A DNA stretch of 64,000 bases from Ferrovibrio terrae (GTDB lineage: Bacteria; Pseudomonadota; Alphaproteobacteria; Ferrovibrionales; Ferrovibrionaceae). The translations under genes and the position numbers were made by a program. Location of the stretch: positions 3,012,001 to 3,076,000 of the forward strand of contig NZ_CP041636.1 of NCBI RefSeq assembly GCF_007197755.1. The letters run 5' to 3'. Position 1 is the first letter of the stretch. Every line of letters begins with the position of its first letter. Shown in pieces: positions 1 to 64,000 of the stretch. The notes under the pieces are model-generated. The model searched no databases, was not told the DNA's origin, and saw nothing but the letters and a program-made list of their open reading frames with translations.

Positions 1-114
1 GGTGTCGGGCAGCGGATTGACGGGCGACCAGCCGCGGATCTCCTGGATCTGCAGCAGTGGCAGGGCATAGGCCTGATCGCTGACGTTGACGAGCAAGACA
101 TCATAGGTGCTCAT
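1..114 (-). CDS. CheW-like chemotaxis adaptor (partial, 5' end only)
   Basis: Only the first 38 codons are present; the gene runs off the left edge. The visible N-terminus has the pattern YALPLLQIQEIRGW followed by NPLPDT, which matches the start of CheW-domain proteins, where a hydrophobic strand leads into a V/I-QEIRG...P-P segment. CheW proteins are cytoplasmic couplers between chemoreceptors and the CheA kinase. The ATG lies two bases after the stop codon of the chemoreceptor gene at 117-2180, so receptor and adaptor are probably one transcript. A CheV-type or multi-domain protein starting with a CheW domain cannot be excluded because the rest is missing. Confidence 0.75.
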   Translation of the reverse strand, partial: MSTYDVLLVNVSDQAYALPLLQIQEIRGWSPVNPLPDT

Positions 115-116
115 GA

Positions 117-2180
117 TCAGAAATCCTGCCAGTCGTGATTGGCGGCCTGCGGCTGCGCCGTCGACCGTGCGGCAGGCTTTGCCTGTGCCGTGGTTCGCAT
201 GGCCGGCTTTTGCGCAGCGGCCGTTTTCAGGGGAACCACCTGGGCGGGCTTGCTGTGACGGGTCGTCGCGGTGTCCCCGATCTTGAAGAAACTGACCAGG
301 CGGGCGAGGTCGGAGGCCTGCTGCGACAGCGATTGCGCCGAGGCCGAGGTCTCTTCCACCAGAGCACCGTTGCGCTGGGTCATTTCGTCCATGCTGCCGA
401 CGGCGGTGTTGACCTGCTCCAGGCCGGTGGCCTGTTCACGGCTGGCGGCGGCGATTTCCGAGACGATGTCGGTGACCTTCTTAACCGCCGAGACGATCTC
501 GGTCAGGCTCTCGCCGGCCTGGCCGACCAGCTTGCCGCCTTCGCGGACCTGGCCGTTCGAGGCACTGATCAGGGTCTTGATCTCGCGGCTGGCATCGGCT
601 GAACGCTGCGCCAGTGCACGCACTTCCTGGGCGACGACGGCAAAACCTTTGCCGGCTTCGCCGGCGCGGGCCGCTTCCACCGAAGCGTTGAGCGCCAGCA
701 GGTTGGTCTGGAAGGCGATCTCGTCGATCAGACCGACGATGTCGCTGATCTTCGCGGCCGAGCCCTCGATCTGACCCATTGCCGTCACCACATTGCCCAT
801 TACCGCGCCGCCCTTGTCGGCCGCATCGCGGGCGACGGCAGCCAGTTGGCTGGCAGCCTGGGCATTGTCGGCATTCTGCTTCACGGTGGCGGTGATCTCA
901 TGCATCGAGGCGGCGGTTTCCTCGATGGAGGCGGCCTGGCTTTCCGTGCGGCTGGCGAGATCCTGGCTGCCGGTCGAGATTTCGGCGGCGGCTTCCTTCA
1001 CCGCAGCTGCACTCTGGTTCAGGTCGCCAGCGATGTCGCGCAGCTTCTCGGCCATCGTGTTGACGCCAGACTTCACCTTGCCGAACACGCCATGGTAGTC
1101 GCCACGGATGTCTTTGGTCAGGTCGCCTTCCGCCATGCTGGCGGTGATAGTGGCCAGTTCGCCGGTCACCTGCTGCAGCATTCCGGTCAGACCGTTCAGC
1201 TGCTTGCTGATGTCGAGCAGGAAGCCCTCCTTGTCGGTTTCGTTGAGCCGGATATCCAGCTCGCCGCCCGACACCTTGGTGCAGAGCTGGCCGATCTCCG
1301 CGATGGCATTGCGCTCGCGCGCCGCTGTGGCGTTGCGCTGTTCCTCAGCCACACGACGCTGCTCGGCGATATCTGCTTCGGCCTGCTGGCGGGCAATCAT
1401 GTTGTCCTTGAAAACCTGCACGGTCTTGGCCATCACGCCGATCTCGTCGCCGCGACCGGTACCGAATACCTCGGCTTGCGTATTGCCGTCTGCCAGGATT
1501 TTCATGCCTGCTGCGAGGCGATTGATCGGACGCGAGATCGTCAGCATGGAAATGCCAAATCCAAGCAGCAAGGTGCCGACAATGATAGCGGCAGAGAAGC
1601 CGATCAACAGGTAAGTCTCGGTGATAATGTAGCCGTCGAGTTTGTGCCCGATCTCATTGATACCCTTGTCGTTGCGTGCGATAGCCTCGTCGAAGGATTT
1701 CTCAAGGTCGGTGCGCAGCTTGACATACTGCGCCTGATTGCCGAATTCGCGAGCGGCGCTGCCGCCCTTGTCGAGTGCGATGCGGGCGACCTCGCGGCGA
1801 TAATTGGCGAAATCCAGCATCAGCTGCTTGCGCGCGGCAAAAGCGGACCGCCGGTCCGCTGGCTGGGCCGCTTCATAGGGCAAGATCACCTTCTCGAAAC
1901 GCTCGGTCGCAGCGATCAAACTGGCGGCCATGGTCTTGATTTCGGTGGCATCAGTCGATGCGTAGATGGCGCGCGCCTCGGCCGCAGTCTCGTTCATGGC
2001 ATTGGCAGCCTTCAGCGCATACAGCGCCCGATCCGACATGCTCTGCATGTCGTTGACGTTTTCGTCGAAGGTGCGTAGGCCGTTCAGGCCGATCAGCGTG
2101 ACGCCGACCAGACCGCCGGTGAACAGTAGCAGGATCGCGATGATCCGTGTGCCGATCTTGAGATTGTTGAAGAACTGCAT
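117..2180 (-). CDS. methyl-accepting chemotaxis protein with CheR-tether tail
   Basis: A 687-residue transmembrane chemoreceptor. A first membrane helix lies at about residues 9-30, a helical periplasmic domain to about 188, and a second membrane helix at about 190-215. A HAMP domain and a second HAMP-like linker (about 335-385, with AEGDLTKDIRGDYHG) follow. The long signalling hairpin has the conserved tip [19 protein letters not shown]. The protein ends in DWQDF, which resembles the WxxF pentapeptide (NWETF in E. coli) that tethers CheR/CheB; the other receptors in this window lack it. The start is supported by a GGGGAAAATC ribosome site. It precedes the cheW-like gene by two bases, suggesting an operon. 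Ligand unknown. Confidence 0.93.
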   Translation of the reverse strand: MQFFNNLKIGTRIIAILLLFTGGLVGVTLIGLNGLRTFDENVNDMQSMSDRALYALKAANAMNETAAEARAIYASTDATEIKTMAASLIAATERFEKVILPYEAAQPADRRSAFAARKQLMLDFANYRREVARIALDKGGSAAREFGNQAQYVKLRTDLEKSFDEAIARNDKGINEIGHKLDGYIITETYLLIGFSAAIIVGTLLLGFGISMLTISRPINRLAAGMKILADGNTQAEVFGTGRGDEIGVMAKTVQVFKDNMIARQQAEADIAEQRRVAEEQRNATAARERNAIAEIGQLCTKVSGGELDIRLNETDKEGFLLDISKQLNGLTGMLQQVTGELATITASMAEGDLTKDIRGDYHGVFGKVKSGVNTMAEKLRDIAGDLNQSAAAVKEAAAEISTGSQDLASRTESQAASIEETAASMHEITATVKQNADNAQAASQLAAVARDAADKGGAVMGNVVTAMGQIEGSAAKISDIVGLIDEIAFQTNLLALNASVEAARAGEAGKGFAVVAQEVRALAQRSADASREIKTLISASNGQVREGGKLVGQAGESLTEIVSAVKKVTDIVSEIAAASREQATGLEQVNTAVGSMDEMTQRNGALVEETSASAQSLSQQASDLARLVSFFKIGDTATTRHSKPAQVVPLKTAAAQKPAMRTTAQAKPAARSTAQPQAANHDWQDF

Positions 2181-2324
2181 GATTTTCCCCTTGCCGGCCG
2201 TGGCAGTGCGGCCTGTTCTGAGTGACGAAAACTCAGGGGGGAATTTCGCGTAAGGCGTGTTTATGCGGAAGTTACTATCTGTTTCGCTGTGGTATCAGGT
2301 TCCGCAGGTGGGCTAATTTTTCAG

Positions 2325-3785
2325 TTAGTACGCGTCCGGAAGATGGTCGGACTGGATATGGTCGCTGAATTTGGTGAAGGCACTCTCGAAATGCAGCACC
2401 ACGCGACCGATGGGTCCGTGACGCTGCTTGCCGATGATCACTTCCGCCAGGTTGGCGATCTTGTCCATCCGTTCCTGCCATTGCAGGTGCTCGGGCGTGC
2501 CCTCGTTCGGCTGCTTGCGCATTTCATAATATTCATCGCGATACACGAACATCACGACGTCGGCGTCCTGCTCGATGGCGCCTGATTCACGAAGATCCGA
2601 CAGCTGCGGCCGCTTGTCGTCGCGGCTTTCCACCGCGCGGCTCAGCTGGGACAGCGCGATCACAGGCACGTTCAGGTCCTTGGCCAGCGCCTTCAGCGCC
2701 TGCGTCACTTCCGAGATTTCCTGCACTCGGTTGTCGTTGCGGCGAGAATTGCTGCCGCGCACCAGCTGCAGGTAGTCGACGATGATCATGCCGATATTGT
2801 TGGTGCGCTTCAGGCGGCGCGCGCGGCTGCGCAGCAGCGAGATCGAGATCGCGCCGGTATCGTCGACGAAGAAGGGCAACTGTGCCAGTTCCTTGGAGAC
2901 CGGCACGATCTGACGGGTGAATTCCTCGTCCGTGATGTCGCCGCGGCGCAGCTTTTCCGAGGCGATGCGGGTTTCTTCCGCCAGGATACGCGTGGCCAGC
3001 TGGTCGGACGACATTTCGAGACTGAAGAAGGCCACCGGCACGCCGGCCTTGGCCGCGTTGAACGCCATATTGGTGGCCAGCGAGGTTTTGCCCATCGAGG
3101 GACGGCCGGCGAGGATGATCAGATCGGACGGGTGCATGCCGCCCAGCATCTTGTCCATGTCGCGCAGGCCGGTGGTCACGCCGCTGAGGCCGCCCTTCTT
3201 CCAGGCCGCGTCGATATTCTTGATCGATTCCGCGATCGACTCCTTGAAGGAGACGAAGCCGCCTTCCGAGCTGCCTTCATCGGCGAGCTTGAACAGGCGC
3301 TGTTCGGTTTCCTCGATCTGGTGGTTGGCGCCTTCTTCCACCTTGGGATCGTAGGCGCGGTTGACCATTTCCTCGCCGATCGAGATCAGCTGGCGGCGCA
3401 AGCTGAGGTCGTGGACCACATGGGCGTAGTCTTCGGCGTTGATCACGGTGGTGGCGGCGGCGGCGAGGCGGGCGAGATAGGCAGTGCCGCCAGCCTTGGC
3501 GATCACCTCGTCGCGCTCGAAATAGGCCTTCAGCGTCACCGGATTGGCGATCTCGCCGCGCTCGATCAGCGTCAGCGCGGCCAGGTAGATGCGACGATGC
3601 GCCTCGTGGAAGAAATGCTCCGGCTGCAGGAAGCCGGACACCTTCATCGCGGCTTCGTTGTTCACCAGGATGGCGCCCAGCAGTTCCTGCTCGGCATCCA
3701 GATTGTGCGGCTGTGTACGGAAGGTCGGCTCAGAGGCGGCTGGATCGGCGGCGGTCAGGGGATTGAACGGGGTGACAACGGCCAT
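2325..3785 (-). CDS. dnaB: replicative DNA helicase DnaB
   Basis: A 486-residue hexameric 5'-3' helicase that unwinds DNA at the replication fork. The N-terminal helical domain (about 25-130) recruits primase. The C-terminal RecA-like ATPase has the Walker A loop GRPSMGKTS at 227-235 and the Walker B IIVDYLQLV, followed by the DnaB-type SQLSRAVESR and LRESGAIEQDADVV motifs. Length is typical. In many alphaproteobacteria dnaB follows rplI directly. Here a four-gene amino acid importer (4053-7025) sits between them, so dnaB probably has its own promoter in the 267-base gap upstream, where a DnaA-box-like TTATCCACC and a shared TCCACAGGCT motif are visible. Confidence 0.97.
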   Translation of the reverse strand: MAVVTPFNPLTAADPAASEPTFRTQPHNLDAEQELLGAILVNNEAAMKVSGFLQPEHFFHEAHRRIYLAALTLIERGEIANPVTLKAYFERDEVIAKAGGTAYLARLAAAATTVINAEDYAHVVHDLSLRRQLISIGEEMVNRAYDPKVEEGANHQIEETEQRLFKLADEGSSEGGFVSFKESIAESIKNIDAAWKKGGLSGVTTGLRDMDKMLGGMHPSDLIILAGRPSMGKTSLATNMAFNAAKAGVPVAFFSLEMSSDQLATRILAEETRIASEKLRRGDITDEEFTRQIVPVSKELAQLPFFVDDTGAISISLLRSRARRLKRTNNIGMIIVDYLQLVRGSNSRRNDNRVQEISEVTQALKALAKDLNVPVIALSQLSRAVESRDDKRPQLSDLRESGAIEQDADVVMFVYRDEYYEMRKQPNEGTPEHLQWQERMDKIANLAEVIIGKQRHGPIGRVVLHFESAFTKFSDHIQSDHLPDAY

Positions 3786-4052
3786 GTTGGATTTCTTCCC
3801 AGCCTGATTCTGACAGTCAGTTGCGTGACGCGGCGGTTACGGTTCTGTTGCGCCGTTCCGCCGCGGGCCGCATTAACAGCCAGTCGGGTCCACACTTCCA
3901 GTTCTCAATTCGATTGACAGCTTATTATCCACCTAAATCTGGCTGGGGATAAGTCGCTTTTGTAAGTCAGTGAGTTAGCAGAAGAAATCCACAGGCTACG
4001 CCTTTCGATCCCGGAGCTTGGCAGCCCATCTCCGAGTCGTGGCCAGGCTGGA
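3786..4052 (-). promoter_or_regulatory. dnaB upstream region with DnaA-box-like sequences
   Basis: A 267-base gap ahead of dnaB. On the + strand it contains TTATCCACC at 3925-3933 (8 of 9 matches to the DnaA box TTATCCACA) and TCCACAGGCT at 3988-3997. The latter 10-mer also occurs upstream of rpsF and lexA in the same orientation relative to the gene. I could not assign -35/-10 boxes with confidence and see no terminator for the upstream ABC operon. Confidence 0.35.
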
Positions 4053-4781
4053 TTACAGTACCGCGCCGAGGAACTGCCGCAGTTCGGGCGTCTGCGGCGC
4101 ATCGAACAGCTCGGCCGGCGGCCCGACTTCATGCACGCGGCCCTGATGCATGAACACCAGCAGGTCGGCGACCTCGCGGGCGAAGGCCATCTCATGGGTC
4201 ACCATGATCAGCGTCATGCCCTGGTCGGCCAGCGTTTTCACCACCTTCAGCACCTCGGCCACCAGCTCCGGATCGAGCGCGGAGGTGATCTCATCGCACA
4301 GGATGATCTTGGGTTGCATGGCCAGTGTGCGGGCAATTGCCACGCGCTGCTGCTGGCCGCCCGACAGCTTGTCGGGATAGGTGTCGAATTTCTCCGCCAG
4401 GCCGACCTTGGCCAGGCAGTCGCGCGCCAGCGCCTCGGAGGCCTGGCCCTGCGACTTGAGCACCACCATCGGCGCCAGCATGACGTTGCGGCCGGCGCTC
4501 AGATGCGGAAACAGGTTGAACTGCTGGAACACCATGCCGACGGTCTGGCGCAGCTCGCGCAAGGACCGCGCGTCCTCGCTCACCACCTTGCCGTCCACGG
4601 TGATCCGGCCGTCATTGTGGGTTTCGAGCCCGTTGATGCAGCGGAGCAGCGTGGACTTGCCCGAGCCGCTCTTGCCGATGATCGCGACCACCTGGCCGGC
4701 TTCGACCTTAAGATCGACGCCTTTCAGCACATGCAGGTCACCGAAGCGCTTCTCCACGCCATCAAGACGCACGAGCGACAT
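4053..4781 (-). CDS. polar amino acid ABC transporter, ATP-binding protein
   Basis: A 242-residue ATPase of the GlnQ/HisP family that powers a periplasmic-binding-protein-dependent amino acid importer. Visible motifs are Walker A GKSGSGKST (36-44), the signature LSGGQQQRVAIAR, Walker B IILCDEITSALDPE and the switch histidine in MVTHEM. Its start overlaps the end of the upstream permease by 20 bases, indicating coupled translation. It is the last gene of a binding protein-permease-permease-ATPase operon (7025 down to 4053). The substrate cannot be fixed from sequence; glutamine/glutamate or a related polar amino acid is the family default. Confidence 0.93.
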   Translation of the reverse strand: MSLVRLDGVEKRFGDLHVLKGVDLKVEAGQVVAIIGKSGSGKSTLLRCINGLETHNDGRITVDGKVVSEDARSLRELRQTVGMVFQQFNLFPHLSAGRNVMLAPMVVLKSQGQASEALARDCLAKVGLAEKFDTYPDKLSGGQQQRVAIARTLAMQPKIILCDEITSALDPELVAEVLKVVKTLADQGMTLIMVTHEMAFAREVADLLVFMHQGRVHEVGPPAELFDAPQTPELRQFLGAVL

Positions 4782-5418
4782 TCAGCCTCCTTTCCAGCCG
4801 GCGGCTGAGCAGCGACAGGGGGAAACACAGGGCGAAATACAGCAGCGCGACCAGGCCATAGACCAGGAAAGACTGGAAGGTGGCGTTGTTGATCATGGTG
4901 CCGGCCTTGGTCAGCTCGACGAAGCCGATGATCGAGGCCAGCGCCGTGCCCTTCACCACCTGCACGGCGAACCCCACCGTAGGCGCGACGCCGATGCGCA
5001 TGGCCTGCGGCAGGATCACATAGCGCATCTGCTCGGGATAGGTGAGTGCGAGGCTGGCACTGGCCTCCCACTGGCCTTTCGGGATCGCCTCGACGCAGCC
5101 GCGCCAGATCTCGCCCAGGAATGCGGACGTGTAGAGCGTCAAGGCAATGGCGGCGGCGGCCAGTGGCGGCACATTCAGCCCGATCAGCGACAGACCGAAG
5201 AAACACAGGAACAGCTGCATCAGCAGCGGCGTGCCCTGCAGCACCTCGATATAGATGCGCGCCCCCCAGCGCGGGCCGGGTGATTTCGAAATCCGCGCGA
5301 CGCAAACCAGAAGCCCGACAATGGCGCCGCCGATGAAGGCGATCAGCGACAGCAGCACGGTCCATTGCGCCGCCAGCAGCAGGTTGCGCAGGATGTCCCA
5401 GAAGGTGAACTGCACCAT
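4762..5418 (-). CDS. polar amino acid ABC transporter, permease
   Basis: A 218-residue inner-membrane permease of the HisM/HisQ type. It has several hydrophobic helices and the EAA-loop region (EASASLALTYPEQMRYVILPQ) that docks on the ATPase. The family signature around FLGEIWRGCVEAIPKGQWEA is present. It overlaps the ATPase gene by 20 bases and starts four bases after the stop of the second permease, so the two permeases are expected to form a heterodimeric channel. Length is normal for the family. Confidence 0.92.
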   Translation of the reverse strand: MVQFTFWDILRNLLLAAQWTVLLSLIAFIGGAIVGLLVCVARISKSPGPRWGARIYIEVLQGTPLLMQLFLCFFGLSLIGLNVPPLAAAAIALTLYTSAFLGEIWRGCVEAIPKGQWEASASLALTYPEQMRYVILPQAMRIGVAPTVGFAVQVVKGTALASIIGFVELTKAGTMINNATFQSFLVYGLVALLYFALCFPLSLLSRRLERRLNVARAS

Positions 5419-5422
5419 GGCC

Positions 5423-6085
5423 TCAGGCCTTCCGGAAGACGCGCTGGCCGATCAGGCGGAACACCTGGCGGAAACCGAGCGCGAGCAGGAGGTAGAGGCC
5501 GGTGATGACGAAATAGACCTCGAAGCTGCGGAAGTTGCGCGACTGGATGAAATTGCCGGCAAAGGTCAGTTCCTCGGCCGAGATCTGCGACACCACCGAC
5601 GAGCCGAGCATGACGATGATGAATTGCGAGGTCAGCGCCGGATAGATTTTCTCCAGCGCCGGCAGCAGCACGACATGGCGGAACACCTGCCAGCGCGTCA
5701 TGGCAAGACTCAGTCCGGCTTCCCACTGGCCCTTGGAAATCGCGTCGATGCCGGCGCGCACGATCTCGGTGGCGTAGGCGCCGAGATTGACCACCATGGT
5801 CAGCAGCGCGGCCTGGCCGGCGGTCATCTTGATGCCCATCTGCGCCAGTCCGAAGTAGAGGAAGAACAGCTGCACGATGAAGGGCGTATTTCGGATCAGT
5901 TCGACATAGGCCGTCGCCAGCCAGCGCACAGGCGTGATCTGCGAATTGCGGCCCAGCGCACCGGCGATGCCGACGATCAGCCCCAGCATGGTGGAGATCG
6001 CGCTGAGCTGCACCGTCAGCCAGGCGCCGCGCAGCAGCAGGTCGGCATAGGCGAAGACATCGGCGAAGTGGAAGGTGTAGTTCAT
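5423..6085 (-). CDS. polar amino acid ABC transporter, permease
   Basis: A 220-residue membrane permease paralogous to its downstream neighbour. Several membrane helices are visible, with the motif ATEIVRAGIDAISKGQWEAG and an EAA loop (GLSLAMTRWQVFRHVVLPA-like). It is the first membrane gene after the binding protein. The 124-base space between them carries a large GC-rich palindromic repeat (6108-6178) that could stabilise the binding-protein mRNA relative to the permease part. Its partner is the permease at 4762-5418. Confidence 0.92.
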   Translation of the reverse strand: MNYTFHFADVFAYADLLLRGAWLTVQLSAISTMLGLIVGIAGALGRNSQITPVRWLATAYVELIRNTPFIVQLFFLYFGLAQMGIKMTAGQAALLTMVVNLGAYATEIVRAGIDAISKGQWEAGLSLAMTRWQVFRHVVLLPALEKIYPALTSQFIIVMLGSSVVSQISAEELTFAGNFIQSRNFRSFEVYFVITGLYLLLALGFRQVFRLIGQRVFRKA

Positions 6086-6107
6086 GCCGGGTTCAGCAAA
6101 AGAAAAC

Positions 6108-6178
6108 GGGACCCCGGCTCAAGGCCGGGGTGACGGTTTAAACCAGGGATCGTCACCCCCGCGAAAGCGGGGGCCCCA
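6108..6178. repeat. dispersed GC-rich palindromic repeat (copy 1)
   Basis: Two hairpin-forming elements in opposite orientation lie between the binding-protein gene and the first permease of the amino acid importer. The first is GGACCCCGGCTCAAGGCCGG followed by GGTGACG; the second is CGTCACCCCC-GCGAAA-GCGGGGGCCCC. Related sequences lie at 11251-11342, 50425-50525 and 52847-52981. The family theme is a TCA-containing GGGTCAAGCCC-like loop stem flanked by GTCA(T/C)CC and GGGATCC-like ends, reminiscent of REP elements. Position inside an operon suggests an mRNA-stability role, which is inference. Confidence 0.7.
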
Positions 6179-6209
6179 TTTAGTTTTCGAGTGAGCCTGT
6201 TCAAGCCAC

Positions 6210-7025
6210 TCAGCTCGGCAGGTCGCCGGTCAGCGGCTGGCCCAGCCATTTCTGGCTGATCTTGCTCAGGCTGCCATCGGTCTTGGCGGCGGCGATGATC
6301 TTGTTCACCTCGGCCAGCAGCTTGGGCTCGTCCTTGTTCAGGCCGATAAAGCAGGGCGACTCCTTGATGATGAACTTGGTCTCCGGCTTGTTCGGCGGGT
6401 TGCGCGCGATGATCGCGGCCGCGACCACATTGCCGGTGGCGATCAATTCGGTCTGGCCCGACAGGAACGCCGTCATCGTGGTGTTGTTGTCCTCGAAGCG
6501 TTTGATGTCGGCGCCTTCGGGCGCGATCTTGGTCAGCTCCAGGTCTTCCAGCGCGCCGCGCGTGACGCCGATGGTCTTGCCCTTCAGGTCGGCGGCGGAT
6601 TTCACCGCGGTCTTGGCCGGAGCGAACACGCCAGAGAAGAACGGCGCGTAAGCGGCCGTGAAGTCGATCGCTTTCTCACGCTCCGGGTTCTTGCCCAGGC
6701 TGGAAATTACCAGATCGACCTTCTTGGTCTGCAGATAGGGCAGGCGGTTGGCCGAGGTCACCGGCACCAGTTCCAGCTTCACCTTCATCTTGTCGGCGAT
6801 CAGTTGCGCCATGTCGATGTCATACCCCTGCGGCTTCAGGTCGGTGCCGACGCTGCCGAATGGCGGGAAGTCCTGCGGCACGGCAATGCGGATCACCTTG
6901 GCCTTCATGATGTCGTCCAGCGCATCGGCATGGGCCGGCGTGGACAGCGAGGCCAGGGGCGCGGCGGCAATGGCGGCGGCCAGCAGGACAGAACGGCGGG
7001 AGAATGGGCGGAGGGAGAACGGCAT
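6210..7025 (-). CDS. amino acid ABC transporter, periplasmic substrate-binding protein
   Basis: A 271-residue solute-binding protein of family 3 (GlnH/HisJ type) that captures the amino acid in the periplasm. I chose the ATG at 7025 because an AAGGGA ribosome site precedes it and translation begins with a signal peptide (SRRSVLLAAAIAAAPL...AHA) that has a Tat-like twin arginine. The mature part shows the family's VIRIAVPQDFPPF start, GYDIDMAQLIADKM, and the VTSANRLPYLQTKKVDLV region that contacts the ligand. It is the first gene of the importer operon. An upstream in-frame start would add 28 residues before the signal peptide and is unlikely. Confidence 0.92.
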   Translation of the reverse strand: MPFSLRPFSRRSVLLAAAIAAAPLASLSTPAHADALDDIMKAKVIRIAVPQDFPPFGSVGTDLKPQGYDIDMAQLIADKMKVKLELVPVTSANRLPYLQTKKVDLVISSLGKNPEREKAIDFTAAYAPFFSGVFAPAKTAVKSAADLKGKTIGVTRGALEDLELTKIAPEGADIKRFEDNNTTMTAFLSGQTELIATGNVVAAAIIARNPPNKPETKFIIKESPCFIGLNKDEPKLLAEVNKIIAAAKTDGSLSKISQKWLGQPLTGDLPS

Positions 7026-7217
7026 GATCTTGTCCCTTGGTGGAAGCGCCGGGCAGTCCGGCTTCACACTCCGTGTCGCAAGAAGCATGCCGGGGCATTT
7101 TCTGGGCAAATGCGGGCGGTTGCCGGTCGCTGACCGGATTGCAGTCAGGCCGGGGCTAAAAATTGAGCAGCAGGTGGGGAGGTGTAGAGAAGCCTTACCC
7201 CCACCGCTTCGCGACGG

Positions 7218-7260
7218 GGCCCTCCCTCTGCCGCTTGCGGGAGAGGGCTGGGGTGAGGGC
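7218..7260. repeat. CCCTCTCCCGC-type intergenic repeat
   Basis: Sequence of the form CCCTCC-CTCTGCCGCTTGCGGGAGAG-GGCTGGGGTGAGGG. The hairpin core with a GCTTGC loop and the GGGGTGAGGG end match a repeat scattered through many proteobacterial genomes, known here from general experience. Only one copy is seen in this window, downstream of rplI. Confidence 0.55.
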
Positions 7261-7282
7261 CTTCGCCCAGCACAAAGAAAAA

Positions 7283-7303
7283 GGCCCGCGCAGTGCGCGG
7301 GCC
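7283..7303 (-). terminator. rho-independent terminator of rplI
   Basis: Perfect 8-bp arms GGCCCGCG/CGCGGGCC with a CAGTG loop lie 31 bases past the rplI stop. On the transcribed (minus) strand the hairpin is followed directly by TTTTTCTTT. This closes the rpsF-rpsR-DUF2232-rplI operon and separates it from the importer operon and dnaB. Confidence 0.85.
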
Positions 7304-7333
7304 TCTTCCAGAGTTGATAAGGCGGAAAGGCGA

Positions 7334-7906
7334 TCAGGCCTTCTCGTCCTCGCCTTCGTCGCCTTTCTCGGCGTCTTCAGCGTCTTCGGCATCTTCATCG
7401 CCGTCCAGCGTGACGCCTTCGTCGAGCAGGCTCTCGGCCGCGACCTGCTTTTCGGCCTCGGACTCGGAGCGGGCAACGTTGACCTTCACTTCGACGGTCA
7501 CTTCCGGATGCAGGGCAGCCGACACGCTGTACACGCCGATCGTCTTGATCGGAGCGGTGAGCGCGATCTGCTGGCGGCTGGTCGTGAAGCCGGCGGCCGT
7601 GACGCCATCGGCGATGTCGCGGGCGCTGACCGAACCGAACAGCTGGCCGCTGTCGCCGGCCTGGCGCAGCAGGGTGATGGTCAGGCCGGCCATCTTGACG
7701 GCAACCTTTTCGGCTTCGCCCTTCTTGGCCAGGTTCTGGGTTTCGAGCTGCGCCTTCTGCTTCTCGTAAACCGCCTTGTTGGCTGCGGTGGCCCGCAGCG
7801 CCTTCTTGCGCGGCAGCAGGAAGTTACGGGCATAGCCGTCCTTCACGCGCACCACTTCGCCCATCTGACCGAGCTTTTCCACACGTTCAAGCAGGATGAC
7901 TTCCAT
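7334..7906 (-). CDS. rplI: 50S ribosomal protein L9
   Basis: A 190-residue ribosomal protein L9, the elongated large-subunit protein. The N-terminal domain [19 protein letters not shown]...[13 protein letters not shown] is the L9 signature and is followed by the long helix and C-terminal domain. The tail after about residue 150 is an acidic extension ([20 protein letters not shown]), longer than the roughly 150-residue E. coli protein. The chosen ATG overlaps the preceding DUF2232 stop in TAATG and has a GGAGAAG ribosome site. An earlier in-frame start is unsupported. It ends the operon at the terminator. Confidence 0.96.
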
Positions 7907-8871
7907 TAGTTCTTCTCCTGGCTGGTTCCGGCCCCGGCGAAACGCCGGCGGAAACCCGCCCATTCTTCGATGAAACCCAGGATGACCACCAGTACACCGA
8001 CCAGTGCGCCAGCCACGACCAACGCCGCGTAGAAAGCGGCAAGAACCAGACCAGGCAGGGAAGCTCGCGCCGCCAGCCCATGAACCACCGCCAGCCCCTG
8101 CAGGAAGAAGGGGAAGGCGAGAATGGCAGCGACCGTGCCGCCGATGAAAGCAACGTCGCCCGGCAGCACCGCCGCCGCGACCAGCGCCGCCACCAGAGCC
8201 ACGGCCAGAGACCGCGACAGGGTGAACGAGCGATAGAGCGGGGTCGGCCGGCGGTTCTGCTTGAGCAGCACCGCCATACCCTGCGCGAGCGTACCGTTGA
8301 TCGTCATCATCACCAGCCAGCTGACGCCGAACACGGCCGGCATCAGCAGGGCAAGGCGCTTGGCCATCACCTCAAGATCCGCACCCTGGCCAGCACCCTG
8401 CTGCATCGCAGACAGGAACTGGGTCAGCAGCGGTTGCAGCATCGACGGCAGACCGCCTTCGCGGTCCGCAGTGAGCAGCAGGGCGATGCCAAACAGGCCG
8501 AGCGACCAGCCGGCGAGCCACAGCACCACACGACCGACCGGATACCATTCCAGTCCGTCGCTGACGTCTGCACCCGTCGAAGCCTCTGTGGCAGGACGGG
8601 CAAGCAGGGCCTGACGCACCACCACCGCGACCGGGGCCGCGAAGGTGACGAGATAGACGCCGCCGGCCAGCAGGCCATTGACTGCACTGACCAGCGTGCC
8701 CACCACGCCGGCAATCCCCACGGCGGTCACGCCATGGGTCAGGCCGGCGAAGAACAACGGCAGCGGTGCGAGATAGCCGAGCATGATGCCGAGCGGACCG
8801 CTTGCGGCGGTCAGAACGAGCACTGCACTGGCTATGCCTGCGAGGCTGCCGAAGATCAGGCTGCGGGTCAT
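7906..8871 (-). CDS. DUF2232 integral membrane protein
   Basis: A 321-residue protein with about eight hydrophobic helices, matching the DUF2232 (YybS-like) membrane proteins that lie between rpsR and rplI in many alphaproteobacteria. Function is unknown. The stop codon overlaps the rplI start by one base (TAATG), so its translation is coupled to rplI. It lies 42 bases downstream of rpsR. The location inside a ribosomal-protein operon is conserved, but I infer no ribosomal role from that. Confidence 0.85.
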
Positions 8872-8913
8872 GATTGCGAGGTCCGGTTCAATCCCCTTGC
8901 GGGGATCGTGGCC

Positions 8914-9213
8914 TTACTTGATGACGAACGGCAGCAGGGCCAGATTGCGCGCGCGCTTGATGGCCTGGGCCAGTTCGCGCTGCTTCTTGGCCGACACTGC
9001 GGTGATCCGCGACGGAACGATCTTGCCGCGCTCGGAAATGAAGCGCGACAGCAGCTTCACGTCCTTGTAGTCGATCTTCGGCGCGTTGGCGCCGGAGAAC
9101 GGACAGGTCTTGCGACGGCGGAAGAACGGACGACGGGCGCCACCGGCGCCACCTGCGCCGCCGCGACCAGCGGGCTTGCCGCCACGATCAGAAGACGTAC
9201 CAGTGCTCGACAT
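8914..9213 (-). CDS. rpsR: 30S ribosomal protein S18
   Basis: A 99-residue small-subunit protein that binds 16S rRNA as a heterodimer with S6. The core RRKTCPFSG...[19 protein letters not shown] and the basic [21 protein letters not shown] are diagnostic. The N-terminus is extended by a glycine/arginine-rich stretch (about residues 1-27). The start overlaps the rpsF stop in TAATG, with a GGGGAG ribosome site inside rpsF, which fits equimolar S6/S18 synthesis. Confidence 0.97.
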
Positions 9214-9731
9214 TAGGCGTTCTCCCCAGCAGGAGCGGCGGCCGGAGCCGACTCTTCACGTTCAAAACGGGGACGACGCTCGCCGCGATCGCCACCGCGG
9301 TCGCCACGATCACCACCGCGATCGCCACGGTCGCCGCCGAAGCCGCGTCCGCCACCACCGAAGCCGCCACGATCACCGAAGCCACCGCGCTCCGGACGAT
9401 CACCGCGATCCTTGTTCACCAGGATGGCCGACTGGCCTTCGTCCAGCTTTTCCACGCGCACGGTCAGGTAACGCAGGATGTCTTCATGGATGCGCATGTT
9501 GCGCTCCATTTCGGCAATCGCAGCACCCGACGCAGTGATGTTCAGAAGGACGTAGTGGCCCTTCTTATTCTTCTTGATGCGATAGGTGAGATTGCGCAGG
9601 CCCCACTGCTCGGTCTTGGAGACCTCGCCGCCCTGGGCCTTGATGATATCGGTGAATTGCGCGGCCATCGCCTCGACCTGGGCGGTCGAGATGTCCTGAC
9701 GCGCGATGAAAACGTTCTCGTAGAACGCCAT
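9213..9731 (-). CDS. rpsF: 30S ribosomal protein S6 with RGG-like tail
   Basis: A 172-residue S6. The ferredoxin-like core (about 1-100) shows [30 protein letters not shown] and [15 protein letters not shown]. After it comes a low-complexity tail of DRGG/RGDRGG repeats (about 118-160), encoded by tandem GATCGCCACCGCGGTCGCC-like DNA at about 9280-9400. Extended S6 tails are known; RGG tracts usually bind RNA. The ribosome site AGAAGGAG precedes the ATG. The tail repeats are coding, not an independent repeat element. Confidence 0.96.
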
Positions 9732-9844
9732 CGGCAGCTCTCCTTCTGGCTTTAGCGGCCCGGCGGCGACGCACCATGCGGCGACGGATCGGACCTAGCC
9801 GGGACTCCATAAGAGACCCAGCAAGGAGCTATGTGAGGGCGCGG

Positions 9845-9872
9845 ACTATAGCGATTTTCCACAGGCTGGCAA
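9845..9872 (-). promoter_or_regulatory. predicted rpsF operon promoter
   Basis: On the minus strand TTGCCA (9872-9867) is followed after 16 bases by TATAGT (9850-9845), a good alphaproteobacterial housekeeping promoter about 115 bases ahead of rpsF. The spacer contains CTGTGGAAAA, whose complement TTTTCCACA at 9855-9863 matches the DnaA-box consensus TTWTNCACA. The implied leader of about 110 bases is long enough for an S6:S18 feedback RNA, but I could not confirm that structure by eye. Confidence 0.5.
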
Positions 9873-9902
9873 CATGGGCTGGCAACATGGGCTGGCAACA
9901 CG
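9864..9902. repeat. three tandem copies of a 13-bp unit
   Basis: GGCTGGCAACATG is repeated at 9864-9876 and 9877-9889 and as GGCTGGCAACACG at 9890-9902. Each copy carries TGGCAA, i.e. TTGCCA on the minus strand, so the -35 box of the proposed rpsF promoter is triplicated at 13-bp spacing. Confidence 0.85.
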
Positions 9903-10037
9903 GGTTGCGCGACAGGGAATGGCCGGAGACGGGCAGTCTCCCGATGCGGGCCTTCCCGCCGGGCATTTGCCCCACCATCGAAGGCGGAAATGAGCAATTT
10001 CAATAACTTGGATTGACTGGCCAGCCTGTCACAGCGG

Positions 10038-10107
10038 CTTATCCGATGCTTATTCCGGCTTATTTGGCCCTTATAACGTCCTTATTTTCGCTTATACGAC
10101 CCTTTAT
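10038..10107. repeat. phased CTTAT array 1
   Basis: Seven CTTAT-type pentamers start at 10038, 10049, 10059, 10070, 10081, 10091 and 10103 (the last is TTTAT). The spacings are 11, 10, 11, 11, 10 and 12 bases, close to one DNA helical turn. The bases between units are not conserved except for frequent CCGG/CG. A second, longer array with the same pentamer and orientation lies at 50254-50400. Confidence 0.85.
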
Positions 10108-10320
10108 TCCATCCCTCGCGGCACCTCTCAGGAGCGGAAGTAAGCATGCACTGCCTCCAGGCGGCGGCGCGGCTGCATATATTCGTATTCACGATGTCAC
10201 CAGGATTTGGGCGCCAAGTTCAGGAACATTTAGTGTACACGAAGACGAGAGCAATATCAATTCAGGGCGTCCGCCGACGATCCTCGATTTTGCCGTCGCG
10301 ATGCGGCATTGAGGGCGGCC

Positions 10321-11238
10321 ATGACGACCACCGCCTATCTCGCCGCCGATGGATTTGAAGACCAGCTCCGTATCGAACTGGCCGCGCGGCTGCGCGCCGA
10401 GCATGGCCGGCTGCTGATTGCGGACGGCGAAGAGCCGGCAGCCTGGGCCGCCAACACCTGGTTTGATGTGCAGGAGACGCAGATCGGCTCGATCGGCGAT
10501 GCGGCCACGAAGCTGAAGGCGATCCAGCGTAACTGGGTGCCCTATGCGCCGCAGCATCATGGCCGCGCCAAGCTGATCACCGAGAAGCTGCCGCATGTCT
10601 CAGGCAAGGCGCTGACTTTCGGCGTGCCGCTGCCGGCAGCTCCCTTGGGCAGTTTCACCTTGCTGGCGCCGGATCGTCTGCTCTATGCGGCGCGCTGTTC
10701 AAGCCCGATGCCGAATGGCGAATTTGCCTTCAACGAGGATCGCGAGGGTCCGCCGAGCCGCGCCTATCTCAAACTCTGGGAAGGACTGACGCGGCATCGC
10801 CTGGAATTAGGCACTGATCTTCCGAAACCGGGCGATATCTGCCTCGATCTCGGCTCATCGCCCGGCGGCTGGACCTGGGTGCTCGGCTCGCTCGGCGCGA
10901 CGGTGACGGCGATCGACAAGGCGCCGCTGGCGCCGAATGTCGCCGCGATGAAGACAGTGCAGTGGAAGCAGGGCAGCGCCTTTGCGCTGGAACCGAAGGA
11001 ATTCCCGCGCGTCGACTGGCTCTGCTCGGATGTGATCTGCTATCCGGCGCGGCTGCTCAAGCTGGTGGAGCGTTGGCTCGCGGTATCCGATGTACGCAAC
11101 GCCGTCTGCACGCTGAAATTCCAGGGCGAGACGGATTTCGAGACGGCGCAGGGCTTCGCGGCCATCCCCGGCAGCCGCCTGCTGCACCTGCATCACAACA
11201 AGCATGAACTGACGTGGTTGTGGCGGCGGCCTGCGTAA
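10321..11238 (+). CDS. RlmM-like SAM-dependent rRNA 2'-O-methyltransferase
   Basis: A 305-residue FtsJ-fold methyltransferase. An N-terminal THUMP-like part precedes a Rossmann domain with the SAM motif CLDLGSSPGGWTWVLGSLGA. The K-D-K-E catalytic tetrad of 2'-O-ribose methyltransferases can be followed in AYLKLWE, CSDVICYP, CTLKFQG and KHELTWLW. The overall pattern is closest to RlmM, which modifies C2498 of 23S rRNA in E. coli, but the protein is shorter than the roughly 360-residue RlmM. The ATG at 10321 is preferred over an in-frame TTG four codons earlier. Gene stands alone. Confidence 0.8.
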   Translation: MTTTAYLAADGFEDQLRIELAARLRAEHGRLLIADGEEPAAWAANTWFDVQETQIGSIGDAATKLKAIQRNWVPYAPQHHGRAKLITEKLPHVSGKALTFGVPLPAAPLGSFTLLAPDRLLYAARCSSPMPNGEFAFNEDREGPPSRAYLKLWEGLTRHRLELGTDLPKPGDICLDLGSSPGGWTWVLGSLGATVTAIDKAPLAPNVAAMKTVQWKQGSAFALEPKEFPRVDWLCSDVICYPARLLKLVERWLAVSDVRNAVCTLKFQGETDFETAQGFAAIPGSRLLHLHHNKHELTWLWRRPA

Positions 11239-11250
11239 ACAACACAAGCC

Positions 11251-11342
11251 GTCATCCCGGGCGTAGCGCAGCGAAGACCCGGGATCCCATTTGTTTTGGG
11301 CAATGGAAAAAATGGGACCCCGGGGCAAGCCCGGGGTGACGA
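11251..11342. repeat. dispersed GC-rich palindromic repeat (copy 2)
   Basis: Between two convergent genes. GTCATCCCGGG...CCCGGGATCCCAT is followed by ATGGGACCCCGGGGCAAGCC and CGGGGTGAC, two opposed stem-loops joined by TTGTTTTGGGCAATGGAAAA. The ends match copy 1 (GGACCCCGG...GGGGTGACG). It may serve as a bidirectional transcription barrier, but no T-run is present. Confidence 0.7.
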
Positions 11343-11354
11343 TGGAGTTAGAAG

Positions 11355-12407
11355 TTACGGCCGCGGCGTCTGGCTGATCACGCCATACCAGCCCAGGCCA
11401 TCGTAGGTTTCGTAGCCGATGGTATGAGCATAGGCGACCAGCGTGCCGTCGGGCTGGTAATAGTAACCGCGTTCCTTGTTTTCGTTTTGCAGCGGGAAGG
11501 GCTGGTATAGCCCGGCGCCATCCGACGACGCGATGATGCGGCGTTTGGCATCCAGCAGCAGCACGCGGCTGCGCTGCCATTCTTCGGCCGACAGCGAGGG
11601 CTCATCCTTGACGATACTCAGCCCCTGCTTGTCCCAGTCGAAGATCACGCCCAGCACGCCGAGCGGCTCGCCATGGATCTGGCCGCCCTTGCGCACGGCG
11701 GCGGCGTAGACAGCGACGGCCTTGCCTTCATGGCTGCCGCTCTGGGTGACGTCGTCGACGATATAGTCGTCGCCGCTGCGGCTCTGCATCGCCGCCTGGA
11801 ACCAGTGGGTGCGCGAGACATTGGCGCGTGCAGCGCGTGGAAATGTGCGTGGATTGGAGGTGGCGATGACCTGGCCCTTCGCGTCGGCCAGCACGAGATT
11901 GAGATAGACGGTGTAGAAGCGGTTGATCATTTCCAGCCGCTCGCCGGCGCGGGCATATAACTCGTCGGACGGTGTTTCCAGCGCCTGCCACATGGCATCG
12001 TCGGTGGCCCACCAGCGGCAGTCGCAGGTGCGCTCATACAGGTTGCGCACGATCAGCTGCACCATGGTCTGCGCCATGTCGGTCAGGCGCGGGCCTTCCA
12101 GGTCCTTCACGATCTGGTCGACGATCTCTTCGGCGGCGCGTTTGGATTCGTTGATGCGGGTCAGCACCACGTCGCGGAAGCGTTTGGAATTTTCGGACGC
12201 CTGATTGGCCAGCGCCTTCACTTCCTGCGCCACCACGGCGAAACTGCGGCCGACCTCGCCGGCGCGCGCGGCTTCAATCGACGCGTTCAGCGCCAGCAGT
12301 GTGGTCTGGAAGGCGATGTCCTCGTTGTTGGCGCCGAACTCCTGGACGTCGCGTTCGATGCCGTCGATAAGCTGATGCACCTGCAGATGGTGAGTCTGTG
12401 CAGACAT
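11355..12407 (-). CDS. soluble chemoreceptor-like protein: short MCP hairpin plus C-terminal Cache-like domain
   Basis: A 350-residue protein without any membrane helix. Residues about 25-75 are the tip of an MCP signalling hairpin ([19 protein letters not shown] then [19 protein letters not shown]). After a linker and an unusual [13 protein letters not shown] segment, the C-terminal half looks like a Cache/PDC sensor ([55 protein letters not shown]). The domain order is the reverse of a normal receptor and the methylation helices are truncated. The ATG at 12407 is chosen; a GTG 22 codons earlier is possible. Ribosome site weak. Ligand and kinase partner unknown. Confidence 0.8.
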
Positions 12408-12661
12408 TGTTTTTATGGCTCTGTTTGGTAGTGGCGAGACGCCTGAACCAATGCAGGATGTATGCCGCCCCACAGGGTTATGCGGCCTCGTTCCAAGGAA
12501 GTACCGACTCGCCCGGCGAGCGACCCTGCCGGCGTGTGGAACCGAAGGGCTGCCGGAATATTGTGCACTCTGCCTGTCGTAATTGGATAATACCTAGGCA
12601 TAGCTATCGCCTGTCCCGAACTGCCCTATTTTGATTGCAGAGCCATAAAGGAGTGTTCGAG

Positions 12662-14053
<1,392 letters not shown>

Positions 14054-14158
14054 GGGATTTGGCCGTTATCGAATGTTAATCCCGGCTCGCTATCACTGAT
14101 TGTGCTAGGCTGGCGCGTCCGGCTGTCTCGCCGGTGCGGATAGGGTGGGAGACCTGTC

Positions 14159-15586
14159 ATGGTGGTGTTGGGCTATGTCCTGGCCGCCGTCGTGTTGCTC
14201 GGTTTGGGCACGATGAGCTGGTATTACGTCTATGACCGCTGGATCCAGCGCGATCATGCGATCCGCCGCAATTTTCCGATCTACGGACGCTTCCGTTATG
14301 TCATGGAGAATCTCGGCGAATATTTTCGCCAGTACTGGTTCACCGCCGACTGGGAAGAGCGTCCGTTCAACCGCCTGACGCGCGCCTGGGTCTACCGCTC
14401 GGCCAAGGGCGTGTCGAACTACGTCGCCTTCGGTTCCGAAGTCGACAGCCAGCAGCCCGGCCACATCTATTTCCTGCACTCCGCCTTCCCGATCAATGAC
14501 GACGAAGCCGAAATCTATACCGGCAAGTGGATCGGCAAGGGCATCGTCGGCCAGCCCTACAAACCGAAAAGCTTTTTCAACATTTCCGGCATGAGCTACG
14601 GCGCGCTGTCGTCCGCCGCCGTGCAGGCGCTGTCGGAAGGTGCGGCCATGGCCGGTATCTGGATGGATACCGGCGAGGGTGGTCTGTCGTCGCATCACCT
14701 CAAGGGTGGCTGCGACATCTGCTTCCAGATCGGCACGGCGAAATACGGCGTGCGTGATGCGAATGGCAATCTGGATGAAGAGCGCCTGCGCAAGATCGCG
14801 GCGCTGCCGCAAGTGAAGATGTTCTGCATCAAGCTCAGCCAGGGCGCCAAGCCCGGGCGCGGGGGCATCTTGCCGGGATCGAAAGTGACCGAAGAGATCG
14901 CCGGCATCCGTGGTATCGAGGAGGGCAAGGCCTCGATCTCTCCCAGCCGCCATCGCGACGTCACTGATATTCCGTCGCTGGTGGCGCTGATCAACCGCGT
15001 GCGCAAGGTGGTCGACAAGCCGGTCGGCATCAAGATGGCGGTTGGCAGCTACGAATTTCTCGACGAGTTCTTCGACTACCTGTCGCAGCATCAGGACGAA
15101 GCGCCCGATTTCATGCAGATCGATGGCGGCGAGGGCGGCACCGGCGCCGCGCCGGCACCGCTGGCGGATTATGTCGGCCAGTCGATCACCCAGGCCCTGC
15201 CGCTGGTGGCGCAGAAGCTGCGCGGCTACGAGCTGCGCAATCGCATCCGCCTGATCGCCTCAGGCAAGCTGCTGACGCCTGACAAGGTGGCCTGGGCAAT
15301 CTGCATGGGCGCCGACTATGTCGTGTCGGCGCGCGGCTACATGTTCGCGCTCGGCTGCATCCAGGCGATGAAGTGCAACACCGGCCATTGCCCGACTGGG
15401 GTGACTTCGAACGATCCTCGTTTCATGCGCGGCCTCGATCCGACCCGCAAGGCCGTGCGGGTCGCCAACTACGCCAAGGCCGTGCAGCATGACGTGGAAG
15501 CCATCGCGCATGCCTGTGGCTGCATGTCGGTGCGCGACCTGAAATCCCAGCATGTCCGCGTCAATGGCGGCGATGTCATGATGTAG
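14159..15586 (+). CDS. FMN-binding glutamate synthase-like protein (membrane-anchored, stand-alone)
   Basis: A 475-residue protein corresponding to the central FMN/FeS domain of glutamate synthase large subunit without the amidotransferase or beta subunit. One N-terminal membrane helix (about 2-22) is followed by the TIM-barrel: [47 protein letters not shown] and the cluster [12 protein letters not shown] with the cysteines for a 3Fe-4S centre. Such proteins are common as lone genes annotated 'FMN-binding glutamate synthase family'; their true reaction is not established. A preceding 105-base gap holds its promoter; no partner gene is adjacent. Confidence 0.85.
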
Positions 15587-15881
15587 GCGGCGGCAGGGCG
15601 GCAGCCGGGTCTACCTTGAGGTTAATGCCCGACAGCTGCCGCCGTTTCGCCTCGCGCAGCAGCCAGACCAGCAGGTCGCTGGCGGCCGTATGGCTCATCC
15701 CCGCAGCGTGAATGTTCGAGATGCAGTTGCGGCAGCGCGTTCCGTTCAGTGTGGCGGCAAAACCGGACTTCAGGGCACCATGGGGCCGCGCCAATATCAG
15801 CAGAAGCATACCAGACACGGCCGCGACTTGCAGCGCTGTCTTCGTTGGGCAAAGCTTCCGTCACACAACGGGAGCGAACCG

Positions 15882-16634
15882 ATGGACCTCAATCTCAAGA
15901 CCAGGCGCGTGGTGGTGGCAGGCGGCAGCCGTGGTATCGGCCGGGCGATCGCCCTGGCCTTTGCTCAGGAAGGTGCAGCGGTCTCGATCTGCGCGCGTGG
16001 CGCCGATGGCGTGAAGGATGCCGAGACCGCACTGAAGCAGACCGGTGCGAAGGTTCATGCCGCGACCTGCGATCTGGGCGACGGCGATGCCGTACGCGGC
16101 TATGTCGAAGCGGCGGCGCAGGCGCTCGGCGGCATTGATATCCTGGTCAACAATGCCTCCGGCTTTGGCCGCACCGACGACGAGGCCGGCTGGGCCGCCT
16201 CGATCAATGTCGACCTGATGGGCACGGTCCGCGCGACGCAGACGGCGGTTCCGCATCTGCAGAAGGCGGGTGGCGGCGCGATCCTGCATATCTCCTCGAT
16301 CTCAGGTCTGGCGCCCAGCGTGCGCACGCCGCCCTACGGCGCGGTGAAGGCCGCGCTGATCCAGCTGACCCTGACGCAGGCGGCGGCACTGGCGAAGGAC
16401 AATATCCGCGTCAACTGCATCGCGCCGGGCTCGATCGAATTCCCCGGCGGCGTCTGGGACCAGGCGAAGACCGGCAATCCGAAACTCTACAACGGCATTC
16501 TCGCCGGCATTCCCTTCGGCCGCATGGGCACCGCCGAGGAAGTGGCGAATGCTGCCATTTTCCTGTGCTCGGCTGGGGCAAGCTGGATCACCGGCCAGAC
16601 CGTGGCTGTCGATGGCGGGCAGATGCTGGGGTGA
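15882..16634 (+). CDS. SDR family oxidoreductase
   Basis: A 250-residue short-chain dehydrogenase. The NAD(P)-binding GGSRGIGRAIA is near residue 14, NNASG follows at about 87, and the catalytic Ser (ISSISG) and Tyr-Lys pair (YGAVK) are present. The C-terminal half ends in the usual ITGQTVAVDGGQMLG. Substrate unknown. I start at the ATG 15882, which has GGGAG nine bases upstream, rather than 64 codons earlier. The gene ends directly against the convergent SRAP gene (stops adjacent, no spacer). The 295 bases before it show no convincing gene. Confidence 0.88.
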   Translation: MDLNLKTRRVVVAGGSRGIGRAIALAFAQEGAAVSICARGADGVKDAETALKQTGAKVHAATCDLGDGDAVRGYVEAAAQALGGIDILVNNASGFGRTDDEAGWAASINVDLMGTVRATQTAVPHLQKAGGGAILHISSISGLAPSVRTPPYGAVKAALIQLTLTQAAALAKDNIRVNCIAPGSIEFPGGVWDQAKTGNPKLYNGILAGIPFGRMGTAEEVANAAIFLCSAGASWITGQTVAVDGGQMLG

Positions 16635-17306
16635 TCAGGCGACCTTGAGCGCGGGATTCAGCGGCGCGAAACATTCCGGCCCGTCCACCTTCACGCCATT
16701 CACCACCGGCGTCACGCGATAGCGCGCCATGGCCTCGGCCGGATAGCCCTGCATCAGGCGCTGCAGGATCGGGCGCGGCGTGGCCGGATCGAGCCAGAGT
16801 CCGAACTGCTCGCGCGGCAGGATCACGGGCATGCGTTCATGCAGGGGGCTGAGGTAGTCGTTCGCGGCAGTCGTCAGGATGGTGAAGCAGTCCTCGTTAC
16901 CGAAGGCAGCTTCAGGCTGCCACAGGCCGGCAAAGGCCATCATCGCGCCGCCCTTGAGGCCGATCCGCCAGGGCTGCTTGGTTTTCTGGCCTTCGATGAC
17001 CTGCCATTCATAGAAGCTGTCGGCCGGGATCAGGCAGCGGCGCTGCGCGAAGGCTTCCGCGAAGGTTGGCTTTTGCGTGGCGGTTTCCGAACGCGCATTG
17101 ATCAGCGGTGCATTGTTCGGCCCGGCAAAACCCCAGCGCAGCAGGGCAATGTCGCGCTTGCCGGCTGTATTGCGCACGACGGCGGATTTCTGCGTCGGCG
17201 CGATGTTCCAGCGCGGCTGCAGGTTAGGCTTCTGCAACAGCTCATACAGCTCGAAGAAAGCCGCGAGGCTATCGAGGGGCTGGGTCAGGCTGAAGCGTCC
17301 GCACAT
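16635..17306 (-). CDS. SRAP (SOS response-associated peptidase) family protein, YedK-like
   Basis: A 223-residue HMCES/YedK homologue that shields abasic sites in single-stranded DNA by forming a thiazolidine DNA-protein crosslink through Cys2. The protein starts MCGRFS with the essential Cys2. The other conserved elements are visible: INARSET, the SFYEW motif and LHERMPVILP with the His-Glu pair. Length is typical. No alphaproteobacterial LexA box was noticed upstream. The SnoaL-like gene lies 41 bases upstream in the same direction. Confidence 0.93.
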   Translation of the reverse strand: MCGRFSLTQPLDSLAAFFELYELLQKPNLQPRWNIAPTQKSAVVRNTAGKRDIALLRWGFAGPNNAPLINARSETATQKPTFAEAFAQRRCLIPADSFYEWQVIEGQKTKQPWRIGLKGGAMMAFAGLWQPEAAFGNEDCFTILTTAANDYLSPLHERMPVILPREQFGLWLDPATPRPILQRLMQGYPAEAMARYRVTPVVNGVKVDGPECFAPLNPALKVA

Positions 17307-17347
17307 GCCCCCTGCATAGCGGATCGCGTCCGAGTCGGGCCAGCGCC

Positions 17348-17815
17348 TTAAGCCAGATGTGGTTTGGCTTCCGCCCGGCTTTTCAGCGCTGCGCCTTCGC
17401 GGGCGAGGATTTTCGCCACCCGCTCGGGCGGGAAGCCGAGGTCGAGCAGGGCCGGGCCGGTATTCGCCACCTCGCGGTAATCGGCGATCAGACCGTCGCG
17501 CAAGGTATAGATTGCCACACCCTCGAACATCACGCGCTTGCCGTTGGCCTCGGGCAGCAGCGATTTGTAGGAGAAGGTGTAGCGCGCATAGAGCGTCGTG
17601 CCGTTGCTGACCGGATCATGCAGGTGCCAGCGAAACTCTTCCGCCGTGCGAAAAAACCAGTCGTCCACCAGTTCGGCGATCTTCTGCCTTCCATGGAAGG
17701 CGCCGTAGAAAACGTCGTGATAGACCGCATCCTCGGTGAAGAGTGCGGCAAAAGCCTTGCCGTCGCGGTTCTGTACGGCCGCGCTGAAAGCCTGCAGCAA
17801 TGCCTGCGTCTCCAT
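17348..17815 (-). CDS. nuclear transport factor 2 / SnoaL-like protein
   Basis: A 155-residue protein with the NTF2-like fold pattern: an N-terminal helix, GKAFAALFTEDAVYHDVFYGAFHGRQKI, a central WHLHDP strand, and FEGVAIYTLRDGLIADYREVANTGPAL. The fold covers isomerases, hydratases and ligand binders, so no reaction can be assigned. It starts 26 bases after the stop of the oxyanion transporter ATPase and might be the last member of that operon; a role in metal uptake is not implied by the fold. Confidence 0.75.
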   Translation of the reverse strand: METQALLQAFSAAVQNRDGKAFAALFTEDAVYHDVFYGAFHGRQKIAELVDDWFFRTAEEFRWHLHDPVSNGTTLYARYTFSYKSLLPEANGKRVMFEGVAIYTLRDGLIADYREVANTGPALLDLGFPPERVAKILAREGAALKSRAEAKPHLA

Positions 17816-17841
17816 GTTTCCTCCGTTTTTTCTGCGCGATG

Positions 17842-18633
17842 CTAGCGCGAGCCGGCCGGCAGCGGCAAGCAGACCCGGCGCCGCCGGCCGCCGGGCAGCG
17901 GCAATTCGGCAATTTCCACGGTCACGCCATAGAGGGCGTGCAGCGCGGCAGGCGTGATCACTTCCTCAGGTGTGCCGGTCACCAGCGCACCGCTGCGCTG
18001 CAACAGCGCGACGCGATGTGCGCAGAGGAAAGCCTGGTCGGGATCATGGGTGGATAGCAGCACGCCCATGCCGTCCCAGGCTAGTCGCGCGATCTCGTCC
18101 AGCACGCGGATCTGGTTGCCGAAATCGAGACTCGCCGTCGGTTCGTCGAGCACCAGCAGTTTGGTCTCGGCGGCCAGCGCGCGGGCGATCAGGACAAGTT
18201 GCCGTTCGCCGCCCGATATCCGGGTGTAAATACTGTCGGACAGGTGCCCGATACCGAGCCGCTGGAGCGCGGCATTGGCGGCCGTGCGATCCTTCGCGGT
18301 CGGTGCCGAGAAGGGCTTGAGATGCGCGTTACGGCCCATCAGCACGACATCGAAAACCGTGAAGGGGAAATAGCCGGTCTGCGCCTGCGGCACATAGGCG
18401 ATGCGGCGCGCGATGTCGGCTGGTGTCAGCGTCGCCATGTCGGTGCCCTCGACCAGCACCTGTCCGTCCAGCGGTTTGTGCAGGCCGAGCAGGCTGCGGA
18501 ACAATGTGGTCTTGCCGACGCCGTTGGGGCCGAGCAGGCAGAGGATTTCCCCCGCCGGCAGCGTAAGCGACAGGCCGCTGGCCAGCACGCGGCTGCCGAA
18601 GCCGATGGAAAGGTCGCGCGCTTCGAGCGTCAT
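17842..18633 (-). CDS. ABC transporter ATPase, BtuD/FecE type (possible MolC)
   Basis: A 263-residue ATPase with Walker A GPNGVGKTT, signature ISGGERQLVLIARAL and Walker B LLVLDEPTASLD. It belongs to the siderophore/cobalamin-type importers. It is the last gene of a three-gene importer, 10 bases after the permease. The importer follows tupBCA, a modA-like gene and a mop gene without a break. The H. influenzae MolBCA molybdate/tungstate importer belongs to the same structural class, so I infer an oxyanion substrate; iron-siderophore uptake remains the alternative. Confidence 0.85.
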   Translation of the reverse strand: MTLEARDLSIGFGSRVLASGLSLTLPAGEILCLLGPNGVGKTTLFRSLLGLHKPLDGQVLVEGTDMATLTPADIARRIAYVPQAQTGYFPFTVFDVVLMGRNAHLKPFSAPTAKDRTAANAALQRLGIGHLSDSIYTRISGGERQLVLIARALAAETKLLVLDEPTASLDFGNQIRVLDEIARLAWDGMGVLLSTHDPDQAFLCAHRVALLQRSGALVTGTPEEVITPAALHALYGVTVEIAELPLPGGRRRRVCLPLPAGSR

Positions 18634-18643
18634 TGCCAGCCCA

Positions 18644-19654
18644 TTATTGCCAACTCCGGCGCGTGCGGATCAGGATCCACAGGAAGACCGGCGTGCCGAT
18701 CACAGCCGTCAGAATGCCGAGCGGAATTTCGATCCGTGCCGCCATGCGGGCCAACGTGTCGATGGCGAGCATGTAGCCGGCGCCCAGCAATAGCGAGGCG
18801 GGCAGCAGCAGAACGAAGCGCGGCCCGACCAGCAGGCGCGCCAGATGCGGGATCAGCAGCCCGACCCAGCCGATCACACCGCTGATTGCCACCACGGCCG
18901 AGGTGATCAGCGTGGCGCCGGCGATCACCGCCAGCCGCACGCGGGTGGGGTTGACGCCGAGGCTGCGCGCCTCTTCGTCACCGAGCGACAGCACATCGAG
19001 CTGCCAGCGCAGCAGCCAGAGCGGCAGCAGGCCGGCCAGCACCACCGGGATCGTCGTGTAGACATCGCCGGCGGCCGTGGCGGCGAGGCTGCCGAGTAGC
19101 CAGAAGGTGATGGCGGGCAGCTGGTTGTAGGGATCGGCGATGTATTTCATCAGGCCGACGCCGGCACCGGCCAAAGCGCCGATCAGCACGCCGGCCAGCA
19201 CCAGCGTCAGCACCGGATCATGGCCGCGCACGGCTGAAGCGACGGCATAGACGACGGCCACTGCGGCGAGGCCGATGACAAAGGCCAGCATCTGGATGCC
19301 GAGGATGTCGAGCGAGAGGAAAATGCCGAGCACCGCCCCCAGCGCCGCGCCCGACGACACGCCGAGGATATCGGGCGAGACCAGCGGATTGCGGAACAGC
19401 TGCTGATAGGCGGCACCGGCTGCTGCGAGGGCTGCACCGACCGTGATCGCGGCGGCGACACGCGGCAGGCGGATGCGGAACAGCACGCCATCCGCGCCGG
19501 GCTCCAGCCCGCTCGGCTGGCCGAACACCGCGCGGAGCAAACCGAACAAGGCGTCGCTGACCGGCAGCGGGAAACGTCCGGCGGTCAGTGCGATAATGGC
19601 GCAGAGGATCAGCAGGGCCGCAGTGGCGGCGAAAGCCAGCAGAGTCCGCGTCAC
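18644..19654 (-). CDS. FecCD/BtuC-type ABC permease (possible MolB)
   Basis: A 336-residue permease with about ten membrane helices in the BtuC/FecCD pattern: RLPRVAAAITVGAALAAAGAA near the first third, SPDILGVSSGAALGA, and a C-terminal GWVGLLIPHLARLLVG with the coupling-helix region. It overlaps the binding-protein gene by four bases (ATGA) and lies 10 bases before the ATPase, so all three are translated together. Substrate assignment follows the operon context rather than any residue I can see. Confidence 0.87.
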   Translation of the reverse strand: MTRTLLAFAATAALLILCAIIALTAGRFPLPVSDALFGLLRAVFGQPSGLEPGADGVLFRIRLPRVAAAITVGAALAAAGAAYQQLFRNPLVSPDILGVSSGAALGAVLGIFLSLDILGIQMLAFVIGLAAVAVVYAVASAVRGHDPVLTLVLAGVLIGALAGAGVGLMKYIADPYNQLPAITFWLLGSLAATAAGDVYTTIPVVLAGLLPLWLLRWQLDVLSLGDEEARSLGVNPTRVRLAVIAGATLITSAVVAISGVIGWVGLLIPHLARLLVGPRFVLLLPASLLLGAGYMLAIDTLARMAARIEIPLGILTAVIGTPVFLWILIRTRRSWQ

Positions 19655-20694
19655 AACTGGAACCCCTTCATCGAGGCGAGCAGGCTGTCGAGCTGCGCGT
19701 CACTCGGCCGCTGGTGATAGAGGCGGGTGTAAGCATCGGCGACAAAGTCGCGCAGGTCTTCCGGGAACTGCACCGGATGGAGCAGGGCGCAGAGCCAGCG
19801 CAGGCCCAGCATGCGGTTGAGCCCGGGCGGGAAATCGACCCAGCCGAAAGGCGCGTTCGGCGCCAGATAGACGCGGCCGTCTTTCACTGCCGGCACGCCG
19901 CGCCACAGCGGATCGCTGCGTAAGCTGGCATGGAAATTCGGATCGATGGTGATGATCACCTCGGGCGCCCAGGCCAGAATCTGTTCAAGCGAGACCTGCG
20001 CCAGACCGCCGCGCCCGAGCGAGGCTGCGACATTCACCGCACCGGCACGTTCGATGATCTCGGTGTTGATCGAGCCGGCGAGGCCAGTATCCAGCCCGCG
20101 CGGACCGCGTCCGTAATAGACGCGCGGCCGCTGCGTGGCCGGAATTGTCGCCAGCCGTTCATCCACCAGCATCAGTTGTCCGCGGACCCAGTTGGCGAGG
20201 TCGGCGGCGCGCGGCTGCTCGTCCAGTGCCGCGCCCAGCTTCTCGATGCTGGCCGGCATGGCATCGAAGCTGCCATCCAGCAGCAGATATGGAATGCCGG
20301 TCTGCTGCTGCACGCGGTCGGCCAGCGAGGCGAAGGTGGCATTCACGCTGCCATAGTCGAAGATCAGCTCGGGCTTCGTTGCCAGCACGGTTTCGACATT
20401 GGCGGTGTTGCCGCGACCGGTCAGGCGGCCGAGCGTCGGCAGGTCGGCATAGCGTTGCGCCACATAGGGTCGCTCATGCTCGCGCCAGTGCGTGGTCCAG
20501 CCGAGCAGCTTGTCGGGGCTGATGGCGAAGACGAGTTGCGAAGCCGGCGGCCCGGCGGCATAGACGCGCGCCGGATTTGCAGGCAACGCAACGCTGCGGC
20601 CGGCATCGTCTGTGATGCGGCGTTCAGCCTGCCCATAAGCGGCGAACGGCGCCAACAGCACCGAGCCGAGCAGGGCACGTCGGCTGAGACGCAT
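19651..20694 (-). CDS. periplasmic cobalamin/siderophore-fold binding protein (possible MolA)
   Basis: A 347-residue binding protein of the BtuF/FepB class with a Tat-like signal sequence (RLSRRALLGSVLL). The motifs are ITDDAGRSVALPANPARVYA at the mature start, GRGNTANVETVLATKPELIFDYG in lobe 1, and APFGWVDFPPGLNRMLGLRWL in lobe 2. The last type of segment occurs in a subgroup that often neighbours molybdopterin-related genes (from memory, not checked). The start overlaps the mop stop (TGATG); a GTG one codon earlier is equally placed. Tight coupling to mop supports a molybdate/tungstate ligand; an iron chelate is the alternative. Confidence 0.8.
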   Translation of the reverse strand: MRLSRRALLGSVLLAPFAAYGQAERRITDDAGRSVALPANPARVYAAGPPASQLVFAISPDKLLGWTTHWREHERPYVAQRYADLPTLGRLTGRGNTANVETVLATKPELIFDYGSVNATFASLADRVQQQTGIPYLLLDGSFDAMPASIEKLGAALDEQPRAADLANWVRGQLMLVDERLATIPATQRPRVYYGRGPRGLDTGLAGSINTEIIERAGAVNVAASLGRGGLAQVSLEQILAWAPEVIITIDPNFHASLRSDPLWRGVPAVKDGRVYLAPNAPFGWVDFPPGLNRMLGLRWLCALLHPVQFPEDLRDFVADAYTRLYHQRPSDAQLDSLLASMKGFQL

Positions 20695-20897
20695 CACTTG
20701 CCGACGATGACGTCCGAAGCCTTGATGATGGCGTAGGCCGTCTCGCCCTTCTTGAGTTTCAGTTCCTTCAGGGCGTCCATCGTGATGGAGGCGGTGACAA
20801 GGCTGTCGCCGACAGCGATCTTCACCGTCGCCGTAGTCTTGCCCTTGGTGATGTCCTTGACCTTGCCCTTGAGGATATTGCGCGCACTCAGCTTCAT
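20694..20897 (-). CDS. mop: molbindin (single Mop/TOBE domain protein)
   Basis: A 67-residue protein consisting of one Mop domain. It begins with the hallmark KLSARNILKGKV, followed by ITKGKTTATVKIAVG and ITMDALKELKLKKGETAYAIIKASDVIV. Mop proteins assemble into hexamers that bind molybdate or tungstate in the cytoplasm and act as storage or buffer. It sits between the ModA-like gene and the BtuF-like gene, overlapping the latter by one base. This is the strongest single indicator that the operon handles Mo/W oxyanions. Confidence 0.93.
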   Translation of the reverse strand: MKLSARNILKGKVKDITKGKTTATVKIAVGDSLVTASITMDALKELKLKKGETAYAIIKASDVIVGK

Positions 20898-20910
20898 GGA
20901 GCGGTTCCTT

Positions 20911-21708
20911 CTAGCGGATGGGTGAAAAGCCCTGTGCCGTCAGGATAGCCTGCCCCTTGGGCGAAAGCACGAAATCCGCGAAGCGTTTGGCTTCGGCTCG
21001 CGCAGTCGTGGCCACACCGAGCCCGTAATCAGCGCCGACGCGGAGGTTTTCGGGCAATGCGAGTTGCCGCAGCGCCGGGGTTTCCTTCCGCGCCAGCACG
21101 GCATTGGTGCAATAGGTCAGGAAGATGTCGGCCTGGCCCTGGTCGACCAGCATGCCATAGACATTGCGTCCGACAGGTGGGGGCGGCGATTGCGGCCCGC
21201 CGGTCAGTTGCATCGCCTTAGTCTCCAGTGTCGCGAAGCTGCCGGCGCGCACGGCGTCAGCCCTGCGGAACACCTCCCAGGCATAATCGCCTGAGGGATC
21301 GGCTTTCGGTGTAGACGTGCCGAGCCGCACGGAAGCGTCCAGCATGCGGGTCAGCAGCGTGTCGGGCGTAACATCGATCACGGGGTTGATCAGCGCGCAC
21401 ATCTCGTTGCGGGTGAACAGCGCGACAGGGCCTAGCCTGCCGCTGCGCGCCAGCATCTGCGGATGTTCCATATTGGCCGAGGCGAAAATCTCGGCCGGTT
21501 CGCCTTTCTCGATCCGCTCGCGCAGCAGACCGGAGGCGCCATAGGTGCCCGCCACGCTGAGGCCGGTTTCCGTCCTGAAGGCGTTGGCGACTTCGGTGAG
21601 CGCCGCGCGCAGCGAACCGGCGGCATAAAGCCGGACCGGTTCCTGCGACGCGGCAGACCCGCTGCCCAGACCCAGCATGGTGGCGAAGGCCAGAGCCAGC
21701 CGGCGCAT
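20911..21708 (-). CDS. ModA-like molybdate-binding protein
   Basis: A 265-residue periplasmic protein with a signal peptide (LALAFATMLGLGSGSAA). The mature part resembles ModA: LYAAGSLRAALTEVANAFRTETG, GASGLLRERIEKGEPAEIFASANMEHP and the late GQADIFLTYCTNA. No modB or modC follows. It must either use the TupBC membrane complex, use the BtuCD-type permease downstream, or work with a transporter elsewhere. Its ATG directly follows the tupA stop (TAAATG) and the mop gene starts 13 bases after its end. Confidence 0.85.
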   Translation of the reverse strand: MRRLALAFATMLGLGSGSAASQEPVRLYAAGSLRAALTEVANAFRTETGLSVAGTYGASGLLRERIEKGEPAEIFASANMEHPQMLARSGRLGPVALFTRNEMCALINPVIDVTPDTLLTRMLDASVRLGTSTPKADPSGDYAWEVFRRADAVRAGSFATLETKAMQLTGGPQSPPPPVGRNVYGMLVDQGQADIFLTYCTNAVLARKETPALRQLALPENLRVGADYGLGVATTARAEAKRFADFVLSPKGQAILTAQGFSPIR

Positions 21709-22545
21709 TTAGCTGTTCGCGCCGGGCTTGTAGTTCGGGAAGAACAGCTGCTCGCCCTCAATCTTGTAGGCGGCGACGGCATCCTGGCCTTCCTTCGAGG
21801 TGATCCAGTCCATGAAGGCCTTGCCTTCAGCAACCTTCACATGGGCATGCTTGGCCGGGTTGACCAGCATCACGCCATACTGGTTGAACAGCCTGACGTC
21901 GCCCTGCACCGCGATGACCAGATCGCCACGGTTCTTGAAGCTGAGCCAGGTGCCGCGATCGGTGAAGGCATAGGCGTTCATGCCGCTGGCGGTGTTCAGC
22001 GTCGGGCCCATGCCCGAACCGGTCTCACGATACCAACCGGCGCCGGCGGTCTTCACGTCGATAGCGGCTTCCTTCCACAGGCGCAGCTCGGCCGCATGCG
22101 TGCCGGAACTGTCGCCGCGCGAAGCGAACGGCGCCTTGGCGGCGGCGATCTTCTTGTAGGCGGCGACTACATCCTTGGTATTGGCGATCTTGGCCGGATC
22201 GCTCTTCGGGCCGACGATAACGAAGTCGTTGTACATCACCAGGCGGCGGTCGACGCCGAAGCCGGCATCGACGAATTTCTGTTCGGCGACTGGATCATGC
22301 ACGAAGACGACGTCGGCATTGCCCTGTTCGCCGGTCTTCAGCGCCTGACCGGTGCCCTGCGCCACGACACGCACCTGGATGCCGGTCTTCTTGGTGAAGG
22401 CGGGCAGGATATGGCCGAACAGGCCGGACTGCTCAGTCGAGGTCGTGCTGGCCACGACGATGAATTTGTCCTGGGCAAGGGCGGCCGTGCTGCTGAGGGC
22501 GAGGGCGAAGCCGGCGGCAAGGCTGAAAAGATGTCTGCGGTTCAT
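21709..22545 (-). CDS. tupA: tungstate ABC transporter substrate-binding protein TupA
   Basis: A 278-residue binding protein with a clear signal peptide ending ALAQ. The TupA hallmarks are STTSTEQSGLFGHILPAFTK with the TTSTxxSG oxyanion loop, HDPVAEQKFVDAGFG, RRLVMYNDFVIVGPKSDPA and SRGDSSGTHAAELRLWK. TupA proteins bind tungstate with very high affinity; vanadate/molybdate variants exist. It follows tupC by 22 bases and abuts the ModA-like gene. It is the third gene of the operon that starts at 24026. Confidence 0.92.
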   Translation of the reverse strand: MNRRHLFSLAAGFALALSSTAALAQDKFIVVASTTSTEQSGLFGHILPAFTKKTGIQVRVVAQGTGQALKTGEQGNADVVFVHDPVAEQKFVDAGFGVDRRLVMYNDFVIVGPKSDPAKIANTKDVVAAYKKIAAAKAPFASRGDSSGTHAAELRLWKEAAIDVKTAGAGWYRETGSGMGPTLNTASGMNAYAFTDRGTWLSFKNRGDLVIAVQGDVRLFNQYGVMLVNPAKHAHVKVAEGKAFMDWITSKEGQDAVAAYKIEGEQLFFPNYKPGANS

Positions 22546-22567
22546 TGGTGTTTCCTCCGTTGGGTCG

Positions 22568-23302
22568 TTACCAGGTTAAATCGCCTTGCAGGAAGGCGCG
22601 CGCCACGTCGCTTTGCGGTGCGTTGAAAAACTCGGTTGCCGGTGTGCGTTCGGTCACGCCGCCGCGATGCAGGAAGATGATGTCGCCGGCCAGCCGTTTC
22701 GCCTGGCCGAGATCATGCGTGGTCATAACAATCTTGGTGCCGCCGGCGGCGATGCTTTCGATGATGCCTTCCACCTGACGTGTCGCGCCGGGATCGAGCG
22801 CGGCCGACGGCTCGTCGAGAAACAGGATCTGCGGCTCCAGTGCCCAGGCGCGCGCCAGCGCCAGCCGCTGCTGTTCGCCACCCGACAGCACGCGGGCCGG
22901 CCGCTGCGCCAGTGCGGCGAGGCCGACGCGCTCCAGCATCGCCATCGCCTTATCGCGTCGCGCCGCCGAATTGAGGCCGCGCAGCTTGAGCGGAAATTCC
23001 GCATTGCCGAGCACCGAACGGCGCAGCAGCACTGGCTTCTGGAACACCATGGCCTGGTCGAAGCGCCGGCTCTGCGGATTGCGGCCGGCGGGACCGAGCC
23101 ATGACACCTTGCCGGTGCTGGGCTGGATCAGGCCATGACAGAGCCGCAGCAGCAGGCTCTTGCCGGCACCATTGGGGCCGAGCACCAGCGTTGGCCGGCC
23201 AGGATCGAACCGCAGGGTGATGTCGCCGATCAGGCGCTGGCCATCCACGTTATAGCCGACATCCTCAAGCTGGAGCGGCAGAAGGGAGAGGCGCGCATGC
23301 AT
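22568..23302 (-). CDS. tupC: tungstate ABC transporter ATPase TupC
   Basis: A 244-residue ATPase. Motifs are Walker A GPNGAGKS, signature LSGGEQQRLALARAW, Walker B ILFLDEPSAALDP and the switch MTTHDLGQAKRLAG. I begin at the ATG 23302 (MHARLSLLPLQLEDVGY); the longer frame upstream runs into the tupB 3' end and lacks coding character. It lies 16 bases after the permease and 22 before tupA. It lacks the C-terminal Mop domain found in ModC, leaving the separate mop gene as the only molbindin in the cluster. Confidence 0.92.
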   Translation of the reverse strand: MHARLSLLPLQLEDVGYNVDGQRLIGDITLRFDPGRPTLVLGPNGAGKSLLLRLCHGLIQPSTGKVSWLGPAGRNPQSRRFDQAMVFQKPVLLRRSVLGNAEFPLKLRGLNSAARRDKAMAMLERVGLAALAQRPARVLSGGEQQRLALARAWALEPQILFLDEPSAALDPGATRQVEGIIESIAAGGTKIVMTTHDLGQAKRLAGDIIFLHRGGVTERTPATEFFNAPQSDVARAFLQGDLTW

Positions 23303-23318
23303 CTCTGCAGCTCCCACT

Positions 23319-24026
23319 TCAGGCGCCCTGCCGCCGGCGCGCGGCATTGCCGAGCGCGGAGGCGGCCGCGTTGATGCTGATGGCGATGGCGAGCAGCACG
23401 ATGCCGAGCGCCATGGCGAGCGCGAGATCGCCACGGCTGGTTTCCAGCGAGATCGCGGTGGTCATCGTGCGGGTGAAGCCGTTGATGTTGCCGCCGACAA
23501 TGATGATGGCGCCAACCTCGGCGATCGCGCGGCCGAAGCCGGCGAAGACGGCGGTGCTGAGTGAAAAGCGGCCGTCCCAAAGTAGCGTGGCGATGGCCTT
23601 GAGTGGTGTCAGGCCGAGCGAGCGGAGTTGTTCTTCGTATTCGATCCAGAGATCGGCCACGGTCTGGCGCGACAGCGCGGCCACGATGGGCGTGATCAGC
23701 ACCACCTGCGCCATCACCATACCGGCCGGCGTGAACAGCCAGCCGAAGGTGCCGAGCGGGCCGGAGCGCGACAGGATCAGATACACGATGAGTCCGACCA
23801 CGACGGGCGGCAGACCCATGCAGGCATTGAGCACGACGACACAGGCGTCACGGCCGGGAAAGCGGGTGAGGGCGAGGAGCGCGCCGAGCGGCAGGCCGAG
23901 GATGCTGCCGATCACCACCGCCGTCAGGCTGACGCGCAGCGACAGGCCGATGATGCGCAGCAACTCGGGATCGAGCTGCGCCATCATCTGCAGCGATAGC
24001 AGAAAGGCGTCTGAAATCGTGTTCAC
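23319..24026 (-). CDS. tupB: tungstate ABC transporter permease TupB
   Basis: A 235-residue permease with five to six helices. Diagnostic stretches are TAVVIGSILGLPLGALLAL, NACMGLPPVVVGLIVYLILSRSGPLG and the EAA-like coupling region ...FGRAIAEVGAIIIVGGNI. The pattern is TupB/ModB-like and the TupA/TupC neighbours decide for tungstate. It is the first gene of an apparent eight-gene Mo/W operon. The 101-base gap upstream is AT-rich and holds a partial dyad at 24062-24076 that could be an operator. Confidence 0.92.
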   Translation of the reverse strand: MNTISDAFLLSLQMMAQLDPELLRIIGLSLRVSLTAVVIGSILGLPLGALLALTRFPGRDACVVVLNACMGLPPVVVGLIVYLILSRSGPLGTFGWLFTPAGMVMAQVVLITPIVAALSRQTVADLWIEYEEQLRSLGLTPLKAIATLLWDGRFSLSTAVFAGFGRAIAEVGAIIIVGGNINGFTRTMTTAISLETSRGDLALAMALGIVLLAIAISINAAASALGNAARRRQGA

Positions 24027-24061
24027 CGGATCGGCTTAGCCGAAATACCGGGGCATAGGAA

Positions 24062-24076
24062 AGAGGTTATAACTCT
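24062..24076. promoter_or_regulatory. imperfect palindrome ahead of the Mo/W operon
   Basis: AGAGGTTATAACTCT lies 36 bases before the tupB start. Arms AGAG/CTCT flank a TTATAA-rich core, with one mismatched pair. ModE-type operators also centre on TAT/ATA-rich dyads, so a Mo/W-responsive regulator is conceivable. The match to the E. coli ModE consensus is poor. Confidence 0.3.
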
Positions 24077-24127
24077 GTATTTATTTGGCTTTTTGGCAAC
24101 AAAAAAGTTTGTGGCAAAAAAGACCGT

Positions 24128-24619
24128 TCAGGCCCGCACGCCACAGGCTTCCTCGATCATGGCCGTCAGGCGGGCCTCGCTATACTGCTTGCCGAGATTG
24201 GGCCAGCGCCGCCAGCGCGGATCGAACGCCTCCTTGCTGTAACCGCTGCAAAAGAAAAAGGGAATGTTGCGCTGGTGAAGCAGGGCGGCCAGATCGAAGC
24301 TGAGATCGCCATGGATATTGACGTCCAGGATGGCGACGTCGATTTCGGCGGCATGGTCGCGCACGAAATCGGTGGCGTCATCCAGTTCCATGAAGGGGCC
24401 CAGCGTGATGAAGCCCAGATCGACCAGCATGTCATCCAGCGCCATGGCAGCCAGCGGTTCGTCCTCCAGCACCATCACGCGCAGCCGCGTATGACCTTTC
24501 GGCGCGACAGGGCCCTTATCAGGGGCCATGTCGCGTCCGATCTCGTCCTCCGGGTCTTCGCCCGGGCGGGGCCTGCCGACCCGCTGCCCACAGGCGCTGT
24601 TTTCTGCCATTCGAGCCAC
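24128..24619 (-). CDS. single-domain response regulator
   Basis: A 163-residue protein with an unconserved N-terminal tail of about 45 residues and a CheY-like receiver domain: acidic cluster LEDEP (about 51-55), phospho-acceptor Asp99 in AILDVNIHG, the threonine/serine position in FFCSGYS and Lys in NLGKQYS. There is no output domain. The GTG at 24619 is favoured because AGGAGG ends four bases upstream; an ATG three codons later is possible. It is not next to a kinase gene, so its partner is unknown. Confidence 0.85.
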   Translation of the reverse strand: MARMAENSACGQRVGRPRPGEDPEDEIGRDMAPDKGPVAPKGHTRLRVMVLEDEPLAAMALDDMLVDLGFITLGPFMELDDATDFVRDHAAEIDVAILDVNIHGDLSFDLAALLHQRNIPFFFCSGYSKEAFDPRWRRWPNLGKQYSEARLTAMIEEACGVRA

Positions 24620-24723
24620 TTTTCCTCCTGACGTTTATGAGAAACAGATTTGGCTCATAGGGCTGCCAGGTCCAGTGACCAGACTGTGGCGGCAATATGG
24701 CAGGGCAGCTTGGCCGCCAGATT

Positions 24724-25470
24724 TCAGCCGATGGTGGCAAGCCAGGGGAACAGATCGAGCAGGAAATAGCTGAACTGCCCGAGGCTGTTGGTGAAGATCA
24801 GGATACCGGTCAGCACCAGCAGGGCGCCGGCGCCGAACTCGACCTTGCGCAGATGACGGCGGAAGCGCTGCATGAAGCGCATGAACGGCCTTACGGCCAA
24901 AGCTGCGAGCAGGAAGGGAATCCCTAAGCCCAGTGCATAGGTCGCCAGCAGCGAGATACCATAGCCAAGCTCGTCGCGGCTGGCGGCCACGGTCAGGATG
25001 GTGGCCAGGATCGGCCCGACGCAGGGCGTCCAGCCGAAAGCGAAGGCCAGCCCGAGCAGATAGGCGCCAACCAGGCCGCCAGAATTCTCTTTGGTGTGAA
25101 AGCGCGCCTCGCGATACAGCAGCGGAATTTTCAGCAGGCCCATGTAATGCAGGCCGAACAGCACGATCACCGCGCCGGCGATTTTGCCGATGATGTCGAT
25201 ATTCTCGAGGATCAGGCGGTTGAGCGCCGAGGCGCTGGCGCCCATGGCGATGAAGACCGTCGAAAAGCCGATCACGAAGGCCAGTGCCGAGACGAAGACG
25301 CGGCGCGTCGTTGCGGACCGTGCCGCGCCGGCATCGTCGAGCATGCTCTCGAGCGTCGTACCGGCCATAAAGCTGAGGTAAGCCGGCACCAGCGGCAGCA
25401 CGCAGGGACTGAGGAAACTGATCAGCCCGGCGCCGGCCGCGCCGGCATAGGAAATATCAAGGCCGCCCAT
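24724..25470 (-). CDS. ccdA: CcdA-type thiol-disulfide transporter
   Basis: A 248-residue inner-membrane protein with six helices that carries reducing equivalents from cytoplasmic thioredoxin to periplasmic thiols, for cytochrome c maturation or other oxidoreductases. The two redox cysteines lie in FLSPCVLPLVPAYLSF and FGWTPCVGPILATIL, each flanked by prolines as in CcdA/DsbD. It begins 30 bases after the YeeE-like gene, so the pair is probably cotranscribed. No cytochrome c maturation gene is nearby, which makes delivery of electrons to a sulfur-handling protein an alternative role. Confidence 0.88.
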   Translation of the reverse strand: MGGLDISYAGAAGAGLISFLSPCVLPLVPAYLSFMAGTTLESMLDDAGAARSATTRRVFVSALAFVIGFSTVFIAMGASASALNRLILENIDIIGKIAGAVIVLFGLHYMGLLKIPLLYREARFHTKENSGGLVGAYLLGLAFAFGWTPCVGPILATILTVAASRDELGYGISLLATYALGLGIPFLLAALAVRPFMRFMQRFRRHLRKVEFGAGALLVLTGILIFTNSLGQFSYFLLDLFPWLATIG

Positions 25471-25500
25471 AACTCGGATATCGCTCCTGCGAGGGGAGTG

Positions 25501-26607
25501 TCAGCCGCGCGCGAACAGTGCGCGGATGGCATCAGGCAGACTGCCTTCCTCAAGATAGCGGACCCCCAGGATACCGCCAATCACGATGCCGCCGACTGCG
25601 ACAAAGCTGCCCAGCGCCAGGGTGGCGATCCCGGTCAGGCCCTGGCCGACGGTGCAGCCCAGGGCCAGCACGCCGCCGACGCCCATCAGCACGCCGCCGA
25701 GGAGATGCGACAGCAGATCCTGTGCGCTGGTGAAGCCTTCGATGCGGAAGCTGCCATTCGCCTTCGCCATCACGAAAGCGCCGAGGATGACGCCGAACAC
25801 GGTGCAGATGCCGAAATCGAGCCGCGCGCCGGTGAAGGTCATCAGGTATTGCAGCGTGCTGCCCACAGGCGCCACGAAGGTCATCGAGGCGAGCGGGACA
25901 GGTTCGAAATCATCGGCGCCGAGTATGCCGGTCACGACCCAGCCGCCGGCAATGATAAGCCCGACGACAAAGCCGCCGACGATCAGCACGGGCTTTGAGC
26001 GGAACCGCGCATCGCGGAACACCCAGACCAGCAGCAGCGCGGGCAGTGCCAACGCCAGCAGCCAGCGCAAGGATGTCGCATCGATGCCGGAGGCGCGCGC
26101 CAGCAGGTCGGGCAGGGCCTGGCTGGCGACGCCGAAGGCTTTGAGATCAATTGCCGTGCCGGTCTCGAGCCAGAGCCGCGCCGGGCCGAACAGGCCGCGC
26201 AGCGTGGCATAGCCGGCAATGGCAATCATCAGCACGACGACCAGGGATTTCAGGTTGCCGGCGCCGAAACGCACCAGGGTGCGGTTGCCGCAGCCCCCGG
26301 CCTGGACCATGCCGAAGCCGAACAGCAGGCCGCCGAGGATCGCGCCGAGCCAGTTCAGGCTGGCGCTGGCGTAGATCGAGGCCTTCAGGTCGATCAGCCC
26401 GGCCAGATGCAGCAGCTGGCTGCCCAGCATGGCGACCGCGATGGCCAGCACCCAGCTGCGCAGGCGGCTTTTGTCGCCCATCAGCACCATGTCGCTGATC
26501 GCACCCATGGTGCAGAAGTTGCTGCGCTGGACCACGGCGCCGAAGACCAGACCGAGCAGCAGGCCACCGAGATTGGCGAGATGGGCAGGGGTATCGAGAA
26601 GGGACAT
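25501..26607 (-). CDS. YeeE/YedE family thiosulfate transporter (TsuA-like)
   Basis: A 368-residue membrane protein with about nine helices. The three conserved cysteines of TsuA/YeeE, which relay thiosulfate across the membrane, are visible in RSNFCTMGAISD (Cys32), VQAGGCGNRTLVRFG and LALGCTVGQGLTGIA. The divergent gene 84 bases away encodes a TusA-like sulfur carrier, matching the TsuA-TsuB pairing known for thiosulfate uptake. It is followed by ccdA. Selenium-related YedE is the alternative, but no SelD or SelU-type gene is in the window. Confidence 0.87.
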   Translation of the reverse strand: MSLLDTPAHLANLGGLLLGLVFGAVVQRSNFCTMGAISDMVLMGDKSRLRSWVLAIAVAMLGSQLLHLAGLIDLKASIYASASLNWLGAILGGLLFGFGMVQAGGCGNRTLVRFGAGNLKSLVVVLMIAIAGYATLRGLFGPARLWLETGTAIDLKAFGVASQALPDLLARASGIDATSLRWLLALALPALLLVWVFRDARFRSKPVLIVGGFVVGLIIAGGWVVTGILGADDFEPVPLASMTFVAPVGSTLQYLMTFTGARLDFGICTVFGVILGAFVMAKANGSFRIEGFTSAQDLLSHLLGGVLMGVGGVLALGCTVGQGLTGIATLALGSFVAVGGIVIGGILGVRYLEEGSLPDAIRALFARG

Positions 26608-26691
26608 GATGGAGGCAGGATACCGGATTTACATTGGCGAGGTGAAGTATTATATTAATCAACAACTTGTCATGTTAAATGCGTGCGAACG
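26608..26691. promoter_or_regulatory. divergent promoter region of the YeeE/TusA pair
   Basis: An 84-base AT-rich gap (TTATATTAATCAACAACTTG core) between divergently transcribed sulfur genes; it must hold both promoters. An operator for a sulfur-responsive ArsR-type repressor would be expected here, but I do not see a clear dyad. Confidence 0.4.
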
Positions 26692-26916
26692 ATGAGCGAT
26701 ATTCTCGACCTGAAAGGCCTCAACTGCCCTTTGCCGGTGCTGCGCACCAAGAAGGCGATGAAGGCGGTTCCCGCCGGCCAGACCCTGACCGTGGAGGCGA
26801 CCGACCCCGCCGCCATGCGGGATATCACCGCCCTGTGCGAGACTGCCGGCTTCACGCTGCTGTCGGCCGAGGAGCGGAGCGGGGTGTTCGTGTTCGAAAT
26901 CCGTCAGGTCGCCTGA
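26692..26916 (+). CDS. TusA-family sulfur carrier protein
   Basis: A 74-residue TusA/SirA-like protein with the active-site LKGLNCPLPVLRTKKAM; Cys12 carries persulfide or thiosulfonate. TusA proteins pass sulfur to tRNA thiolation, Moco synthesis or dissimilatory sulfur oxidation; next to a YeeE transporter they act as TsuB. The ATG at 26692 is preferred to a GTG three codons earlier; neither has a strong ribosome site. A short hairpin CGCTCC-CGA-GGAGCG follows at 26928-26942 without a T-run. Confidence 0.9.
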   Translation: MSDILDLKGLNCPLPVLRTKKAMKAVPAGQTLTVEATDPAAMRDITALCETAGFTLLSAEERSGVFVFEIRQVA

Positions 26917-27045
26917 CGGCCGCGACTCGCTCCCGAGGAGCGGGCACCCGTCCAAATTATGTGACTGCTGTGGTCATCTCCGGGCCAGTTGGCGGCGCAA
27001 GTTGAAATGCGCTAGCTTAACGGCAGCAATTCAAGGTGTTTAAAG

Positions 27046-27258
27046 ATGGCAAAGTTTACCGCCCAGGACATCGTCCCGGGCCAGCGTTTCGAGCAGCGTC
27101 AGGGCTTTTTCTGGCGCGTGGCGCGGTTGATCCAGTTTCCCGGCGAGGACGCACTGCACGTCCAGCTGATCAACGAGCGCGACTCCAGCAACACCAAGAC
27201 GGTGTCGGTCAGCGCCCTGCTGGACCGGAATCTATTCAAGCTGGTCGAGAAGAAATGA
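27046..27258 (+). CDS. small conserved-looking hypothetical protein
   Basis: A 70-residue soluble protein starting MAKFTAQDIVPGQRFEQRQG. The alternating pattern of short strands (FFWRVARLIQF, LHVQLINERD, TKTVSVSALLD, LFKLVEKK) suggests a small beta-barrel such as an SH3/KOW-like fold, but I do not recognise the family. Its stop overlaps the ATG of the next gene (ATGA), so it is translationally coupled to the lipoprotein downstream. A clear codon-usage match to neighbours and the overlap support a real gene. Confidence 0.7.
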   Translation: MAKFTAQDIVPGQRFEQRQGFFWRVARLIQFPGEDALHVQLINERDSSNTKTVSVSALLDRNLFKLVEKK

Positions 27259-27701
27259 GCCTGCGGCCGGCCGGACTGATTCTGGTTCTGCTGGCTGTCC
27301 CGGTTCTGCTCGCCGGTTGCGCCGATACGCCCGACGTCGAGCCCATGGTCCTGGTCGAGCCGCCGATGGTGGTCGAGGCGCCCAGGCCCGTTGTGCCGGA
27401 AGCGAAGATGGAAGTGGCGGCCATCCCGCCGCCGCCGGCACCTGCGCGCTTTGCCGGCCATGTCGCCAGCTACAAGACTCTGGCCGAAGCCGAAGCGGCC
27501 TGGCCGCGACTGGCCGAGCGAGTCCCGCAACTGAGGACCGCCGACCGGCGCTATGTCGAGATCGACCTCGGCGGCCAGCGCGGCAAGGTGGTGCGTCTTC
27601 TGGTCGGCGGTTTTGCTGATCGTGCCGCGGCGCTGCACTATTGCCGCAGCCTGCGATCCGCGAATCTCTACTGTGCACCGCATGATTTGCCTGCGAGTTG
27701 A
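27255..27701 (+). CDS. SPOR-domain lipoprotein
   Basis: A 148-residue predicted lipoprotein: signal peptide LILVLLAVPVLL and lipobox LAGC with Cys22 as lipidation site. A proline/valine-rich spacer (about 28-65) leads to a C-terminal SPOR-like domain (GHVASYKTLAEAEAAWPRL ... VRLLVGGFADRAAALHYCRSL) that in other proteins binds denuded septal peptidoglycan. Start ATG overlaps the stop of the small upstream gene. A terminator follows 46 bases after the stop. Confidence 0.78.
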   Translation: MSLRPAGLILVLLAVPVLLAGCADTPDVEPMVLVEPPMVVEAPRPVVPEAKMEVAAIPPPPAPARFAGHVASYKTLAEAEAAWPRLAERVPQLRTADRRYVEIDLGGQRGKVVRLLVGGFADRAAALHYCRSLRSANLYCAPHDLPAS

Positions 27702-27747
27702 GCACGTTAACTAAATCTTCTCAGAAGTGATAAAGTTGTGACAAGCG

Positions 27748-27766
27748 ACCTGCACGCGCAGGTTTT
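27748..27766 (+). terminator. terminator after the SPOR lipoprotein
   Basis: Perfect 6-bp stem ACCTGC/GCAGGT with ACGC loop, followed by TTTTGTTGTTG. The short stem and four-T run suggest moderate strength. Confidence 0.65.
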
Positions 27767-27860
27767 GTTGTTGCAGGCGCAGTTCTCTGCCAAAATTAGG
27801 ACAGATTCAGTGCCCTAAGATGCAGACGAACCTCAACAGCAAGGCAGCGCGAGAAACGCG

Positions 27861-28784
27861 GTGAAACAGGCAGCCCTCAAACCGGTGATTCAGGAAACCC
27901 TGAAACTGGTCGGCGTGGTGGAAAACCAGAGCCGGGAGCTGCTCGCGTTTTGCGGTAACGAGCAGAATCTTTCCGCCAATTTCTCGGACTACAAACGCTT
28001 CGTCGAAAAGATGGAGCATTTCTATGTCTTCGTGGACCTGGTCGATGGGCGCATCCCGGAATTCGACGAGAGCAAGCAGAAGCCGCTGCGCAAGCATCTC
28101 TCGAAGATCCGCTGGAAAATCACCATCCTCGAACTCGACACCACGCGCATCTACCTGATCAACATCACGCGCTCGGGCCGTCGCCTGCCGCTGGGCAGTC
28201 GTGAATTCCTGATGCGCCGGCTGGATCGCCTGAGCGAGATCGCGCAGTACTACGACCGCTTCGGCGAAGAATATGAACTGGCGCCGCCGATCAGCGAGGA
28301 ACTGATCGAGTCCGTGCGGCAGCTGCTGAAAGAGGGCATCGAGAAGGCGCCGCGCCTGGAGGAATTCCAGCCCGCCCCGCCGCCGCCGCGCCTGTCGGCC
28401 ACGCCGAGCATGTCGTCGCCGAGCAACAATCCGGTCACGCCGGCCGCCGGCGCCCTGCTGCCGCCTGATATGGTCGCCGCCCGTCATGCGTCGTCGGCCC
28501 ATGCGTCATCCATGCCCAGCCTGCCGGCCAAGTTGAATGTGAAGGAACAGTGGGGCCGCTTCTTCGTCGAGAAGGGCTCGATCGTCGCCGTGTCGCAGGC
28601 TTGCAAGATGGCGGCGCTGTCGCTCGATCAGCTGGCCCAGCGGATCGGCGTCAGCCGCGTCGCGCTCACGCTGATGCTGAGCGGTCAGGATCCGATGCCG
28701 CGTCCGGCGATGGAAAAGCTGCAGCAGTTCATGATGGATCAGGCGCGGCTGTCGCAGCAGACCGAATTGCGCCGCCGTCTGTAG
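27861..28784 (+). CDS. uncharacterised protein with C-terminal helix-turn-helix
   Basis: A 307-residue protein I do not recognise. Residues about 1-155 look all-helical with charged, coiled-coil-like segments (EKMEHFYVFVDLVDGRIPEF, KPLRKHLSKIRWKITILELD). Residues about 165-230 are a low-complexity Pro/Ser/Ala linker. The C-terminus (about 245-305) contains a helix-turn-helix-like stretch, AALSLDQLAQRIGVSRVALT, typical of XRE-type DNA binding. It starts with GTG and has a weak ribosome site. It ends six bases before the convergent hydrolase gene. A regulator with an unknown sensory half is the simplest reading. Confidence 0.65.
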   Translation: MKQAALKPVIQETLKLVGVVENQSRELLAFCGNEQNLSANFSDYKRFVEKMEHFYVFVDLVDGRIPEFDESKQKPLRKHLSKIRWKITILELDTTRIYLINITRSGRRLPLGSREFLMRRLDRLSEIAQYYDRFGEEYELAPPISEELIESVRQLLKEGIEKAPRLEEFQPAPPPPRLSATPSMSSPSNNPVTPAAGALLPPDMVAARHASSAHASSMPSLPAKLNVKEQWGRFFVEKGSIVAVSQACKMAALSLDQLAQRIGVSRVALTLMLSGQDPMPRPAMEKLQQFMMDQARLSQQTELRRRL

Positions 28785-28790
28785 GCAGCC

Positions 28791-29342
28791 CTAGTTAGCC
28801 GCCGCCATCAATTCTTCCAGCAGAGCATAACCGAACGGCCAGTCGCCCAGACCGGACGCGGAATTGATATGGCCGAGCGGTCCGGCATCAACAAAGCGTG
28901 CATGCCAGCGCGAGGCAAAGAACTGCGCGCGGGCGAAATCCACATAGGGATCATTGGTGCTGGCCACCACGATGGCCGGGCAGGTAAAGCGCGCCAGCGG
29001 CATCGGACGGAAGCCGCGTGTCTCGGGCGGTGTATGACTTTCGGAATCGACATCGGCAGGCGCGACCAACAATGCGCCGTGCAGAAGGCCCTCGTGGCGT
29101 TCCACCCAGCGAGCGACCAGCGAGCAAGACAGGCTATGCGTGACCAGCAGCGGCGGTGATGGGCAGGCGGCAATCGCCGCATCCACTCGCGCCAGCCAGT
29201 CCGCGAAGACGGGCGTGTCCCAGTCGGCCTGCTCGACACGGGTGAAGTCTGGGTGTTTGCGCTGCCAGTGGCTCTGCCAGTGTTCCGGGCCTGAATTGCC
29301 CAGGCCCGGCACGATCAGAACCGGCGGCCGCGCGCGCGTCAT
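28791..29342 (-). CDS. RBBP9/YdeN-type alpha/beta hydrolase
   Basis: A 183-residue serine hydrolase. The N-terminal [20 protein letters not shown] is characteristic of the RBBP9/YdeN family, the nucleophile serine lies in VTHSLSC, and the late [15 protein letters not shown] holds the catalytic histidine. Natural substrates of bacterial members are unknown. The ATG overlaps the gltX stop by four bases (ATGA), so it is translated from the gltX message. Confidence 0.88.
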
Positions 29343-30742
29343 CTGGCAGCGTCTGCCAGGCGCGCCAGCGTTTCCTCGCGGCCCAGCACGGCGAGCACGT
29401 CGAAGATCGGCGGCGAAACGGTGCGGCCGGTGAGGGCCGCGCGCAGCGGCTGCGCCAGCTGGCCCAGCTTGACCTGCTGCGTCTCACTCAAGGCCCGGAC
29501 CGCAGCTTCGGTACTGGCGGCCGTCCAGTCGCTCACGCCGTTCAGTGTTTCGATCATGGTCCTGATCCGCGCCTTGGCGGCATCGTCGAGATGCTTCTGG
29601 GCCGCGGCATCGGCCTGAATGGGCCGGGCGACGAACAGGAAGCCGAGCGCCTCGGTGATTTCGTTCAGGTCCTTGGCGCGTTCCTTCACAGTGGGCAGGA
29701 TCGCCTTGATCTGCGCCACTTCGGCCTGATTGCAGGCGCGACCGAGCTTCTTCTCGACAAACGGCAGTGCCGCAGCCAGCAGGTCATCGTCGCTGCTGTG
29801 ACGGATGTAATGGCCGTTCAGGTTGTTCAGCTTGGCGAAATCGAAACGCGCCGGCGAACGGCCGACATGATCGAGGCCGAACCATTCGATGGCCTGCTGC
29901 GTCGAGATGATTTCCTCGTCGCCATGGCTCCAGCCCAGACGCAGCAGGTAGTTGCGCATCGCCGCCGGCAGGTAGCCCATATCGGCATAGGCTTCGGTGC
30001 CCAGCGCGCCATGGCGCTTGGACAGCTTGGCGCCATCCGGCCCGTGAATGAGAGGGATATGCGCGAAGTCCGGCACGACGAAACCGGCCGCGAGATACAG
30101 CTGCGTCTGCCGTGCCGCATTGGTCAGGTGATCGTCGCCGCGGATGATATGCGTCACACCCATGTCGTGATCATCGACCACGACCGACAGATTGTAGGTC
30201 GGCGTGCCGTCCGAGCGCAGGATGATCAGGTCATCGAGCTGCTCGTTCTGGAAGGTGACGTCGCCCTGCACATGATCCTTGATCACCGTGCTGCCGGCCT
30301 GCGGTGCCTTGAAGCGCACGACCGGCTTCACGCCTGCCGGGGCATCCTTCGGGTCGCGGTCGCGCCAGCGGCCGTCATAGCGCATCGGCCGGCCCTCGGC
30401 CTTGGCCTTGTTGCGCATCTCTTCCAGTTCTTCCTGCGAGCAATAGCAGTGATAGGCCTTGCCCTCGGCGAGCATCTTGTGCGCCACCTCGGCATGGCGG
30501 TTCATGCGCGAGAACTGCATCACCGGTTCGCCATCCCAGTCGAGCCCGAGCCACTTCAGGCCCTGGAAGATTTTCTGCACGGCATCGTCGGTCGAACGCT
30601 CGCGGTCGGTATCCTCGATGCGCAGCAGAAAGGTGCCGCCGTGATGGCGCGAGAACAGCCAGTTGAACAGCGCCGTGCGGGCGCCGCCGATATGCAGGTA
30701 GCCGGTCGGCGAAGGGGCGAAGCGGGTAACGACTTTGGTCAT
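29339..30742 (-). CDS. gltX: glutamyl-tRNA synthetase
   Basis: A 467-residue class I synthetase that charges tRNA-Glu. The HIGH-type motif [14 protein letters not shown] starts near residue 9 and the KMSKS-type motif reads KLSKRHGA. The anticodon-binding helical domain follows to the C-terminus. The ATG at 30742 is certain from homology; the open frame continues upstream without coding character. Alphaproteobacteria often have two GltX copies, one of them misacylating tRNA-Gln; which type this is cannot be told by eye. Divergent from comEC. Confidence 0.95.
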
Positions 30743-30859
30743 CGGATGATCCAGGAAACTTGGGAAGCAGGGTTTTAGCATACAGGGGCAGGCGGGCAAG
30801 CCGCCGTTCCCGTTTTGCACGGATTGGCGCGGGAATGGCTGCCATGCAGAGATTTCGCC

Positions 30860-33100
30860 ATGGCAAGGCTGGAGCACGGACTCTACTGGCAGATCCTGCG
30901 GCAGCGGGCGGTGTCCGGCATGTCCGCCGGCTGGCGCGACCTGCGGCAGTTCGATGCCGTCGCCACGCTGCTGGCCGAGCGCGACCGCTGGTTCCTCTGG
31001 CTGCCGGCTTTGCTGGGCGGCGGCGTGGCCATCTATTTCCTGCTGCCGGTCGAACCGAGGCTGCTGCCGCTCAGGCTGGGCATGGCGGCGGCCGTGTTGA
31101 CGCTGCTGCTGTTCTGGCGGCGGGCCTATCTGCGCTGGCCATTGATCATGCTGCTGGCACTGGTCTCCGGACTCTGGCTCGGCGCGGAACGCACCGCTTC
31201 GGTCGCCGCGCCGGTGCTGACGCGGCCTAGCGGCGCGGTCTGGATTCATGCGCGCGTGCTGGAGGTCGAGCCGCGCGATGCCGGTCATCGCTTGCTGCTG
31301 GATGATCTGCAGTTCGGCGGATTGCAGGAGGCAGAGACGTCGAAGCGAATCCGCATCACGCTGCCGCGCGATGGCGAGATGCTGTGGCCGGGCGAGCGCA
31401 TTCGTGTGCGGGCCATGCTGCTGCCGCCACCTGAGCCTGCCATGCCGGGCGCGTTCGACTTCGCGCGCTATGCCTGGTTCCGGCAGATCGGTGCGGTGGG
31501 CTATGCGATCAGCACGGCGGAGATCATGCCCGCCGAGGAAACCCGCAGCTGGCGCGAGGCGGCAATGCTGTCGCTCAGCGCGCTGCGGCAGGACTGGACG
31601 CGACGCATCGCGGCGCAGACCGAAGGCGCCGGCGGCGCGATTGCCGCCGCCCTGATGACCGGTGTGCGCGGACCCATTCCGGATCATGTCGATGCCGCAT
31701 TCCGCGATTCAGGGCTTGCACATATCCTGTCGATCTCAGGACTGCATCTGACGCTGGTGGCCGGCCTGCTGTTCTTTCTGGTGCGTGCAGTGCTGGCGCT
31801 GTCGCCGCGTCTGGCACTGCAGTATCCGATCAAGAAATGGGCGGCCTTCGCCGCCTTGCTCGGCGCGGTCGCCTATACACTGGTATCCGGTGCGGCGCTG
31901 CCAACTTTACGCGCGCTGGCGATGATCGCGCTGGCGCTGCTCGCCGTCATGCTGGACCGTCGCGCCATCACTTTGCGCGCCGTGGCCTGGGCCGCCTTGC
32001 TGCTGCTCGTGCTGTGGCCGGACAGTCTGCTCGATCCGGGTTTTCAGATGTCGTTCGCCGCGGTGACGGCGCTGGTGGCGGCCTTCGAGCATCTGGCGCC
32101 GAAGCTGACCCGCTGGCGCAGTCATGCCGGACCGCTGCGGATCGCGCTGCTCTGGCTCGGCGGGGTGATGGCGGCGAGTTTCGTCGCCGGGCTCGGGTCG
32201 TCGCTGTTCGCTGCCTATCACTTCAACCGCGTGGCGGATTACGCGCTGATCGCCAATCTGCTGGCGGCGCCGCTGGTCGATTTCATCATCATGCCGCTCA
32301 CGGTGCTGGCCTTCCTGCTGATGCCGCTCGGGCTGGAGGCCCTGGCGCTCACTCCGATGGTCTGGGCGGTGGATGCGCTGATCGCGCTGGCCATCTGGGT
32401 GGCCGGATGGCCCGACGCGGTCGGCACCGTTCCGGCGATGCCGCTCTGGGGTCTGGCCGCGATTGCCGGCGGCGGTCTGTGGCTCTGCCTGTGGCGACAG
32501 CGCTGGCGCTGGCTCGGCGTGATCGGGCTGCTCGTCGGCACGGCATCGCCCTGGCTGATCGCGCAGCCCGATTTTCTCGTGAGTGCCGATGGCCGCCTGC
32601 TGGCGGCACGTGCCGCCGAGCCGGACCGCTATTACTTCTCATCTGCTCCGCCGCGCGGCTTTGCGGCCGAGACCTGGTATGAGCGCCTCGGCGCGCCGCC
32701 GCTTTATCCATGGCCAAGCTTGTCGCGTGCCCAGCAGCGGTCGGGCGAGGGGCGCAGCGGCGCCGATGGCAGTCTGCGCTGCGATCCCGCCGGCTGCAGC
32801 TGGAGATACCAGGGGTTTCTCGTCGCCCTGCCGCAGCAGCCCAAGGCGATCACCGAGGATTGCCGCCACGCCGATGTGGTGATCTCGGCCCGGATGGCAG
32901 TGCGATATCGTTGCCCTTCCGCCAGAATCGTGATCGACCGCAATGACCTGTGGCGCAGCGGCGCGCATGCGCTCTATCTCGATCCGGCACAGGGGATCCG
33001 CACAGTCAGTATGGCGCAGACCCGGGGCCGCCGGCCCTGGGTGAATGCGAAAGGGCATGAGGACAGCCGCAGCCGCGACGACAGGTCGCAGGTCGACTGA
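30860..33100 (+). CDS. comEC: ComEC/Rec2-family DNA-uptake membrane protein
   Basis: A 746-residue polytopic protein. An N-terminal membrane pair and OB-like DUF4131 segment (about 80-220) precede the competence domain with many helices ([40 protein letters not shown]). The C-terminal part lacks a metallo-beta-lactamase domain and ends in a cysteine-containing region, as in other alphaproteobacterial ComEC. ComEC forms the inner-membrane channel for transforming DNA. I start at the ATG 30860; a TTG 15 codons earlier is possible. The other competence genes are not in the window, so natural transformation is not established. Confidence 0.87.
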
Positions 33101-33188
33101 AAAATTTTGCAGCATACGGAACGCAGGCAAAGCGCACCCGTTGGACTCGCGCCATTGCCATGCAGCCCTGTCGAGCGGAGCCCACCCG

Positions 33189-33344
33189 ATGCTGCCCATC
33201 CTCGCGATCATGCTGATCCTTCTGTTGCTCGTGCTGCCGGTCTGGCCCTACAGCCGTTACTGGAGCATCGTCCCGGGCTGCATGATCGCCTTCGTCATGA
33301 TGCTGTTCGTGATGTTCATGCTGGCCGGCAACGTGACCGCCTGA
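33189..33344 (+). CDS. DUF3309-like small membrane protein
   Basis: A 51-residue protein almost entirely made of two hydrophobic helices, separated by LPVWPYSRYWSIVPG. The LP-WP-SR-W pattern matches the DUF3309 family of short membrane proteins of unknown function. A GGAG ribosome site lies eight bases before the ATG. It sits alone between comEC and the DJ-1/PfpI gene. Confidence 0.7.
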   Translation: MLPILAIMLILLLLVLPVWPYSRYWSIVPGCMIAFVMMLFVMFMLAGNVTA

Positions 33345-33409
33345 ACGGAACAAAGGCCCCTGCTGGCGGGTTGGTTTCTCTCCCGGAGTAAGAGTCAGGA
33401 GAGTAGCCC

Positions 33410-33967
33410 ATGACGGATATCAAAAAATCCCGCATCCTCATCATCGCCACCGATGGTTTCGAACAGTCGGAACTGATCGTCCCGCGCGACAAGCTGAGAA
33501 AGACCGGTGCCGAGGTGCATATCGCATCGCCGACCGGCCGCGCCATTCGCGGCTGGAAGGGCGCCGACTGGGGCGAGTCGGTGGATGTCGATCTCAAGAT
33601 CAGCGAAGCCAGGCCCGATCAATATGATGCGCTGGTCATACCCGGCGGCCAGATCAATCCGGACAAGCTGCGCGTCGACACCGACGCCATGGGCGTGGTG
33701 AAGACCTTCCTGAAGGACGGCAAGGTGGTGGCGGCGATCTGCCACGGGCCGTGGCTGCTGGTCGAGGCAGATGCGGTGCGCGGCCGTGCGGTCACATCCT
33801 ACAAGTCGATCAGGACCGATCTGGTCAATGCCGGTGGCAAATGGGTCGACAAGGAGGTGGTAGCCGACAAGGGGATCGTCACCAGCCGTTCGCCCGACGA
33901 CCTCGATGCTTTTTGCAGCAAGATCGTGGAAGAACTGGAAGAGGGGCGGCACAAGCGCGCTGCCTGA
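33410..33967 (+). CDS. DJ-1/PfpI family protein
   Basis: A 185-residue protein of the class I glutamine-amidotransferase-like fold. The nucleophile elbow AICHGPW contains the reactive cysteine; RILIIATDGFEQSEL and the IPGGQINPDKLR loop match the PfpI/YhbO subgroup. Members are described as general-stress deglycases or chaperones, and their protease label is historical. Stands alone with a terminator shared with lexA. Confidence 0.9.
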   Translation: MTDIKKSRILIIATDGFEQSELIVPRDKLRKTGAEVHIASPTGRAIRGWKGADWGESVDVDLKISEARPDQYDALVIPGGQINPDKLRVDTDAMGVVKTFLKDGKVVAAICHGPWLLVEADAVRGRAVTSYKSIRTDLVNAGGKWVDKEVVADKGIVTSRSPDDLDAFCSKIVEELEEGRHKRAA

Positions 33968-33985
33968 TCCGGTTTCACAGACAAA

Positions 33986-34015
33986 AAAACGGGGCGCTTT
34001 CCAGCGCCCCGTTTT
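33986..34015. terminator. bidirectional terminator between the PfpI gene and lexA
   Basis: Thirteen-pair stem AAAACGGGGCGCT/AGCGCCCCGTTTT with a TTCC loop. It has an A-run on one side and a T-run on the other, so it can end transcription from both convergent genes. Confidence 0.93.
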
Positions 34016-34033
34016 GAGTCTATCCGCTGAAAC

Positions 34034-34780
34034 TCAGTAGCGGCGCAGCAGGCCGACCAGGCGGCCCTGCACCTTCACCCGGTCGGGGCCGAAGATGCGG
34101 GTCTCGTAAGCCGGGTTGGCGGCTTCGAGCGCCACCGAGTTGCCTTTGCGGCGCAGGCGCTTCAGCGTCACTTCCAGATCATCGACCAGCGCGACCACGA
34201 TAGTGCCGTTTTCGGCATTCTCGCTGCGCTGTATGATCACGGTATCGCCGTCCATGATACCGGCATCCATCATCGAATCGCCGGCGACTTCGAGCGCATA
34301 GTGTTCGCCATTGCCGAGCAGGCCGATCGGCACATCGATCTGCGTGCTCATGTCGCGCAGCGCCTCGATCGGCGTACCGGCGGCGATGCGGCCATAGAGC
34401 GGCAGCGTGACGATGTCGCGTGCGTTATAGGGATTGACGCTCACCGGGGTGCCCGGCATCGGCGCGTTCGGGTTGCCCTCGACCACGCGCGGCATCAGGC
34501 GATTGCGCGGTGCGGCCGTCGGGCGGGTGGCGGTGGCGCCGATGCCGCCGCGGGTCGGCACGGCCGAATCGGGCAAGCGCAGCACTTCGAGCGCGCGGGC
34601 GCGATGGGCGAGGCGGCGGATGAAGCCACGCTCCTCCAGGCCGGTCACCAGCCGGTGGATACCGGACTTGGATTTCAGCTTCATCGCTTCCTTCATTTCC
34701 TCGAAGGAGGGAGAGACGCCGGAATTCTCCAGCTTCTCGTGGATGAAAATCAGCAGGTCGTGCTGCTTGCGGGTCAGCAT
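34034..34780 (-). CDS. lexA: LexA repressor
   Basis: A 248-residue SOS repressor. The winged helix domain begins [17 protein letters not shown], with recognition region [19 protein letters not shown]. The self-cleavage bond is Ala134-Gly135 ([10 protein letters not shown]), and the catalytic dyad is Ser169 (GDSMMDAG) and Lys207 (VTLKRL). An alphaproteobacterial-type linker of about 50 residues makes it longer than E. coli LexA. The ATG at 34780 has an AGGAGG ribosome site; an upstream start 13 codons earlier is not supported. A LexA box overlaps its own -10, showing autoregulation. Confidence 0.97.
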
Positions 34781-34816
34781 GGCAAGCCTCCTCGGGTCGG
34801 GTTTCGCCAGCCTTGA

Positions 34817-34832
34817 CACCGCAGGGGCGGTG
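34817..34832 (-). promoter_or_regulatory. hairpin in the lexA leader
   Basis: CACCGC/GCGGTG arms with an AGGG loop, about 37 bases before the lexA ATG. It lies between promoter and ribosome site; any effect on translation is unproven. Confidence 0.4.
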
Positions 34833-34873
34833 CCGAGTGGGCTGGACGGGGAACGAACAAGAAACCTGCAAAT

Positions 34874-34888
34874 GTTCTAATGAGGTTC
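34874..34888 (-). promoter_or_regulatory. LexA operator (SOS box) of lexA
   Basis: GTTC-TAATGAG-GTTC, an exact match to the alphaproteobacterial direct-repeat LexA site GTTC-N7-GTTC. It overlaps the proposed -10 box (34874-34879). Confidence 0.88.
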
Positions 34889-34902
34889 CTGATACGGGTC
34901 AA
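34874..34902 (-). promoter_or_regulatory. predicted lexA promoter
   Basis: On the minus strand TTGACC (34902-34897) is followed after 17 bases by TAGAAC (34879-34874). The LexA box covers the -10, so bound LexA would block RNA polymerase. A TTTTCCACA element (34907-34915) lies just upstream of the -35. Confidence 0.6.
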
Positions 34903-35130
34903 GTATTTTTCCACAGGCTAAGTCATATATCTTGTAGGAGGAACGAAGGAGGCCTCCCAGATATTGGGAATTGCCCCAAAGCCTCGCTTCGCCGCTGAAA
35001 AATCGTGCCCTGCCATCGCCCTTTACGGTGCTAGCCGTGCCGGTAAATATATGAGTTACAAGAATAAGCCCCTCCGGCTCGGGAGAAGGCTTGGCAGACG
35101 GCCGAGAACGGCCGTGCAGGGGGGAAGATC

Positions 35131-37437
35131 ATGGGCATCCGGCAGAAGCTGAATCTGGCCATTGGCGTACTGGCCGCACTCACATTGATCTCGAATGCGG
35201 TCGGCGGCCTGTTCTTTGGCCGGGTACAGGACAGCTACGCCGGCATCACCAGCACCAACCTGCCTGCCGTCATCACCGCGCTGAACCTCGCCTCGACCAG
35301 CGCCGAGCTCGCCGCCGCCGCCCCGGTGCTGGCCAATGCCACCAGCGATGCCGAGCGCGACAAGGCACTGAACGATCTCAAGACCAAACAGCAGAAGCTG
35401 GTCCAGTCGGTGGAGACCGTGAAGGTCGCGGCCGGCGCTGAAAATGCCGAAGCGATTGCCGAGATCGAGAAGTCGGTGCAGCTGCTCAACACGATGGTGG
35501 CGCAGATCAATCGGTCGGTGAATGCGCGCCTGGGCTATCACCATGATCGCGAAGAGATGCTGACCAGGCTCGGCACCGACTACATCGCCTTCCAGGATGT
35601 GATGCGGCCGGCGCTGGAGCGCGGCCTTGCCGAACTGCGCAAGCCCGATGCCAAGCCGGAAACGGCGACAGCTGCAAATGCGCTGATCTCGGCCGGCAAT
35701 GCGGTGAGCCAGCTGGTGGCGACCCTGTCGGTGGCGTCGCAGGCACCAAACAATGCAGAGGTCGACAAGCAGTTTGCCGAATTCGTCAAACTGAACAGCA
35801 CGGCGCTTGAGCAGATCGAAATCGCCGGCCGGCAGTTCGATGTGTCCGAGTTGAAGAACAGCATCAATGTCGTGCTCGCGCATGGCCAGGGCACCGACAG
35901 CCTGTTCGGCAGCCGTCGCAACGAGATCCGCACCATCACCACGGCCGCCTTCGCACTCGGCAAGGCGCGCGATGCCGCCACCGAACTGTCGGGCAAGGTG
36001 GATGCGCTGGTGTCTGCTGCCACCGCAGCGGCCGACAGCGCCGCCGAGAATGCCAGCGGCCAGTCCAGGACCGCGCAGATCATGCTGGTGGTCATCACCG
36101 TGCTCTGCCTCGGCATCGCCGCCCTGATCGGCGTGCTGTTCACCGGGCCGCAGATTGCCGCGCCCATCGTGCGGCTGACCACGGCGACACGCCGGCTGGC
36201 CGAGCGCGACTGGGCAGTGGACCTGACCGAAACCGGCCGCAGCGACGAGATCGGCGAGATGGCGCGCGCCGTCGAAGTGCTGAAAACCAGCGGCCAGCAG
36301 AATGAAGCGCTGCAGCGCCAGGTCGAAAGCGACCGGGAGACTTTCGAAAACGAGCGCAAGGCGCAGGAAGCGTTGCTGGAGCAGGCGATCGGCCAGATCG
36401 TGTCGGCGGCCACGGCGGGTGATCTCACGCGCCGCATCGATGCCGATGCGCTGCAGGGCGTGATGCAGCGGCTGGGCGGCGGCGTGAACGACCTGCTCGG
36501 CACCGTCGAGCGCGCCCTGAACGATCTTGGCAGCATGCTGGGTGCGCTGGCGCAGGGTGACCTGACCCATCGCATCGGCGGCGGCCATCGCGGACTGTTC
36601 GAACAACTGGCACGCGATGCCAATACGCTGGCCGAAAAGCTGGCTGATATCGTCGGCCGGCTCAGCCAGACGGCGGGCAACGTGCGCGATGCCTCGGCGG
36701 AGATCTCGGTCGGCAGCAACGATCTGGCGCAGCGCACTGAACAGCAGGCGGCCAGCCTGCAGCGCACGGCGGCGTCGATGGAAGAGATCACCGCCACCGT
36801 GCGCCACAATGCAGACAATGCGCGGCAGGCCAGCCAGCTGGCCGTCAGCGCGCGCGACACCGCCGACAAGGGCGGCACCGTGGTCGGTCGCGCCGTGACG
36901 GCGATGGGTCAGATCGAGGACAGCGCGCGTAAGATCGTCGATATCGTCGGCCTGATTGACGAGATCGCCTTCCAGACCAACCTGCTGGCGCTGAATGCCA
37001 GCGTCGAGGCGGCAAGGGCAGGCGAGGCGGGCAAGGGCTTCGCCGTCGTGGCGCAGGAAGTGCGCGGCCTGGCGCAGCGTTCGGCCGATGCCTCGAAGGA
37101 GATCAAGGCACTGATCTCGGCCTCCAACAGCCAGGTGCGCGATGGCGCCAAGCTGGTCAACGAGGCGGGCGTCAGCCTGACCGAGATCGTGGATTCAGTG
37201 AAACGCGTCGCCGGCATCATCGAGGAAATCTCGATTGCCAGCCAGGAACAGGCCTCGGGTCTCGACGAGATCAACGATTCCGTGACGCAGATGGACGAGA
37301 TGACCCAGCGCAACGGCGCGCTGGTGGAAGAGACCACGGCGTCGGCGCAGTCGCTCGCCGATCAGGCCAAGGATCTCGCCGCGTCAATCACCTTCTTCCG
37401 GCTCGATCAGGCCGCTGAAGCCAGGGCGGCGGAGTAA
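35131..37437 (+). CDS. methyl-accepting chemotaxis protein
   Basis: A 768-residue transmembrane receptor. The first membrane helix is about 10-30. A long helical periplasmic domain (about 32-310) is Ala/Glu-rich, and the second helix [20 protein letters not shown] is at about 315-335. HAMP and HAMP-like repeats ([15 protein letters not shown]) precede the signalling hairpin with [19 protein letters not shown]. It lacks a CheR-binding pentapeptide and ends EARAAE. A GGGGGAAG ribosome site precedes the ATG. Its last 31 bases overlap the convergent macrodomain gene. Confidence 0.93.
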
Positions 37438-37919
37438 ACCGCCGCCACCTCGGCCGAGAAGCAGCAGAAGGTGACGCTGCGCGGCTGTGGCGCGCGCGCC
37501 AGCCAGTTGTGCACCTCGCGGATCGCAATCGCCGTCGCCTGTTGGAGCGGATAGCCGTAGACGCCGGTCGAGATTGCCGGGAAGGCGATGCTTTGCAGGT
37601 CATGGTCGCGTGCCAGCGTCAGACTGTTGCGATAGCAGTCCGCCAGCAGCTCCGCTTCGCTGGCGTGGCCGCCGCGCCAGACCGGCCCCACCGTGTGGAT
37701 CACATGGCGGGCGGGCAGACGATAGCCTTTGGTGATACGCGCCTGGCCGGTGGGGCAGCCGCCGAGAGCACGGCATTCCGCCAGTAATTCCGGTCCGGCG
37801 GCGCGATGGATGGCGCCATCCACGCCGCCACCGCTCAGCAGGCTTTCATTCGCCGCGTTGACGATGGCGTCGAGACCTAAGCGGGTGATGTCATCGGTGA
37901 CGATACTGACGAGCTGCAT
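37407..37919 (-). CDS. macrodomain protein (YmdB-like ADP-ribosyl hydrolase)
   Basis: A 170-residue macrodomain that binds ADP-ribose and hydrolyses O-acetyl-ADP-ribose or mono-ADP-ribosyl groups. The ligand-binding motifs are [20 protein letters not shown] near residue 20, [22 protein letters not shown], and the second phosphate loop [12 protein letters not shown]. Length equals E. coli YmdB (about 177). The 3' end overlaps the chemoreceptor gene by 31 bases tail to tail. It is divergent from the YibQ-type gene. Confidence 0.93.
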
Positions 37920-38055
37920 GACCGGAATTTAACATACCCGCAGGGCCTTCGGGGCAGCTGTTTTTACCCTTCGCTAACCATGCGAAACCGACAATGCCGC
38001 AACGCAAAAGCGAGTCGGTCTTGCCGCCTCTGCGGATATCCTTTAACCGGGTCAG

Positions 38056-39462
38056 ATGAGCGATCTTAAGCTGAAGCCGCGACGTCCTGCGACCGCCCAG
38101 TCCGCTGCCGGTGCCTATGGCGCCATGCAGTCGCGCGCCGTACCGGGTGCTCAGATCCCGCAAACCACCACCGTTGCTGCGGCCGCGCCGAAAAAGCAGC
38201 GCAGCTTCTTCGCCGTCAACTGGCCGCTGATGACGGCCGCCGCTGCCCTGCTGGGCGGTGGCGTCGTGATGGGCATGGCGGTAGGCAATGCGCCGCGTCC
38301 GCAGCCGACCGCCACCGTTGCGCTCGCCGCGCCGTCGCCTGCCGTGCCGGTCGTAGCGCCCGTGCAGCAGCAGGCTGCCAGGACTGGTGAAGCGCCCACC
38401 GCCTCTTCGCAGGGCTGGCGTCCGATTTCCGACCTGGCCAAGGTTGCGGCTGTCGCACCTGCGCCGCAGATCGAAACGTCTGCTCCGCTGCCGACCGTCG
38501 ATGTTGGGACGGTGCCGGTGAATGACGTGCCGGAAGGTCAGCCCGTCGCGGCAGTTGCCACCAGGTCCGAACCTGCCGCGAAAGCGGAACTGCCGAAGGC
38601 TGCCACGTCTGTTCCTGGGCCGATGCCTGCTGTGCCTGCGTCGCGCGGCACGGCCGCCAACAAGCCAGTGCTTGCCGCCGCGCCGATGGTGCCGCCGTCT
38701 TTCACGCGGCCTGCTGCTTCGGGTGAAACCAATGGCCATGCCTGGCGCGCCCGCGCCGTGCCGCCGCCGGCCAATGCCAGGCCGCCTTATGTGGCGCTGC
38801 TGATCGACGATGCCGGTCTCGACCGCAAGGGCACGCAGCGCGTCATCGCCATGCCGGGCCCGGTTACGCTGTCGTTCATGAGTTATGCCAACGAGCTCTC
38901 CGAGCAGAGCGCCGCTGCGCGCGCCGCCGGCCATGAAGTGATGCTGCATCTGCCGATGGAGCCGCTGGACGCCAAGCGCAACAATCCCGGTCCGAATGCG
39001 CTGTTCGTCAATCTGGATGCCGATGAACTGCAGCGCCGGCTCACCTGGCATCTGGATCGCTTCAGCGATTATGTCGGCGTGAACAACCATATGGGCAGCC
39101 GTTTCACCGCCGATGCCGCACGCATGGGGCAGGTGCTGGACGAGATCAACCGCCGCCAGGTCTTCTGGCTCGACAGCCTGTCCGGCCCGAACTCGGCCGG
39201 TCCCGCGCTCGCCCGCAAGCGTGGCGTGGATGCGGCCGAACGCGACATCTTCCTCGATGACGACCGTTCGCCCGGCATCGCGCATGAACTCGCCACCATG
39301 GAGCGCATGGCGCGCAGCCGGGGTGATGTGATCGCCATCGGCCATCCGCATGGCGCGACGCTGACGGCGCTCGAGAAGTGGATCGCGACGGCGCAGGAGC
39401 GTGGCTTCACGCTGGTGCCGGTCAGCACCGTGCTGCTGCGGCGCCAGCAGCAGGAGCGCTAG
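38056..39462 (+). CDS. divergent polysaccharide deacetylase family protein (YibQ-like)
   Basis: A 468-residue membrane-anchored periplasmic protein. A cytoplasmic N-terminus and one membrane helix (about 56-76) are followed by a Pro/Ala/Val-rich low-complexity segment (about 80-235). The catalytic-type domain (about 240-460) shows VALLIDDAGLDRKGTQRVI, LSFMSYANELSEQSAAARAAG, HEVMLHLPMEP, NNHMGSRFTAD and AIGHPHGATL. The DD and HxxxH-like residues correspond to metal-binding positions of NodB-type deacetylases. The activity of this subgroup has not been shown, as far as I know. Gene stands alone. Confidence 0.85.
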   Translation: MSDLKLKPRRPATAQSAAGAYGAMQSRAVPGAQIPQTTTVAAAAPKKQRSFFAVNWPLMTAAAALLGGGVVMGMAVGNAPRPQPTATVALAAPSPAVPVVAPVQQQAARTGEAPTASSQGWRPISDLAKVAAVAPAPQIETSAPLPTVDVGTVPVNDVPEGQPVAAVATRSEPAAKAELPKAATSVPGPMPAVPASRGTAANKPVLAAAPMVPPSFTRPAASGETNGHAWRARAVPPPANARPPYVALLIDDAGLDRKGTQRVIAMPGPVTLSFMSYANELSEQSAAARAAGHEVMLHLPMEPLDAKRNNPGPNALFVNLDADELQRRLTWHLDRFSDYVGVNNHMGSRFTADAARMGQVLDEINRRQVFWLDSLSGPNSAGPALARKRGVDAAERDIFLDDDRSPGIAHELATMERMARSRGDVIAIGHPHGATLTALEKWIATAQERGFTLVPVSTVLLRRQQQER

Positions 39463-39533
39463 GCACTCGCCCTCGCGTACTACAGTAATTGACTGTTTAT
39501 CCTCGTGACAATCCTCCGGACTTCTTGCAGTCT

Positions 39534-39555
39534 GTCTGTCGGCGCGGCGACAGAC
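39534..39555 (+). promoter_or_regulatory. perfect hairpin in the sorA leader
   Basis: GTCTGTCG/CGACAGAC arms of 8 bp around a GCGCGG loop, ending 25 bases before the sorA ATG and about 15 bases before its GGAGG ribosome site. No T-run follows, so it is not a standard terminator. Confidence 0.6.
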
Positions 39556-39580
39556 CGCGGCTCGGCAATGGAGGATCGCC

Positions 39581-40900
39581 ATGGGTATGCGCAGCAAGGA
39601 ACGCGGCCTTTTCGAACTGTATCGCGATGACCCGGAGCGCGCCGATGCGCTGGTCTTCAACCGGCGCGGTCTGCTGAAAGGCAGCGCACTGGCCGCAATG
39701 GGCGCAGCCGTGGGCGGCGCCATTCCATTCAGCGGCAATATGCCGAGCGGCTATGTTCCCGCCGCGCTCGCCCAGGGCGCACCTGCGGGGGCCGCACCGA
39801 AGGTGCTGAAAATGGATGGCAAGGCCGATCTGGTCATCCTCGGCGACAAGCCGCTTGTGGCGGAGACGCCGGAGCATCTGCTCAACGACGACGTCACGCC
39901 GAACGACAAGATATTCATCCGCAACAACGGCGTCGCGCCGGACCCGGTCAGCAGTCCCGACAGCTGGGAATTCACCGTCGACGGCGAAGTGAACAACGCG
40001 CTTAAGCTGACGCTGGGCGAGATGAAGAAGAAGTTCCAGCCGGTCACTCTTGCGCTGCAGATGGAATGCGGCGGCAATGGCCGCAGCGCTTTCGAGCCCA
40101 AGGCGAGCGGCAATCAGTGGACCAATGGCGCCATCTCGAATGCACGCTGGACCGGCATCCGGCTGAAGGATGTGCTGCAGGCTGCGGGGCTGAAGCCCGG
40201 CGCGGTCTATACCGGGCATTACGGCAGCGACACGCATCTCTCGGGCGATGCCACCAAGCCGGCGATCAGCCGCGGCGTGCCGATTGCCAAGGCGATGGAG
40301 GAGCACACCATCATCGCCTATGCGGTGAATGGCGGGCCGATCCCCCAGATCAACGGTGCTCCGCTGCGGCTGATCGTGCCGGGCTGGCCGGGCTCGACGT
40401 CGCAGAAATGGGTCAATCGAATCTGGATCCGCGACCGCGAACATGACGGGCAGGGTATGGGCGGCACCAGCTATCGCGTGCCGATCAAGCCGATGGTGCC
40501 GGGCGACAAGGCCGATCCGAAAAACTTCCGCATCCTGGAATCGATGCCGGTGCGCTCGATCATCACCAACATTGCCAACGGCACCGAGCTGAAGGCCGGT
40601 ACGCGGCAGGTCGGCCTGCGCGGCCATGCCTGGGCCGGCGATCATTCGGTGAGGGACGTGCATGTCTCGGCCGATTTCGGCCAGACTTGGACCACGGCGA
40701 AAGTCGGCAAGGCGGCCAACAAATACGCATGGCAGACCTGGACTGCCGATCTCAAACTGCCGGATGCCGGTTATTACGAACTCTGGGTCAAGGCGACCGA
40801 CAGCAACGGCCGTAGCCAGGGGCATGCACCTGGCCACTGGAATCCGCAGGGCTATAACGGCAATGCGATGCATCGCGTCGCCGTGCTGGTGCCGGCCTGA
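39581..40900 (+). CDS. sorA: sulfite dehydrogenase molybdenum subunit (SorA/SoxC family)
   Basis: A 439-residue periplasmic molybdoenzyme that oxidises sulfite to sulfate and passes electrons to a c-type cytochrome. A Tat signal (NRRGLLKGSALAA at 27-39) precedes the sulfite-oxidase fold. Cys163 in MECGGNGRS is the predicted Mo ligand. WTGIRLKDVLQAAGL and IPQINGAPLRLIVPGWPGSTS are typical, and a C-terminal dimerisation domain follows. A single-haem cytochrome gene lies 16 bases downstream, which fits SorAB better than SoxCD, whose SoxD is a larger dihaem protein. A GGAGG ribosome site precedes the ATG. Confidence 0.88.
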   Translation: MGMRSKERGLFELYRDDPERADALVFNRRGLLKGSALAAMGAAVGGAIPFSGNMPSGYVPAALAQGAPAGAAPKVLKMDGKADLVILGDKPLVAETPEHLLNDDVTPNDKIFIRNNGVAPDPVSSPDSWEFTVDGEVNNALKLTLGEMKKKFQPVTLALQMECGGNGRSAFEPKASGNQWTNGAISNARWTGIRLKDVLQAAGLKPGAVYTGHYGSDTHLSGDATKPAISRGVPIAKAMEEHTIIAYAVNGGPIPQINGAPLRLIVPGWPGSTSQKWVNRIWIRDREHDGQGMGGTSYRVPIKPMVPGDKADPKNFRILESMPVRSIITNIANGTELKAGTRQVGLRGHAWAGDHSVRDVHVSADFGQTWTTAKVGKAANKYAWQTWTADLKLPDAGYYELWVKATDSNGRSQGHAPGHWNPQGYNGNAMHRVAVLVPA

Positions 40901-40916
40901 TCGCGACGGAGAATGG

Positions 40917-41270
40917 ATGTCGATGAAGTTCGTTTACGCCGCCGTTGCGGCTGCGGCGCTGCTGGCCTTTGCGGCCGGCAGCGTCGCGCAGGATGAGCGT
41001 GAGCCCGAGGAACCGACAGTGTTTCCCGAGGGCGAATACCGCGATGAAGCTTTCTATCTCTGCACAGCCTGCCATGGTTCGGACCTTGTCCGCGCGCAGG
41101 GACATACCCGGGAGCGCTGGGCCGAGGTGCTGAAGATCATGGTGGATCGGCACAACATGGCCGAGTTGGAAGGCGAGGACCTCGACAAGACGCTGGACTA
41201 CCTCGCCAAGGCCTTTCCTCCGAAGGGGCGCGTTTACAGCAATCCCTTCCTGAACCGCAGACAGCAGTAG
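40917..41270 (+). CDS. sorB: monohaem cytochrome c, SorB-like partner
   Basis: A 117-residue secreted cytochrome with a signal peptide (YAAVAAAALLAFAAGSVAQ) and one haem-binding CTACH. The distal part KIMVDRHNMAELEGEDLD supplies a candidate Met axial ligand. Position 16 bases after sorA and the single haem match SorB, the electron acceptor of SorA. The start ATG SMK at 40917 has GGAG upstream. The gene ends seven bases before the convergent methyltransferase gene. Confidence 0.83.
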   Translation: MSMKFVYAAVAAAALLAFAAGSVAQDEREPEEPTVFPEGEYRDEAFYLCTACHGSDLVRAQGHTRERWAEVLKIMVDRHNMAELEGEDLDKTLDYLAKAFPPKGRVYSNPFLNRRQQ

Positions 41271-41277
41271 ATAAGCC

Positions 41278-42168
41278 TCAGCGGCGCGTGAAGCGGTAGG
41301 CGCGGGCCGGCATCAGGCGGCCGGCCTCGACGCGGATGGTGCCTTCGATGCGGTCGGCGAAATCGAACAGACCATCCGCGCAGGCCTGCAGATAGTCATC
41401 CGCATGCTGGTAGCGCCCGCTTGGCGCCAGCGTGAAGCTCTGCTCGCCGGTTTCCACCGTGAACAGGAAGCTGCCGCCCGGCTTCAGGTGCCCGGCGACC
41501 AGGCGGAACAGTTCGGCCACATCGCCGATATAGATCAGCGTATCGGCCGCGATCATCATGTCGCGGCTGCCAGCCGGCAAACCACGCAGCACGGCATGGA
41601 CCTCGCCATGATGCAGATCAGCGTAGATGCCGCGCCGCCGGGCCTGCTCCAGCATGCCGGTCGAGAGATCGACGCCATCCAGCCGCGCGGCATAGGAGAG
41701 GAAAGGCAGGCCGCTCAGGCCGGTGCCGCAACCAAGATCGAGGATGCTGTGGCTGCCATCGGCGACCCAGCCGGCGCGGATGGCCAGACGGTGCAGCATG
41801 GCCGGGCCCTGATAGCCGAGCCGGGCCAGATGCATGTCGAAACCCTCGGCATAGGTATTGAACAGCCACGACACATAGGTTTCTGGTGCGCGGGCTGAGG
41901 TATGGCCACTGAGGGAGTCGAGCAGGTGGGTCACCACGCCGCTCTGCGGCGAGAGTTGCTGGGCGCGGTGCAAGCTTTCCAGTGCATCCTGCGGACGCTT
42001 GAGATCGATCTGGCTCAGCGCCAGGCCAAGCCAGGACAGCGACCGGCCGGGATCAAGCGCCACGGCCCGGGCGAAATCCGCCGCCGCTTCGGCATGAAGG
42101 CCGGCGTCGCGGGCGTGAATGCCGTGTTGCTCAAAGCGGATGGCATCGAAGGTACGCTCGTGTTTCAT
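41278..42168 (-). CDS. TPR-containing SAM-dependent methyltransferase
   Basis: A 296-residue protein. Residues about 10-80 form two tetratricopeptide-like helices pairs (AAADFARAVALDPGRSLSWL, DALESLHRAQQLSPQSG). The C-terminal class I methyltransferase has motif I ILDLGCGTGLSGLPFL, the acidic strand DGVDLSTGMLEQAR and AADTLIYIGD. Similar TPR-methyltransferases are common in Rhodospirillales and Rhizobiales, with unknown substrates. Monocistronic. Confidence 0.85.
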   Translation of the reverse strand: MKHERTFDAIRFEQHGIHARDAGLHAEAAADFARAVALDPGRSLSWLGLALSQIDLKRPQDALESLHRAQQLSPQSGVVTHLLDSLSGHTSARAPETYVSWLFNTYAEGFDMHLARLGYQGPAMLHRLAIRAGWVADGSHSILDLGCGTGLSGLPFLSYAARLDGVDLSTGMLEQARRRGIYADLHHGEVHAVLRGLPAGSRDMMIAADTLIYIGDVAELFRLVAGHLKPGGSFLFTVETGEQSFTLAPSGRYQHADDYLQACADGLFDFADRIEGTIRVEAGRLMPARAYRFTRR

Positions 42169-42275
42169 ACCCGGAGGCTATAAAGCCCGCCGCATACAGA
42201 CCATCCGGAAAATTTCAGTTTTTTTGCTGCGCGGTTTACCGCCCGGTAACCATGAAAGCGCGGAGGACGGGTGGT

Positions 42276-42995
42276 TTAGTCCTTGTCGCCCGTGGCGCGC
42301 TTCAGCCGTGCGGCATCGTAATTCTCGCCGACCGACATGGCGCAGATGCGCGAGAGATGCACCAGCGACAGGCCGCTTTCCGCCTGCCAGGCGTTGAATT
42401 GTGCCTGCGCCTTTTTCAGGTCGCCCTTCGACGTGCCTTTTTCGGTGAGATCGACGCCGGCATCGCGCAGGCACAGGATCACGTCGCGCGACAGGATGAA
42501 GCTGTCCTTGCCGAGGAAGCGGATCAGATACTGGCCGCTGTTGCCGCCCAGCCGCGCGCCGCGTTTGGCCAGCAGGTCCAGCAGGCCGATCTGGTCGGTG
42601 CCGGGCCATGCCGCCAGCATCTTGCCAAAGCTGCCATGCTCGGCGGCGATGTCGAGAACGAACTGGGCGTTGTCGCGCACGCTGCGGATTTTCTGTGGGT
42701 TGCGCACGATCCGTTTATCGGAGGCCAGTTTCTCCCAGAACTCGTCGGGCTTATGCACCAGCTTGCGCGGTTCGAAGCCGAGGAAGGCAGCCTCAAACCC
42801 GTCCCATTTATTCTCGATCACGCTCCAGACGAAGCCGGCGGAAAACACCCGCCTGGCCATTTCGGCCAGAACGCGGTCGTCCTTCAGTTTCGCCAGCGCC
42901 TTCTGGTCGGGCACCTTGGGCAGCAGTTTCTTCAGCGTAGCGGCGCCTTTGCGTTTCTCGGCGCGGGCACGGATGGATTTGAAGGATGTCGGCAT
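42276..42995 (-). CDS. DNA-3-methyladenine glycosylase I (Tag)-like protein
   Basis: A 239-residue protein related to the Tag branch of helix-hairpin-helix glycosylases. The pattern MARRVFSAGFVWSVIENKWDGFEAAFLGFEP, followed by VRNPQKIRSVRDNAQFVLDI, corresponds to the Tag signature 'FQAGLSWxxVLxKRxxFRxAFxxFDP...NxxKIxAxxxNA'. It is longer than E. coli Tag (187 residues) with a divergent C-terminal extension. Zinc ligands of Tag are not obvious, so altered substrate range is possible. A basic N-terminus may aid DNA binding. Confidence 0.75.
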   Translation of the reverse strand: MPTSFKSIRARAEKRKGAATLKKLLPKVPDQKALAKLKDDRVLAEMARRVFSAGFVWSVIENKWDGFEAAFLGFEPRKLVHKPDEFWEKLASDKRIVRNPQKIRSVRDNAQFVLDIAAEHGSFGKMLAAWPGTDQIGLLDLLAKRGARLGGNSGQYLIRFLGKDSFILSRDVILCLRDAGVDLTEKGTSKGDLKKAQAQFNAWQAESGLSLVHLSRICAMSVGENYDAARLKRATGDKD

Positions 42996-43047
42996 GGTTG
43001 AAGGTCGATTGTCAGCGGGTTGTGATGCAGGCGGATAAATTATTCTG

Positions 43048-44838
43048 TTGGCGCAGCCTGTTATTCGCGACCATACTTTGCGCCTGACGCACTGTCACCA
43101 GTCATCGGATAGCTCAAGCTTGCCCGCCGAACTGATATCGAAAACTGCACGCGCCGACCGGGCTTTCCTGTCGCCGCGCCGGCTGGTCATTCTGCTGGTG
43201 GCTGCGGTGCTGGCGGTGGCCTGGACTGTCACCGCGGTATGGGTGACCGACGACCGCAAGCGTATTTACCGGACCGCCTCGGCCGAACTGATCGGCGCGA
43301 TACCGGTTCTGAAGACCCATGCCCGTCGCAGCTTCGATACGGCGCACACGATCCTGATCGCCCTGGACGAATCCCTGCAGACCAGCGGCTGGGCCGTCGA
43401 TCTTTCGTATCTCGGCGGGCTGGCGCTGCGGATGCAGAGCAGCGATGACGACCCGATCGGCATCGCCGTGATCGACGCAACCGACCATCTGATGCGGATC
43501 GAGCGCAGCGGGCCGGAGGTGTATGTCGGCGATCGCGATTATATGATCGCCATGCGCAATGCCAAATCCGGCCAGATGTATATCGGCGAACCACTGGCCA
43601 GCCGTGTCACTGGTCGCCCGGTGATTCCCCTGGTCATGAAGCCGCAGCCAAATATATCGGGTGTTGCCATGTTGCTGGCTGCCATTCCGGTGGCCAGTTT
43701 TGATGAAGCTTACCGCGACCTGCTGGTATCTGCGCCGTCCGCCATCGGCCTGATACGGGATGACGGCGTGGTGCTGCATCTGACGCCGGATCCACGCGAA
43801 CGGATCGGCAGGTATTTGCCGGGCTTCGACCTTGCGTCACTGAAGGGCGAGCATCCGCCGATGACGGTATTCGACCGCGACCGTATCGGCGAACTCAAGA
43901 TGCCGATCAAGGTCAGTTATGCGACGGTCGATCCCTATCCCCTGATCGTCGGTGGTGCCCTGCGGGCCGAAGCCCTTCAGGCTGCCTGGCTGCGGCAGGC
44001 CTGGCCCAAGGTCGCCGGCGTTTTTATCGGCAGCATCGTCGTGATCCTGCTGACCGGCTGGCTGCTGGTGCTGATGGCGCGCCGCGATGCGGCGATGCGA
44101 AAAGTGACCCAAGCGCTGATGGAACTCGAGGCGGCCAACCGCGCCAAGCGCGACTTCATGGCGCGCATGAGCCACGAACTCCGCACGCCGCTGAATGCGA
44201 TCCTTGGTTTTTCCGAACTGATCGCCGGCGCCGTACTCGGCCCGGTCTCGAAGACTTATCAGGATTACGGCCGCGATATCCATCGCAGCGGCGCGCATCT
44301 GCTCGACATGATCAACCAGGTGCTCGATATCACGCGGATCGAGAGCGGCAGCCTGCATCCCAGGCTCGAGTCGGTGGAGATCGATACGGTTGCCGCTGAG
44401 GTCGCGATGATCCTGCGCCCGCTGGCCGAGGGCCGTCAGGTCAAGATGACGTTCGAATTCGAGGCCGATGCACGCAGGCTGCTGGCCGATCCGATGATGC
44501 TGCGACAGATGCTGCTCAACCTGGTCTCCAACGCCGTCAAGTTCAGCCCTTCGGGCAGCGCGGTCACTGTGGAGTCAAGCACGGACGAGACTGGCGTGCA
44601 GGTGAAAGTGTCGGATCATGGTCCCGGGATCGACAAGGACAAGCTGAAGCATGTCTTCGAGCCCTTCGGCAGCGGCCAGTCGCTGCTGGCGCAGCAGGCG
44701 GCAGGCATCGGCCTCGGTCTGCCGATTGCGAAAAAGCTGGTCGAGTTGCATGGCGGCCGGCTGACCATCACCACAAGCCGGCAGAAGGGCACCGTCGTGA
44801 CACTGGTCTTCCCGGCGGAGTGCCGGATCGCGGCGTAA
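43048..44838 (+). CDS. sensor histidine kinase with extracytoplasmic Cache-like domain
   Basis: A membrane-bound kinase of up to 596 residues. Membrane helices lie at about 45-67 and 325-347 around a periplasmic double-Cache/PDC-like domain (GDRDYMIAMRNAKSGQMYIG). The transmitter has the H-box MSHELRTPLNAILGF, N-box LNLVSNAVKFSPSG and G-boxes DHGPGID and GIGLGLPIAKKLVELHGG. No ATG exists in the first 100 codons; I give the longest TTG start, with later TTG codons at 43078 and 43123 possible. No response regulator gene is adjacent. It ends two bases before the convergent trpE stop. Confidence 0.85.
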   Translation: MAQPVIRDHTLRLTHCHQSSDSSSLPAELISKTARADRAFLSPRRLVILLVAAVLAVAWTVTAVWVTDDRKRIYRTASAELIGAIPVLKTHARRSFDTAHTILIALDESLQTSGWAVDLSYLGGLALRMQSSDDDPIGIAVIDATDHLMRIERSGPEVYVGDRDYMIAMRNAKSGQMYIGEPLASRVTGRPVIPLVMKPQPNISGVAMLLAAIPVASFDEAYRDLLVSAPSAIGLIRDDGVVLHLTPDPRERIGRYLPGFDLASLKGEHPPMTVFDRDRIGELKMPIKVSYATVDPYPLIVGGALRAEALQAAWLRQAWPKVAGVFIGSIVVILLTGWLLVLMARRDAAMRKVTQALMELEAANRAKRDFMARMSHELRTPLNAILGFSELIAGAVLGPVSKTYQDYGRDIHRSGAHLLDMINQVLDITRIESGSLHPRLESVEIDTVAAEVAMILRPLAEGRQVKMTFEFEADARRLLADPMMLRQMLLNLVSNAVKFSPSGSAVTVESSTDETGVQVKVSDHGPGIDKDKLKHVFEPFGSGQSLLAQQAAGIGLGLPIAKKLVELHGGRLTITTSRQKGTVVTLVFPAECRIAA

Positions 44839-44840
44839 AC

Positions 44841-46361
44841 CTACTGCCCGCGACCGGACTGCGCGGCGAAGCGTTCGGCCTCTTCGGCGGCGCGGATCAG
44901 CGCCTTGGCCTTGTTCACGCATTCGACATGCTCTGACATCGGGTCGCTGTCGGCGACGATGCCGGCGCCGGCCTGCACATACATGGTGCCGTCCTTCACC
45001 AGCGCGGTGCGCAGTGTGATGCAGGTATCCATCGTACCGTTGGCCGAGAAATAGCCGACGCCGCCGGCATAGAAGCTGCGGCGCACGGATTCCAGTTCGT
45101 CGATGATTTCCATTGCGCGCACTTTCGGCGCACCCGACACCGTGCCGGCGGGGAAGCCGGCAAACAGTGCATCCAGCGCGTCGAATTCCGGGCGGATCCT
45201 GCCCTCGACATTGGAGACGATGTGCATCACGTGGCTGTATCGCTCGACCTGGTTGCGCTCGGTCACCTTCACGGTGCCGATCTGCGCCACGCGGCCCACA
45301 TCGTTGCGGCCGAGATCGAGCAGCATCAGGTGCTCGGCCAGTTCCTTCGGATCGCTCAGCAGGTCGTCGGCCAGCGCCTGGTCCTCCGCCGGCGTCGCGC
45401 CGCGCTTGCGCGTGCCGGCAATTGGCCGGACGGTAACGACCTCATCGCGCAGGCGCACGAGAATCTCGGGGCTTGAGCCCACGAGGCACGGCCCGCCGAG
45501 GTTGAGATAGAACATGAAGGGCGAGGGGTTGGTCCGCCGCAAGGCGCGATAGAGCGCGAACGGCGGCAGACGGAACGGCAGGCTGAAACGCTGACCGACC
45601 ACGACCTGGAAGATATCGCCGGCGGCGATGTATTCCTTCGCCTTGCGCACCATCGCCATGTAGTCGTCGGGTGACATGTTCGACTGCGGCTCGGGCAGGG
45701 CGTCGAGATCGGCGATCTGGTCGCGCACTGCGCCCAGCGGGCGATCAAGGTCAGCGACAATGTCGGAGAGCCGCTCGCTCGCCATCGCGTAAGCCGCGCG
45801 GGCATCCATGCCGCTCTGGGGGCGCACCGGCGTCACCACCGTGATGATGTCGAGCACGGAATCGAAGATCGCCATGACCGTGGGCCGCATCAGCAGGCCG
45901 TCGGGCAGGCCGAGCGTGTCGGGGTTGCTATCCGGCACCCTGGGTTCGATCAGCCGCACCATGTCGTAGCCCATGAAGCCGACAATGCCGGCCGCCATCG
46001 GCGGCAGATGCGCGGGCAGGTCGATATGGCTTTCGGCCAGCAGCTTGCGCAAGCTTTCCAGCGTCGGTTCCGGGCAGGGCTCGAAGGTCGTCTGGTCGAA
46101 GCGTGCCTTGCGGTTGATCTCGGCCTTCTGGCCGAGGCTGCGCCACAGCAGGTCCGGCTTGAGTCCGATGATCGAATAGCGGCCGCGCACGGCGCCGCCC
46201 TCGATCGATTCCAGCAGACACGACCACGGCCGCGTATCGGCCAGCTTCAGGAAGGCCGAGACCGGCGTTTCCAGATCGGCCACCAGCTGCGTCGAGAGCA
46301 CCTGGGCTTCGCCCGCCATGTATCGCTGGGCGAAGCTGGCATAGTCGGGCGTGATCTTCAT
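44841..46361 (-). CDS. trpE: anthranilate synthase component I
   Basis: A 506-residue chorismate-utilising enzyme producing anthranilate with TrpG. The tryptophan-feedback motif LLESIEGG is present near residue 50, and the catalytic half shows GDIFQVVVGQRF, PSPFMFYLNLGG, AGTRKRGATPAEDQ and GTVSGAPKVRAMEIIDELE. It starts 17 bases after the ppiD stop, the order found in many alphaproteobacteria, but trpG and trpD do not follow; the next gene is a convergent kinase. No trp leader peptide or attenuator is visible before it. Confidence 0.96.
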   Translation of the reverse strand: MKITPDYASFAQRYMAGEAQVLSTQLVADLETPVSAFLKLADTRPWSCLLESIEGGAVRGRYSIIGLKPDLLWRSLGQKAEINRKARFDQTTFEPCPEPTLESLRKLLAESHIDLPAHLPPMAAGIVGFMGYDMVRLIEPRVPDSNPDTLGLPDGLLMRPTVMAIFDSVLDIITVVTPVRPQSGMDARAAYAMASERLSDIVADLDRPLGAVRDQIADLDALPEPQSNMSPDDYMAMVRKAKEYIAAGDIFQVVVGQRFSLPFRLPPFALYRALRRTNPSPFMFYLNLGGPCLVGSSPEILVRLRDEVVTVRPIAGTRKRGATPAEDQALADDLLSDPKELAEHLMLLDLGRNDVGRVAQIGTVKVTERNQVERYSHVMHIVSNVEGRIRPEFDALDALFAGFPAGTVSGAPKVRAMEIIDELESVRRSFYAGGVGYFSANGTMDTCITLRTALVKDGTMYVQAGAGIVADSDPMSEHVECVNKAKALIRAAEEAERFAAQSGRGQ

Positions 46362-46378
46362 GATGTGATCAACGGCCT

Positions 46379-48283
46379 TTAGAAGTTGGCGGCGCGGGCG
46401 CGCGCTTCCGGGTTGATGCTGACGCCGATTTCCTTCTGCAGCACCAGTTTGTATTGCGTCACCAGATCCTGGGTCATGCCGCCGGCAAGCTGCTGCGCCG
46501 CCTGCTCCTGCTGGCGGGCCATCAGGGCCGGGTCGGGCTGTTCGATGCCTGACAGTTTCGCCACGATGGCGCCGCCGGCGGGGCTTGCGGCCGGGCCGCT
46601 CACCACATCGCCGACCTTGGGCGAGGCGAACAGTGCGCTGATGACCGCAGGCGAGAAGCTGCGTTCAGCCGGCTGGCCGCCGCGGCTGAGCGGTGCGCTC
46701 AGCTGCACGGCCGCGCCGATGCCGGCGGCTTCGCGGGCAAGGTCGCCACCGCTGCGGACGCGCTCGGCGATCTGCCTGGCGCGGTCGTTGGCGGCATCGG
46801 CGCGGGCGCGTTCGACCAGCGCGGCCACCACGTCCGGCTTCACCTGTTCCAGCGGCTTGAGCGTCGCCGGCTGGATCGCCAGCACCTTGAGCACGATCAG
46901 GCCGCCATCGGTGCTGTCGACGATCTGCGGTTCGGCCTCGGTGCCGAGCTGGAAGGCTTCGCTCAGGAAGGCCGGCAGCTTGGGCAGCGCCTCGACCGGC
47001 TTGCCGGCCGTGTCGGCGCCCTGCGCGTCGATGCCCTCGACCTGCTTGGTCGGCAGGTTCTGCGTCTTGGCGATTTCATCCAGCGTGGCGCCGCCGGCGA
47101 TCTGGTCGTCGATCTGCTGGCGCAGTTTCACCATGCCGTCGGCCGCCTTGCGGAGGCCGATCTGGTTGCGCAGCTCGGTCTGCACGGATTCAAAGCTGCG
47201 CGTGGTGCCGGCCTGGATGTCGGTGACGCGCAGCAGATGAAAGCCGAAGGGCGAGATCACCGGGTCGCTGACCTTGTCCTTCTCCAGCGCGAAGGCGGCA
47301 TTGGCGATCGCGGCCGGCAGATCGTTCCGCGTCACCAGCCCCAGCGACAGGTCTTCCGGCTTCAGCTTCTGGAGGCGGGCCGCCATGGCGGCGAAGCTCT
47401 CGCCCTTGGCGATGGCTTCGGCGGCAGCCTTGGCTTCGGCTTCGGTGGTGAACACCACCTGTTCGACGCTGCGCTTCTCCGGCGTGATGTAGGCCTGCTG
47501 GTGCGAGTCATATTCCTCGCGCAGTTCCTCAGGCGTCACATTCATCACAGTGGCGCGCTGCGCGGCGGAAATGTCGAACCAGGCCACATTGCGGCGCTCA
47601 GGCGCGGTGAAGCTGACGGGATGCGCCTTGTAGAACTCTTCGATCTGCGCGTCGGTCGGCGCGGCCGGAGCCGGCAGCCTGGCCGGATCGATCACGATGA
47701 ATTCGGCCATGCGGCGCTGCAGGCGATACTGCAGCACGGCATTCACCATCGCATCGGGCGCATGCACCACGCTGCCGAAAAGGCTGCCGAGCAACTGGCT
47801 GCGCAGCACGTCGTCGCGCAGCAGCGCCACCAGCATGCCCTCGCTGTAGCCTTCGTTGCGCAGATAGTTTTCAAACGCGAGGCGGTCGAACTGGCCGCCC
47901 ATGCCCTTGAAGGCCGAGGCATTCATGATCAGCTCGCGCACCTGCGCGTCGCTGGCACCGATGCCGAGCTTGCGCGCGGCCTGCACATAGAGCTTGTCCT
48001 CGATCATGCGGTTCAGCGCGGTCTCGTCGATGCCGAGCTGCTTGGCCTGCTCAAGGCTGAAGCCGGGGCCGAACTGGCGGCGCAGCTGGTTCACCTCGCG
48101 GCGCAGCGCATCGGAATATTCCTGCTGGCCGATGCTGGTCGAACCGACCTTGGCGACGTCGCCGCTGCTGCCGAAACCGGACACGTAATCGCCGATGCCC
48201 CAGATGGCGAAGCTGAACACGAGAAGGATCATCAGACCCTTGGCAATCCAGGACGCGGCGCCGGAGCGCATCTGCTGAAGCAT
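46379..48283 (-). CDS. ppiD: PpiD-like periplasmic peptidyl-prolyl isomerase/chaperone
   Basis: A 634-residue protein anchored by one N-terminal helix (KGLMILLVFSFAIWGIGDYV). A SurA-type chaperone domain and a parvulin-type PPIase domain (about 265-360, with LGLVTRNDLPAAIANAAFAL and VISPFGFHLLRVTDI) follow, then a long C-terminal chaperone region. It assists folding of exported proteins near the Sec translocon. The gene is divergent from tpiA and is followed by trpE. A hairpin GCCCGGT/ACCGGGC lies in its leader at 48322-48340. Confidence 0.9.
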   Translation of the reverse strand: MLQQMRSGAASWIAKGLMILLVFSFAIWGIGDYVSGFGSSGDVAKVGSTSIGQQEYSDALRREVNQLRRQFGPGFSLEQAKQLGIDETALNRMIEDKLYVQAARKLGIGASDAQVRELIMNASAFKGMGGQFDRLAFENYLRNEGYSEGMLVALLRDDVLRSQLLGSLFGSVVHAPDAMVNAVLQYRLQRRMAEFIVIDPARLPAPAAPTDAQIEEFYKAHPVSFTAPERRNVAWFDISAAQRATVMNVTPEELREEYDSHQQAYITPEKRSVEQVVFTTEAEAKAAAEAIAKGESFAAMAARLQKLKPEDLSLGLVTRNDLPAAIANAAFALEKDKVSDPVISPFGFHLLRVTDIQAGTTRSFESVQTELRNQIGLRKAADGMVKLRQQIDDQIAGGATLDEIAKTQNLPTKQVEGIDAQGADTAGKPVEALPKLPAFLSEAFQLGTEAEPQIVDSTDGGLIVLKVLAIQPATLKPLEQVKPDVVAALVERARADAANDRARQIAERVRSGGDLAREAAGIGAAVQLSAPLSRGGQPAERSFSPAVISALFASPKVGDVVSGPAASPAGGAIVAKLSGIEQPDPALMARQQEQAAQQLAGGMTQDLVTQYKLVLQKEIGVSINPEARARAANF

Positions 48284-48321
48284 AGACCCACCTAAAAAAG
48301 CAAAGCGAAAACAAAGGCTCA

Positions 48322-48340
48322 GCCCGGTAAATGACCGGGC
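48322..48340 (-). promoter_or_regulatory. hairpin in the ppiD leader
   Basis: Seven-base-pair stem GCCCGGT/ACCGGGC with an AAATG loop, 39-57 bases before the ppiD ATG. On the minus strand it is followed by pyrimidine-rich TTTGTTTTCGCTTTGC, so weak attenuation of ppiD-trpE is possible. Confidence 0.4.
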
Positions 48341-48467
48341 CGGAACGGGCCGGCAGTGTAAAGGCGGGGGCTGGGGGCGGCAAGGCGCCGGCTTTGCCTT
48401 TCCGGCCGGAACTTGCTAGGGAAGACGCGGTTTTTTGCCCATTCAATCATCACGTCTGTGAGGTCCC

Positions 48468-49223
48468 ATGGCGGCGCGTCGCCCCCTGATCGTCGGCAAC
48501 TGGAAAATGAACGGCCTGACCGCGAGTCTGGCCGAGGCTTCGGCCCTGGCCGGCAAGGTGAAGGCCCAGGCCCCGGCAGCCGAACTCGGCCTCTGCCCGC
48601 CGGCCACGCTGGTCGCCGCCATGGCCGCCGCGCTCAAGGGCACTGGCATTGGCGTCGGCGGGCAGGACTGTCATGCCAAGGCCAGCGGCGCCCATACCGG
48701 CGACATCAGCGCCGAGGCCCTGAAGGATGCCGGCGCGATCTATGTGCTGGCCGGCCATTCCGAGCGCCGCACCGACCATGCCGAAACCGATGCCACCGTG
48801 CGCGCCAAGGCGCAGGCCGCCCATCGCGCCGGGCTGATCGCCATCGTCTGTCTGGGCGAAACGCTGGCGCAGCGCGACGCCAACGAGACGCTGAAGGTGG
48901 TCTCGGCCCAGCTGCGCGGCTCGCTGCCCGACGATGCGACGGCGGCGAATACCGTGGTCGCCTACGAACCGGTCTGGGCCATCGGCACCGGCCGCACGCC
49001 CACAGAGGCCCAGGTGGCCGAAGTGCATGCCGCCATGCGCCAGGAACTGAAGGCGCGGTTCGACGATGGCGAGGGTTTCCGCCTGCTCTATGGCGGCTCG
49101 GTGAAGCCCGACAACGCCAAGGCCCTCATGGCGGTGGCCGATGTGGATGGCGCGCTGGTCGGCGGTGCCAGCCTGAAGGCGAATGACTTCTGGCCCATCA
49201 TCGAGGCCAAGGGTTTCAAATAA
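48468..49223 (+). CDS. tpiA: triosephosphate isomerase
   Basis: A 251-residue TIM-barrel enzyme of glycolysis that interconverts dihydroxyacetone phosphate and glyceraldehyde 3-phosphate. Active-site residues are in NWKMN (Lys), AGHSERR (His) and [11 protein letters not shown] (Glu); the phosphate loop is [10 protein letters not shown] and VGGASL. It begins a rightward series tpiA-epmB-like-secG-pyrG, with eno after it. Its stop is three bases before the aminomutase gene. Confidence 0.97.
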
Positions 49224-49226
49224 GCC

Positions 49227-50246
49227 ATGGGCAAGGTCGAGCGGGACGAAGACGGCGCAATCGCGGCCCTGAAACAGGTTGCCGCGCAGTTTGCCGTTGC
49301 TGTCACGCCGCATCTTCAGGCGCAGATCGACCCGAGCGATCCGAAAGATCCGATCGCGCGCCAGTTCCTGCCCGATGCGGCCGAACTGGTGACGCATGAG
49401 CACGAGCGCGGCGATCCCATCGGAGACGACGCGCACAGCCCGGTGCCGGGCATCGTGCATCGCTATCCCGACCGCGTGCTGCTGAAACTCGTCAACGTCT
49501 GCCCGGTCTACTGCCGCTTCTGCTTCCGCCGCGAGATGGTGGGGCCGGGCTCGAAAGGCCTGAGCGCCGAGCAGCTCGATGCGGCGATCGACTATATCGC
49601 GCAGCATCCGGCGATCTGGGAAGTGATCCTCACCGGCGGCGATCCGCTGATCGTGTCGCCGCGCCGCCTGAAACAGGTGATCGCGCGGCTGAACGCGATC
49701 CCGCATCTGGGCGTGATCCGGCTGCATTCCCGCGTGCCGGTGGTCGATCCAGCAAAGATCAACGACGTGATGATCGACGCGCTGAAATCGAGCGAGAAAG
49801 CCGTGTGGCTGCTGCTGCATGCCAACCATGCGCGCGAGTTCGTGCCTGAAGCGACGGCGGCGATCCGCAGACTGGTGGAGGCCGGCGTGCCGATGCTGGG
49901 TCAGTCGGTGCTGCTCAAGGGCATCAACGACAGCCCGGCGGCGCTCACCGACCTGTTCCGCGCCATGGTCGCCAACCGCATCAAGCCGCATTACCTGCAT
50001 CACGGCGACCTGGCGCGCGGCACCAGCCATTTCCGCCTGTCGCTGGCCGAGGGCCAGAACCTGATGCGCCGCCTGCGCGGGCATACCTCGGGCCTGCTGC
50101 AGCCGACCTACATCCTCGATATCCCCGGCGGCCACGGGAAGGTGCCGGTCGGGCCGGGCTATGCCGAGCCGAACGAAGACGGCAGCTGGACCGTCACCGA
50201 TCCCTGGGGCTGTTCGCATCCCTACGACGATCCGGCGGTACGTTAG
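49227..50246 (+). CDS. radical-SAM lysine 2,3-aminomutase family protein (EpmB/KamA-like)
   Basis: A 339-residue PLP/radical-SAM enzyme. The 4Fe-4S cysteines are Cys92, Cys96 and Cys99 in CPVYCRFCFRR. The TGGDPLIVSP loop and the late DIPGGHGKVPVG, with the presumed PLP lysine, are KamA-type. The length is close to EpmB (about 342), which converts alpha- to beta-lysine for elongation factor P modification, and shorter than catabolic KamA (about 415). efp and epmA are not in the window. It starts three bases after tpiA, so it is cotranscribed with a glycolytic gene. Confidence 0.85.
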   Translation: MGKVERDEDGAIAALKQVAAQFAVAVTPHLQAQIDPSDPKDPIARQFLPDAAELVTHEHERGDPIGDDAHSPVPGIVHRYPDRVLLKLVNVCPVYCRFCFRREMVGPGSKGLSAEQLDAAIDYIAQHPAIWEVILTGGDPLIVSPRRLKQVIARLNAIPHLGVIRLHSRVPVVDPAKINDVMIDALKSSEKAVWLLLHANHAREFVPEATAAIRRLVEAGVPMLGQSVLLKGINDSPAALTDLFRAMVANRIKPHYLHHGDLARGTSHFRLSLAEGQNLMRRLRGHTSGLLQPTYILDIPGGHGKVPVGPGYAEPNEDGSWTVTDPWGCSHPYDDPAVR

Positions 50247-50253
50247 TCGAAGG

Positions 50254-50400
50254 CTTATCCGGTCTGGGCCGGGGCTTATTCCGGCTGGGGCGATGCTTAT
50301 TTATGCTTATTCCGCTTATCCGAGCGTATCGGCACTTATCCCGGCTTATCTGTGGCTATCTCGGCGTATCTGCGCCTATTTCAGCTTAATTTCTGATTAT
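50254..50400. repeat. phased CTTAT array 2
   Basis: CTTAT-like pentamers (some CGTAT, CCTAT, GCTAT, CTTAA or ATTAT) start at 50254, 50275, 50296, 50306, 50315, 50325, 50335, 50345, 50355, 50365, 50375, 50385 and 50396. From 50296 onward the spacing is 9-11, mostly exactly 10 bases. The loose decamer consensus is NCGGCTTATC. The orientation is the same as in array 1 at 10038. It lies directly after the aminomutase stop. Confidence 0.88.
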
Positions 50401-50424
50401 CCTTTTAAGTCAGTTATTTAGAAA

Positions 50425-50525
50425 GTCGTCATGCTCGGCCTTGTGCCGAGCATCCCTTTCCTTTTCGCTGGTCATGACCTGGCAGAACGGACAGGTGGAT
50501 CCCCGGGACAAGCCCGAGGAGACGG
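50425..50525. repeat. dispersed GC-rich palindromic repeat (copy 3, degraded)
   Basis: GTCATGCTCGGCCTTGTGCC-GAGCATCC forms a stem-loop at about 50428-50456. A second half, TGGATCCCCGGGACAAGCCC-GAGGAGACG at about 50496-50525, matches the family theme GGGxCAAGCCC. The two are separated by unrelated sequence, so the element looks broken. Confidence 0.6.
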
Positions 50526-50758
50526 TGGTGTGAGGGCTGTGGGCACGGGCAGGGCGGCGCCTGATCTGGCGCAATCCCATATTCATCGCGCCAGGCGGTC
50601 GGGCGCTGTCCAGCGGGCAGAAATCTACCAAAGAACAATAATAGAACATTCCCCAAAAGTCAAGTCCGGCCCGCAGCCTGCAAGCTTCGCGGCGGCAGGC
50701 CCTTTCCCTCTCCGCCGTCACGGTGTAAAAGCCCCCGGACTTTGGAGATTCAGAACCC

Positions 50759-51076
50759 ATGATGACCTTCCTTCTGGTGGTGCATATCCTGCTGGCGCTG
50801 GCGCTGATCGGCGTCATCCTGGTGCAGCGTTCGGAAGGCGGCGCGCTCGGTATGGGCGGCGGTGGCGGCGGCGGTTTCATGACCGCGCGTGGCTCGGCCA
50901 ACCTGCTGACCCGCACCACGGCGGTTCTGGCGACCCTGTTCATCATCTCGAGCATCGTGCTGGCGATTCTCGCCGGCGGTCACTCGCGGCCGACCTCGAT
51001 TCTCGATTCGGCTCCGGCCGCGACTCCGGGCGCACCCGCCGAACCGGCCAAGCCTGCCGTCCCGCTGTCGCAGTAA
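50759..51076 (+). CDS. secG: preprotein translocase subunit SecG
   Basis: A 105-residue Sec translocon component with two membrane helices (LVVHILLALALIGVILVQ and TAVLATLFIISSIVLAIL) flanking the conserved glycine-rich loop SEGGALGMGGGGGGGFMTARGSANLLTR. The C-terminus is an Ala/Pro-rich tail. It sits between the tpiA group and pyrG, the usual alphaproteobacterial position. A GGAG ribosome site lies upstream of the double ATG; the second ATG at 50762 is also possible. Confidence 0.94.
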   Translation: MMTFLLVVHILLALALIGVILVQRSEGGALGMGGGGGGGFMTARGSANLLTRTTAVLATLFIISSIVLAILAGGHSRPTSILDSAPAATPGAPAEPAKPAVPLSQ

Positions 51077-51095
51077 CGCTGCCCTAATCGCCTGA

Positions 51096-54411
<3,316 letters not shown>

Positions 54412-54422
54412 GCAGACAGACG

Positions 54423-54764
54423 ATGATGAGCCGGGGGGTAATCATCATCGCACTCGCCGTCGCGCTGGCTCACGCCGGCGCGGCGGCGCAGTCTGTTTCC
54501 GTCGTGGGAAAATGGGCCGTCAGCCAGAGCCGTTGCGACAGCGAGACCATCGCCTTCGAGGCAGATGGCGCTTTCACCTCGACACTGGACGACAACCAGC
54601 CGCGCGCCGGCAAATACCGCACCGGCCGCGACCGCATCATCCTGCTGGACGAGCAGGAGCCCGACCGTGAGCTGGCGCTGATCATCATCGACTTCTCGCC
54701 GACGCGCCTTGTCGCGTTCGATGAGACGATTGAGTCCGATCGCCGCCTGGTGAAGTGCCGGTAA
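54423..54764 (+). CDS. small secreted hypothetical protein
   Basis: A 113-residue protein with a signal peptide (VIIIALAVALAHAGAAAQ) and a short beta-rich domain: VVGKWAVSQSRCDSETIAFEADGAF, GKYRTGRDRIILLDE and a C-terminal VKCR. The two cysteines could form a disulfide. The GKW...F-DG-F pattern is seen in various lipocalin-like or META-type secreted proteins, but I assign no family. It begins 11 bases after eno; the second of two adjacent ATGs is also possible. Confidence 0.6.
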   Translation: MMSRGVIIIALAVALAHAGAAAQSVSVVGKWAVSQSRCDSETIAFEADGAFTSTLDDNQPRAGKYRTGRDRIILLDEQEPDRELALIIIDFSPTRLVAFDETIESDRRLVKCR

Positions 54765-54975
54765 GCCGGCAACCGCCAGGCCATCAGCCCTGTAGTCCCG
54801 CGGGGTTATAGAATTGTCCCGATTGTTATGATGCATTGATTGCAGGCGCGGTTGCCCGTCGTGGCACTGTCTGCCGAAGGGGGCGTGCGTAATCCATCGA
54901 TTGCATTTTTTCGTTTGCTGCTGCCGCAGCAAGCCAGGGTGACCTGTGGCCTGCGGTACAACCTGAGGGAAAATC

Positions 54976-55401
54976 ATGACGCTATTCAAAACAGCCATCG
55001 CGTTCTGCGGCCTGGTTCTGGCAACTGTCGCACAGCCGGCCGCCGCGCAGGATGCGCCGATGTCGATCACCGGCACCACCACGGTGAATGCCGAACAGGT
55101 GGTCGATCTGGTCACCAAGAAGAGCAACCTGGTCATTCTCGACAATCGGAAGCCGGAGGATTTCGCCGCCGGCCATATCGAAGGCGCGATCCGCCTGATC
55201 GATACCGACGTCACGCCCGAAAGCCTGGCGAAAGCCGTCAAGACCAAGGACACGCCGGTGCTGTTCTACTGCAATGGCCTGAAATGCGGCCGCGCCGCCA
55301 AGGCCGCCAGCGTCGCCGTGCAGCAGGGCTACAAGGAAGTTTACTACTACGCACTCGGCCTCGACGAATGGAACAAGAAGGGCCTGCCGCTGGTCAAGTG
55401 A
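54976..55401 (+). CDS. secreted rhodanese-like protein
   Basis: A 141-residue periplasmic protein: signal peptide ending AAAQ, then a single rhodanese domain (VILDNRKPEDFAAGHIEGAI). The active-site loop is YCNGLKCGRAAKA with Cys99 and a second Cys104. This C-N-G-x-x-C form is longer than the usual CRxGxR loop and matches a periplasmic rhodanese subgroup often near c-type cytochrome or PQQ dehydrogenase genes. Sulfur transfer is possible but not certain. GAGGG ribosome site; it is followed 36 bases later by a chemoreceptor. Confidence 0.83.
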   Translation: MTLFKTAIAFCGLVLATVAQPAAAQDAPMSITGTTTVNAEQVVDLVTKKSNLVILDNRKPEDFAAGHIEGAIRLIDTDVTPESLAKAVKTKDTPVLFYCNGLKCGRAAKAASVAVQQGYKEVYYYALGLDEWNKKGLPLVK

Positions 55402-55437
55402 TCGCTGAACGTCGCGCCTGATCCGGTTGATCCTGCC

Positions 55438-57474
55438 ATGAAGCTGTCGCTCACGGTCGTTGTCGGCCTCACGCTGGCAACGGTTCTCGCCGCCAGTGGC
55501 GGCGTCGGCACCTATATGTCGCAGCGCTACGAGCAGCAGATGGACGAGGGCACGCTGCAGGGCGATGCCCGCATGGCACGCGCCCTCGCGGTCAGCCGGA
55601 TCTGGAGCGAGCATTACAAGACCATCGCACCGGTGGCACAGGCGATCGCGCAGAGTGCCGCACTGCGCAGCGCGGTCGCCGCCAGGGATGCGGCGGCGGC
55701 TTCGGCGGCGTTGCGCGAGGAATTCGGCCGCGGCGCGATTTCCAGCGGCAGCATCGACCTGCGCGGCGCCACCATGCTCGATCCCGGGATGAAAACCATC
55801 GGTGGCGAATGGCGCGGCGCGGAACTGGCGGTTCCCATTGCACTGCTGGAGCCGCTGAGCAAACGCGAAGGCTCGGCCCGCATGCAGCTGGTGCAACTCG
55901 GCTGGGTCAGCGGGCAGGGGCCGGTGCAGACCGTGATCGCGCCGGTCGGCGGGTTGCGGCTCAGCGGTTATATCGCACTGCACGTCGACCCACTGCCCGA
56001 ACTGAAGGGCATGGAGCAGCAGCTCGGCCTCAATATCGCCGTCTATCCGGTCGGCGGCACCACTCCGGCGCTGCAGCTTTCCGGCATCGCCGCGGCCGGC
56101 CAGACCGATATCGTCGAGACCCGCATCGATCTGCCCGGGCCCGATGGCGCGCGTGTGGCCGATCTGGTGGTCGGGCGCGATCTGGCCGGCTTGCATGCCG
56201 ATCTGCTGCGCACGCGGCTGAGTTCGCTGGCGATCTTCATTGTCATTGCCGGCGGTGTCGCCACCGTCGCGCTGATCCTGGTGGCCCGCTATCTGGCAGC
56301 GATCCGCCGGCGCGAGGCGCAGCAGGAGGCGGCCGAAGCGCGACTGCGTGCCGAGCGCGAAGAGTCGGACCGGCAGGCGACAGACCGCGAAGCTGCCCAG
56401 CGCGAAGCTTTCGAGAAAGAGCGTCAGGTCCAGGAAAGCCGGCTCGAAGAGTCGGTGGGCGCCATTGTCGAGGCCGCCAGCGTCGGCGATCTGAGCCGCC
56501 GCATCGAGACCGCCATGCTGGAAGGCGTGAACCGCCGTCTGGCCGAAGGCGTGAACCGTCTGCTCGCCACCACCGAATCCGCCATCAGGGAGGTCGGCAC
56601 GGTGCTGACGCCGCTGGCGGATGGCGATCTCACCCGTCGCGTGCAGGCCGAGTATCAGGGCCTGTTCGGCATTCTGCGTGACGACACCAACCGGTTGGCC
56701 GACCAGCTGGGCGAGATGGCCGGCCGGCTCACCCAATCGGCGGGACTGGTGCATGATGCGGCCGCCGAAATTTCCAATGGCAGCCAGGACCTGTCGAGCC
56801 GTACGGAATCCCAGGCCGCCAGCATCGAAGAGACCGCGGCGTCGATGCATGAGATCACCGAAACGGTGAAGCACAATGCCGAGAATGCGCAGGCGGCCAA
56901 CCAGCTGGCAGTCGCGGCGCGCGATACGGCGGAAAAGGGCGGCGCGGTGGTGGCGGAGGCCGTCTCTGCCGTGACCCGGATCGAGGACAGCGCGCGCAAG
57001 ATTGCCGACATCGTCGGCCTGATCGACGAGATCGCCTTCCAGACCAACCTGCTCGCCCTCAACGCGAGCGTCGAAGCCGCGCGCGCGGGCGAGGCGGGCA
57101 AGGGGTTTGCCGTCGTGGCACAGGAAGTGCGCGCGCTGGCGCAGCGCTCGGCGAATGCCTCGAAGGACATCAAGGCGCTGATCCAGGCGTCGAACAGCCA
57201 GGTCAAAAGCGGCGCGGCGCTGGTCAATCAGACGGGACAGTCGCTGGCCGACATCGTTATCGCGATCAAGAAGGTGTCGGATATCGTGGCGGAGATTGCT
57301 GCCGCGAGTCATGAACAGGCCATCGGCCTCGATCAGGTCAATACGGCGGTGACCGCGATGGACGAGATGACCCAGCGGAATGCGGCTCTGGTGGAAGAGA
57401 CCTCGGCTTCAGCCCGTACGCTGTCGGATCAGGCCGTGCAGCTGAAGGACCTGCTGCGCTTCTTCAGGCGTTGA
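55438..57474 (+). CDS. methyl-accepting chemotaxis protein
   Basis: A 678-residue receptor. The first membrane helix is residues 2-24, an extracytoplasmic single- or double-Cache-like domain spans about 30-255 ([38 protein letters not shown]), and the second helix [20 protein letters not shown] is at about 260-280. A coiled-coil/HAMP linker and the signalling hairpin with [19 protein letters not shown] follow. It ends LLRFFRR without a CheR pentapeptide. The position 36 bases after the rhodanese gene may mean cotranscription. Confidence 0.92.
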
Positions 57475-57483
57475 CCGCGCGCG

Positions 57484-58119
57484 CTAGTCCGAAACCGCCA
57501 TCACCCTGGCGGGGTCTTCGCCGCCCGGCAGATAGGCCGGTGCGCGGAACTGCGGCTTTACGCGGATGCCCGGATACTGCTGGAGCATGGTGAAGGCGAG
57601 GCGGTCGCTGCGGGTCAGTTTGTCGCAGCGCGCCGGCTGGCTGATCACATCGCAGTGCATGTCGCCGATGTAGCGCACCTCGCCGGCTTTCACCGTGAAG
57701 AAGGGCGTGCCAGGACCGCTGACTGGCTGCAGCCTGTAAAAGGATTCCGCGATTTCCGACTTGATGCCGTGCAGGTAATAGGTTCCGGGCGGAACGCGCA
57801 CGACATGGATGCTGATCTCGCCGGCGTGGCGGTCGCCGAAGGTTTCGTTGTGCTCGTCCGTGCCGATAATCACCTTGTGGGGCGTGCCGGCGCGCATGCC
57901 CGGCTCCGGCAGGCTGTTCCACCACATGCGGAAATCGGGGTAGTAGCGTTCGGTCGGCTTGAGGATCGGCATGGTCGACCGCATGCCGATGACCACAATG
58001 GAATCGGCCGAGCCGCCGACGAACTGCGTGTCGGTCGAGGCCATCGACGTCGGGTCCATGCAGCCGCCGAGCGGGAGGACGAGCAGGGCGGCGGCAGCGA
58101 GGGAGCGGAGCGTGAACAT
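57484..58119 (-). CDS. putative lipoprotein of unknown function
   Basis: A 211-residue predicted lipoprotein: signal LRSLAAAALLVLP and lipobox PLGGC with Cys20. The mature part is rich in beta-type segments (SIVVIGMRSTMP, HKVIIGTDEHNETFGDRHAG, ISIHVVRVPPGTYYLHGIKS, EVRYIGDMHCDV). The VPPGxYYL and GEVxYIG pattern is shared by several secreted proteins that look like DUF2846-type folds; this resemblance is tentative. It converges with the chemoreceptor, nine bases apart. Confidence 0.65.
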   Translation of the reverse strand: MFTLRSLAAAALLVLPLGGCMDPTSMASTDTQFVGGSADSIVVIGMRSTMPILKPTERYYPDFRMWWNSLPEPGMRAGTPHKVIIGTDEHNETFGDRHAGEISIHVVRVPPGTYYLHGIKSEIAESFYRLQPVSGPGTPFFTVKAGEVRYIGDMHCDVISQPARCDKLTRSDRLAFTMLQQYPGIRVKPQFRAPAYLPGGEDPARVMAVSD

Positions 58120-58192
58120 GTCCGACTCCTAACCGCAGTCGCAAACGGCGGCAACCGCTTTTCATGGTTAATGGCAAATGGCAGCGACACGC

Positions 58193-59143
58193 CTACTCAA
58201 ACATATGCGGCACGAAACGCGTGCCGTCGCGACCGCTTTCGCTGACGCCCAGCCCGCAGGCGCGCGAGGCGACGATCCACACGCCAAGCACCGGCGCATG
58301 GCCGTCGGCGGTGGGCAGTGCGGTCACCGGCCGCAGATGCGCGTCATCCGGAAAGGCAGCGCGCAAGCCGGGCAGGGTTGCCTCCTGCGTCAGCAGCAGC
58401 TTCCACGCCGGCTCGATCAGCCGCATGCCGGCGCTGCGCAGGTGCTCATTCAGCGGATGCCGCAGCAGGTCACTCCACGGGCTGAGCTTGCACAGCACGG
58501 TGATCGGCTTTGCCGTCTGGTCGGTGAAGCGTTTGCCGTTCCAGCGCAGGTCTTCCAGATGCAGCAGGCTGGCATCCAGCCCGGCCACCTGCGCGGTGTC
58601 GCGCAAATAGTCGGCGCAGCTGCGACCCTCCGCATCCTCGCGGCCGGCACCGATATGCACGCGATGGCCCCAGAGGCCGAAATGCTTCCAGGCCTCGACC
58701 AGCATCTCGTGAATGCCGTTGAACTGGTCGCAGTGATTGCAGTGGCAGTCGAGCCATTCGGCCTGCATCTGCGCCGCATCGCACAGGCCGGCCGGCGCAT
58801 CGGCGGCATAGCGCAGCAGCTGCGGCGCATCGCGGCCGTTCCAGACGAGGTCGAGGCGGCCGAGCAGGTTCTTGTCCTGCCGCCGCCACGAGTCCTCGAT
58901 CAGGGCGCAGGCCTCGTCCGGCAGGCCGAAGGCGGCGTAGTCGCCCCGGCTGACGACATCCTCCACCCAGTCGAGGCAGAGGTCCTCCAGCCTTTGCGCC
59001 GCATCGCCCAGCACTTCGATATCGCCCGGCGAGAAGCGCCAGGCGGCGTCCTGGCACCAGGCCGTCACGCCGGCAGCCGGGAAGCCGGCGGCTGCGGCGC
59101 GGTCATGCCAGTCGGGACAGGGGGCCACCGTCAGACGCTGCAT
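58193..59143 (-). CDS. glutathionylspermidine synthase-like protein lacking part of the ATP-grasp domain
   Basis: A 316-residue homologue of the E. coli YgiC/YjfC family (about 386 residues). N-terminal RPDW-like CPDWHDRAAAAGF, DLVWNGRDAPQLLRYAADAP, DQFNGIHEML and LIEPAWKLLL are recognisable, and the C-terminus GVWIVASRACGLGVSE...RFVPHMF is the family end. Between AAFPDDAHLRP and VTALPTADGHAPVLGVW (DNA near 58320-58335) roughly 50 residues with the KPxxSREGAN ATP-binding segment are missing. The reading frame is intact. ATP-dependent ligase activity is therefore doubtful; it may be a decaying gene or an altered family member. Confidence 0.75.
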   Translation of the reverse strand: MQRLTVAPCPDWHDRAAAAGFPAAGVTAWCQDAAWRFSPGDIEVLGDAAQRLEDLCLDWVEDVVSRGDYAAFGLPDEACALIEDSWRRQDKNLLGRLDLVWNGRDAPQLLRYAADAPAGLCDAAQMQAEWLDCHCNHCDQFNGIHEMLVEAWKHFGLWGHRVHIGAGREDAEGRSCADYLRDTAQVAGLDASLLHLEDLRWNGKRFTDQTAKPITVLCKLSPWSDLLRHPLNEHLRSAGMRLIEPAWKLLLTQEATLPGLRAAFPDDAHLRPVTALPTADGHAPVLGVWIVASRACGLGVSESGRDGTRFVPHMFE

Positions 59144-59183
59144 GACGACAAAGATAGTTCGCGCCCCCGCGTCGGGGAAGCAT

Positions 59184-59213
59184 GGATCGCGGGGCATTGC
59201 TGCTCCGCGATCC
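59184..59213. repeat. perfect 9-bp inverted repeat
   Basis: GGATCGCGG/CCGCGATCC around a 12-base loop, between the tautomerase and the synthase-like gene. The GGATC end resembles the dispersed palindromes, and no T-run follows. Confidence 0.55.
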
Positions 59214-59231
59214 CGGCCTGCGACGGCAACG

Positions 59232-59465
59232 CTAGGGACGTCTGGCGGCCTGCAGTTTGCGGTATTCGGTAACCGGAAGCCCGCCGACACCCCAGTTGTC
59301 GAGTTCGACCTCGTCGATCACCACGAAGGTGGAGTCGAGCGGCTTGTTCAGCACATCGAGCAGCAGCTGGCTGACGCCCCGGATCAGGTCGGCTTTCTGT
59401 TCGGGCGTGGTATGCGGGGCTTTGGCATTGCCTTCGCGGGTGATCTGGATATTCACGTATGGCAT
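59232..59465 (-). CDS. 4-oxalocrotonate tautomerase family protein
   Basis: A 77-residue tautomerase. After removal of Met the catalytic Pro1 is exposed (MPYVNIQITREG), and the conserved KADLIRGVSQLLLDVLNK and FVVIDEVELDNWGVGG match the 4-OT/DmpI-like family. It starts 24 bases after the SDR gene, so the two form an operon divergent from a LysR regulator. Substrate unknown. Confidence 0.9.
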   Translation of the reverse strand: MPYVNIQITREGNAKAPHTTPEQKADLIRGVSQLLLDVLNKPLDSTFVVIDEVELDNWGVGGLPVTEYRKLQAARRP

Positions 59466-59489
59466 GTCTCTGTCTCCCTTGATGACCGG

Positions 59490-60224
59490 TTACCAGCGGC
59501 CGGCCTGCACGCCGCCATCGACATGCAGGATTTCGCCGGTGACGAAGTCCGCGCCTTCAAGATACAGCACGGCGTCGACGATCTCATCGACGCGGCCCAG
59601 ACGGCGGATCGGATGCATGCTGGCCAGGAAATCGTGGCTGTCCGGCGTGTGCATCGGCGTGTCGATGATGCCCGGCGACACCGCATTCACGCGCAGGCCG
59701 CGGCCGGCATATTCGATGGCCAGAGCCTTGGTCACGGCATTCAAGCCGCCCTTGGTCAGCGCCGTCAGCGCGGCCGGCACGCCAGCCACCGGCATATCGA
59801 TCAGGCTGGTGGTGATGGTGACGATATGGCCGCTGCCCTGGCGCAGCATCTGCGCGGCGGCGCGCTGCGAGATATGCCAGAAGCCGGCAACGTTAACCGA
59901 CTGCATCGTCTCGTAGTCCTGCAGCGAGAAATCGGTGAAAGGCTTTGAGAAGAAGATGCCGGCATTGTTGACCAGCGTGTCGACGCGGCCGAACTGCGCC
60001 ACCGCAACCTGCAGGATGCGGTCGGCGGTGCGCGGATCACCGATATCGCCGGCCACGGTGACGATGCCGTCATCACCGTTGGCGGCAGCCTGGGTGATGC
60101 TGCGCGAGTTGGCCACCACGCGGTAGCCCCGGGCGCGGTAACCCTGCACCAGGCCGGCGCCAATGCCCTGGGATGCGCCGGTAATGATGGCGACCCTGTT
60201 CTCAGTGTTTCTGCCGGTAGTCAT
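59490..60224 (-). CDS. SDR family oxidoreductase lacking the canonical active-site tyrosine
   Basis: A 244-residue short-chain dehydrogenase fold with TGASQGIGAGLVQ, NNAGIFF and the C-terminal ITGEILHVDGG-like end (VTGEILHVDGGVQAG). The catalytic lysine is in ALTALTKGGLN, but the residue four positions before it is Thr instead of Tyr; the usual motif is YxxxK. A similar tyrosine-less subgroup next to LysR regulators exists in my memory. A GGAGAGACAGG ribosome site precedes the ATG. Followed by the tautomerase gene. Confidence 0.88.
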   Translation of the reverse strand: MTTGRNTENRVAIITGASQGIGAGLVQGYRARGYRVVANSRSITQAAANGDDGIVTVAGDIGDPRTADRILQVAVAQFGRVDTLVNNAGIFFSKPFTDFSLQDYETMQSVNVAGFWHISQRAAAQMLRQGSGHIVTITTSLIDMPVAGVPAALTALTKGGLNAVTKALAIEYAGRGLRVNAVSPGIIDTPMHTPDSHDFLASMHPIRRLGRVDEIVDAVLYLEGADFVTGEILHVDGGVQAGRW

Positions 60225-60326
60225 GATCCTGTCTCTCCGTTTGCTGTGTGACGGCCCGTCGGGCTCGGTGGAAGACAGGTAGCTCTTTGCTCAATACGGG
60301 AGAATTATGGATTTACGAAAGATACT

Positions 60327-60343
60327 TTTGCATGTTATGCAAA
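60327..60343. promoter_or_regulatory. perfect dyad just before the LysR gene
   Basis: TTTGCAT-GTT-ATGCAAA, a perfect 7-bp inverted repeat ending three bases before the LysR ATG, in the 122-base divergent region. It contains no clear T-N11-A core but its position fits autoregulation or control of the SDR-tautomerase operon. Confidence 0.5.
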
Positions 60344-60346
60344 GAT

Positions 60347-61255
60347 ATGGATCAGCTCTCTGCCATGCGCACCTTTATCGCCACTCTGGATGCCGGCAGC
60401 CTCAGTGCCGCTGCCCGCCTGCTGGGACGCTCGCCCGCGGCGGTGTCGCGCGCCATCGACGATCTTGAAGCCCATGTCGGCGTGCAGCTGCTGCACCGGA
60501 CCACGCGCACCATCCGGCTGAGCGACGCGGGCGAACGCTATGCGACCGCCTGTCGCCGGCTGCTGAGCGATCTGGAAGAGGCCGACCTGGCTGCGGCGGG
60601 CGAGGGCGCCGCGCCGCGCGGCCTGTTGACGCTCACCGGCCCGCTCGTCAGCGGTGCGCGCGTGCTGCGGCCCATCCTTGACGCGTTTCTCGATGCCTTT
60701 CCGGCGGTGAAGGCGAAGCTGCTGTTGCTGGACCGTCAGGTGAATCTGGTGGATGAGGGCGTCGATGTCGGCCTGCGCATCGCGCACCTTCCGGATTCAA
60801 GTCTCATTGCACTCAGGGTGGGCGAGGTGCGCCGCCTGATCTGCGCCGCGCCAGCCTATCTCGCGGCCCGGCCGCCGATCCGTGGACTGGACGATCTTGC
60901 CGAGCAGGACTGCATCTGCATGACGGCCTTTGGCCAGGAGGTCTGGAGCTTTGCCACGCCAGATGGCCAGCAGCGGCAGATCCGCATGCAGCCGCGCCTG
61001 ATCGTCAATACGGTGGAGGCGGCCGTGACCTCAGCCGCCGAAGGGCGCGGCCTGACGCGCGTGTTTTCCTACCAGGTGGCCGACGAGATCACTGCCGGCC
61101 GGCTGGTGCCGGTTTTGCCAGAGGCGGATGCCTCGGCCTGGCCAGTGCATCTGATCGTTCCGGAGGGCCGGCTGGCCGTGCCGAAAGTGCGCGCCTTCGT
61201 CGACTTCGCCCTGCCGCGGCTGAAGGCTGAATTCGGCCGGATCAGCGGGCGCTGA
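60347..61255 (+). CDS. LysR-family transcriptional regulator
   Basis: A 302-residue LTTR. The winged helix (AMRTFIATLDAGSLSAAARLLGRSPAAVSRAIDDLEAHVGVQLL) fills residues 6-60 in the usual way, and a type 2 periplasmic-binding-like effector domain follows (about 90-295). The subgroup with HRTTRTIRLSDAGERYATACRRLL is the TrpI/DsdC-like 'CrgA' group. It is divergent from the SDR-tautomerase pair, its likely target. The ATG at 60347 lacks a strong ribosome site, but earlier in-frame starts would cross the dyad and are less likely. Confidence 0.9.
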   Translation: MDQLSAMRTFIATLDAGSLSAAARLLGRSPAAVSRAIDDLEAHVGVQLLHRTTRTIRLSDAGERYATACRRLLSDLEEADLAAAGEGAAPRGLLTLTGPLVSGARVLRPILDAFLDAFPAVKAKLLLLDRQVNLVDEGVDVGLRIAHLPDSSLIALRVGEVRRLICAAPAYLAARPPIRGLDDLAEQDCICMTAFGQEVWSFATPDGQQRQIRMQPRLIVNTVEAAVTSAAEGRGLTRVFSYQVADEITAGRLVPVLPEADASAWPVHLIVPEGRLAVPKVRAFVDFALPRLKAEFGRISGR

Positions 61256-61388
61256 CCTCAGCCTGGCTGCCGGTTCGTGGAGCGGGTTGGGTATGCGGGC
61301 TACCGCTTTGACTCTGTTGTGAGAATCTTGCGACCGACTCGGAAAAGGTTTGACCCGGCGACTCGGGTATGATTCTTTACGAATCACC

Positions 61389-61700
61389 ATGAGTGCTATC
61401 CGCGAAATCCGCCGTCATTCGCTTGCCGCCGTTGTTCCGGTGATCTGCTTCGCCGCCATCGGCTACTTCGCCTACCATGCGATGGAAGGCGAGCACGGCA
61501 TCAACGCCTATACCCGTCTGACTCTGCAGATCCAGGACACCAAGGCCGCGCTGGGTGAGGTGACCGCCGAGCGCAAGACCATGGAGCGCCGGGTCGGCCT
61601 GCTGCGGGCCAGCGGCCTGGATGCGGACATGCTGGAAGAGCAGGGCAAAAAGGTCCTTGGCCTGATCAAGCCGGGCGAGCGGGTAATACTCGGGCGCTAA
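61389..61700 (+). CDS. ftsB: FtsB/DivIC-type septum formation protein
   Basis: A 103-residue bitopic division protein: cytoplasmic IREIRRHS, one membrane helix (LAAVVPVICFAAIGYFAYHA), then a periplasmic coiled coil (LTLQIQDTKAALGEVTAERKTMERRVGLL) that pairs with FtsL and FtsQ. The position before the pdh operon is the usual one in alphaproteobacteria. The chosen ATG follows the pattern of homologues; a start 13 codons earlier is unlikely. Confidence 0.88.
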   Translation: MSAIREIRRHSLAAVVPVICFAAIGYFAYHAMEGEHGINAYTRLTLQIQDTKAALGEVTAERKTMERRVGLLRASGLDADMLEEQGKKVLGLIKPGERVILGR

Positions 61701-61720
61701 AACCCGGCCTCCAAGCAACG

Positions 61721-61753
61721 GAATTTCGTCGATTAACCGAAATTCAGTTAATC
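61721..61753. promoter_or_regulatory. two interleaved perfect inverted repeats between ftsB and pdhA
   Basis: GAATTTCG (61721-61728) pairs with CGAAATTC (61738-61745), and GATTAAC (61731-61737) pairs with GTTAATC (61747-61753). Both have 9-base spacers, and the arms alternate A-B-A'-B'. In RNA this permits two exclusive hairpins or a pseudoknot; in DNA it gives two overlapping dyads offset by nine bases. Confidence 0.7.
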
Positions 61754-61774
61754 ATCCAAAAACCCTTGTTTTAA

Positions 61775-61784
61775 CTAACGTTAG
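61775..61784. promoter_or_regulatory. 10-bp palindrome upstream of pdhA
   Basis: CTAACGTTAG, a perfect palindrome about 79 bases ahead of the pdhA start and downstream of the interleaved repeats. It is a candidate operator for the pdh operon; no known consensus is claimed. Confidence 0.4.
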
Positions 61785-61862
61785 CAATACTCTTCCGCTC
61801 GCCATTTGACGCCTGACGGTGTTAGCTGGTGGAAATGACGTAAGGTCAGTGGGAGAGAAACG

Positions 61863-62876
61863 ATGGCGAAACCGGGCAAAGCCGCGGAGAACGCGGCCAA
61901 GGGCGGCAAACTGCCGCCGGCCAAGGAACTGCTCCAGTATTACCGCGACATGCTGCTGATCCGCCGCTTCGAGGAGAAGGCCGGCCAGCTTTACGGCATG
62001 GGCCTGATTGGCGGCTTCTGCCATCTCTATATCGGCCAGGAGGCGGTGGTGGTCGGCCTGCAGGCCTGCGCCAAGCTCGGCGACGCCGTCATCACCTCCT
62101 ACCGCGACCACGGCCACATGCTGGCGACCGGCATGGACTCTAAGGGCGTGATGGCCGAACTGACCGGCCGCGCCGGCGGCTATTCCAAGGGCAAGGGCGG
62201 CTCGATGCATATGTTCAGCCGCGAGAAGCATTTCTACGGCGGCCACGGCATCGTCGGCGCGCAGGTACCGCTCGGCACCGGCCTCGCTTTCGCCCAGCGC
62301 TACAACAAGACCGACAACGTCACCTTCTGCTATTTCGGCGATGGCTCGTCCAACCAGGGCCAGGTCTACGAGAGTTTCAATATGGCCGAGCTGTGGAAGC
62401 TGCCGGTCATCTATGTGATCGAGAACAACCAGTATGCCATGGGCACTTCGGTGGCCCGCGCCTCGGCGCAGCCGGCGTTGTACAAGCGCGGCGAGAGCTT
62501 CGGCATCCAGGGCCGCCAGGTCGACGGCATGAGTGTCGTCGCGGTGAAGGAAGCCGGCGAAGAGGCGGTCGCGCATTGCCGCGCCGGCAAGGGGCCAGTC
62601 ATTCTCGAAATGATGACCTATCGCTATCGCGGCCATTCGATGTCCGATCCGGCGAAATACCGCAGCAAGGACGAAGTGACCAAGATGCGCGCCGAGCACG
62701 ATCCGATCGATCAGGTGCGCGCGCTGCTGCTGGGCAACAAGATGGTGGATGAAGACGCGCTGAAAGCCATCGACAAGGAGGTCAAGGACATCGTCCAGCA
62801 GGCCGCCGACTTCGCGCAGGAAAGCCCCGAGCCCGATCCGTCGGAGCTCTGGACTGACGTCTACGTCGAAGCTTAA
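61863..62876 (+). CDS. pdhA: pyruvate dehydrogenase E1 component subunit alpha
   Basis: A 337-residue subunit of the thiamine-diphosphate-dependent E1 that decarboxylates pyruvate. The TPP/Mg motif is in [20 protein letters not shown]...NNQYAM, and the phosphorylation-loop-like [14 protein letters not shown] is conserved. GGGAGAGAAACG before the ATG is nearly repeated before pdhB. Subunit alpha starts the operon pdhA-pdhB and presumably pdhC-lpd beyond the window. Branched-chain or acetoin dehydrogenase E1 are alternatives; the ftsB neighbour and lipoyl-E1-beta fusion favour PDH. Confidence 0.95.
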
Positions 62877-62893
62877 GGCCGGGAGAGAAAACG

Positions 62894-64000
62894 ATGTCGA
62901 TTGAAATCCTGATGCCGGCCCTGTCGCCCACGATGACCGAGGGCAAGCTGGCCAAATGGCACAAGCGCGAAGGCGAAGAGGTCAAGGCCGGCGATATCAT
63001 CGCCGAGATCGAGACTGACAAGGCGACGATGGAATTCGAAGCCGTCGATGAAGGCGTGCTGGAGAAGATACTGGTCGCCGAAGGCACCGAGGGTGTCGCC
63101 GTGAACACGCCGATTGCGTCCTTGCGTGGCGAAGACGAAAAGCCGGGCGCGGCGCCTGCCAGGAAGGAAGAGAAGAAGGCGGAAGCTCCCGTCAAGGTCG
63201 ATGACGGCAAGAAGCAGCCGGAGGAGACCAGGGCCGGTGAGTCCGCCGTGACGACTGCCAAGACGCCGGCGCCGGAACTGAAGGACCCTGCGATCCCTGA
63301 GGGCACGCAGTTCGTCTCCATGACGGTGCGCGAGGCGATCCGCGAGGGCATGTCGGAAGAGATGCGCCGCGATCCCAAGGTTTTCCTGATGGGCGAGGAA
63401 GTGGCGCAGTATCAGGGCGCCTACAAGATCAGCCAGGGCATGCTGGACGAATTCGGCCCCGACCGCGTGATCGATACGCCGATCACCGAACAGGGCTTTG
63501 CCGGCCTTGGTGTCGGCGCGGCCTTTGGCGGCCTGCGCCCGATTGTCGAATTCATGACGTTCAATTTCTCGATGCAGGCCATCGACCAGATCGTCAATTC
63601 GGCGGCCAAGACGCTGTATATGTCGGGTGGCCAGATGGGTAGCCCCATCGTGTTCCGTGGCCCGAACGGCGCTGCGGCCCGCGTCGGCGCGCAGCATTCA
63701 CAATGTTATGCCGCCTGGTATTCGCATATCCCGGGCCTGAAGGTGGTCGCGCCGTACAGCGCTGCCGACTTCAAGGGCCTGATCAAGGCCGCGATCCGCG
63801 ACCCCAATCCGGTCATCTTCCTCGAGAACGAAATCCTCTACGGCCGCAGCTTCGATGTGCCGAAGCTGGACGATTATGTCGTGCCGATCGGCAAGGCGCG
63901 CGTCGCCCGTGAAGGCAAGGATGTCACGCTCGTGGGTTACTCGATTGCGGTCGGCCATGCGCTGGCCGCTGCCGAGAAGCTGGCGGCAGAGGGCATCGAG
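62894..64000 (+). CDS. pdhB: pyruvate dehydrogenase E1 component subunit beta with N-terminal lipoyl domain (partial, 3' end missing)
   Basis: The first 369 codons are present; the gene runs off the right edge. Residues 1-77 are a lipoyl domain with the lipoylated lysine in [12 protein letters not shown]. Then comes a flexible Lys/Glu/Ala/Pro linker (about 85-140) and the transketolase-like E1-beta domain ([39 protein letters not shown]). The lipoyl-E1-beta fusion is typical of alphaproteobacterial PDH. It starts 17 bases after pdhA with the ribosome site GGGAGAGAAAACG. Confidence 0.96.

Follow-up and report, generated by a model that had tools for sequence, protein, structure and literature searches.

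Helically phased arrays of short words recur at intergenic sites in Ferrovibrio, usually beside a LexA-operator-like box

Two phased arrays in a 64-kb window

We analyzed a stretch of 64,000 nucleotides (the window) from a Ferrovibrio genome, G000, which is a single contig of 4,264,634 bp. One array of CTTAT-like pentamers lies between an EpmB-like gene and secG, and another lies between rpsF and a gene for an FtsJ-like methyltransferase domain protein (Table 1).

Table 1. Arrays, companion boxes and neighboring genes in the window
Feature	Position	Strand	Remark
rpsF (ribosomal protein S6), left neighbor of the second array	9213..9731	-	Pfam
Second array, six exact CTTAT, steps of 11, 10, 11, 11, and 10	10038..10095	+	
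Box GAACATTTAGTGTACA, 3' of the second array	10224..10239	+	
FtsJ-like methyltransferase domain protein, right neighbor of the second array	10321..11238	+	Pfam
lexA, yardstick for the box	34034..34780	-	Pfam
GAACCTCATTAGAAC upstream of lexA, GAAC-N7-GAAC layout like the array boxes	34874..34888	-	
EpmB-like gene (radical-SAM/lysine-2,3-aminomutase family), left neighbor of the first array	49227..50246	+	Pfam
Phased array, 13 CTTAT-like units (7 exact)	50254..50400	+	directly past the stop codon of the EpmB-like gene
Box GAACAATAATAGAACA, GAAC-N7-GAAC, LexA-operator-like, 3' of the first array	50633..50648	+	
Promoter-like signal aimed into the first array	50635..50663	-	consensus match only
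secG, right neighbor of the first array	50759..51076	+	Pfam

The units of the array at the EpmB locus begin at 50254, 50275, 50296, 50306, 50315, 50325, 50335, 50345, 50355, 50365, 50375, 50385, and 50396, giving steps of 21, 21, 10, 9, seven times 10, and then 11. These steps agree with the sequence-only reading of this DNA, which had described pentamers at nearly 10-base intervals from 50296 to 50396 after two 21-base steps. The inexact units are CGTAT (twice), GCTAT, CCTAT, CTTAA, and ATTAT. We counted eight pairs of TA steps at lag 10, a number reached in 0 of 5000 dinucleotide shuffles; none of the 5000 matched this pairing even at the best of lags 5 to 30, nor did any other 120-bp stretch within the window. 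Because too many of its units are inexact, the array fell below the threshold of our word-agnostic scan; the evidence for it is the TA test together with the arrays present at the same locus in genomes G001, G002, and G005. The array is confirmed as real.

The same reading had set the array apart from CRISPRs, REP elements, and coding repeats, and we agree. The word is 5 bp long with spacers of 5 to 6 bp, the CTTAT-N5-6 units are direct repeats, the REP-like hairpins adjoin the EpmB array, and it is no coding repeat. Among 80 arrays collected from several genomes (see below), two overlap a called gene and the sites are mostly intergenic, genes at array loci having been called with a codon-usage caller. 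The hairpins are palindromes between the EpmB array and its box, at 50431-50453 (ATGCTCGGCCTTGTGCCGAGCAT) and at about 50495-50520 (CCCCGGGACAAGCCCGAGG-like); similar palindromes also lie past arrays in G001, G002, and G005.

The array at the rpsF locus, which the earlier reading missed, is cleaner than the one at the EpmB locus. It was the sole array at threshold in the word-agnostic scan of the window, for which 40 shuffles yielded one match, at the lowest score. The strict CTTAT pattern occurred in 0 of 100 shuffles of the window.

Recurrence, pitch, and change of word among genomes

We searched 41 genomes on both strands with the pattern CTTAT-N5-6-CTTAT-N5-6-CTTAT, using the reversed pattern as the control. 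Matches (control in parentheses) numbered 9 (2) in G000, 63 (1) in G001, 72 (0) in G002, 40 (5) in G003, 29 (0) in G005, 10 (1) in G009, 1 (0) in G008, 1 (0) in G037, and 6 (0) in G010, which belongs to another genus of the family. The remaining 32 of the 41 genomes, including the congeners G004, G006, and G007, had no match. Once overlaps were merged, there were 19 loci in G001, 26 in G002, 8 in G003, 12 in G005, 2 in G009, and 6 in G010; with seven arrays of G000, these make up the set of 80. Two of the seven were picked up by a looser pattern that also matched the control often (11 matches versus 8 in the control); of its matches we retained six additional units or loci (L225, L226, and known ones) and dropped L061. 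Recurrence had been expected of a functional element, and CTTAT-N5-6 arrays were indeed found at many loci in several Ferrovibrio genomes.

Other words form arrays as well. TTCGT arrays gave 26 matches in G000, 26 in G001, 61 in G002, 45 in G005, 28 in G008, and 1 in G014, with at most 1 in the control and none in 35 further genomes. GCCAAT arrays gave 8 matches in G008 and 15, with another spacer make-up, in G016, which is of another genus (control, 0); 16 other genomes had none. Arrays of the GTTTCGTCC type gave 8 matches in G000 (control, 0) and none in 17 other genomes. A GTTTTGC-like type was recognized by eye in G008 at L317, L319, and L323, where the scan scored 0, 3.5 (for another word), and 3.0. 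Separately, TGATATCA words are repeated directly 5' of arrays with different words at L004, L249, L254, L313, L317, and L323.

The mean of the 10/11-bp steps was about 10.5 to 10.6 in G000, G001, G002, and G005 and 10.0 in G003, G009, and G010; TTCGT arrays mostly keep to 10. Alternation of 10 and 11 was above chance in G001, G002, and G005, where it was reached by 0, 4, and 0 of 2000 shuffles, respectively, and not above chance in G000, where 1121 of 2000 shuffles reached it. Since the search pattern itself demands steps of 10 to 11 bp, we made two tests free of that demand. On the 5' side of 40 loci chosen by the companion box described below, identical 5-mers recurred 510, 520, 377, and 361 times at lags 10, 20, 30, and 40 and 13 to 88 times at every other lag within 5 to 45. 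Twenty shuffles gave at most 46 at any lag, and no comparable peaks appeared 3' of the box. In the other test, we went outward from the first pattern match of each array; every further CTTAT up to 45 bp away on either side lay at 10 to 11 bp (61 cases), 20 to 22 bp (23), 30 to 34 bp (9), or 42 to 44 bp (4), and at no other distance among the 97 cases. The proposal that phasing is what the arrays preserve thus holds, with 10-bp periodicity above shuffles also at loci picked by the box alone. The accompanying proposal, that a TA step is the essential feature, is not supported: CTTAT arrays have phased T-A steps, and the sister arrays use TTCGT or GCCAAT, which have none in the word. The 10.0-bp pitch of some arrays would be more in keeping with protein-wrapped DNA than with free B-DNA.

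The arrays also occupy shared places. Of the 26 arrays of G002, 23 have a counterpart (array or box locus) in another genome with a flank similarity of at least 450 bits, both flanks having been checked only for the groups used to compare words. To judge from their translations, the neighbors resemble housekeeping genes (alaS, purB, miaB, mnmA, aroQ, rpsF, and an ndk-like gene), of which only rpsF was Pfam-tested. Across 17 pairs of homologous loci in G001 and G002, with alignable flanks 84.7% identical over 45 kb, 432/448 word positions (96%) and 266/428 spacer positions (62%) were identical, the word figure being inflated by the selection of arrays through exact CTTAT words. The EpmB locus, found through its gene, had words 93% and spacers 65% identical. 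Spacer identity was 62% between homologous and 56% between nonhomologous loci (272 pairs; P = 0.017). Homology therefore shows weakly in the spacers, and with homologous spacers so little closer than nonhomologous ones, the arrays may have been re-made rather than kept.

The word itself differs between genomes at four homologous loci where both flanks can be aligned. L309 has the GTTTCGTCC type and L245 and L189 have CTTAT (flanks of 755 and 447 bp, 92.7% and 79.4% identical, respectively); L322 has GCCAA and the L224 group has CTTAT (637 and 383 bp, 87.0% and 79.4%). In the other two comparisons, TTCGT stands where the counterparts have CTTAT: L307 with L232, L195, and L252 (819 and 744 bp, 91.8% and 76.5%) and L298 with L253 (822 and 111 bp, 90.1% and 77.5%). 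Four other loci differ in word with one alignable flank only. CTTAT and TTCGT are three transitions apart, and the imperfect units include the intermediates CTTGT and CTCGT.

The companion box

Ferrovibrio arrays usually have on their 3' side an oriented box, GAAC-N7-GWAC, that resembles a LexA operator. Forward GAACAWW occurred 42 times within 100 bp 3' of the 80 arrays, compared to 0 or 1 time in each 100-bp bin of the preceding 1000 bp. A trained motif placed the box (score >8) within 400 bp 3' of 56 of the 80 arrays, training and scoring having been done on the same loci. The TTCGT arrays were examined at 20 array-chosen loci, one of them (L470) a box locus known beforehand and another (L477) dropped because it had no chain at threshold. 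A box (score >14) was found 3' of 18 of the remaining 19 arrays, in 14 cases on the array strand and in 6 reversed, 2 having both. On the 5' side, 0 of 19 reached that score, the highest being a single 10.8 on the reverse strand.

We also started from the boxes. Forty array-independent boxes, comprising 16 of the 21 strict boxes of G000, 13 of the 22 of G002, and all 11 of G008, were taken; boxes beside known CTTAT arrays and two others are left out of this sample. Twenty of the 40 had a 5' array of any word with a score of at least 4, a score that 0 of 2000 shuffled 5' flanks reached, and the other 20 had no clear one. Two had an array on the 3' side; these two loci are homologs in reverse orientation. 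Strict box matches numbered 11 to 22 each in G000, G001, G002, G005, and G008, 1 to 5 in other Ferrovibrio genomes, and 0 to 8 in the other genomes searched. The window has two strong strict boxes, both beside arrays, and the third, weak one is the lexA operator. In G016, a genus apart within the family, short GCCAATTCGA arrays with 10-bp steps occur at 15 places (L483 to L497). They mostly lack the box, which was found at 1 of 10 loci after L484, L487, L488, L493, and L496 gave no chain.

The LexA operator layout GTTC-N7-GTTC is present at most arrays as GAAC-N7-G[AT]AC, and lexA has the same layout. The match is partial, as the second half-site is often GTAC or CAAC. GTTC-N7-GTTC is described as the LexA box of Caulobacter (PMC12700426). 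The arrays' box shares this layout, but the array neighbors that we read are mostly housekeeping genes (alaS, purB, miaB, etc.) and form no recognizable SOS set. On these grounds, control of SOS genes found no support. The promoter-like signal at the EpmB locus, which overlaps the box, consists of TTGACT at 50658-50663 and TATTGT at 50635-50640 on the minus strand, 17 bp apart.

Several further motifs were seen around the box. Two GTGAAAC words 12 to 14 bp apart, which we take to resemble half a parS site, lie between array and box at L191, L194, L197, L206, L209, L213, L244, and L256. A full TGTTTCACGTGAAACA, presumably parS-like, lies about 20 bp (L202) and about 100 bp (L243) 5' of the array. 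TTCTCC(T/C)TGTCCA or TTCACGATG-CAACA motifs occur between array and box whatever the word (L195, L252, L253, L298, L307, and others). At L321 and L336, array-less boxes lie upstream of two small proteins that by eye share similar W..A..LI..GGT...VA..LGC motifs.

Candidate explanations and known systems

The arrays have in common a polar companion box and a short exact word that occurs once per turn and varies far less than the spacers. A cooperative protein platform on one face of the helix would require these features, and we put at roughly 50% the probability that the arrays are docking platforms for a putative oligomerizing DNA-binding protein that contacts one helix face. This explanation agrees with the landing strip for a nucleoid or regulatory protein that the sequence-only reading had put forward as a possibility. 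Each array would be a multi-site platform for a sequence-specific protein assembling as a filament or ring, with one subunit per pentamer per helical turn and the 5 to 6 bp between words acting as spacing only. With one pentamer read per turn, all contacts would fall on one face. The Ferrovibrio platform would usually sit beside the LexA-operator-like box, overlapping a promoter-like signal aimed into the array. Its likely role would be architectural or silencing, in that a bound patch could bridge or wrap DNA and block or tune local transcription. As the specificity of the protein drifted, arrays would turn over to a new word, with the site, the pitch, and the box staying in place.

A bolder version, which we offer tentatively as a possibility, is that of word-switching platforms at fixed intergenic sites beside an SOS-type box, rewritten array by array after a fast-evolving oligomeric protein, much like the turnover of centromere satellites or PRDM9 motifs. 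If the arrays are platforms, they would constitute a chromosomal architecture or silencing system whose code is a short word read once per turn, the word being changeable while pitch and place stay. Nature would then have supplied sets of matched sites that differ in word at a single locus, ideally suited to studying how binding specificity and genome-wide site sets change together.

Several points weigh against docking platforms: the pitch is unsteady, the alternation of steps in G000 is at chance level, word identity is inflated by the selection, spacers at homologous loci are hardly closer than elsewhere, 20 of the 40 strict boxes lack a clear 5' array, G016 arrays mostly lack the box, and MucR does not track arrays. 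MucR, the best-known oligomeric candidate, was considered as the discriminating binder and rejected. Of 18 genomes of the order, 17 have it whether or not they carry arrays, and it is single-copy in 9 of 10 Ferrovibrio genomes, including the array-free G004, G006, and G007, with none found in the 72%-complete G009; since array-free genomes have it too, its presence does not follow that of the arrays.

The main rivals are a dispersed or mobile repeat and a transcribed leader. The former, which strikes us as somewhat unlikely, would be a dispersed repeat or non-autonomous mobile element with the words as recombinase or transposase sites at one end and the box as its other part, bringing the host no gain, and each word type would be a family re-entering favored intergenic sites. 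Array plus box do form a composite, polar unit, and the word differs wholesale at homologous loci. At the rpsF locus, both flanks align in the same direction among G000, G002, and G005, yet the array of G000 runs opposite to the other two. Arrays of G002 and G001 share unit orders, e.g., CTTATTTTTG and then CTTATTTGACC/T, and the spacing between the EpmB-like gene and secG is 443 to 565 bp in G000 to G002 versus 6 bp in G003 and G009. The arrays could turn out to be ordinary dispersed repeats. However, with 23 of the 26 G002 loci having a homologous array or box locus elsewhere, movement would have to be rare; an unsystematic look established no terminal inverted repeats or target duplications, and no clean empty site was found in a close relative. 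Mobile repeats, if that is what the arrays are, would have at their ends phased recombinase arrays of a new kind.

A transcribed leader or small RNA, with the box as promoter and the array read as (AUAAG-N5-6)n or (ACGAA-N5)n by an RNA-binding protein, is unlikely. At 79 boxes with arrays, a promoter-like match of at least 9/12 pointed into the array in 39%, compared to 9% with shuffled -35 regions, a test that is partly circular for the 56 CTTAT boxes because the motif that placed them included -35 columns. The rightward figures were 13% versus 7%, and 17 boxes without a clear array gave 24% in the into-array direction and 18% rightward. Against a leader, single-stranded RNA needs no strict helical pitch, the genes flanking 77 arrays are variously tandem (37), divergent (23), or convergent (17), and Rfam, at the gathering threshold, found no family at any array in 20 loci. 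At the EpmB locus, Rfam gave one sub-threshold match only. Two related roles were rejected: Rho-type termination, as 23 of the 77 arrays lie in divergent regions where neither neighbor would transcribe them, and a plain promoter element for the neighbors, as 17 of the 77 lie between convergent genes. The window offers a small comparison sample, its gaps of at least 150 bp being 10 tandem, 6 divergent, and 0 convergent.

Neutral minisatellite growth of a 10- to 11-bp unit is very unlikely. It would account for tandem arrays, variable spacers, and the more degenerate ends, but not for words so much more alike than spacers (even allowing for the selection on exact words), nor for the one-sided box and the shared sites. 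The plain expanding decamer considered by the sequence-only reading likewise leaves the one-sided box and the change of word at one locus unexplained. Two further suggestions of that reading are not supported. For a link to DnaA boxes, we found 0 TTATNCACA sites in the 6745 bp of the 80 arrays, and only 52 of 473 CTTAT units have CC after them. Intrinsically curved DNA, in which sequence would matter only through shape, is the least probable explanation: CTTAT arrays show strong A/T phasing (mean z of about 4.5 to 4.7) but TTCGT arrays only weak phasing (z of 1.4), each array keeps one exact word, and the predicted static bend, computed with roll and twist values from general knowledge, is about 1 to 1.5 standard deviations above shuffles (z of 0.9 to 1.45 in all array classes), so shape alone does not unite the words.

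In a mainly open-access literature on phased or dispersed intergenic repeats and on Ferrovibrio, Alphaproteobacteria, and Rhodospirillaceae, we found no such system among the matches listed; what would be new is the combination of features. The closest case among them is the TAACTGA direct repeats of Beggiatoaceae, short words dispersed in intergenic regions like the arrays, with 169 sets in one genome and an unproven function (MacGregor 2015, PMC4679880). Unlike the arrays, these have one fixed heptamer, most lie just before start codons, and the abstract mentions no helical phasing, companion box, or word change (PMC4679880). The parC iterons of plasmid R1, bound by ParR, are reported as two sets of five, a 22-bp fragment holding two iterons of about 11 bp each (PMC4949242). 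They resemble the arrays as phased direct repeats, there for cooperative binding, but belong in that account to one plasmid locus with its own parMR, whereas the arrays occupy many chromosomal sites (PMC4949242). By eye, no parR/parM-like genes were recognized beside arrays among the translated neighbors in three genomes.

The MraZ repeats of Mollicutes, given as (AAAGTGKN3)3, likewise place a short word every 10 bp and are bound by a ring-forming protein (PMC5282649). They are described as about three repeats of one word at a promoter, in contrast to arrays of up to 12 or 13 units in several words (PMC5282649). Ros/MucR proteins are described as alphaproteobacterial H-NS-like proteins that form circular oligomers and bridge DNA at AT-rich targets with T-A steps (PMC11662661, PMC7277663). 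Such targets are presented as loosely AT-rich, not as phased words like those of the arrays (PMC11662661, PMC7277663). By analogy, rings of the MucR type (PMC11662661) would suit CTTAT through their T-A step preference (PMC7277663) and would not suit the other words.

Stretches chosen blind to arrays had no chain with a score of at least 4 in G006 (200 kb), G007 (103 kb), G008 (140 kb), or G011 (120 kb), samples too small to prove absence because G008 does carry arrays. The stretch of G010 (140 kb) had one chain, of four CAGGC words at 11-bp steps (L371:1794-1831), which could be due to chance at the shuffle background of one in 2.09 Mb. A viral scan gave 77 stretches, three of which passed the filter for long chains and varied spacers. 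Taken with the viral loci, a scan of wider taxa, seven Ferrovibrio/G001 records being excluded, yielded at least 10 long chains with varied spacers. The matches listed include L107:2618 of a Bacteroidetes MAG, which has nine ATAAG words (the reverse of CTTAT) at 10/11-bp steps.
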